Below, piece after piece: positions 1 through 32,707 of a DNA stretch of 32,707 bases. This DNA comes from Deltaproteobacteria bacterium. Its GTDB lineage: Bacteria; Myxococcota; XYA12-FULL-58-9. Positions within the stretch are counted from its first letter, which is position 1; the number at the start of each line of letters is the position of its first letter. The translations under genes and the position numbers were made by a program. The notes under the pieces were generated by a model. The model saw nothing but the letters and a program-made list of their open reading frames with translations, ran no database searches and had not been told where the DNA came from. The stretch lies in NCBI GenBank assembly GCA_016218825.1, contig JACRCV010000108.1:1-32707 (forward strand), in the 5' to 3' direction.

Positions 1-122
1 GTACCGGGAGGCCAGGTTACAGCGCCTTCGTGCATGGATGGGAGCGCCTGATGGACCGCGTGGCCATGCTGGGCGAGCTACACCTGATGAACGCCATTCC
101 CCGGCCGGAGGGGCGCCGATGA
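1..122 (+). CDS. C-terminal fragment of an unidentified protein (gene enters from the left edge)
   Basis: Reading from base 3, the frame stays open to the TGA at 120-122 and gives 39 residues, starting TGRPGYSAFVHGWERL and ending in PRPEGRR. Nearly every third base is G or C, while the other two frames are less biased, so this is the likely coding frame. The start lies outside the window. The fragment is too short to assign a family. The gene converges on the minus-strand gene ending at 228, and a dispersed repeat copy fills the gap. Confidence 0.6.
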   Translation, partial: TGRPGYSAFVHGWERLMDRVAMLGELHLMNAIPRPEGRR

Positions 123-140
123 GATGCGATCAAGAGTCAG

Positions 141-207
141 ACTCGGGGGCGAGGGGTTGGGGAGTGGGGGTGGGGAGCGCCGCGGCAGCCGTGGCGCGGG
201 AATCAAA
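141..207 (-). repeat. Dispersed two-hairpin intergenic repeat, copy A (5' arm missing)
   Basis: Reads toward base 207 as loop ACTCG, a G-rich linker (GTGGGGGTGGGGA), a hairpin at 177-197 and the edge GGGAATCAAA at 198-207. Hairpin arms are GCGCCGCGGC and GCCGTGGCGC around one A, with one G-T wobble. The C-rich arm of the outer hairpin found in copies B, D and E is absent. On the minus strand the TTTGATTCCC edge lies 20 bases after the stop of the gene ending at 228. Confidence 0.8.
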
Positions 208-227
208 TCGAGGCAAGGGAGCTCTGG

Positions 228-1577
228 CTACTTGTTCTTCAGCTTGACCTTGGTGCCTTCGACGCTGACGTCGTCGACGCCGCCGAACTCGTCGTCGAAC
301 GCGGTGAACTCGCGCTCGTCGGCGTAGTACATCGTCGTCAGCTCGGCGGCACGGAAGTAGATTGGGATCATCTTGGCCTGCAACGCCGCCGCGCCTTTCT
401 TCAGGCTCTTCGGATCGTTGAAGTGTCCCTGGCCGACGAAGGTCTTGAGGGCGCGATTGAGGTCGTAGTCGGTGCGGCTCTTGGCGTCGCGGGCGTGCAG
501 CGCCACGATCGGATACACCGGCTCCTTGCCGAGCGCCACCGCGAGCTCGACGGCGCGGTTGTCCTTCGGGATGCTGAGGAAGACCACGTAGCCGAGCTTG
601 TTCTTGCGGCTGAGCTGGTCGCGGGCGACGCGGTCGTCGTACTTGATGAACTTGGCGACCGGGTGGTGACCGTCGAGCTTGTAGGCCACGAAGACCACGC
701 CGGTGAGGTCAGCGTCGTCGAGGTTCACCTTCAAGGTCTCGGCGATGCGCTCTTTGCCGTGGTCGTTGACGGTGAACTCCTTGGCGACGAAGGCGCGGGC
801 CTCGGGGAACAGCTCGGTCACCCCCCAGTGCAAGGTGCGCAGGTAGGCCAACACGTCGATGCGCTCCATCGCGCTGAGCGCCGGGCCGTCGTCGAGCGTT
901 GCCTTCAGCAGGCCGTCGTCGTCGAGGGCGGCGGCGAAGTCGCTCCTCAAGAACTCCGGGGCGCCGCCCTTCGGCAGCGCGCCGGGGATGTCCTTCTTGC
1001 AGCGGGCCTCGCACAGCGCCTTGCCGTGCGGCAGGTTGCCGAGGGTGACCTTGGGCTCGGGGGCGGGCAAGGGCGGCGTCGGGCTGTCCTCCGGGATCGG
1101 CCACACGCCGATCGCGAGCGGCGTCACGAAGTCGATGGACCCGGCGTTCTCGGTCTTGCCGCGCAGGTAGAGGGCGTAGACCCCGGGCTTGGGCGGCGTG
1201 AAGGTGAAGCCGTAGGTGCCGGCGTCGGCGAGCGGTTGGGCGCGGTGGCCCTGGAGCCAGCCGTGCGTCGGCTTCTTGCCCTTGGCGCCTTCGCCGGCGC
1301 CGACCAGGTAGGCGCGCACGTCGGCGTCGCTGATCGGCCGGCGGGTGCCGTCGACCGGGTCGGGGGTGGCGAGGATCTCGTAGAGGTTGGCCTCGACCTC
1401 GAAGGTCGTCCCGGCGTCGGGCACCGGCGGCCGGGTGGTGACGACGTAGGCGATCTTGTCGCTCTCCTTCTTGACCTTGTTGACGCGGGGCTTCGGCGGC
1501 GGTGCCTTCGGCAGGTCGGCGGCGAGCGTGACTCGGGCGAAGAGGACGGCGAACACGAGGACGGCGACGCGGATCAT
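228..1577 (-). CDS. Secreted protein with YtkA-like domain and a heme-motif-less cytochrome c-like segment
   Basis: 449 aa. The ATG at 1577 is chosen because AGGAGG sits 7 bases upstream and a signal peptide (MIRVAVLVFAVLFARVTLAA) follows; a longer open frame upstream lacks both. Residues 45-160 look like an extracellular beta domain of the YtkA/FixH type (carrier of small ligands or metals; family assignment tentative). Residues 178-252 resemble a class I cytochrome c: a G-K-x-L-C start and a terminal helix IDVLAYLRTLH. The heme site is wrong: it reads C189-EAR-C193-KK, with neither CxxC nor the His. Residues 255-449 are an alpha/beta region I do not recognise. The protein is probably periplasmic. 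Divergent from the aldehyde dehydrogenase at 1744, with 166 bases between. The role is unknown. Confidence 0.75.
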   Translation of the reverse strand: MIRVAVLVFAVLFARVTLAADLPKAPPPKPRVNKVKKESDKIAYVVTTRPPVPDAGTTFEVEANLYEILATPDPVDGTRRPISDADVRAYLVGAGEGAKGKKPTHGWLQGHRAQPLADAGTYGFTFTPPKPGVYALYLRGKTENAGSIDFVTPLAIGVWPIPEDSPTPPLPAPEPKVTLGNLPHGKALCEARCKKDIPGALPKGGAPEFLRSDFAAALDDDGLLKATLDDGPALSAMERIDVLAYLRTLHWGVTELFPEARAFVAKEFTVNDHGKERIAETLKVNLDDADLTGVVFVAYKLDGHHPVAKFIKYDDRVARDQLSRKNKLGYVVFLSIPKDNRAVELAVALGKEPVYPIVALHARDAKSRTDYDLNRALKTFVGQGHFNDPKSLKKGAAALQAKMIPIYFRAAELTTMYYADEREFTAFDDEFGGVDDVSVEGTKVKLKNK

Positions 1578-1725
1578 GGACAGGCCTCCTGGTAGCCGGC
1601 GCAGAGTAGCCGCAGCCCTCTGGAGCGTCAATCGTGCCGTCTCGGAGGTCGGCGGCGGCAAGACGGGATCCGCGTCGGCCACGAGGGGCACACGCGGGCC
1701 GCGCATGTCCCGGGCGCGGGTTTTC

Positions 1726-1734
1726 TGCTACCGT
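1726..1734 (+). promoter_or_regulatory. Candidate extended -10 element, near-leaderless start
   Basis: TGCTACCGT carries a TG-extended -10 (TACCGT) that ends 9 bases before the ATG at 1744. No Shine-Dalgarno sequence is visible in front of that ATG and no good -35 is seen. Transcription from here would begin within a few bases of the start codon. Weak, pattern-based call. Confidence 0.35.
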
Positions 1735-1743
1735 CGCCCCGTC

Positions 1744-3315
1744 ATGACCGATGCCAATGCCAGCGCGAGCGTGTTTTCGACCCAAAACCCGGCCACCGGT
1801 GCGTCCCTGTCGCAAGTCGCCGCGGCCACCGAAGCGGAGGTCCGCGCCGCGGTCGCCGCCGCCCGGACGGCACAGCGGGCGTGGGCGGCCCGTCCGTTTG
1901 CCGAGCGCGTCACGCTGATGCTCGACGCGGTGCGGCTCTTGCTACGGGAGCGCGACGCCGGCATCGCGGTGATGAGCGCCGAGACCGGGCGCTGCGCCAC
2001 CGAGTGCCTGATGAGCGAGGTGTCGGCGGGGATGACGTTTGCGCGCGCCGCGATTCGGGCGGCGAAGAAGGCGCTCGTGACCGAGCGGATCTCGCTGTCG
2101 CCGATCGACTTCCCCGGGAAGAAGGTGGCGATCGAGGTCGTGCCGCGGGGCGTCGTCGGCGTCATCGCGCCCTGGAACTACCCGATCGGCAACTTCTTCA
2201 AGGCGCTGATGCCGGCGCTCTTGGCCGGCAACGGCGTGGTGATGAAACCCTCGGAGAAGACGCCACGCAGCGGCGCCTGGCTCGCGGCGACGATGGCGCG
2301 GGTCTTTCCACCTGGGCTCGTCGGCATCGTCCAGGGGGACAAGGCCGTGGGCCGGTGGCTGTTGGCGTCCGGCATCGACGCCGTGGTGTTCACCGGCTCG
2401 GTCACCGCCGGCAAGGAGATCGCGGCCAAGGCCGGCGAGCTCTTGATCCCCTGCTCGGTGGAGCTCGGCGGCAAGGACGCGGCGATCGTGCTCGCCGATT
2501 GTCGCCTGGACCGCACCGTCGCCGGCGTCGCGCAGTGGGCGTTTCACAACGCCGGGCAGAACTGCGGCGGCATCGAGCGGATCTACGTCGAGCGGCCGAT
2601 CGCCGACCTCTTCGTCGACAAGCTGAGCAAGCTCGCCGCGGCGCTGCAGGTGGCGCCGGCGGCCGCGATCACCGACCTCGGCCCATTGCAGAACGCGGCG
2701 CAGCTCGCGGTGGTCGAGGCGCACGTGAAGGACGCGCTCGCCAAGGGGGCGCGCCTGGTGGCCGGCGGCAAGCGGACCGGTGTCGGGCTCGGCTATCAGC
2801 CGACGGTGTTGGACGGCTGCACCCCCGACATGCTGGTGATGTCCGAAGAGACCTTCGGGCCGGTGGTGGGGGTGACCAGGGTCGCCGACGCCGCCGAGGC
2901 GGTGGCGCTCGCGAACCGCTGTCGCTACGGCCTGTCGGGCTCGGTGTGGACCCGGGACGTCGCCCGGGGTCTGGCGTTGGCGCGGGCCCTCGAGGTCGGC
3001 GTCGCCGCGGTGAACAACCACGCGTTCACCGGCTCGCTCCCCGAGGTGCCGTGGACCGGCGTCAAGGACACCGGGCCCGGGGTCGCGAACAGCCATCACG
3101 CGTACCACGTGTTCGTGCGGCGGCGGACGGTGTTCGTGGACCGCAACAAGGACCCGGATCCGTGGTGGCTGCCGATCGACGCCGATCTGCAAGCGTTCGG
3201 TGAGGCGCTGGTGCGGCGGGCGCTCGGCTCGGCGACCGCGCTCTTGACGTTGGCGCGGCTGCTGCCGCGGCGGCTACGGACCATCCGGGCGTTGGCCGCT
3301 GGCATCGGGCGCTGA
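1744..3315 (+). CDS. NAD(P)+-dependent aldehyde dehydrogenase
   Basis: 523 aa. Oxidises an aldehyde to the carboxylic acid with NAD(P)+, in the cytoplasm; the substrate is not readable from sequence. Family hallmarks are all present: APWNYP at 142-147, cofactor-binding K168, FTGSVTAGKEIA around 216-227, general base E240 in ELGGK, catalytic C274 in GQNCGG, and EETFGPVVGV. A 40-50 residue basic, hydrophobic C-terminal extension follows the usual end of the fold (ARLLPRRLRTIRALAAGIGR) and could form an amphipathic membrane-associating helix. The start at 1744 follows an extended -10-like sequence and lacks a Shine-Dalgarno, so the mRNA may be leaderless; an open frame reaches further upstream but has no protein-like signal. 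Second ALDH of the window, distinct from the one at 28357. Confidence 0.93.
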   Translation: MTDANASASVFSTQNPATGASLSQVAAATEAEVRAAVAAARTAQRAWAARPFAERVTLMLDAVRLLLRERDAGIAVMSAETGRCATECLMSEVSAGMTFARAAIRAAKKALVTERISLSPIDFPGKKVAIEVVPRGVVGVIAPWNYPIGNFFKALMPALLAGNGVVMKPSEKTPRSGAWLAATMARVFPPGLVGIVQGDKAVGRWLLASGIDAVVFTGSVTAGKEIAAKAGELLIPCSVELGGKDAAIVLADCRLDRTVAGVAQWAFHNAGQNCGGIERIYVERPIADLFVDKLSKLAAALQVAPAAAITDLGPLQNAAQLAVVEAHVKDALAKGARLVAGGKRTGVGLGYQPTVLDGCTPDMLVMSEETFGPVVGVTRVADAAEAVALANRCRYGLSGSVWTRDVARGLALARALEVGVAAVNNHAFTGSLPEVPWTGVKDTGPGVANSHHAYHVFVRRRTVFVDRNKDPDPWWLPIDADLQAFGEALVRRALGSATALLTLARLLPRRLRTIRALAAGIGR

Positions 3316-3368
3316 CCGAGGCCGCCTTGCCATCCCTCCCCCGGAGCCTGCCGCGCTGCTGCAACGTC

Positions 3369-3397
3369 GAGACTGGTCGCGTGCGCCGTGCTAAGGT
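3369..3397 (+). promoter_or_regulatory. Candidate promoter for the cupredoxin gene
   Basis: GAGACT at 3369-3374 (3 of 6 to TTGACA), a 17-base spacer and TAAGGT at 3392-3397 preceded by TGC, that is, an extended -10. It lies 37 bases before the cupredoxin ATG, which has its own Shine-Dalgarno. Modest match. Confidence 0.35.
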
Positions 3398-3434
3398 CTG
3401 CGGCGTCGTGTCTCCTCTGACGTGGAGGTCTGGA

Positions 3435-3812
3435 ATGACAGCAAGGCTCGTGGTTCTCGCGGGGGTTTTGCAAGCGTGCGCGCACGGTGGCAGTGGCGCG
3501 TCGGGTTCGGGAGCGACGGCGTCGGCGGATCCGGCGGCGATCGTCGGCCGGCGCCTCGACGTCACGGTCACGAGCTCGACGTACGAGCCGGCGGAGCTGC
3601 AAGCGAAGACCGGTGAGGACCTCACGGTGGTCTTCACGCGCACCAGCAAGGGCGAGTGCGGCGCCGAGGTGGTGTTCGAAGATCTCGGGATCCGCAAGTA
3701 CCTGCCGGTGGGCGAGCCGGTCCTGATTCCGCTGCACCCGGACAAGGCCGGGCCGATCGCGTTTCGCTGCGGCATGCGGATGATGAAGGGCGTCATTCAA
3801 GTGACCGACTAG
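3435..3812 (+). CDS. Cupredoxin-domain lipoprotein
   Basis: 125 aa. The ATG at 3435 follows GTGGAGG by 6 bases. A short lipoprotein signal ends in the lipobox LQAC (C15), then a Gly/Ser/Ala linker and one cupredoxin domain (about 40-125). The pattern C75-GAEVVFEDLGIRKYLPVGE, then FRC112-GM114-RMM117-KG, matches the small cupredoxin type found free or attached to copper-transporting ATPases; the Cys and Met residues are the expected Cu ligands. It should sit in the periplasm, anchored to a membrane, binding copper or passing electrons. The genes that follow on the same strand encode an outer-membrane barrel and a YtkA-like lipoprotein, supporting a metal-handling role (inference). Confidence 0.85.
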   Translation: MTARLVVLAGVLQACAHGGSGASGSGATASADPAAIVGRRLDVTVTSSTYEPAELQAKTGEDLTVVFTRTSKGECGAEVVFEDLGIRKYLPVGEPVLIPLHPDKAGPIAFRCGMRMMKGVIQVTD

Positions 3813-3832
3813 CCAGACCGCTCTCATGACCG

Positions 3833-3909
3833 TTTGATTCCCGCGCGGCCGCCGCGGCCGCGCTCCCCACCCCCACCCCCCGAACCCCCGCCCCCGAGTG
3901 GGGCGGGGG
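3833..3909 (+). repeat. Dispersed two-hairpin intergenic repeat, copy B (complete)
   Basis: TTTGATTCCC at 3833-3842; hairpin at 3843-3863 with arms GCGCGGCCGC and GCGGCCGCGC around one C; the complement of the G-rich linker; then a second hairpin with arms 3885-3894 (CCCCCGCCCC) and 3900-3909 (GGGGCGGGGG) around loop CGAGT. It lies 20 bases after the cupredoxin stop codon. Confidence 0.85.
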
Positions 3910-4023
3910 CGAACAGCGCAAAGTCGGCCGAGGGTCGCGGCGGGGCGCGGTCCCGTGCGGTCTAGACGGATCGGTTCCAGTCTGCTACTACGAGTTGCTC
4001 TTCCGACTTTGGGAGGAAGAGAG

Positions 4024-4083
4024 ATGCACCCATCCGTCGGAGTTGGTCCCGACCGCTGGGGAATAACCGAAGTGCCCCCATGA
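4024..4083 (+). CDS. Small leader ORF translationally coupled to the barrel gene
   Basis: 19 codons (MHPSVGVGPDRWGITEVPP). It has the stronger translation signal of the locus: GGGAGGAAGAGAG directly before ATG 4024. Its TGA overlaps the ATG of the barrel gene at 4080 (ATGA), and that downstream ATG has no clear Shine-Dalgarno of its own. The arrangement suggests that ribosomes finishing this peptide re-initiate on the barrel gene. The peptide shows no known attenuator pattern. It could instead be a coincidence of a G-rich leader. Confidence 0.45.
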   Translation: MHPSVGVGPDRWGITEVPP

Positions 4084-5000
4084 AGACATGTCGATTTCCA
4101 GTCGTGGTGCTCCTCGTCGTTCTCGTCGCGCCGCAGGCCGCGTGGGCCGCGGCCTGCTGCATGTCGGCCGCGGTGTTCGGCGTCGGCCGCTTGAAGACCT
4201 GGGAGGAGCTCTCGGTCGGCACGCGGTTCACGTACAGCAGCACGGTCGGCACCTGGGACCCGGAGGGGCTGTGGCTGCGCAACCCGATCGGCTACTCCGA
4301 GTCCGAGTCGCGCGCCGATCTGTTCGCGATCTACCGCCTCGCCGAGCGCTGGCAGGTCTCGGCGCTGTTGCCCGGCCTGCGCACCGTGCGTGACGTCGGC
4401 GCCGAGCACGGCGCCGGCGGTGGGCTCGGGGACGGCCAGGCGTCGGTGCGCTTCGAGCCGGTGGGCTTCGGGGAGTATCCGCTGCTGCCGGCGATCGGGG
4501 TGACCGCGACCGTGCAGCTGCCGACCGGGCGGCGGGTCGAAGACAGCAGCGCGCCGCTCGATGCCGGGGCCACCGGCCGCGGCGCGTGGGGTGCCTCGTT
4601 GTCGGCCGAGGTCGAGAAGGTGTTCTTCGGCGACTACTTCGCGCGCGCCGACCTGGGGTTCACCTACTACCTGCCGTTCACCCGCTCCGATCTGCAACAG
4701 CGCCAGACCTACGGGCCCACCGTCGCCGGGGCGCTGTCTTGCGGCATGACGCTCGTCGACGTCGTCGCTCTCGGCCTGATGGCCTCCTATGCGTACGACG
4801 CGCCGTACAAGCTCGACGGCGCCGTCATCGACGCCTCGGCGGCCGCGACCCCGGCGGTGGGGGTCAACCTGTCGTGGAACATCGACGATCACTGGACGTT
4901 GCTCGGCGCCGCCGGCACCGCGATCTTCGCGAGCCGCGTCGGCATGAACCGACCCGGTCGACTGTCGGCCGGCCTGGGGTTGCGCTACGGGTACTTCTGA
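4080..5000 (+). CDS. Outer-membrane beta-barrel (transporter-like)
   Basis: 306 aa. A signal peptide of about 23 residues (MKTCRFPVVVLLVVLVAP...AWA) is followed by CCMSAAVFGVGRL and a series of alternating amphipathic strands rich in Tyr, Gly and Thr. It ends in an aromatic residue (LGLRYGYF), as outer-membrane barrels do for BAM recognition. Strand motifs such as VTATVQLPTGR and FARADLGFTYYLP resemble the MetA-pathway/transporter-like porin family; that family is a guess. It sits between a cupredoxin lipoprotein and a YtkA-like lipoprotein, all plus strand, so it may be the outer-membrane part of a metal or small-molecule system. The start is coupled to the leader ORF ending at 4083. Confidence 0.78.
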   Translation: MKTCRFPVVVLLVVLVAPQAAWAAACCMSAAVFGVGRLKTWEELSVGTRFTYSSTVGTWDPEGLWLRNPIGYSESESRADLFAIYRLAERWQVSALLPGLRTVRDVGAEHGAGGGLGDGQASVRFEPVGFGEYPLLPAIGVTATVQLPTGRRVEDSSAPLDAGATGRGAWGASLSAEVEKVFFGDYFARADLGFTYYLPFTRSDLQQRQTYGPTVAGALSCGMTLVDVVALGLMASYAYDAPYKLDGAVIDASAAATPAVGVNLSWNIDDHWTLLGAAGTAIFASRVGMNRPGRLSAGLGLRYGYF

Positions 5001-5069
5001 GCCGAAATCGCAGACGCGCAGACGGGCGGCGGGCAGCGGCGGCCGGATGCCGTTTCAGGAGAGCGAGCG

Positions 5070-5876
5070 ATGAAGCGAGCATGGGTGGTGTCGACGGCAG
5101 CGACGGTGCTCATCGCGACCGGGTGCGGAGAGCGCGCCGACATCTGTCTGACCGCGTGCGGCGTGCCGATCCCGACCACGGTGAAGGTCTTCGCGACCGC
5201 GACCGACGACACGATGCAGGCGTATCTGCTCACGACCCAACCGCTGCACGCCGGGCTGAACCGGGTCTACTACCGGTTCTCGAAGATCGACAACGACGAG
5301 ACCGTCACCCACGCCGCCGTCACCCAGGCGCCGCAGATGACGATGACGACCGGCGCGCACGGCTGCCCGCGGACCGACCCGGCCCCAGCGGCCGACGCCG
5401 ACGCGCTCTTCGAGGCGAAGCTCGTGTTCACGATGGGAGGCGCCGGCGGGACGTGGAGCAACCGGGTGCAGATGACGCCCGAGGGTGGCGCGGCGCACAC
5501 CTTTGACTTCGCGGCGCTCGAGGTGGCGGCGAGCGCCGAGGTCGGCACCCTGAGCTCCGGCGGCACCGACTACGTCGTGACCCTCGCGATGTCGGAGGCC
5601 TCGCCGCACGTGGGCAAGAACCCGCTGGTGGTGACGTTGCACGCCGCGCAGCCGGACGGCACCTACGTCGCGATCACCGACGCGCAGCTGAAGTTGGTGC
5701 CGGTGATGACCAGCATGGGGCACGGCTCGCCCGGCAACGTCAACCCGACCTTCGTTGCCGACGCCGAGTACAGCGGCGTGGTCAACCTGTCGATGAGCGG
5801 CGGCTGGGACGTCGGCCTCGAGGTCCGCCGCGCCGGCGTTTTGCTCGGCACGGCACACTACGTCTTCCGGGTCTGA
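5070..5876 (+). CDS. YtkA-like lipoprotein
   Basis: 268 aa. CAGGAGAG lies just before the ATG. The lipobox is IATGC (C19). The body seems to hold two similar beta domains of the YtkA/FixH type: one near 45-105 (PLHAGLNRVYYRF...QMTMTTGAHGCP) and one near 165-268 (ASPHVGKNPLVVTL, VTSMGHGSPG-like loop, VNLSMSGGWDVGLEV). Met/His-rich loops such as MTSMGHG are candidate copper ligands. It probably is a periplasmic-face lipoprotein working with the cupredoxin and barrel upstream. The gene converges on the next one with only 7 bases between stops, and no separate terminator is visible. Confidence 0.78.
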   Translation: MKRAWVVSTAATVLIATGCGERADICLTACGVPIPTTVKVFATATDDTMQAYLLTTQPLHAGLNRVYYRFSKIDNDETVTHAAVTQAPQMTMTTGAHGCPRTDPAPAADADALFEAKLVFTMGGAGGTWSNRVQMTPEGGAAHTFDFAALEVAASAEVGTLSSGGTDYVVTLAMSEASPHVGKNPLVVTLHAAQPDGTYVAITDAQLKLVPVMTSMGHGSPGNVNPTFVADAEYSGVVNLSMSGGWDVGLEVRRAGVLLGTAHYVFRV

Positions 5877-5883
5877 GCCCTCG

Positions 5884-7611
5884 CTAGCGCCGCGCCACCG
5901 CCGCCGCTTGGAAGGGCGGCGGGCGCACCGCCAGGTGCACGTCGATGACCGCGCCGATTCGGAGCGTGCCTGCCTGGTCTCGCCAGTAGAACCGGCCGCG
6001 CTCCAGGGCGCAGTTGCCGCGGTCGTCGCAGCGCGGCTCGACCTCGTAGGCGACCTCGAACCCGACGATCCCCAGGCTCGAGACCGGCCAGAGCTCGTCT
6101 GCGGTCGAGATCCGATCGCCGTCCAGGTCGGCCCAGGCGAGGAGGCGGTCGAAGCCCGGGTCGCGCCGGTCGACGCGGCCGTCCCGGTCCAGGTCGAGCT
6201 CGGCCAGCGCCGCGAAGCCGTTTGCCGCCGGGCCGACGGCGGTCGGGGTCGCCGAGCCGAACAGCTCTTCGCCCGAGGTGATGACGCCGTCGCCGTCGCG
6301 ATCGAGCACCAGCCATGGGGTGGCAGCCGTCGGCCAGTCGGTGCGCACCATCGGCGTCTTGCCGGCGGCGGCGAGGTTGAACGCGGTGACGCCGTCGTCC
6401 GGGGTGTAGACGACCGCCTGGTCCGGGTCGAACGCGAGGACCAGCGGTGTCGTGCACTCGTAGGTCGTGCAATTGGAGGCCTGGTAGCAGCTGAAGGTGT
6501 CGCCGACGCGGCTGACGGTGCCGGAGCAGCGGGCGTCGACCCAATCGCGGTGCGCTCTGTCCCACGCTACCGAATCGACGCCGCGGTAGCACCAGAGGCG
6601 GAGCTCGTTGTAGGTACAGCCGCGGTCGTTGTGCTGCATACAGCTCTCGGCTTCGGCCACGGTGTCGAGGTTGGTGCCGCCGTAGCCGTTACAGTTGCCG
6701 AAGCTGCACGTCGAGGTCGACTTGACGCCGTTGTCGTCGAAACCGTCGCAGTCGTTGTCGAGGCCGTCGCAGACCTCGGCGGGCGTCGGGCCGCAGGTGT
6801 GGCAGGCGTTCAGCAGGCCCTCGTCTACGTAACTGTCGCAGTCGTTGTCGAGGTTGTCACAGACCTCGACTGGGGTGGGCCCGCACTGGAGGCAGGCGTT
6901 CAGCAACCCTTCGTCGATCTCCAGGTCGCAGTCATTGTCCTTGCCGTCGCAGATCTCGGTCGAGGGGTGGCAGCAGGCCGTCAGATCGAGGCCGTCGTCG
7001 GCGGCGCCGTTGCAGTCGTTGTCGTAGCTGTCGCAGACCTCGCGGTCGTCGCACGACGGGCCGTCGACGCCCTGGGTGAGGCAGCCGAACTCCGCCTGCA
7101 GCTGCAGCCGGGTGCTCGCGAGTGGGTAGATGCGGTCGTAGCGCACGCAGATCTGGACGTTTTGCTGCACCCGTCTGCCGATGTCGATCTGGATGCCGTG
7201 CAGCGGCTCGCAGCAGCCGTGGGCGAAGTCCCCGATCTGGGTGTGGTTGACGACCTCGCCGTCCACGGTCACCGCGACCACGTGGGTGTCGCAGCCGGCG
7301 GCGGTGCCGATGATCAGGCGGCCGATCTCCGGGTTGTCGGTGGTGTCGATGCCGTAACAGAAGGTGCTGGCGCAGGGCATGTCGTCGATGTCGTGGCTCG
7401 ACAGCTTCACGGTCGCCGGGCACTCGTCCGGCGTCTCGTCGGTGCACACCGGCTCGCGACAGACGCTGTGGGCCACCGCCGGCACCGGCTCGCTCGGCCG
7501 CTCCACGGGCGCCAACACGTCCGATTGGCACGCGCCGGCCGCGAGTGCCACGAGCAAGAGGCCAAAGCGACTTGCACCCCAGGTGACTCGATCTTCAGCA
7601 ACGCATCGCAT
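5884..7611 (-). CDS. Lipoprotein with MopE-type CDxxDNDCD repeats and Ca-binding-like loops
   Basis: 575 aa. GGGAG precedes the ATG; the lipobox is AAGAC (C28). Residues 50-180 are a Cys-rich domain I do not recognise. Four copies of the putative metal-binding motif EvCDxxDNDCDgxxDeG follow at about 191-208, 219-236, 249-266 and 279-296; the last three are near-tandem 30-residue units. The C-terminal third carries EF-hand-like loops DRDGDGVITSGEE (about 437), DLDRDGRVD (about 473) and DLDGDRISTADE (about 495), a typical Ca-stabilised dockerin/EF pattern. It is a surface or periplasmic lipoprotein, probably folding around Ca ions and disulfides; the biological role is unknown. Proteins with these repeats are common in Myxococcota. 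Confidence 0.85.
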   Translation of the reverse strand: MRCVAEDRVTWGASRFGLLLVALAAGACQSDVLAPVERPSEPVPAVAHSVCREPVCTDETPDECPATVKLSSHDIDDMPCASTFCYGIDTTDNPEIGRLIIGTAAGCDTHVVAVTVDGEVVNHTQIGDFAHGCCEPLHGIQIDIGRRVQQNVQICVRYDRIYPLASTRLQLQAEFGCLTQGVDGPSCDDREVCDSYDNDCNGAADDGLDLTACCHPSTEICDGKDNDCDLEIDEGLLNACLQCGPTPVEVCDNLDNDCDSYVDEGLLNACHTCGPTPAEVCDGLDNDCDGFDDNGVKSTSTCSFGNCNGYGGTNLDTVAEAESCMQHNDRGCTYNELRLWCYRGVDSVAWDRAHRDWVDARCSGTVSRVGDTFSCYQASNCTTYECTTPLVLAFDPDQAVVYTPDDGVTAFNLAAAGKTPMVRTDWPTAATPWLVLDRDGDGVITSGEELFGSATPTAVGPAANGFAALAELDLDRDGRVDRRDPGFDRLLAWADLDGDRISTADELWPVSSLGIVGFEVAYEVEPRCDDRGNCALERGRFYWRDQAGTLRIGAVIDVHLAVRPPPFQAAAVARR

Positions 7612-7848
7612 CGTACCACTCCCGTCGGGGCGGCCCGCCCTGCGGTCTTCGATCGCAACTCGCGTGCCACCCGTGAGCAGGGGACGGCGCCTGCCCAGCC
7701 CCCCGAGTGCCCGGGCGTGGGGCCGCGGCGCGTGTCAAAAAGCCGCGGGAAAACAGCAGACTGTGATCAGGATCGGGATCGTCGAAGGGATCGGGACGAC
7801 GCCGGGTTTCTGGCGCCGGTCGCTGTCAGGAACGGCACGGTTGCCCGA

Positions 7849-7864
7849 GGAACCCGCGGGTTCC
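7849..7864. repeat. 16-bp perfect palindrome GGAACCCGCGGGTTCC
   Basis: Both halves match exactly. It lies 28 bases past the stop of the minus-strand lipoprotein gene ending at 7893 and could act as a weak terminator or protein-binding site. No T-run follows on either strand. The rest of the 7612-7892 gap holds no supportable gene. Confidence 0.4.
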
Positions 7865-7892
7865 CACGCCTGGCTGGGGGTCCGTCCGGCGG

Positions 7893-8405
7893 CTACTCGA
7901 TCTCCTCGGCCTCGAGGAAGCCCATGTCGTCGGTGAAGAAGCCGGTCTTGCAGTCGCAGCTCCCGGTCACCGGGCCCACCGAGACCGTGAGGCTCACCGC
8001 CTCGACGCCGAGGGTGTCGGCGCCGCTGCTGTCGCACCAGCCCTGGACGGTGGCGTGCTGCAGGCGCTCGACGGCGTTGGCCACGAGGTCCAAGGCGATC
8101 GCTCCCGGCGCGCTGCAGGAGCTGCCGTTCAACAGGACCTCCCAGCGGCAGGCGCAAGGTCCGGCGGGGTTGTGGGCGCCGAGGCTGTCGTAGTAGGTGA
8201 GGCGGAGCCACGCCGACGCGCTCTTCTTGTTGATCGTCAGCGCCCGCCCGGTGATCAGGCCGGAGTCGCGGTCGTCGAAGCCCGAGAACGCGACGCGGTA
8301 AACGGAGTGGCCGGGCGTCGTGGGGTCGGCCGAGCTTGCGGTCTCGTCGCTCTCGCCGCAGGCGAGGACACAAAACGGTAGGACTGAAAGCAACAGGTAG
8401 CGCAT
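7893..8405 (-). CDS. Small lipoprotein of unknown function
   Basis: 170 aa. GGGAGAACGAC precedes the ATG. The lipobox is VLAC (C16) after a short hydrophobic signal; Asp after CGES is not at position +2, so outer-membrane sorting is possible by analogy only. The mature part (about 35-150) looks like an all-beta domain with five Cys residues (CACRW, SSC, WCDSS, CDCKTG), suggesting disulfides. It ends in an acidic tail (FLEAEEIE). I do not recognise the family. It lies downstream of the tRNA-Gly cassette, from which it is separated by a strong terminator, so it must have its own promoter. Confidence 0.75.
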   Translation of the reverse strand: MRYLLLSVLPFCVLACGESDETASSADPTTPGHSVYRVAFSGFDDRDSGLITGRALTINKKSASAWLRLTYYDSLGAHNPAGPCACRWEVLLNGSSCSAPGAIALDLVANAVERLQHATVQGWCDSSGADTLGVEAVSLTVSVGPVTGSCDCKTGFFTDDMGFLEAEEIE

Positions 8406-8431
8406 GTCGTTCTCCCGCGCCTGGCGGATGC

Positions 8432-8467
8432 AAAAACGCCCGATCAGCCAACTCGGCTAATCGGGCG
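8432..8467 (-). terminator. Rho-independent terminator of tRNA-Gly
   Basis: Arms 8437-8444 and 8460-8467 form 8 bp (CGCCCGAT/ATCGGGCG). After one mismatch, 8446-8449 and 8455-8458 add 4 bp, with loop 8450-8454. On the minus strand the stem is followed by TTTTT (8436-8432). It sits 9 bases past the encoded CCA end of the tRNA. Confidence 0.9.
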
Positions 8468-8476
8468 TGGATTTCT

Positions 8477-8551
<75 letters not shown>

Positions 8552-8564
8552 TCAGCGTTTGCGG

Positions 8565-8593
8565 TTTATCTACAAACAGGGCGCGCTTGTCAA
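8565..8593 (-). promoter_or_regulatory. Sigma-70 promoter of tRNA-Gly
   Basis: Read on the minus strand: a perfect TTGACA (8593-8588), 17-base spacer, GATAAA (8570-8565). Predicted transcription start is near 8558, about 7 bases before the tRNA 5' end. The -35 begins only 4 bases after the stop of the gene ending at 8597. Confidence 0.75.
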
Positions 8594-8596
8594 CCG

Positions 8597-10120
8597 TCAA
8601 GTGCCGCCGTCGTACGGCAGCGCCTCGTAGTCCAGGCCGGCGCCGACATCGCCGGCGGTCACGTGGACGCCGCGGTCGCGCATGTGGGTCTCGAGGCTCG
8701 GGAACAGCTCCAGCAGGTTCTCGGAGCGGACGCCGGCCGGCAGGTCCCGCTCCTCGGAGATGATGACGCCCACCGAGCCCGCCGCCTCCATGCCGCCGTG
8801 GAAGCCGCTGCCCGCGATCTCGTTGGCGCCGCCCGGGATCTCGAAGCCCCGGGACGCATAGGGACGCCTGAAGGACACCAGCACCTGCGCCGGGTAGCGC
8901 ACACTCACCGGCCGGATGCCGGTCCGGGCGCGCTCGAAGAGGTCGGGGTAGGCGCGGTCGAGCGTCAGGGTGAAGAGCTCCTGGTCCGAGTACACCGCGA
9001 AGTCGGCGCCGCCGAAGCTGACCGGCACGTCGAAGCCCTCGTAGTCGCCGTCCGCCGGCAAGGTGTAGCTGTCGGTCGTCGCGTCGTAGCCGAAGGTCAG
9101 CGCCGCCTCGCCGCCCTTCCACAGGGCCACCCACTCCAACCGGCCGTCCGGATCCAGCTCGAGGGGTGGCGCCGCGCGCGCGATGCTGAAGTCGACGGTC
9201 GGGCTCGACGACAACCGCGCCGCCACGTCCTCAGCGAGCTCGGCGTCGGTGTGCAGCGCCAGGTAGCTCACCCGGGTATGGATGATCGGGATCGCCCACG
9301 CCCCGCCGGCCTTGCGCCCGGCGGCGAACGACAACACCGGGGTCACGCCGTTCGCGGTCATCACCTCGGCGAAGTCGACGAGCTCGTCGTCCTTGGCGGG
9401 GATGAAGTCGAGGGCGTGGTCGGAGAACACCGTGAACAGATAGGTCCGCTCCGGGTGGCGACGCTTGAACTCCGCGATCCGCCGCATTAAGACGACGAAG
9501 GACTCCTCGACCATCTCCTTGGTCTGCATGTGACCCATCACGTCGAGCTCGGGCATGTAGCCCGCGAACACCGGGGCGAGCTCGCTCTTGGTCGCGAGCA
9601 GGAAGAAGAACGAGTCGAGGGCGTCGGCGAAGCTCATCTCCGTCGACTGGTAGGTCCAGACGGTGTCGAGGTAGCCGTCGGCATAGTAGTCGAACGCGCT
9701 GTAATAAGGTGGGGCCTCGATCGACGTGCCCTCCATCGCCGGCACCGCGTGGTTGACGAGCCCGAGGTAGCCCTTGTTGATGATCTGGTCCTCGGTCGGA
9801 TCGTAGTACTCGTACTCGTAGCCGCCGATGCGCTCCGCGTGCAGGATGCGACTCCAGCTGGCGTCCGAGGTCGCCGGGAACATCGAGACGAAGCGCGACT
9901 TGTGCCAGTCCGCCTCGAAGCCCCGGCGGATCTCGGCTTGCATGCCGATGACGGCCTCCACCGTGGCGTAGGACAGGCCGTCGATGCCGAGGTAGACCCG
10001 CACCACCGAGTTGCTGCCGGGCTTGCCGTGCACCGGGATGCTGTTCAACAACGCGAACTGGTCCCAGTCGCAGGCGGTGGCACCGAGGACGACGGCGGCA
10101 AAGAGTGCGAAGCGGCGCAT
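8597..10120 (-). CDS. Alkaline phosphatase superfamily (nucleotide pyrophosphatase/phosphodiesterase-like) lipoprotein
   Basis: 507 aa. The ATG at 10120 has AGGGAGG 5 bases upstream; the open frame before it is a shadow. The lipobox is ATAC (C17). Two-metal phosphodiesterase motifs appear in family order: YLGIDGLS with metal ligand D47; SMFPATSDASW with the nucleophile T84 or S85; ELDVMGH with D193 and H197; VFSDHALDF with D234 and H235; and a late FHGG with H441. It should hydrolyse a phosphodiester or phosphonate-type bond in the periplasm or at the surface; the substrate is unknown. It starts 14 bases after the stop of the upstream gene (10135-10956), so the two form an operon. Confidence 0.85.
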   Translation of the reverse strand: MRRFALFAAVVLGATACDWDQFALLNSIPVHGKPGSNSVVRVYLGIDGLSYATVEAVIGMQAEIRRGFEADWHKSRFVSMFPATSDASWSRILHAERIGGYEYEYYDPTEDQIINKGYLGLVNHAVPAMEGTSIEAPPYYSAFDYYADGYLDTVWTYQSTEMSFADALDSFFFLLATKSELAPVFAGYMPELDVMGHMQTKEMVEESFVVLMRRIAEFKRRHPERTYLFTVFSDHALDFIPAKDDELVDFAEVMTANGVTPVLSFAAGRKAGGAWAIPIIHTRVSYLALHTDAELAEDVAARLSSSPTVDFSIARAAPPLELDPDGRLEWVALWKGGEAALTFGYDATTDSYTLPADGDYEGFDVPVSFGGADFAVYSDQELFTLTLDRAYPDLFERARTGIRPVSVRYPAQVLVSFRRPYASRGFEIPGGANEIAGSGFHGGMEAAGSVGVIISEERDLPAGVRSENLLELFPSLETHMRDRGVHVTAGDVGAGLDYEALPYDGGT

Positions 10121-10134
10121 CGCGACCTCCCTCG

Positions 10135-10956
10135 TCAGAGCAGCAACCCGGCGCTCATGAGCGGCTGACCCTGCAGCCCGTCCGGCGTCACGCGATAGAC
10201 GTAGCCGATGCGCGCCTCGAGCCAGCCCCAGTTGAGCCGATACGAGGCGCCCAGAATCGCCATGTCGTGGTCCCAGAAGCCGATCTCGCCGGCGTGCAGG
10301 AAGAACGAGTGGTACTTGGCGGCGGTGAGCTCGGCGGTCACGAAGCCGCCCGCGAACACCTCGTTCTTGACGTTCCTGCCGAAGACCCCGAGGCCGGTGA
10401 GGCTCGGATGGATCGCGAGCCACGGCGTCGGGCGCCAGGTCATCGCCAGGGAGAGCGGCGTCGCGACGATGCTGTTCTCGGGGTTGTCGAGCCGTGAGGT
10501 GTAGCGCGGCGAGGCGAAGGTCGCCGAGGCGCCCGGGAGCAGCACCAAGGTCGAGACCTGGGCCGCGACGAGGATCTGCTCGCTTTGGTAGAGCGCGAGC
10601 TTCGCCTGCAGGTTCGGGGTGCGCATCGCCAACGCGGTCGGGACCAAGCCCAGCTGCAGGACGCCGCCGATGCCGAACAGCGCCGCCGAGGTGCCGATGA
10701 CCGCGCGCCGGTGAGGCAGGACGTAGCCGTTGTTGTCCCAGATCGGATAGAACCCCGACGCCGCGTGCTCGAACGGATCCGGGCTGTCCTCGTTCACCTC
10801 AGGCGCCGCCGCGGTCGACACCGATCGGGTCGGGCTGCCCTCCGCCGCTCCCGCCATCGCCAGGGCCGGAACCGGGCTCGCGGGCACCGCCGCGCCGCAG
10901 TGCGCCGGTGCCGTCGCGGGGGTGGCCAGGAAGAGGAGTGAAACCAGAGCCGTCAT
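10135..10956 (-). CDS. Exported, probably outer-membrane protein of unknown function
   Basis: 273 aa. The ATG at 10956 begins a signal peptide (MTALVSLLFLATPATAPAHC) and a weak AAGG lies 8 bases upstream; the longer frame to 11217 has no protein character. After a low-complexity Ala/Pro/Ser stretch (25-75) comes DPFEHAASGFYPIWDNNGY and then a chain of amphipathic beta-like segments (VIGTSAALFGIGGVLQLGLVP, SFFLHAGEIGFWDHDMAILGASYRLNWGWLEARIGYVYRV) consistent with a small barrel. It ends in LMSAGLLL. First gene of an operon with the phosphodiesterase lipoprotein at 8597-10120. Divergent from the EEP gene at 11090. Confidence 0.7.
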   Translation of the reverse strand: MTALVSLLFLATPATAPAHCGAAVPASPVPALAMAGAAEGSPTRSVSTAAAPEVNEDSPDPFEHAASGFYPIWDNNGYVLPHRRAVIGTSAALFGIGGVLQLGLVPTALAMRTPNLQAKLALYQSEQILVAAQVSTLVLLPGASATFASPRYTSRLDNPENSIVATPLSLAMTWRPTPWLAIHPSLTGLGVFGRNVKNEVFAGGFVTAELTAAKYHSFFLHAGEIGFWDHDMAILGASYRLNWGWLEARIGYVYRVTPDGLQGQPLMSAGLLL

Positions 10957-11089
10957 CGTCGTTGCCTTGCTGCTCTCAGCCGTCCCTGATAGTGGTGGCG
11001 CCTTTCCTGTTTGTGCCCTGGTCGGGGCTTGGCCGAACCAGCGTGCGGACTTAGTTATCGGCACGGTTGGCCTCAAGGTTGCGCCGGAA

Positions 11090-11965
11090 ATGCCTGTCTT
11101 TATGGTATGTTGTGCGATTGTTGCGCTGTCGTCCGGCGCCGCGGCGCAGGCCCAGAGCGAGCCGGCGTTGGACCCGGCGCCGAAGCCGATCCGGGTCGTG
11201 ACCTTCAATCTGTACAACCGCCCGACAAAACGGGCGCTGCGTCTCGATCGGATCGAGGCGGTCCTCGAGGCGCTCGACGCCGACGTCGTGGCGCTCCAGG
11301 AGGTGGCGCGCTACTTTCGGTCCGATCCCGATCCGGCGGCGCGCTTCGCGGCCCGGCTCGGGTACGCCCACCACCTACACTGGAACGAAGACAGCCTGTG
11401 GTTTTCGACCGGCGAGGCGGTGCTGTCGCGGTTTCCGATCCGCGAACAGGGCGGCAAGACCTTCCGCCGCAACCAGCTTTTCGACAACAAGGGCTACGCG
11501 TGGGTGGTGCTCGAGACCCCGCAGGGCCCGCTCGGCGTCGTCAGCGTCCACCTGGTGTCCGAGCAGGGTGGCGACACCAAGGCCGACGAGATCGACGAGC
11601 TCAAGCACTTCGTCGCCGCGCTCGCGAAGCGGGTGCCGGTGGTGCTCGCCGGGGACTTCAACGAGCCCTACGACACGCCGCTGATGCAATGGCTGGCGCA
11701 GAGCCTCGCGCTCGCCAACCTCTTCACCTCGGTGCCAAGGGGCCCGGCGGCGCTCAAGACCTGGGCCGGCGGCTACGGCAACGCCTGCGATGATCCATCG
11801 GCCGAGCGCATCGACGCGATCTATTTGGCGCCGCGCCAGCTGCGCAGCGATCTTCCGCCACGCTGGCGCTTCGTCGAGGGCGGGGTCGTGGCAACCGTCG
11901 AGCCGTACCCGTCAGACCATTGTCCGGTCGCCGCGGCGATCCGACTCGAGGGAGGCTCGCAGTGA
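11090..11965 (+). CDS. Secreted endonuclease/exonuclease/phosphatase (EEP) family protein
   Basis: 291 aa from the ATG at 11090; ATG 11102 is an equally possible start, and either gives a signal peptide (VCCAIVALSSGAAAQA). The two-layer DNase I-like fold motifs are intact: TFNLYN (N40), ALQEV (E71, Mg ligand), VSVHL (H154), LAGDFNEPYD (D189, N191), and YPSDHCPV with D276-H277. The family includes phosphodiesterases acting on nucleic acids, sphingomyelin or inositol phosphates; export argues for a lipid, extracellular DNA or phosphate-scavenging role, but the substrate cannot be told. 98 bases separate it from the VWA gene downstream. Confidence 0.88.
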   Translation: MPVFMVCCAIVALSSGAAAQAQSEPALDPAPKPIRVVTFNLYNRPTKRALRLDRIEAVLEALDADVVALQEVARYFRSDPDPAARFAARLGYAHHLHWNEDSLWFSTGEAVLSRFPIREQGGKTFRRNQLFDNKGYAWVVLETPQGPLGVVSVHLVSEQGGDTKADEIDELKHFVAALAKRVPVVLAGDFNEPYDTPLMQWLAQSLALANLFTSVPRGPAALKTWAGGYGNACDDPSAERIDAIYLAPRQLRSDLPPRWRFVEGGVVATVEPYPSDHCPVAAAIRLEGGSQ

Positions 11966-12028
11966 GAGCCGGGAGATCGCCCGCGTCCCACCTTGGCCTA
12001 CAGCGGCACCGCGCCTCGGCGTCGCCGC

Positions 12029-12056
12029 TGGACTTTTCACCGCGTGCGGCTACGAT
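12029..12056 (+). promoter_or_regulatory. Candidate promoter placing the start of transcription at the VWA gene start codon
   Basis: TGGACT (12029-12034, 4 of 6 to TTGACA), a 16-base spacer and TACGAT (12051-12056). The ATG at 12064 begins 7 bases after the -10 and has no properly spaced Shine-Dalgarno, so the mRNA would be leaderless. Confidence 0.45.
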
Positions 12057-12063
12057 CTGGAAG

Positions 12064-15057
12064 ATGCGGATCTCGATCGCGTTGTCGGCGCTGCTCGTGG
12101 CTTCGGCCTGCAGCGGCCAGCTGTTCGTTCGCGATACCCGTTGCACCAGCACCGCCGATTGCGCCGACGAGCAACGCTGCGTCAGCGGCAAGTGCGTGCC
12201 GCCGGACCAGGCGGCGTGCACGCCCGCGAACACCGGCGGCAGCTGCCCGAGCGGCTCGACGTGTCAGTGCGGCGTGTGCACCACCACGGCCTATGACTGC
12301 TGCAACTGCCGCGCGGATCAGGGCTGCGAGAACGGCAGCTGCAAGGACATCATCATCGACACCCACTGCAGCAAGACGGTGCCCCAGGGCCTTTGTGCCG
12401 CGGCCGAGGTCTGCGTCGAGGGCTGCTGCGTGCCGATCACCGAGAGCAACATGTGCAGCGACACCAAGAAGCGCGGTCTGTGCCCGCCCGGCGCCGCCTG
12501 CCTGGACGGCATCTGCACGCTCATCGCCGGCCGGCCGTGCACTGTCCAGGATCCGACCGGGCTGTGCCCCGCCGGCGAGCGCTGCGGACCGCCGTGCGCC
12601 GCGGTCGCCTGCTCGGCCGACGAGCCGGCCGGGTCCTGCTCGTGTGTTGGCGGCGACGACGGCGCGTGCGCCGACGGCAGCTGCAAGCCGTTGCCGTGCA
12701 GCCTCGAGCACCTGACCGGCTATTGTCTGTCACAAGACGAGAAGTGCAGCGCCGCGGGCGTCTGTATCCCGAAGGACAAGTGCATGCTGGACGGCGACTG
12801 CACCGCCTATGGCAACGCCTTCTGTAGCTGCGCGGCGCCCGGTGCCCCCGGCACCTGCATCGGCGTCGGCGTCTGCGCCTGCGACTCCGACTGCAACGAG
12901 GGCCTGGGCGAGGTCTGCAACACCGCGACCTCGGTGTGCGAGCGCGGCGGCCTGTGCGGCGGCGACGACGAGTGTCTCACCGACGAGTACTGCGGCTCCG
13001 CCGGGCGCTGCTTGAAGACCGGGACCTGCGAGACCACCGCGGACTGCGTCCTCGTCAACCCGGCCCAGTTCTGCTCGGTCATCAAGACCTGCCTGGACGT
13101 CGCCACCTGCGGCGCCGACGGCGACTGTCTGCCGAACGTCGAGTTCTGCGGCTGCAAGGACGCCGCGGCGCGCCCCTGCGTGGCGACCGGCGCCTGCGCC
13201 TGCGACAGCGACTGTCCGCCGGGCGACGCGTGCAACAACGGCGCCTGTGAGGTCACCGGAACGAGCTGCACCGCGAACGGCCCGACCACCTGCGTGGGCA
13301 GCGTCTACTGGTGCTGTCCGACGGGCGAGAGCTGTTGCCCGCAGGGCCAGCGTTGCAGCTTGGGCGCCGGGACTCCCGGGCACTGCATCCCCGACGGCAC
13401 CTGCATCGACGACCTGGACTGCCCGACCGACTTCACCTGCGTCGACTACGCTTGCGTGCCGACGAACGCATGTGCCGCGGAGACCTGTGCGCCCGGCTTC
13501 AAGTGCAGCGCCGCCGGTGGCTGCGTCGACGTCAACGCTTGCGTCGTGGACGGTGATTGTCTGGCGGGCGAGGTGTGCAACGCCCTCTTCCAGTGCGAGC
13601 CCAAGACCGGCTGCGGCAACCAGGAGTTCCAGACGACGCTGGTGCCGCCCAACATGCTGGTGGTGATCGACCGCTCCGGGAGCATGAACGCCTGCATCGG
13701 CACCGAGTCGCGGTGGGACATCATGCGCACCGCGCTCACCACCGTGGCGACCGACAACAACGACAAGATCCGGTTCGGGCTGTCGACCTTCCCCCGCTAC
13801 TGCAATGGGAGCACCGAGTGCGCGGTGGGGGTCTGCGGCGACAGCGGCAACTGCACGAACTCGTGTGCCTGGGGTTGCTTCTGCGAGGGCATCACCGATC
13901 AACCGACGTGCGATGCGACCTATCCATGCGGCTGGATCTCGGGGCGCTGTGCAGTGGGGCCGCCCAACGACGACCTTGGTGTCGCCTGCACCGTGGTCTG
14001 TTCGGATTATGATGGACGGCCCGGCAATTGCGACCGCGCCGGGTGCGCATGGACCGATCCCTCTTGTGTCAACTGCTCGACGTACAACGGCAACCGGAGC
14101 GCTTGCGTAGCGCATGGCGGTTGCTCCTGGAGGACCTCGAACTCCACGTGTCGTGCGGCGCCGGATTCGAACAACGCGATGCCGGGCGACGTGGACGTCC
14201 CGGTGGGTGACAACCACGCGGCCGCGGTGATCGCCGCACTGGCGCCGCCGTCGAGCCCGCCCGGCCCGCAGCATCCGGGCGGTTACACGCCGACCGGGCG
14301 CACGCTGCGCAACATCGCCGGCCACCTCTCCGGGTTCGGCTTGCCGGATCCGGCGGATCCGACGCCGCGGTCGAACTACGTGCTGCTGATGAGCGACGGC
14401 GAGGCCAACAGCGACGGCGGCACCTATGGCGTCTGTGACACCGTCCCGGGCACCTACGTGGAGCGCAACGATACCATCTGGCGGGTGGATTGCGCCCTGG
14501 ACGCCCTGAGGGGCTCCACCCCCAGCGTCGGGACCTTCGTCGTCGGTTTCGGCGACGTCGCGCTCCCGGACGGCAACTGCTTCGCGGTGCACGGCGGCAC
14601 CTCGCGCTGCGCCACCCCGGCCATGTGCCAGGCCGCGACCAACAGCGCCGATTGTGGAGCCCTCTTGGGTTGCACCTGGAACGCCACGACGTGCGGCGGC
14701 GGCGTCGACGACAGCAACTGCAACGACGACCCGCCGCTCGCGACCTGCTTCTACAACGCCCAGAGCGCCAGCGACCTGACGACGGCGTTCGCCGACATCG
14801 CCGGCCGGGTGGCGGGGTGCAGCTACGCCATCGACTTCAACCCGCTGCTCCACGATCCAGATCTGATCTTCGTCTACCTGGACTATCAGGCCGGCGGCAA
14901 CCCGCAGCGGATCGTCAAGGACCCGAGCCACGTGTCCAACTGGGACTTCGACGTGGTCTCGTCGCAGGTGACGATCTACGGCGCCCACTGCGACGCGGTG
15001 AAGGGCGGCGGCGCGGTGCCGATCGTGATCCTCGGCTGCAGCACGACCGGCGGCTGA
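12064..15057 (+). CDS. Giant Cys-rich lipoprotein with a von Willebrand A domain carrying a Cys-rich insertion
   Basis: 997 aa. The lipobox is ASAC (C16). Residues 20-525 hold many short Cys-rich units of the type CxxDxDC..GexCn....C, each near 25-45 residues, probably disulfide-bonded and stalk-like. A VWA domain begins near 527 with VPPNMLVVIDRSGSMN; D536, S538 and S540 form the MIDAS metal site, and NYVLLMSDGEANSDGG is a later core strand. The VWA is interrupted at about 580-705 by a Cys/Trp-rich insert with repeated CDxxxCGW / CAW / CSW units resembling plexin-type (PSI) modules, and a smaller similar unit lies near 850-880 (CGALLGCTW). It is probably a surface adhesion or sensing protein. 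The 12-base gap to the HAD gene suggests co-transcription. Confidence 0.88.
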   Translation: MRISIALSALLVASACSGQLFVRDTRCTSTADCADEQRCVSGKCVPPDQAACTPANTGGSCPSGSTCQCGVCTTTAYDCCNCRADQGCENGSCKDIIIDTHCSKTVPQGLCAAAEVCVEGCCVPITESNMCSDTKKRGLCPPGAACLDGICTLIAGRPCTVQDPTGLCPAGERCGPPCAAVACSADEPAGSCSCVGGDDGACADGSCKPLPCSLEHLTGYCLSQDEKCSAAGVCIPKDKCMLDGDCTAYGNAFCSCAAPGAPGTCIGVGVCACDSDCNEGLGEVCNTATSVCERGGLCGGDDECLTDEYCGSAGRCLKTGTCETTADCVLVNPAQFCSVIKTCLDVATCGADGDCLPNVEFCGCKDAAARPCVATGACACDSDCPPGDACNNGACEVTGTSCTANGPTTCVGSVYWCCPTGESCCPQGQRCSLGAGTPGHCIPDGTCIDDLDCPTDFTCVDYACVPTNACAAETCAPGFKCSAAGGCVDVNACVVDGDCLAGEVCNALFQCEPKTGCGNQEFQTTLVPPNMLVVIDRSGSMNACIGTESRWDIMRTALTTVATDNNDKIRFGLSTFPRYCNGSTECAVGVCGDSGNCTNSCAWGCFCEGITDQPTCDATYPCGWISGRCAVGPPNDDLGVACTVVCSDYDGRPGNCDRAGCAWTDPSCVNCSTYNGNRSACVAHGGCSWRTSNSTCRAAPDSNNAMPGDVDVPVGDNHAAAVIAALAPPSSPPGPQHPGGYTPTGRTLRNIAGHLSGFGLPDPADPTPRSNYVLLMSDGEANSDGGTYGVCDTVPGTYVERNDTIWRVDCALDALRGSTPSVGTFVVGFGDVALPDGNCFAVHGGTSRCATPAMCQAATNSADCGALLGCTWNATTCGGGVDDSNCNDDPPLATCFYNAQSASDLTTAFADIAGRVAGCSYAIDFNPLLHDPDLIFVYLDYQAGGNPQRIVKDPSHVSNWDFDVVSSQVTIYGAHCDAVKGGGAVPIVILGCSTTGG

Positions 15058-15069
15058 AGGACGGCGATC

Positions 15070-15687
15070 GTGCGGTTGGTCTGCTTTGACTTGGGCGGCG
15101 TGATCATCAAGATCTGCCGCGACCTTCGCGAGGCGGCGGCGGCCGCCGGCGTGATCCTCCCGGAGGCGCTCCCCGAAGCCGCCCTGGTGGCGATGACGAC
15201 CTGGTCGTGGCGGCTGCAGCGCGGCGAGACCGATCCGCAGACGATGGCCGCGGAGGTCGCGCGCGCCGCCGGCGGTTTGCTGACGGCTGCTCAGGTGGAG
15301 GCGATCCAGGCCGCGTGGCTGCTCGAGCCCTACGCCGGGGTCGCGGAGCTCGTCGCGACGCTGGAGGCGCTCGGGGTCGCGACCGCGGTGCTCTCGAACA
15401 CCAGCCCCGATCACTGGGAGGCGTTGCGGGTCTTGCCGGCGGTGCGGCACACGCGGCACCGGTTCTTGTCGTTCGAGCTCCGGGCGATGAAGCCGGAGCC
15501 CGAGATCTACGCCGCGGTCGAGCGGCACGCGGGGCTGTCGGGCGCGGCCATCGGCTTCTTCGACGACACCGAGGCCAACGTGGCGGCGGCGCGGGGCAGG
15601 GGCTGGCGGGCGGCGCAGGTCGACCACGCGCTGCCCCCGGCGCCGCAGATCGAGGCGGCGCTCTGCCGATGGGGTGTCGCGCTGTAG
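15070..15687 (+). CDS. HAD-superfamily (subfamily IA) hydrolase
   Basis: 205 aa, GTG start with AAGGA about 8 bases upstream. Motif I is CFDLGGVI (nucleophile D7); the usual second Asp is replaced by Gly, as in the YihX-like branch where the motif reads DxGxV. Motif II is LSNTS (S109), motif III K141 in MKPEPEIY, motif IV FFDDTEANV (D165-D166). The cap is a small helical insertion near 15-80. It is likely a cytoplasmic phosphatase for a small phosphorylated metabolite (sugar phosphate or mononucleotide). It begins 12 bases after the VWA stop and ends 39 bases before the Sec-thioredoxin gene. Confidence 0.88.
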   Translation: MRLVCFDLGGVIIKICRDLREAAAAAGVILPEALPEAALVAMTTWSWRLQRGETDPQTMAAEVARAAGGLLTAAQVEAIQAAWLLEPYAGVAELVATLEALGVATAVLSNTSPDHWEALRVLPAVRHTRHRFLSFELRAMKPEPEIYAAVERHAGLSGAAIGFFDDTEANVAAARGRGWRAAQVDHALPPAPQIEAALCRWGVAL

Positions 15688-15726
15688 GCTCTTGGCGGCC
15701 GCGGGGGGCTGTCATAGGTTGATCGC

Positions 15727-16056
15727 ATGAAGGAAGTGACCGACGCCGGGGCCCTGAGGAAGGCCGTGGGGCGACGCCGTGCGGCGGTGCTGTTCCACGC
15801 CCACTGGTGACCGTTTTGTCGCAGCTTCCGGCCGCAGTTTGCGCGCCTCCTCGAAGCTGACGCCAAGCACCTCGCGGTCGAGGCCCTGGTCGACGACGAG
15901 GACAGCCCGCTCTGGGATCTCTACGACGTCAAGGTGGTGCCGACCGTCGTGTTCTTCGCCGGCGGCGAGGTCGTGGCCCGCCTGGAAGGGCGCGCCGGGG
16001 TCGGCATTCTCCCCGAGGAGCTCGAGCGGGCGCTGGGGAAACACACGCCCACCTGA
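15727..16056 (+). CDS. Thioredoxin-like selenoprotein (W-Sec-P-F-C active site, in-frame TGA)
   Basis: 109 aa including one selenocysteine. A standard reading stops at codon 28 (TGA, 15808-15810), leaving a useless 27-mer. Read through, the protein is a complete thioredoxin fold: strand AAVLFHAHW, active site W27-U28-P29-F30-C31, helix RSFRPQFARLL, strand HLAVEALVDDE, helix SPLWDLYDV, cis-Pro P72 in VKVVPTVVFFAGGEVV, terminal helix PEELERAL. Coding signal (G/C third bases) runs unbroken through 81 codons after the TGA to a TGA at 16054. A stem-loop suited to Sec insertion lies just downstream. Homologs of the type WCPFC have Cys here. It is a cytoplasmic thiol-disulfide or peroxide-related reductase; partner unknown. 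The start ATG is fixed by an upstream in-frame TAG at 15715. Confidence 0.82.
15808..15858 (+). promoter_or_regulatory. Sec codon and candidate bacterial SECIS stem-loop
   Basis: UGA at 15808-15810. Lower stem 15823-15828 (AGCTTC) pairs perfectly with 15853-15858 (GAAGCT). Upper stem 15830-15835 (GGCCGC) pairs with 15841-15843 and 15845-15847, with C15844 bulged. The apical loop is AGTTT (15836-15840), with G at its second position. The loop begins 25 bases after the UGA, inside the range known for bacterial SECIS elements (about 16-37), which also need a G among the first two loop bases. Drawn by hand, not folded by software. Confidence 0.7.
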
Positions 16057-16486
16057 CGCCGCCGCCCGAACGAGGCCGCGCGCGCACCGCAGCGGGGGTG
16101 TCCCGAGTCGACGGTGGCGCGTCCGTCGAAGGCGACAAGCTGACGTCCGGCACTTAGCGTCGACCGAGGCACGACCGCGTCGAAGGCGCCCACGGAGACG
16201 AGGGGCACCCCCCGAGGAGCACAGTGCGGCCGACTTGGGCATGGCCGTAACCGCCCGAACAAATAGGGTTCTTTCAGGTTGTTCCCGGTTGGTTTCGCGC
16301 CGAGACAATTCGCGCAACTCTGGAGAGCACAAGTCGAGAATCATCTCGAGCGCTGTCGGACTGATACACAATAGAATGGCGGCTCGTGGTGGGTCCGGCG
16401 GAGCTTAATAGGGATTGGGGTGGCCACTCGCGAGAGTGGCCACCGTCGTTTGTCTTCAACGCGGACCACCGACCGGCGCGCTCGCT
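16057..16486. other. Gene-free region between convergent units
   Basis: No supportable gene. 16057-16255 is GC-rich without a coding frame of clear bias. 16258-16400 is noticeably richer in A and T than its surroundings. It holds a 6-bp hairpin (16334-16339 with 16344-16349, loop ATCA) and a 10-codon ORF (ATG 16377, MAARGGSGGA), for which I see no Shine-Dalgarno. A very stable hairpin follows at 16419-16444. The region could hold a small RNA, but no family is recognisable. Confidence 0.5.
16419..16444. terminator. 11-bp hairpin with GCGA tetraloop, possible bidirectional terminator
   Basis: GGTGGCCACTC (16419-16429) and GAGTGGCCACC (16434-16444) pair perfectly around GCGA, a GNRA loop. It lies 42 bases beyond the stop of the minus-strand operon and faces the plus-strand thioredoxin unit. 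There is only a weak T-rich stretch (GTCGTTTGTCTTC) on the plus side and none on the minus side, so intrinsic termination is uncertain. Confidence 0.5.
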
Positions 16487-17383
16487 CTACAAACGCGCCC
16501 AGGGATCGGCGTAGAAGCTCGCCAACGCCTCCCGCAGCCGGTCGTCGTTTCCCGCTTGCTTGGCAAAGAGAGCGTGCTCCAACGGCAGGAGGCGCGCGTA
16601 CAGCGCGACGCGGTGGCGGAGCGCGTCGTCGGCGGGGGCGTAGCGCTGCATGACGCCGCGCGCGAGGTCGGGGCCGAGCTCGTCCGGAAGCGTCCGCAGA
16701 TCGTGGGCCGGATCTCCCATGAGCGCGTCGCCGAAATCGAGGAGCGCGGTGATCGTCCCACGATCGTCGACGAGCACGTTGTCTCGCGTCAGGTCGCCGT
16801 GGTTCAGCACCGACGGCGGTGTCGCCGCGGCGAGCGCCGCGTCGAGCCTTTGGAGGAGCTCCTCGGCCCGGCGCCGGCGCGGTGGATCGAGCTCGACGAA
16901 CAGCTCGTGCTCCAGTTGCAGGGCGCGCGCCGCGACCACCTGTCGCCAAGGCCGCGAGGCGGGATCGAAGGGCACGTCGGCGAGCTCGGCCGGGGGGATG
17001 CGGTGCAGGCGGTGACAGAGCTCGGCGAGCGCCGCGGCCAGGGCGTCCTGCGCCGCCGGCGTCGACGGCCGCGTGAGCGGGCTGCCGCCGACCTTGGTGC
17101 TGAGAGTGAAGGCGTGCGCGGCCTTTGGGACCCGGGCTCGATGACAGACCACCGTCGGCACCGAGATCGGCGCCAGCGCCGGTGCCAGCCGCGGCAACAG
17201 CGCGCACTCCATGGTGAGAGATCGGCCGATGGCGGCGTCGTCGCCGACCTTCATGATCAAGCCGGTGTCGGTCTCGAAGACCGCCGCGTCCCAGCCGCGC
17301 GCCAACGGGCGGAGGGCGCGGATGCCGAGCTCGGGCGCGGCGGTGTCGAGCAGGCGCAGGGCTTCGGCGGCGCGCACGTTCAC
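16487..17383 (-). CDS. Aminoglycoside phosphotransferase (APH)-type kinase
   Basis: 298 aa from the GTG at 17383, which overlaps the TGA of the subtilase gene (GTGA); a second GTG lies two codons on. The bacterial APH/choline-kinase fold is clear: AVFETDTGLIMKVG with ATP-binding K45, TKVGGSPL hinge, catalytic loop NHGDLTRDN (H195-G-D197, N202) and metal-binding LLDFGDALMGDPAHDL (D216, D219). It transfers phosphate from ATP to a small hydroxylated molecule; the substrate is unknown and a resistance role is not implied. Last gene of a four-gene operon whose members all overlap by 4 bases, so its dose is coupled to the subtilase. Confidence 0.88.
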   Translation of the reverse strand: MNVRAAEALRLLDTAAPELGIRALRPLARGWDAAVFETDTGLIMKVGDDAAIGRSLTMECALLPRLAPALAPISVPTVVCHRARVPKAAHAFTLSTKVGGSPLTRPSTPAAQDALAAALAELCHRLHRIPPAELADVPFDPASRPWRQVVAARALQLEHELFVELDPPRRRRAEELLQRLDAALAAATPPSVLNHGDLTRDNVLVDDRGTITALLDFGDALMGDPAHDLRTLPDELGPDLARGVMQRYAPADDALRHRVALYARLLPLEHALFAKQAGNDDRLREALASFYADPWARL

Positions 17384-19449
17384 CTCGAGGACCGGCGGCG
17401 ACGGGCGGCGACACCACAGAGCCACAGGGCCGCCCCCAGCGCCAGCGCCGGCGGCGGCGCCGCGGCACAGGTCGAGGGCTCGGGGTCGAGGCGGCGGCGG
17501 CGGGCGGCGCAGACCGGGGCCTCGTCCACCGCGCCGTCGCAGTCGTTGTCGAGGCCGTCGCAGCGCGACTCGGTCACTTGATAGACCTCCGGGCGGTCGC
17601 AGCGCCAACGGCCACCGCCACAGACGGCAGCGTGGCCGGCGCACACCCCGGCGCCGCCGCAGGCGTGCGCCGCGACCGTGGCTTCGAGACCCTCTGGATC
17701 GACGTCGTCGACCACCCCATCGCAGTCGTTGTCGAGACCGTCGCAGCGCTCCGGCTCGTCGCAGTCGAGCGCGTCCAGGCAGCTGAGATGGGTGGCGTCG
17801 ACCGCGAGCACGCAGACCTCGCCGTTGCAGCGCGTCCCGTCGCCGCAGGCAGCGCCGGCCCCGCAGGGCGCGAAGCACCAGCTGCCGAAGAAGTCGTCGG
17901 TCGCTCGACAGAGGAGACCGGCGGTGCACTGCGCCGTCGTGGCGCACGGGGCACAGAAGGGGCGCGTGTCCTGGTTGCAGACGAAGCCCTCGTCGACGTT
18001 GCCGTCGCAGTTGTTGTCCCTCCCGTCGCACAGCTCGCGCGGATAGTCGGGGACGCACGGCGCGCACTGCTCGGGGTCGTCGCTGCGGCCGTCGCCGTTG
18101 TCGTCGATGCCGTTGCCGCACAGCTCGAGCCAGGCGGTGAACGAGTCGGTGTAGGCCGCCGCGGCGACGAGCGCGGCGCCGGGATCGACGCGGCCGAACC
18201 CGTACCACCGCGACAGCCCGTTGACGTAGGGCGCGCGCGCGGCGTCGATGGGATGGGCGGACAACAACAAGGCCTCGGTGAGCTGGGCGACGGTGAGGTC
18301 GGGGTAGCGGGCGAGCACCAGGGCGGCGACGCCGCTCACCATCGCCGCGGAGGCGCTGCTGCCGCCGAAGGCGTCGGCGTAGTCGCCGCTCGCCGTGCCC
18401 GCCGCACCGCTGACGTCGGTGCTGACGATCGGCGGCATCGTCGCCGTGCCGCTCGACGGCGCCACCAGCCGTACCGTGGGGCCATAGTCGGAGTAGTAGG
18501 CCAAGTGTCCGTCGGCGGCGACGCTGCCGACCGCGAGCACGCGAGGATCGCTCGCGAAACGATCGTAGGTAGCGAGCTCGCCGCCGTTGCCGGCCGACCA
18601 GACGACGAGCGTACCGCGGCCGCCGCGCCCTTCGGTGACCGCGTAGCGCAGCGCGTCTTGGACCACCTGGGGTGCCTGCCAGGCGAGGACCGGGTGGTAC
18701 GGATCGTAGAAGTTGCCGTCGGGCGGGCCCCAGCTGTTGTTGATCACCGCGGCGCCGTGGTCGGCGGCGAACACCAGGGCGGTGGCGATGGCGCTGCCGG
18801 TGGTGAACAGATCCGGCGGGCCGCCGTTGCCGAGCAGCCGGATCGGCAGCACGCGGCACTCGGGGCAGACGCCGGTGAGGCCCTGGGCGTTGAAGCCCCG
18901 CGCCGCGACGACCCCGGCGACCTGGGTGCCGTGATAGTCGCCGGGACCGTAGCTCGGGTCGGGGTCGGTCGGGCTCTGCGCCACGTCGAGGCCGTCGGCG
19001 GTGAACGTCAGGGCGAGATCCGGGTGGGCGAGGTCGAAGCCGTCGTCGAGCACCGCGACCAGCAGCCGCTCGCCCGCCGCGGTCGTGCCGCGGGAGACGT
19101 CCCAGACCGGCGGCAGATCCATCGCCGCCTCGATTCCCCCGGCGAGCGACCACTGCTCATCGTAGAGCGGGTCGTCAGGGATCGCGCGCCAGCGGATCGG
19201 GATCAACGGATCTTCTTCGGCGTAGCGGACCCTCGGGGCGCGGCGCAGGCGCTCGAGGAGGCGCGGGCGCGGCGCGACGTCGACGACGATCGCGCCCGGC
19301 AACGTCGTGACCAGCGTCAGGTCGAGATCGCGCACCAGCGCGCGGACCAGCGGCGCGACCTGGGCGCCACGGTGGTCGGCGGCGTCGAGGCCGACGACCA
19401 CGCGGATCGGTGCGGCGAGGGCCAAGAGCGCGAGAGCGGCGGCGGTCAT
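17380..19449 (-). CDS. Subtilisin-like serine protease with MopE-type repeats and a MYXO-CTERM-like anchor
   Basis: 689 aa from ATG 19449, which overlaps the rhomboid TGA (ATGA). Order: signal segment (1-13), a possible inhibitor propeptide (15-85), an S8 peptidase domain (about 95-445) with D135 in VAVLDDGFD, H173 in DYHGTQVAGV, oxyanion N238 in INNSW and Ser365 in GGSSASAAMVSG. Then come EF-like NGIDDNGDGRSDD, three CDGxDNxCDGxVD repeats with a Cys-rich linker, and a tail of Cys661, a hydrophobic segment and RRRR at about 683-686. Such Cys-TM-Arg tails are sorting signals in Myxococcota: the protein is held in the inner membrane, cut and moved to the surface. The active site appears intact. 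Coupled to the rhomboid upstream and the kinase downstream. Confidence 0.92.
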   Translation of the reverse strand: MTAAALALLALAAPIRVVVGLDAADHRGAQVAPLVRALVRDLDLTLVTTLPGAIVVDVAPRPRLLERLRRAPRVRYAEEDPLIPIRWRAIPDDPLYDEQWSLAGGIEAAMDLPPVWDVSRGTTAAGERLLVAVLDDGFDLAHPDLALTFTADGLDVAQSPTDPDPSYGPGDYHGTQVAGVVAARGFNAQGLTGVCPECRVLPIRLLGNGGPPDLFTTGSAIATALVFAADHGAAVINNSWGPPDGNFYDPYHPVLAWQAPQVVQDALRYAVTEGRGGRGTLVVWSAGNGGELATYDRFASDPRVLAVGSVAADGHLAYYSDYGPTVRLVAPSSGTATMPPIVSTDVSGAAGTASGDYADAFGGSSASAAMVSGVAALVLARYPDLTVAQLTEALLLSAHPIDAARAPYVNGLSRWYGFGRVDPGAALVAAAAYTDSFTAWLELCGNGIDDNGDGRSDDPEQCAPCVPDYPRELCDGRDNNCDGNVDEGFVCNQDTRPFCAPCATTAQCTAGLLCRATDDFFGSWCFAPCGAGAACGDGTRCNGEVCVLAVDATHLSCLDALDCDEPERCDGLDNDCDGVVDDVDPEGLEATVAAHACGGAGVCAGHAAVCGGGRWRCDRPEVYQVTESRCDGLDNDCDGAVDEAPVCAARRRRLDPEPSTCAAAPPPALALGAALWLCGVAARRRRSSR

Positions 19450-20693
19450 GGGCGGCCGGCCGCGCCCGGCGCTCGACCGGAGTCCGTGGCGATCGTGAGG
19501 CTCGAGAGGATCGTGTCGCGGATCGCGGCGTAGTCGGCCGCGAGCCACGCCGGCGACGTGAAGCTCAACACGTACTCCCAGCCTGCCTCGGTGAGCAGCA
19601 CGAACACCGCGTGGGCACGGTAGTTGTCACTCTCGGCCTCGACGTGCAGGCGGGCGGTGGCGAGGCCGTGAAGCGTCGCGAGCTCGGGGCTGCGGTCGCT
19701 GGTCCGCGCCATCGCGTTGGCGGCCAGCTGGGTGTCGAGCTCTTCGGTAACGAACTGGTCCACGACCGTGGCGAGGGGTGTTGCTCGCGCCAAGCGCTCG
19801 GCGGTGACGCCGAGGGTGACGCCGCCGCCGTTGTCGAACAGGACCGTGTGCCGGCGGGGCTCGCGGCGCTCGAGGGTCTGGCGCCAGCGCTGCGGCACCT
19901 GCAGGCGCAAGCCCTGGATCTGGATCGGCCGGGCGGCGAGCGCCGGGCCGGAGCCGGGCGCGAGGGTCGAGAGCGCCGCGACCAAGAGCGGCACCGTGAG
20001 CAGCGCCGCGATCTTCAGCGGCCGGCGGCGGTCGTCGGGGGCGAGGAGGCGGGCGGGAAAGACCAGGCCCGCGACGAGTCCGGCCGCGACGCCGCCCGCG
20101 TGCCCCCAGACGTCGGCGCCCGGGGTGCGCTGGCTGACGAGGAACGCGAGCGCGGCATAGGGGATGACGCTGCCGAGGAAGTAGCGCCGGTAGCGGCCGG
20201 GCAAGAGCTTGCGGTGCCGGAGGCCGAAGATCGCGAGCGCCGCCCAGACTCCGAAGACCATCCCCGAGGCGCCGCAGCTGGTGGAGGCGCCCAAGAGCGT
20301 CGAGACCAGGGTCGTCGCGAGGCCGCTGCCGACCAGGAGGAGAGCGTAGTCCAGGCGGCGGAAGGCGGCCTCGGCCGGGCCGCCGAGGTTGAAGAGAAAG
20401 AGCAGGTTGACGAACAGGTGCCAGCGCGTGGCGTGCAGCAGGTTGGCGGAGATGAGCCGCCACCACTCGCCGCGCTCGACCATCAAGGCCAGGTTCTTGG
20501 CGCCGAGGCGGGCGAGCTCGTCGGCGGCGCCGGCGCTGTCTCGTTGCCAGCCGAAGTAGGTGGCGACGAAGAGCGCCATCACCGAGATCGTGAGGATCGG
20601 CCAGCGGTCGAAGCGGAACTCGGCGGCGAAGCTCTCGGCGGGGGTCGGCTCCGGGGCGGTCATTGGGGTCGCGGAATCAGCGGCGGTGCTCAT
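19446..20693 (-). CDS. Rhomboid intramembrane serine protease with a C-terminal PsbP/Mog1-like extension
   Basis: 415 aa. Its ATG overlaps the thpR stop (ATGA). Six or so membrane segments at 32-230 include the family marks NLLHATRWHLFVNLLFLF (around 84-101), nucleophile Ser143 in GASGMVFG and His198 in WGHAGGVAAG, so the catalytic dyad is complete. After a seventh hydrophobic stretch (about 228-245) comes a soluble region, 250-405 (GLRLQVPQRW ... VVDQFVTEELDTQL ... YVLSFTSPAW ... TILSSLTI), that reads like a PsbP/Mog1-type alpha-beta fold; this second assignment is tentative and would be an unusual fusion. It cleaves single-pass membrane proteins inside the bilayer. The gene following it with a 4-base overlap encodes a C-terminally membrane-anchored subtilase, a plausible substrate. 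Confidence 0.9.
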   Translation of the reverse strand: MSTAADSATPMTAPEPTPAESFAAEFRFDRWPILTISVMALFVATYFGWQRDSAGAADELARLGAKNLALMVERGEWWRLISANLLHATRWHLFVNLLFLFNLGGPAEAAFRRLDYALLLVGSGLATTLVSTLLGASTSCGASGMVFGVWAALAIFGLRHRKLLPGRYRRYFLGSVIPYAALAFLVSQRTPGADVWGHAGGVAAGLVAGLVFPARLLAPDDRRRPLKIAALLTVPLLVAALSTLAPGSGPALAARPIQIQGLRLQVPQRWRQTLERREPRRHTVLFDNGGGVTLGVTAERLARATPLATVVDQFVTEELDTQLAANAMARTSDRSPELATLHGLATARLHVEAESDNYRAHAVFVLLTEAGWEYVLSFTSPAWLAADYAAIRDTILSSLTIATDSGRAPGAAGRP

Positions 20694-21268
20694 GCGGCAC
20701 CGAGCGCCAAGGTCGCGAGCGGCGTGTAGATCGAGCCGCTCGGGGAGAGCTGGCTCTCGAAGAGCACCAGGGCGCTCACGTCAAGCGCACCGAAGGCGTC
20801 GTGGGCGTGGCGGGCGATGAAGTCGGAGAGCGGTCCGCGGGGGGTCGCGGCCTCGATGCGCGCCAACGTCACGTGCGGGTGCTGGCCACGCTTCTCGGCG
20901 GCGAAGCCGAGCGGCAGGCAGGCCTGCTCGATCTCCTCCGCGAGGTGACAAAGCGGTTCTTGTGGGTGCAGAGGCGCGGCGAACAGGATCCGGGGGCGGT
21001 CGGCGGACGGGAACGCGCCGATGCCGTCCAGGGTCAAAGGCGGCAAGCGGCTGCGCCTCGCGATCGGCTCCAGGGCGGCGGTCAGCGTCGGGACTTGGTC
21101 GTCGGGCGTGGCGCCGAGGAACTTGAGGGTCAGGTGGAGGTTTGTCGACCGCACCGGCCTGAGCCTGCGCGCCGCGGCGGGCGCGAGCTCGCGCAGCTCG
21201 ACGAGGAGGCGGCCGAGCGCGGCGCGGGTCTCTTCGGGGAGCCGCAGGGCGACGAAACAGCGCTTCAC
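20690..21268 (-). CDS. thpR: RNA 2',3'-cyclic phosphodiesterase (LigT/ThpR family)
   Basis: 192 aa from the GTG at 21268; no ATG lies in the right place, and VKRCFVALRLPEETR is the normal N-terminus of the family. Two HxTx catalytic motifs, HLTL (in NLHLTLKFLG) and HVTL (in QHPHVTLARI), identify the 2H phosphoesterase fold; the length matches the family (about 180-190). It opens 2',3'-cyclic phosphate ends of RNA in the cytoplasm; the cellular role is not well defined. No Shine-Dalgarno is seen. A GATAAC -10-like box (21284-21279 on the minus strand) ends 10 bases before the GTG, so the operon mRNA may start almost at the codon. First gene of the overlapping four-gene operon. Confidence 0.9.
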   Translation of the reverse strand: MKRCFVALRLPEETRAALGRLLVELRELAPAAARRLRPVRSTNLHLTLKFLGATPDDQVPTLTAALEPIARRSRLPPLTLDGIGAFPSADRPRILFAAPLHPQEPLCHLAEEIEQACLPLGFAAEKRGQHPHVTLARIEAATPRGPLSDFIARHAHDAFGALDVSALVLFESQLSPSGSIYTPLATLALGAA

Positions 21269-21359
21269 GCCCGTGGTTGTTATCAGAAGCGGCGCGGTCG
21301 CGGGAGGGTGGACAGCGCGCGGCGATCTGGATACGACAGGGCGCCAAAGGAGAGTCCCC

Positions 21360-22838
21360 ATGTCGGAGCCGGTCCTCTCGATCAACGAAGCCGTCCTCGC
21401 CCGCGCCGTCCGGCGCTGCAAGGAGAAGAACGTCTTGGTGCCGACCTTCGCCGAGATGAAGGACCCGGCGCGGGTGCCGCAGCGGGTGAAGGACGAGCTC
21501 AAGGGGATCGGGCTGTGGGACGTGCATCCGCTGAACCTGTTTCGGATCTCGTGGAAGAACGATCCGAAGAGCGGCCAGTTTCACGGGGTCAACGTCCTCG
21601 AGATGCCGAGGGCGCTGACCGGGGTGAAGGCCCGGATCTTCGGCCTGGTCGGCAAGTTCTTCCCGACCGGGGCGCACAAGGTCGGGGCGTCGTTCGGCTG
21701 TCTCGCGCCCCGCCTGGTGACCGGCGCCTTCGACCCGACCCGGCAGAAGGCGGTCTGGCCGTCGACCGGCAACTACTGTCGTGGCGGGGCATACAACTCC
21801 AAGCTCTTGGGCTGCGACGCGGTGGCGATCCTGCCCAAGGGGATGAGCGCCGAGCGCTTCGAGTGGCTCGAGAAGGTCGGCTCCGAGATCATCGCGACCC
21901 CGGGCTCGGAGTCGAACGTCAAGGAGATCTACGACAAGTGCTGGCAGCTGAAGGCCGAGCGCGGCGACGACATCGTGGTGCTGAACCAGTTCGACGAGTT
22001 CGGCAACGGCATGTGGCACTACGAGGTCACCGCCAGCGCCATCCACGAGGCGCTGGCGAGCATCTTGGGGCCGGCGGATTCGTTGGCGGCGTTCGTGTCG
22101 TCGACCGGCTCCGCGGGCACCATCTGCACCGGGGATCGGTTGAAGGAGCTCTACCCGAGCGTGAAGATCGTGGCCGCCGAGGCGCTGCAGTGCCCGACCC
22201 TGCTCGAGAACGGCTACGGCGCGCACCGCATCGAGGGCATCGGCGACAAGCACGTCCCGTGGATCCACAACGTCCGCAACACCGATCTGGTGGTGGCGGT
22301 GGACGACCAGGATCCGGTGAGCCTGATGCACCTGTTCAACGAGGCCGCGGGCCGCAAGTACCTCAAGGCGCAGCAGGTCAGCCCGGCGCTGGTCGACCAG
22401 CTCGAGCTGCTCGGGATCTCGGGGATCGCGAACCTGGCCGCCGCGATCAAGACCGCGAAGTGGTTGGAGCTCGACCAGCACGACGTGATCTTCACGGTGT
22501 TCACCGACTCGATGGAGCTCTACGGCTCGCGGCTCGCGGAGCGGGCCGCGGCGCACGGCCCGTACACCGAGACCCAGGCGGCGATCGATCTCCACTCCCG
22601 GCTCTGGGGCCTGAAGACCGACAACGTCCTGGAGCTGGACCACGCCGGCAAGAAGCGGATCCACAACCTCAAGTACTACACCTGGGTCGAGCAGCAGCAG
22701 AAGAACGTCGAGGAGCTCGACGCGCAATGGTTCGAGCACAAGACCTACTGGCCGGAGCGCTGGCGGATGTCGGGCAAGATCGATCAGCTCATCGAGGCGT
22801 TTAACCAGAAGACCGGCGTGGCGGCGAAGTACCGCTAA
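21360..22838 (+). CDS. Fold-type II PLP-dependent enzyme (cysteine/threonine synthase-like)
   Basis: 492 aa. AAAGGAG precedes the ATG at 21360. PLP Schiff-base Lys is K107 in FFPTGAHKVGAS, close to the TGAHK of tryptophan synthase beta-type enzymes. The phosphate- and carboxylate-binding loop is PSTGNYCRGGAYNSKLLG (STGN at 135-138). SSTGSAGTICTGDRLKE is the glycine-rich PLP phosphate site. At 492 residues it is longer than cysteine synthase (about 310-320) and has an N-terminal extension of about 80 residues and a C-terminal helical region (400-492) not seen in the simple enzymes. It is a beta-family lyase or beta-replacement enzyme acting on a small amino acid; the reaction cannot be told from sequence. 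Single gene, divergent from thpR, followed by an inverted pair of dispersed repeats. Confidence 0.85.
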   Translation: MSEPVLSINEAVLARAVRRCKEKNVLVPTFAEMKDPARVPQRVKDELKGIGLWDVHPLNLFRISWKNDPKSGQFHGVNVLEMPRALTGVKARIFGLVGKFFPTGAHKVGASFGCLAPRLVTGAFDPTRQKAVWPSTGNYCRGGAYNSKLLGCDAVAILPKGMSAERFEWLEKVGSEIIATPGSESNVKEIYDKCWQLKAERGDDIVVLNQFDEFGNGMWHYEVTASAIHEALASILGPADSLAAFVSSTGSAGTICTGDRLKELYPSVKIVAAEALQCPTLLENGYGAHRIEGIGDKHVPWIHNVRNTDLVVAVDDQDPVSLMHLFNEAAGRKYLKAQQVSPALVDQLELLGISGIANLAAAIKTAKWLELDQHDVIFTVFTDSMELYGSRLAERAAAHGPYTETQAAIDLHSRLWGLKTDNVLELDHAGKKRIHNLKYYTWVEQQQKNVEELDAQWFEHKTYWPERWRMSGKIDQLIEAFNQKTGVAAKYR

Positions 22839-22855
22839 GGCACTCTGCACCTGCT

Positions 22856-22935
22856 TTTGACTCCCGCGCCGCAGCTGCTGCGGCGCTCCCCACCCCCACT
22901 CCCCCGGCCACCTCATACTCGGGTGGGGCGAGGGG
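22856..22935 (+). repeat. Dispersed two-hairpin intergenic repeat, copy C (outer hairpin degenerate)
   Basis: TTTGACTCCC at 22856-22865 (one change from the usual edge); hairpin 22866-22886 with arms GCGCCGCAGC and GCTGCGGCGC around one T; C-rich linker CTCCCCACCCCCAC. Then comes a weak outer hairpin (CCACC 22908-22912 with GGTGG 22922-22926). It starts 17 bases after the stop of the PLP enzyme and points head-to-head with copy D. Confidence 0.8.
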
Positions 22936-22977
22936 AACCGATCGACGCCCAGCGCTCACGTGATGCAGGAATCGTCG

Positions 22978-23073
22978 CCCCCGCCCACCCGGGGCGGGGG
23001 CCCGTGGCGAACGATGCCCCACGAACGGGGGTGGGGTGGGGAGCGCGGCCGCATCGGTCGCGCGGGAATCAAA
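22978..23073 (-). repeat. Dispersed two-hairpin intergenic repeat, copy D (complete)
   Basis: Outer hairpin arms CCCCCGCCC (22978-22986) and GGGCGGGGG (22992-23000) with loop ACCCG; a longer linker with GGGGGTGGGGTGGGGAGC; inner hairpin at 23043-23063 with arms GCGCGGCCGC and TCGGTCGCGC (one mismatch, one G-T pair); edge GGGAATCAAA at 23064-23073. On the minus strand it begins 20 bases after the stop of the 66-aa gene. With copy C it forms a 218-bp inverted pair (22856-23073). Confidence 0.8.
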
Positions 23074-23093
23074 AAGGTAGGACCGTGGAGTCG

Positions 23094-23294
23094 TTAGCTC
23101 GCGGGCTCGACGTCGAGGTCGCCGGTCACGAGGTCGACCTTGAGCACGAACTTGCGGCCGTCCTTGGTCTTGAAGCTCGCCTTGAGGTCGGCGTTCGACT
23201 TGGCCTCGCCGACCAGGAACTTCATGTACTCTTTGTCCTCGGCGTGAATCGCCTTAAGGGCCGCGATCCCGTCAGCGTGGCCGGTCAGCTTCAT
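23094..23294 (-). CDS. Small hypothetical protein, 66 aa
   Basis: MKLTGHADGIAALKAIHAED... to DLDVEPAS, with strongly G/C-biased third bases, so probably real. It reads as two N-terminal helices (1-40) and a C-terminal beta hairpin (KFVLKVDLVTGDLDVEP). It is highly charged, with no Cys, no signal peptide and no membrane segment. No clear Shine-Dalgarno. It lies 50 bases downstream of the aminotransferase on the same strand and may be co-transcribed. Not recognised. A role as a peptide substrate of the nearby radical SAM enzyme is possible but unsupported. Confidence 0.65.
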   Translation of the reverse strand: MKLTGHADGIAALKAIHAEDKEYMKFLVGEAKSNADLKASFKTKDGRKFVLKVDLVTGDLDVEPAS

Positions 23295-23344
23295 CGCGCC
23301 GCATCATGATCGATCGTTGCCGGCTCTGCAACCCCGGGAGAGGC

Positions 23345-24460
23345 TCAGGGGTGGGCGAGCACTTCGAGGTCGAGCCCGTCGATGCGCTCGCGCCAGCCGA
23401 AGACGTCCTCTTCTTCGCCCCACTGATAGCGGGTCAGGTAGGTGTAGAGCCGCTGCGAGAGCTCGCCGACGCGCCGGTCGCCGATGGTGATCGGCTTGTC
23501 CCGGTAGGAGAACAGGCCGATCGGCGAGATCACCGCGGCGGTGCCGGTGCCGAAGGCCTCGACGAGCTCGCCCGACTGCGCCGACTCGAGGACCTCGTGG
23601 ATCGAGATCGGCCGCTCGTGGGCGGTGATGCCCCAGCGGCGCAGGATCTGCAGCACGCTGTCGCGCGTCACCCCGGGCAGGATCGTGCCCGCGAGCGGCG
23701 GTGTCACCACGTCGCCGTTCTTGAAGCGGAAGAACACGTTCATCGTGCCGACCTCTTCGACGAAGCGATGCTCGATGGCGTCGAGCCAGAGCACCTGGGC
23801 GAAGCCGAGCTTGGTCGCCTTGTTCTGGGCGCACAGCGAGTGGGCGTAGTTCGCCGCGGTCTTGGCCTCGCCGAGCCCGCCTTTGACCGCGCGGACGTCG
23901 TGGTCGGAGACCCAGATCGAGACCGGTTGGAAGCCGGCGGGATAGTAGTTCCCGACCGGGCCGACGATCACGTAGAACGCGTACTCGTCGCCGGGACGGA
24001 CGCCGAGGTAGGGGTCGGTGGCGATGAGCGTCGGGCGTATATATAAGGTGGCGCCCGGCGCCCGCGGCACCCAGTCGCGATCCACGAGCACCAGGCTCTT
24101 GATGGCGCGGCCGAAGAACTCGGTGCTGACGCTCTCCATCATCAGGCGGCTGCAGGAGCGCTGCAGGCGCTCGGCGTTCTTCTGCCAGCGGAACAGGTAG
24201 AGCTCGCCGTTCTTGCCGGCGTAGGCCTTCAGGCCCTCGAACACCTCCTGGCCGTAGTGCAGGCAGATGGCGGCGGGATCGATCTGCAAGAGCCGCATCG
24301 GCTCGATGCGCGTCAGGTGCCAGCCGTTCCCCCGATTGAACTCGGTCGCGAAGAAGTGATCGGAGAAGTAGCGGCCGAAGCCCAGCGGCTTGTCCGCGGC
24401 GGGCTTGGTGCGCAGCTGGTCGACGCGAGCGCGGTGGATGATGATTTGCTCGTCGGACAT
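23345..24460 (-). CDS. ilvE: Branched-chain amino acid aminotransferase
   Basis: 371 aa, the length of the longer (eukaryote-like) class IV aminotransferases. It moves the amino group between Leu, Ile or Val and 2-oxoglutarate using PLP, in the cytoplasm. Visible motifs: substrate-site YGQEVFEGLKAY (69-80), FRWQKNAERLQRSC, YIRPTLIATDP, PLP-binding K200 in GLGEAKTAANYAHSL, EEVGTMNVFF with the conserved acidic residue that holds the PLP pyridine nitrogen, and GTGTAAVISPIG, the phosphate clamp. The start at 24460 is the first ATG of the conserved region. It is divergent from the radical SAM gene; the 101-base gap must hold both promoters. Confidence 0.95.
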   Translation of the reverse strand: MSDEQIIIHRARVDQLRTKPAADKPLGFGRYFSDHFFATEFNRGNGWHLTRIEPMRLLQIDPAAICLHYGQEVFEGLKAYAGKNGELYLFRWQKNAERLQRSCSRLMMESVSTEFFGRAIKSLVLVDRDWVPRAPGATLYIRPTLIATDPYLGVRPGDEYAFYVIVGPVGNYYPAGFQPVSIWVSDHDVRAVKGGLGEAKTAANYAHSLCAQNKATKLGFAQVLWLDAIEHRFVEEVGTMNVFFRFKNGDVVTPPLAGTILPGVTRDSVLQILRRWGITAHERPISIHEVLESAQSGELVEAFGTGTAAVISPIGLFSYRDKPITIGDRRVGELSQRLYTYLTRYQWGEEEDVFGWRERIDGLDLEVLAHP

Positions 24461-24523
24461 GGCCGGAACCCTACTCCCGGCCGCGCCGGGACGGCAACCC
24501 CGATCGGGAAGGCCGGCGCCGGC

Positions 24524-24552
24524 TTGACACCCAGGATCCCGGCGGTCACCGT
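24524..24552 (+). promoter_or_regulatory. Candidate promoter of the radical SAM gene
   Basis: A perfect TTGACA (24524-24529), 17-base spacer, and CACCGT (24547-24552), which resembles the TACCGT in front of the aldehyde dehydrogenase at 1744. It ends 9 bases before the GTG at 24562, predicting a leaderless or nearly leaderless mRNA. Confidence 0.5.
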
Positions 24553-24561
24553 AGGGCCAGC

Positions 24562-25650
24562 GTGTACTACCTGGTCTACCTCACCGAGCGCTGCAACCTG
24601 GCTTGCGCCTACTGCGAGAGCCCCGGGATCAAGCGCCGCCTGCCGCAGGACGCGAGCTTCGATCTCGAGGCCCTGATCCGCTTTCTGGCCGCCGATCCGG
24701 AGCTGTCGCTGTGGTTCTTCGGCGGCGAGCCGCTTCTGCGCGCCGACTTGGTGGCTGCGCTGCTCGCCCGCCTGCGCCCGGTGCACGTGATGCTGCAGAC
24801 CAACGGCTTCTTCTTGGACCGGCTGTCCGACGCCGCGCTCGCGAAGATCGACGTGATCGCGGTGTCGCTCGACGGCCCGCGCCCCGTGACCGATCGCGGC
24901 CGCGGCGCCGGGACCTACGACACGGTGCTCCGCGAGGTGGCGGCGCTCAGGAAGCGCCCCTATGCCGGTCACATCGACGTCCGCCTGACCGTGAACCCGG
25001 GGACCGAGGTGCAAAAGGTCGTGCAGCACTTCTTGGGCGAGTGCGAGGTGGCGTTCGACGCGGTGCACTGGCAACTGAACGCGCTGTTTCATCCGCAGCC
25101 GTGGGTCGACGCCAAGGCGACGATCCGCAAGTGGTTCGCGCGCTCCTACAACCCGCAGGTGAGCGCCCTCGTCGCCCTGTGGGCCGAAGCGCTCGCCGCC
25201 GGCCGGCTCATTCAGATCGTGCCGTTCGCGCGCCTGATGCACTCGCTGCTCACCCACGAGACCATGGCGCACCTGCGCTGCGGCGCCGGCAGTCAGATGT
25301 GGGCGGTCACCACCGACGGCTCGATCTTCCCGTGCCCGGCGCTGCGCATCTACCCGCAGCACAAGACCGGATCGATCGAGACGATGCTGCCCGCCGATCT
25401 CGGCCGCGACGACGTGCTCACCGGCCCCTGTGCGTCCTGCGAGGTGCGGGCCCTGTGCGGCGGTCGCTGCCTGTACGCCAACCGCCACAACGAGTGGGAC
25501 GCCGAGGGCTTCGCGCTCGTCTGCGACAGTGTCAAACACCTGATCCACGCGCTCGAAGCGGTCGTGCCGGTGGCGGCCGCCGCGATCGACCGCGGCCAGG
25601 TGCGGCTCGAGGACTTTCGCGCCCGGCGTGATTACGAGGTGATTCCGTGA
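24562..25650 (+). CDS. Radical SAM/SPASM enzyme, possibly peptide-modifying
   Basis: 362 aa, GTG start. The N-terminus MYYLVYLTERCNLACAYC holds the [4Fe-4S]-SAM motif CxxxCxxC (C11, C15, C18). GGEP at 54-57, QTNG (79-82) and VSLDGP (101-106) are further barrel landmarks. A SPASM region for auxiliary clusters has C240, C258, then C290-xx-C293-x5-C299-xxx-C303 and C321. The start MYYxxxLTxRCN, the compact length and the layout resemble the AF1577-type putative peptide-modifying group, an impression from memory. It generates a 5'-deoxyadenosyl radical to alter a peptide or protein. No maturase partners or obvious precursor peptide lie next to it. It converges on nothing and is followed by repeat copy E. 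Confidence 0.85.
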   Translation: MYYLVYLTERCNLACAYCESPGIKRRLPQDASFDLEALIRFLAADPELSLWFFGGEPLLRADLVAALLARLRPVHVMLQTNGFFLDRLSDAALAKIDVIAVSLDGPRPVTDRGRGAGTYDTVLREVAALRKRPYAGHIDVRLTVNPGTEVQKVVQHFLGECEVAFDAVHWQLNALFHPQPWVDAKATIRKWFARSYNPQVSALVALWAEALAAGRLIQIVPFARLMHSLLTHETMAHLRCGAGSQMWAVTTDGSIFPCPALRIYPQHKTGSIETMLPADLGRDDVLTGPCASCEVRALCGGRCLYANRHNEWDAEGFALVCDSVKHLIHALEAVVPVAAAAIDRGQVRLEDFRARRDYEVIP

Positions 25651-25720
25651 CGTCGGGGATGCGCTGTCCAGGTGTCTCACAGGATGACCGGAAGGTGAGC
25701 GGCGCGCGAGAGCGGCGTGG

Positions 25721-25811
25721 CCCCCGCCTCGCCCCACTCGGGGGCGAGGCGGGGGTGCGGGGGTGGAGTGGGGGTGGGGAGCGCCGCGGCAGCCGCGGCG
25801 CGGGAATCAAA
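25721..25811 (-). repeat. Dispersed two-hairpin intergenic repeat, copy E (best preserved)
   Basis: Outer hairpin of 15 perfect pairs: 25721-25735 with 25741-25755, loop ACTCG. A G-rich linker follows. Inner hairpin 25781-25801 has 10 perfect pairs (GCGCCGCGGC and GCCGCGGCGC around one A); edge GGGAATCAAA at 25802-25811. Unlike the other copies, its TTTGATTCCC edge faces the start of the next plus-strand gene (25881), not the 3' end of a gene. Confidence 0.88.
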
Positions 25812-25880
25812 GGCGAGGGGGTCAGTTCGTAGGCGGGTCGGTTGGTAAGGGCGAGAGGGAAGTGATAGGCGCGTGCCAAG

Positions 25881-27074
25881 ATGATGATCCCGATTGGCGA
25901 CGAACCGAACCTGCGCGGCACCCCGGTCGTCACCTACATCCTGATCGCGCTCAACGTCGCGATCTTCGTGTTGATCTCGGTGCCGCTGTCGCTGCAGCGG
26001 GCCGACGCCGGGGATCCGGCGGTGCGCGACTACCTGCGGCTCGTCGCCCAGAGCGGGGTCTCGATCCGCGCCCTGCTCGAGAGCCTGTCGGCGTACGACC
26101 TCTTCGTCTTCAAGCACGGCTTCCGCCCCGGCGCGCCGAACCTCGTCGATTTGCTGACCGCGATGTTCCTGCACGCCAACTGGATGCACCTGGCGGGCAA
26201 CATGTTGTTCTTGTGGATCTTCGGCGACAACGTCGAGCTCCACGTCGGGCGCGGCCCGTACATCGCCATCTACCTGCTGACCGGCATCGCGGCGACCGCG
26301 CTGTTCGCGCTCTTCAGCCTCGGCTCGCAGCTGCCGCTCGTCGGCGCGTCGGGTGCGATCTCCGGCGTGCTCGGCTGCTACTTCCTGTGGTTCCCGCGCA
26401 ACTCGGTCCGCATCCTGGTGTGGTTCTTCCTGTTCGTGAACGTGGTCCGGGTGCCGGCGCGCTGGGTGCTGGGCTTCTACCTGGTGGTCGAGAACCTGCT
26501 GCCCTTCGTGTTCGTCGCGAGCGGCAGCTCCGTCGCCTACGGCGCCCACATCGGCGGCTTTCTGGGCGGCCTCGGGTGCGCGGCGCTGGTGAATCGCTGG
26601 CAGGCGCGGGAGGGCGTGGTGCGGCGGGTCTCGCGGCCGCCGCCCGGGAAGGTGGTGGCGGCGGAGGGCGCGCCGGCGTCGGTCCCGGAGGCCTTCGCGG
26701 CCGCGGCGGAGCGCGGCGATTGGAGCCGGGCCCTGCAGATCTACGTTGCGATGCCGGTGCCCGAGCGCCTGGCGCTGCGCCCGGACCTGGTGATCGAGCT
26801 CGCCGATTCGCTGGTCACCGGCGGCGAGCTGGAGGCGGCGCTCGCGGTGTTGCAGCGCTTCATCGCCACCCACCCGAAGAGCGCGTTGTTGCCGCGCGCC
26901 CACCTGCGCGCCGCGCTCATCCACTTGAAGCGGGAGCGGCTGCCGGCGAGCCACCAGCACTTCCTCACCGTCCTCGATCTGGAGGCCGACGCCGACGAGG
27001 TCGACGCCGCCCGCGCCGGCCTCGCGGAGGTTCAACGGCGGATGCGGGCGCGGCAACGGCTGCGCTTCGACTAG
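25881..27074 (+). CDS. Rhomboid family intramembrane protease with C-terminal TPR-like region
   Basis: 397 aa; two adjacent ATGs start it and no good Shine-Dalgarno is seen. Membrane segments lie at about 16-36, 88-118, 126-147, 155-172, 175-192, 196-214 and 218-235. AMFLHANWMHLAGNMLFLWIFGDNVE (94-119) is the L1/TM2 signature with the HxxxN; nucleophile Ser157 is in GASGAISGVLG and His223 in YGAHIGGFLGG, so it should be active. After a Pro-rich linker, residues 265-397 form helix pairs with TPR spacing (AAERGDWSRALQIYV, ELADSLVTGGELEAALAVLQRFIATHP), probably cytoplasmic and binding a partner. It is a different subtype from the rhomboid at 19446. The following gene, rmuC, starts 41 bases later on the same strand. 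Confidence 0.92.
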   Translation: MMIPIGDEPNLRGTPVVTYILIALNVAIFVLISVPLSLQRADAGDPAVRDYLRLVAQSGVSIRALLESLSAYDLFVFKHGFRPGAPNLVDLLTAMFLHANWMHLAGNMLFLWIFGDNVELHVGRGPYIAIYLLTGIAATALFALFSLGSQLPLVGASGAISGVLGCYFLWFPRNSVRILVWFFLFVNVVRVPARWVLGFYLVVENLLPFVFVASGSSVAYGAHIGGFLGGLGCAALVNRWQAREGVVRRVSRPPPGKVVAAEGAPASVPEAFAAAAERGDWSRALQIYVAMPVPERLALRPDLVIELADSLVTGGELEAALAVLQRFIATHPKSALLPRAHLRAALIHLKRERLPASHQHFLTVLDLEADADEVDAARAGLAEVQRRMRARQRLRFD

Positions 27075-27115
27075 GGTCCTAGGCACCAGGTCCAGGGTGT
27101 GGTTTGGTGGCGGCC

Positions 27116-28378
27116 ATGGACGCCGCCGGCCTGTCGATCGCAGCCGCGATCCCGATGCTCGTCCTCCTGGTCGCGGTGCTCGTGATCCTGTTGCGCCGCG
27201 AGGGCAGCGCCGCCCGGGAGGCCGAGCGCGGCCAGCTGGTACGCGATCAGCTCGTCGAGACCGGGCGGCAAGTGGGGGAGCTCGGCCGGCTGCTCGCGGC
27301 GATGCAAGCGGAGACCCGCGCCGAGAGCGACAAGAGCCGGGCGCAGGTCGCGGAGGCCCAGGCCACTCAAGGGGCGCGGCTGCAGCAGCAAGTCACCGGG
27401 GTGATGGAGCTCGTCGCCGGCGAGCTCGGTGCGGTGCGGCGGGCGGTGGACGAGCGCTTGCAGGGGCTCTCCGGGTCGATGAGCGAGCAGCTCACCGGCA
27501 CCGCCAAGGTGATCGGCGAGGTCAAAGGCCAGCTCGGGGCGCTCGCCGAGACCGCGAAGAACATCCAAGAGCTCTCCAAGGACATCGGCAGCCTGCAGGA
27601 CATCCTCCGGGCCCCGAAGCTGCGCGGCAACCTCGGCGAGCTGTTCTTGGAGGAGATCCTGCGCCAGGTGCTGCCGGCCGACGCCTACGCGATGCAGCAC
27701 CGCCTGCCGGGCGGCGAGCGCGGCCAGCACGTGACCGTGGACGCGGTCGTCAAGCTCGGGGACCGCTACGTCGCGATCGACGCCAAGTTTCCGCTCGAGT
27801 CGTTTCAGCGCCTGCTCATCGCCGAGAACGACGAGGACCGGCTCCGGCATCGGCGAGGATTCATCGAGGCGGTGAAGCGGCAGGTGGACGAGATCGCGAC
27901 CAAGTACATCCGGCCGGACGCCGGCACCTACGACTTCGCGCTGATGTACCTGCCGGCCGAGAACGTCTACTACGAGGCCGTGATTCGCGACGCCTCGCCG
28001 GTCGAGGGGTCGGTCGTCGCCCACGCCGCCAAGCGCAAGGTGATCCTGGTGTCGCCGAACACCCTCTACGCCTACCTGCTGACGATCGCGTACGGCTTGA
28101 AGGGCATGCAGATCGAGCATCACGCCGAGGCGATCCGCGGCGAGCTCTCGAGCTTCCAGCAGAAGTTCGTGCGCTTCTACGAGGAGTTCGAGCGGCTCGG
28201 CAAGAACTTGGGGCTGGCGCAGAAGCACTTCGACGACGCCGCGCGCCGGGCGGTGAAGCTCCACGATCAGGTCGGCAAGATCACCGGCAGTGCGGTCGAG
28301 CTTGAAGGGGTGGGAACACCGGCGCTGCCAGAGCGCGGCGCCGACGAGGGTGACTTATGGCAAAGACCAAAAGAGTGA
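27116..28378 (+). CDS. rmuC: DNA recombination protein RmuC homolog
   Basis: 420 aa from ATG 27116 (GGTGG 6 bases before); in-frame GTG 27107 and TTG 27104 are alternatives. A membrane anchor at 10-27 is followed by a long coiled coil (about 30-165) and the conserved nuclease-like RmuC domain (about 168-390): LRAPKLRGNLGELFLEEIL, AIDAKFPLESFQRLL (the D-x-K of a PD-(D/E)xK-type core), YLPAENVYYEAV and VILVSPNTLYAYLLTIAYGLK. The family limits DNA rearrangement at inverted repeats and contributes to defence or repair in some bacteria. The end overlaps the start of the next gene by 22 bases, so the two are co-transcribed. Confidence 0.93.
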   Translation: MDAAGLSIAAAIPMLVLLVAVLVILLRREGSAAREAERGQLVRDQLVETGRQVGELGRLLAAMQAETRAESDKSRAQVAEAQATQGARLQQQVTGVMELVAGELGAVRRAVDERLQGLSGSMSEQLTGTAKVIGEVKGQLGALAETAKNIQELSKDIGSLQDILRAPKLRGNLGELFLEEILRQVLPADAYAMQHRLPGGERGQHVTVDAVVKLGDRYVAIDAKFPLESFQRLLIAENDEDRLRHRRGFIEAVKRQVDEIATKYIRPDAGTYDFALMYLPAENVYYEAVIRDASPVEGSVVAHAAKRKVILVSPNTLYAYLLTIAYGLKGMQIEHHAEAIRGELSSFQQKFVRFYEEFERLGKNLGLAQKHFDDAARRAVKLHDQVGKITGSAVELEGVGTPALPERGADEGDLWQRPKE

Positions 28379-29892
28379 AGCGCGCTTTGATCAAGGCGAA
28401 GAAGACCGTTCGGGCCAAGCCTAAGAAGACGAAGAAGACCGTTCGGGCCAAGCCCAAGAAGACGAAGAAGACCAAGGTCGCGGCGCGCCGGGTCGCGGCG
28501 ACGCCGGTGCAGAAGACGATCTCGCCGGTGGACGGCAGCGTCTACGTCGAGCGGCCGCTGGCGACGCCAAACGAGATCGAGGCGGCGCTCGCCAAGGCGC
28601 GGCGGGCGCAGAGGAGCTGGGCAGCGCTGCCGGTTTCCGAGCGGGCGCGCCTGGTGTCGAAGCTCGTCGACGCGCTGGTCGCCAAGAAGGACGCGATCTC
28701 GACCGAGCTCACCTGGCAGATGGGGCGGCCGATCCGCTACTCGCCGAACGAGATCAAAGGCTTCGAGGAGCGGGCGCGTTACATGGTGAGCATCGCCGCC
28801 GCGGCGCTCGCCGACGTCCAGGTCGGCGACAAGCCGGGCTTCGTGCGCTACATCAGCCGCGAGCCGCTCGGGGTGGTGTTCGTCGTCGCGCCCTGGAACT
28901 ACCCGTTCTTGACCTCGGTGAACGCGGTGGTCCCGGCGCTGCTCGCCGGCAACAGCGTGCTGTTGAAGCACTCGTCGCAGACGCCGCTGGTCGCCGAGCG
29001 CTACACCGAGGCCGGGCGCGAGGCCGGGCTGCCGGAAGGGGTGCTCGAGCACCTGCATCTGTCGCACGGCGCGGTCGCGAGCCTGATCACCCGGCCGGAC
29101 GGCGTCGACTACGTGGCGTTCACCGGTTCGGTCGGCGGCGGCAACGACATCTACCGCGCGGTGGCGACGCGCTTCATCGGCGCCGGGCTCGAGCTCGGCG
29201 GTAAGGATCCGGCCTACGTGCGCGCCGACGCCAACCTCAAGCACGCCATCGACACCCTGGTCGACGGCGCCTGCTACAACTCCGGGCAGTCGTGCTGCGG
29301 CACCAAGCGGATCTACGTGCACCACAGCGTCTACGACGCCTTCATCGACGGCGCGGTGGCGCTGACGCGGCAGTACAAGCTCGGCAACCCGACCGATCCG
29401 GAGGTCACCCTCGGCCCGGTGGTGCGCACCAGCGCCGCCGAGGCGATCCGCAAGCAGGTCGAGCGCGCGGTCAAGGCCGGGGCGCGAGCGCTCATCGACG
29501 ACGAGGAGTTTGCCGCCGCGCGTCGCGGCACACCGTACATGGCGCCGCAGATCGTCGTCGACGTCACCCACCAGATGGAGATCATGCGCGAGGAGACCTT
29601 CGGCCCGGTGGTCGGCGTGATGCGGGTCCAAGACGACGACGAGGCGGTGCGGTTGATGAACGACAATCGCTACGGCCTGACCGCGGCGGTTTTCACCAGC
29701 GACCAGGAGCGCGCGGTGGCGATCGGCAAGCAGATCGAGACCGGCACCTGGTTCATGAACCGCTGCGACTACCTCGATCCGGCGCTGGCGTGGGTCGGGG
29801 TCAAGGACTCCGGACGCGGCTGCACGCTGTCGAAGGTCGGCTACGAGTACCTGACGCGACCGAAGTCGTTCCACCTCAAGATCCAGCTGTAA
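28357..29892 (+). CDS. Aldehyde dehydrogenase with Lys-rich, histone H1-like N-terminal tail
   Basis: 511 aa. The first 45 residues are almost all Lys, Thr, Arg, Ala and Pro (KKTVRAKPKKTK twice), as in bacterial H1-like proteins, before the ALDH fold begins at about 50 (TPVQKTISPVDGS). Catalytic parts are intact: APWNYP (178-183), K204, E279 in ELGGK, C313 in GQSCCGTKR and EETFGPVVGV. It oxidises an aldehyde with NAD(P)+. The start at 28357 lies inside rmuC (22-base overlap) and has GAGG 8-11 bases upstream. A shorter protein from an internal start would be a normal ALDH. Next gene: an iron alcohol dehydrogenase after 16 bases. The basic tail could target nucleic acid, polyphosphate or a protein partner. 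Confidence 0.9.
   Translation: MAKTKRVKRALIKAKKTVRAKPKKTKKTVRAKPKKTKKTKVAARRVAATPVQKTISPVDGSVYVERPLATPNEIEAALAKARRAQRSWAALPVSERARLVSKLVDALVAKKDAISTELTWQMGRPIRYSPNEIKGFEERARYMVSIAAAALADVQVGDKPGFVRYISREPLGVVFVVAPWNYPFLTSVNAVVPALLAGNSVLLKHSSQTPLVAERYTEAGREAGLPEGVLEHLHLSHGAVASLITRPDGVDYVAFTGSVGGGNDIYRAVATRFIGAGLELGGKDPAYVRADANLKHAIDTLVDGACYNSGQSCCGTKRIYVHHSVYDAFIDGAVALTRQYKLGNPTDPEVTLGPVVRTSAAEAIRKQVERAVKAGARALIDDEEFAAARRGTPYMAPQIVVDVTHQMEIMREETFGPVVGVMRVQDDDEAVRLMNDNRYGLTAAVFTSDQERAVAIGKQIETGTWFMNRCDYLDPALAWVGVKDSGRGCTLSKVGYEYLTRPKSFHLKIQL
28398..28463 (+). repeat. 33-bp tandem duplication encoding the Lys-rich tail
   Basis: Units 28398-28430 and 28431-28463 differ at one base (T versus C in the Pro-Lys codon context) and each encode eleven residues around KTVRAKPKKT. 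A further partial unit (GAAGAAGACC) follows at 28464. This is a length-variable type of repeat. Confidence 0.85.
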
Positions 29893-29908
29893 GGCAAGGA
29901 GCACGGCG

Positions 29909-31081
29909 ATGACGGAGCTGACTCTCAAAGGCAATTGGAACTATCCCACGGCGGTGCGCTTCGGCCCGGGCCGGGTGAGCGAGCTGCCGAGCGCGCTCGA
30001 GGAGCTGTCGATCTCGCGGCCGCTCTTGATCACCGATCCGGTGATCGCCAAGCTGCCGATCTGCAAGACGGTGCAGGCGGTGTTGAAGAAGGCCAAGATC
30101 AAGGCCGGCCTGTTCAAGGACGTCAAGCCCAACCCGGTCGGCGACAACGTCAGCGACGGCGTCAAGGCGTTCAAGAAGGGCAAGCACGACGGCGTGATCG
30201 CGTTCGGCGGCGGCAGCGCCCTGGACGCGGCCAAGGCCGTGGCGATGATGATCGGCCAGAAGCGGTCGCTGTGGGACTACGAGGACGTCGGCGACTGGTG
30301 GACCCGGATCAAGCCCGCCGGCATGGTCCCGGTGGTGGCGATCCCGACGACGTCGGGCACCGGCTCCGAGGTCGGCCGCTCGTCGGTGATCGTCGACCTG
30401 TCGACCCACACCAAGAAGATCATCTTTCACCCGAAGATGCTGCCGGCGAAGGTGATCTGCGATCCGGAGCTGACCTTCGACATGCCGGCGCGGCTGACCG
30501 GCGCGGTCGGCATCGACGCCTTGTCGCACAACCTCGAGGCCTACTGCGTCAACGGCTTCCACCCCCAGGCGGACGGCATCGCGGTCGAGGGCATGCGGCT
30601 CGTGAACCTCGGGCTCGTCAAGGCCTACAAGAACGGCCGCGACGTCGCGGCGCGCAGCCAGATGATGGCGGCGTCGGCGATGGGCGCCACGGCGTTTCAG
30701 AAGGGTCTCGGCGCGATGCACTCGGTGGCGCACGCGATCGGCGGGATGTTCGACACCCACCACGGCACGACGATCGCGGTGATGATGCCGTACGTGCTGC
30801 ACTTCAACCGCCAGGCGGTAGCCGAGCGCCTCGGTCGGGCGTCGGCGTACATCGGCCTCGGCCGGTCGTCGTTCGAGGGCTTCGTCGACTGGGTCATGAT
30901 GCTGCGGCGCGAGGTCGGCATCCCGCACACCCTCGCCGAGCTCGGTGTTAAGCCGGAGGCGGCGCCGGCGCTCGCCGAGCGGGCCGCCGTCGACCCGACC
31001 GCGGGCTCGAACCCGGTGGCGCTCAACCCGACGAACCTGCGCCAGCTCATCGAGCGCGCCCTCTCCGGCCGAATGACCTGA
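29909..31081 (+). CDS. Iron-containing alcohol dehydrogenase
   Basis: 390 aa; AAGGAG lies 8 bases before the ATG. Group III ADH: NAD-binding FGGGSALDAAK (99-109), PTTSGTGSEVG (146-156), metal ligands D203 and H207 in GIDALSHNLEAY, H271 in GAMHSVAHAIGG and H285 in DTHHGTTIAVMMPYV, with the 68- and 14-residue spacing of known members. It interconverts an alcohol and an aldehyde with NAD(P)(H) in the cytoplasm, and the metal may be Fe or Zn. With the ALDH 16 bases upstream it could run alcohol to aldehyde to acid, or dispose of an aldehyde in either direction. The glutamine synthetase-like gene follows after 38 bases. Confidence 0.93.
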   Translation: MTELTLKGNWNYPTAVRFGPGRVSELPSALEELSISRPLLITDPVIAKLPICKTVQAVLKKAKIKAGLFKDVKPNPVGDNVSDGVKAFKKGKHDGVIAFGGGSALDAAKAVAMMIGQKRSLWDYEDVGDWWTRIKPAGMVPVVAIPTTSGTGSEVGRSSVIVDLSTHTKKIIFHPKMLPAKVICDPELTFDMPARLTGAVGIDALSHNLEAYCVNGFHPQADGIAVEGMRLVNLGLVKAYKNGRDVAARSQMMAASAMGATAFQKGLGAMHSVAHAIGGMFDTHHGTTIAVMMPYVLHFNRQAVAERLGRASAYIGLGRSSFEGFVDWVMMLRREVGIPHTLAELGVKPEAAPALAERAAVDPTAGSNPVALNPTNLRQLIERALSGRMT

Positions 31082-31119
31082 AGCGGAAAGACGCCGGCGG
31101 CGAGCGACAGGAGGAGCGC

Positions 31120-32502
31120 ATGGAGAGCGAGAACCGCGGCCGGCTGACGCTGGCGGCGCTGACGGATCTGGTGGCGGCGGGCGAGATCGACACGGTGGTC
31201 ACGGCGTTTCCCGACATGTTCGGGCGGCTGATGGGAAAGCGGATCACCGGGCACTACTTCGTGAACACCGCGGCGAGCCACGGGATCCACGCCTGCGACT
31301 ACCTGCTCGCCTGCGACGTCGAGATGGACCCGGTGCCGGGCTACAAGTTCGCGAGCTGGGCGCAAGGCTACGGCGACGTCCACCTGGTCCCGGATCTGCA
31401 GACCCTGCGGCGGCTCCCGTGGCTGGAGAAGACCGCGTTCGTGCTCTGTGATCTGCGGCGCGGCGAGCACGACGAGCCGGTCGCGGTGGCACCCCGGCAG
31501 ATCCTGCGCCGCCAGCTGGAGCGGGCCAAGGCCGCCGGCTTCGTGGTCAAAGGGGCCTCGGAGCTCGAGTTCTACATCTTCAAGGACAGCTTCGAGGAGG
31601 CGGCGCAAAAAGGCTTTCACGAGCTGACGCCGTACGGCTGGTACATCGAGGACTATCAACTGCTGCAGGGCACCAAGGAGGAGTTTCTGGTGCGCGCGAT
31701 CAGAAACGGCATGGACGAGGCCGGGGTGCCGATCGAGTTCAGCAAGGGGGAGTGGGGCCCGGGGCAGCAGGAGATCAACCTCGGCTACTGCGACTTGTTG
31801 GAGATGGCGGATCGGCACGTGCTCTACAAGCAGGGCGTCAAGGAGATCGCACAGCAGCACGGCGTCAGCGTCACCTTCATGGCGAAGTGGCACGAGAAGT
31901 TCGCGGGCTCGAGCTGCCACATCCACGCGAGCCTGTGGGATGCCTCGGGGGCGAACAGCAGCTTTTACGATCCGACCGCGCCGGGGGGGCGCGGCAAGAC
32001 CTTCCGCGGCTTACTCGCCGGGCAGCTCGCGCACGCAAAAGAGCTGATGGTGTTCTTCGCGCCGTTCGTGAACTCCTACAAGCGCTACCAATCGGCGTCG
32101 TTTGCGCCGACCCGCCTCGCCTGGAGCCTGGACAACCGCACCGTCGGCCTGCGGGCGCTGGGGGAGAAGAGCAGCCTGCGCCTCGAGAACCGCATCCCCG
32201 GGGCCGACGCCAACCCTTACCTGGCGTTCGCGGCGATGATCGCGGCCGGTCTCGACGGCATCGAGCGTGCCCTCGAGCCACCGCCGCCGTTTTGTGGCGA
32301 CGCCTACGCCGCCCAGAGCCTCGACACCGTGCCGAGCACGCTCACCGCCGCGATCGCCGCCCTCGAAGGCTCGAGCTTCGCGCGCCAAGAGCTCGGCGAA
32401 GACGTCGTCGAGCACTACCTGCACGCGGCGAAGACCGAGCAGCGCAAGTTCAACGAGGTCGTCACCTGTTGGGAGCGGTCTCGGCACTTCGAGCGCACCT
32501 GA
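31120..32502 (+). CDS. Glutamine synthetase-like ATP-dependent ligase (possible gamma-glutamyl-amine ligase)
   Basis: 460 aa; AGGAGG 4-5 bases before the ATG. GS beta-grasp and catalytic domains: FPDMFGRLMGKR (30-41), acidic metal ligands in SELEFYIF (E148/E150), EWGPGQQEIN (E211, E218), SSCHIHASLWD (H267/H269, ATP/metal loop), TRLAWSLDNRTVGLR and RLENRIPGADANPY. The adenylylation-site sequence of housekeeping GlnA (NLYDLPPEE type) is absent, as in the PuuA/GlnT/GlnA3-like branches that join glutamate to amines. With an ALDH and an ADH beside it, an amine or polyamine gamma-glutamylation route is plausible but not proved; ordinary glutamine synthesis remains possible. Last gene of the rmuC-ALDH-ADH-GS run. 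Confidence 0.88.
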   Translation: MESENRGRLTLAALTDLVAAGEIDTVVTAFPDMFGRLMGKRITGHYFVNTAASHGIHACDYLLACDVEMDPVPGYKFASWAQGYGDVHLVPDLQTLRRLPWLEKTAFVLCDLRRGEHDEPVAVAPRQILRRQLERAKAAGFVVKGASELEFYIFKDSFEEAAQKGFHELTPYGWYIEDYQLLQGTKEEFLVRAIRNGMDEAGVPIEFSKGEWGPGQQEINLGYCDLLEMADRHVLYKQGVKEIAQQHGVSVTFMAKWHEKFAGSSCHIHASLWDASGANSSFYDPTAPGGRGKTFRGLLAGQLAHAKELMVFFAPFVNSYKRYQSASFAPTRLAWSLDNRTVGLRALGEKSSLRLENRIPGADANPYLAFAAMIAAGLDGIERALEPPPPFCGDAYAAQSLDTVPSTLTAAIAALEGSSFARQELGEDVVEHYLHAAKTEQRKFNEVVTCWERSRHFERT

Positions 32503-32555
32503 CGGGTGCGCTAGGGACCTTCTTCTTCTTCTTCTTCTTCTTCTTCTCCTCCTCC
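32492..32555 (+). terminator. Terminator overlapping the stop codon, with pyrimidine tract
   Basis: AGCGCACC (32492-32499) and GGTGCGCT (32505-32512) form 8 perfect pairs around loop TGACG, which contains the stop codon TGA (32500-32502). Seven bases later a 36-base run of pyrimidines begins. The tract is U-rich but broken by C, so termination strength is uncertain. Confidence 0.6.
32520..32555 (+). repeat. Trinucleotide microsatellite (TTC)9(TCC)3
   Basis: Nine perfect TTC units at 32520-32546, then three TCC units to 32555. Noncoding, just past the terminator hairpin. The complementary strand is a purine tract (GAA), prone to slippage and triplex formation. Confidence 0.9.
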
Positions 32556-32556
32556 T

Positions 32557-32570
32557 TTTGATTCCCGCGC
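32557..32570 (+). repeat. Edge fragment of the dispersed repeat, copy F
   Basis: TTTGATTCCCGCGC matches the first 14 bases of copy B exactly, then the sequence departs. Like copies B and C it lies shortly after a gene on the same strand. Only the edge remains. Confidence 0.55.
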
Positions 32571-32707
32571 CCGACTTTGACAGATCCTCGTACCAAATGA
32601 AGGGCCACCCTGAATGATTTCAAGAGGATAGGACGCCAGAAACCCCAAAACGCCTAGTATACGCCTGGCGAATTTACGCTTGCATTACAGCCTATAGGAA
32701 TGGTTGA
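32571..32707. other. Low-GC gene-free right end
   Basis: About 48% G+C by hand count, well below the rest of the window. No supportable reading frame or RNA. It contains GTATAC and a CGCC...GGCG near-palindrome around 32650-32670. It could be a promoter region of a gene beyond the window or the edge of an acquired segment. Confidence 0.4.

Follow-up and report, generated by a model that had tools for sequence, protein, structure and literature searches.

A thioredoxin gene with an in-frame UGA at its catalytic cysteine codon: a very probable selenoprotein from a sparse WCPFC subfamily

Thioredoxins containing selenocysteine (Sec) at their active site (Trx, UxxC, PF00085) are listed among the prokaryotic selenoproteins (PMC13188914), and the UxxC thioredoxin is an established selenoprotein family (PMC13188914, PMC1794560, PMC1088965). 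Such proteins have been reported in Anaeromyxobacter dehalogenans (two), Geobacter and Treponema denticola (PMC1794560). A full-text literature search for selenoproteins under the name Myxococcota returned no paper. The genomic signature of Sec decoding is the joint presence of selB and selC (PMC1273633). In the bacterial SECIS model, the hairpin has a loop of 3-9 nt with a G in its first two positions, lies 16-37 nt from the UGA and carries an upper stem of 4-16 bp with a folding energy at or below -7.5 (PMC13188914).

The window considered here is the whole stretch of DNA analysed (32,707 nt). Positions 15727-16056 on the + strand very probably constitute a genuine selenoprotein gene, encoding a 109-residue thioredoxin in which the N-terminal active-site Cys is replaced by Sec. 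An earlier note had read it as a Sec thioredoxin and called Sec-containing thioredoxin-like proteins a known class, in agreement with the established UxxC family (PMC13188914, PMC1794560). In common with published Sec thioredoxins, the product has a thioredoxin domain, a UxxC motif beginning with Sec and a SECIS-like hairpin straight after the UGA. It differs in belonging to a divergent WCPFC subfamily, the comparison being with their descriptions and not their sequences. Its U-P-F-C motif contrasts with the usual C-G-P-C of canonical thioredoxins. The canonical TrxA of the same genome (G000:C84:8296-8598) belongs to the same fold family and has the CxxC spacing and the cis-Pro; it is a Cys form of about 31% identity with no internal stop.

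The reading frame starts at an ATG (15727) and ends at a natural TGA stop (16054-16056). Its sole in-frame interruption is the TGA at 15808-15810 (+ strand), codon 28, which corresponds to U28 in W27-U28-P29-F30-C31; no frameshift and no other stop occurs within the 109 codons. The read-through protein reads MKEVTDAGALRKAVGRRRAAVLFHAHW-U-PFCRSFRPQF.... The coding frame with G/C third-base bias that the earlier note had seen past the TGA is borne out by the GC contents by codon position, 0.74/0.52/0.89 on the 5' side and 0.79/0.42/0.89 on the 3' side, with identical GC3 values. This coding-type composition is lost downstream of the gene's stop (0.63/0.66/0.70). Of the three + frames, only the thioredoxin frame has a positive codon score both 5' and 3' of the TGA, and it also ranks top over all six frames; one minus frame is weakly positive 3' of the TGA (0.13 versus 0.47). 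As the standard code breaks the frame at 15808, the gene would be missed or cut in two by standard annotation, as had been anticipated.

By sequence comparison, the gene is identified as a thioredoxin. The Pfam Thioredoxin domain (PF00085) matches residues 17-90 above the gathering score (7.4e-10) and spans both sides of the TGA. An AlphaFold2 model built from a shallow alignment (pLDDT 83) predicts a Trx fold, and its best structural matches are solved thioredoxins (TM about 0.7-0.8). The best NCBIfam match, the canonical TrxA equivalog TIGR01068, reaches 39.9 bits, below its cut-off of 96.8. The sequence thus places the protein in a divergent WCPFC subfamily without an NCBIfam equivalog at cut-off. 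A cytosolic role is likely, since no signal peptide is apparent by eye in the sequence. Other searches at the locus gave little: an Rfam scan returned nothing meaningful, and a search of a genome contig collection with the protein recovered just two ordinary thioredoxins (36% and 28%). Viral contigs contained no relative, and plasmids yielded one distant thioredoxin.

Homolog searches covered 146 and then 195 genomes of the same phylum. Three orthologs were found with near-full coverage, at 50% (G001, same genus), 48% (G192) and 45% (G016) identity. They resemble the window protein end to end, including the DDExxPLW motif and the VPT cis-Pro segment, and share its start (MKRV versus MKEV, i.e. 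MK.V). The difference lies at the Sec position: all three have WCPFC where the window reads W-TGA-PFC, and the AGUUU hairpin described below is not visible in their sequences. Their codon at this site is TGT at locus L023 and TGC at loci L024 and L054. In the same-genus ortholog, TGT lies within an otherwise identical 11-base stretch (TGTCCGTTTTG versus TGACCGTTTTG). This alignment upholds the proposal that the TGA occupies the place of the first active-site Cys. Instead of ending before the TGA, an outcome that the earlier note had raised against the gene, the homologs run through the site. The resolving C31 and cis-Pro P72, also claimed there, are both present and were invariant among the orthologs first aligned. 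The four members form one clade on long branches, separate from other thioredoxins (support 95/89). The subfamily is sparse (four members in 195 phylum genomes), and across these genomes the window's own genome is alone among the four members in having a TGA at the Sec site. A TGA-bearing homolog in a further organism serves as a supporting filter for Sec thioredoxins and is no part of their definition.

The genome from which the window comes (G000; 6.54 Mb, 96.5% complete, a draft of 121 contigs) encodes the machinery for Sec decoding. The genes selA and selB are adjacent on one contig (C115), selD occurs in the same genome, and a tRNA-Sec with anticodon TCA (UCA) scores 73 bits, well over the cut-off of 47. 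The absence of selB and selC, which the earlier note had named as a reason to abandon the reading, is therefore not the case. The selD gene is itself a selenoprotein gene (L018:1483-2541, contig C120), with its TGA at L018:1531 in SHCAGUASKIG (GUAxK). A peroxiredoxin gene (L072:1501-1872; C55:16182-16553) has an in-frame TGA in FTPGU, and the hairpin after it has a loop of six bases that includes a G. As the Sec position of Sec-peroxiredoxins is PxxxTxxU (PMC13188914), its sequence marks this gene as probably a Sec-peroxiredoxin. With the thioredoxin, at least three genes of this genome have a TGA at a known Sec position. FdhA is not supported as a further selenoprotein, the formate dehydrogenase search of this genome giving partial matches only, none with a TGA.

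Sec-related features were also seen in other genomes. In the complete 5.0-Mb genome G037, a probable Anaeromyxobacter, three genes for formate dehydrogenase contain a TGA. This equals the number reported for A. dehalogenans (PMC1794560) and is one sign that the phylum is probably Myxococcota. The same genome has a thioredoxin-domain match containing one TGA (G037:C1:4642729-4642995). In G016, a tRNA-Sec scores above cut-off, selA is unmatched and the thioredoxin ortholog is the Cys form, possibly reflecting an incomplete assembly or decaying Sec decoding.

Directly 3' of the UGA, a SECIS-like hairpin occupies 15811-15859 (+ strand). It comprises a 7-bp lower stem, a bulged upper stem (GGCCGC/GCGCGCC) and an apical AGUUU at 15836-15840. 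The hairpin fits the published model, with AGUUU 25 nt after the UGA and an upper stem of 6-7 bp with one bulge; folding energies are -9.6 kcal/mol for the hairpin and -18.1 kcal/mol for an extended fold. In the minimum-energy fold, an A-U pair closes the apex and leaves a GUU loop. The earlier note had placed the start of the stem-loop 25 bases after the UGA, which holds for the AGUUU loop and not for the base of the stem; the G that it saw at the second loop position, here followed by U, and the SECIS geometry agree with the model. The apical AGUUU (N1 = A, then G, U, N, and N2 = U) resembles the apical AGUCU of the genome's own selD, located 32 nt after the selD UGA.

Chance controls limit the weight of this hairpin. 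Its energy is unexceptional on shuffling (z -1.7, 12 of 200 shuffles equally good). In this GC-rich DNA, the loose SECIS model is satisfied after 368 of the 624 other TGAs in the window, and 53 of the 624 (about 9%) are followed by the strict apical motif (N1-G[G/U]-N-N2, at least 4 bp, 16-37 nt). The AGUNU form follows none of these 624 TGAs, in a post hoc comparison chosen after seeing selD. On synonymous resampling of the downstream codons, the strict motif arises in 3.5% of cases, and the motif with equal energy in 1.4%. On the strength of the loose and strict counts, the fold by itself was dropped as proof. Given these controls, the hairpin alone is only moderate, supporting evidence, the model test being weakly selective in this window. 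Most weight is carried by the alignment of Cys with TGA within a Sec-decoding genome.

Since the TGA occurs in one genome only, a nonsense mutation or a sequencing error has to be weighed, and together they retain a small residual probability. That an ordinary WCPFC thioredoxin was killed by a nonsense mutation at its catalytic Cys codon is very unlikely, even though TGA is one base away from TGC and TGT, the same-genus ortholog has TGT and the canonical Cys thioredoxin on C84 could make the gene dispensable. Against such a pseudogene, the frame is otherwise undamaged, with codon bias intact past the TGA; a SECIS-like hairpin follows the TGA, and the complete Sec machinery is encoded in the genome. 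Moreover, given one base change, only one in 24 of the possible single-step nonsense changes (one in five of those yielding TGA) hits the catalytic codon. A sequencing or assembly error turning TGC or TGT into TGA, conceivable in a draft of 121 contigs, must have landed exactly on the Sec residue, in a Sec-decoding genome and ahead of a SECIS-like hairpin, and is just as improbable. Sec insertion is much likelier than either. Two separate short genes, or a protein started downstream without the catalytic residue, can practically be dismissed: the standard code does split the frame at 15808, but the orthologs are continuous from the same MK.V start, and with a downstream start the protein would lack the WxPFC motif as well as the strand and helix at its N terminus.

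For Sec insertion, redox activity and substrates, we infer the following course. SelB carrying Sec-tRNA(Sec) would bind the hairpin just 3' of the UGA, and Sec would be inserted at codon 28. By established thioredoxin chemistry, the protein would act as a dithiol-type reductant, in which the selenolate of U28 would be the nucleophile attacking a disulfide. The mixed selenide-sulfide would be resolved by C31, P72 would serve as the cis-Pro, and a reductase would regenerate the thioredoxin.

The gene adjoins a HAD-like hydrolase gene upstream (15070-15687, + strand; PF00702, 3.2e-13), an adjacency recorded correctly in the earlier note. No HAD hydrolase lies beside the same-genus ortholog, whose neighbours appear by eye to be alpha/beta-hydrolase-like, sigma-factor-like and ExbB/TolQ-like frames. 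As the neighbourhood is not conserved, the HAD gene says little on function; a functional link was rejected, and the hydrolase is probably not tied to the Sec-thioredoxin. Between the thioredoxin gene and a convergent APH-like gene lies a hairpin with a perfect 11-bp stem and the loop GCGA (16419-16444; z -3.4), a terminator-like or palindromic element. Elsewhere in the window, two proteins encoded on the - strand (17380-19548 and 5884-7611) have MopE-type Cu-binding motifs, one of them being a subtilase.

The biology of a Sec-containing thioredoxin fits the known pattern. The novelty is that a Sec form occurs in a WCPFC subfamily that is small, of sparse distribution and otherwise Cys here. 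We tentatively consider a Cys-to-Sec switch within a single genus, somewhat short of an even chance, in which the SECIS arose inside the coding sequence of a subfamily that is Cys elsewhere, and a loop-position residue changed to suit the RNA. This residue is Gln in the window protein and Thr in two of the three orthologs. Having a Sec and a Cys ortholog in the same genus is useful for asking why Sec replaces Cys and, if the switch is true, G000 and G001 would form a natural matched pair for what is gained by Sec over Cys.
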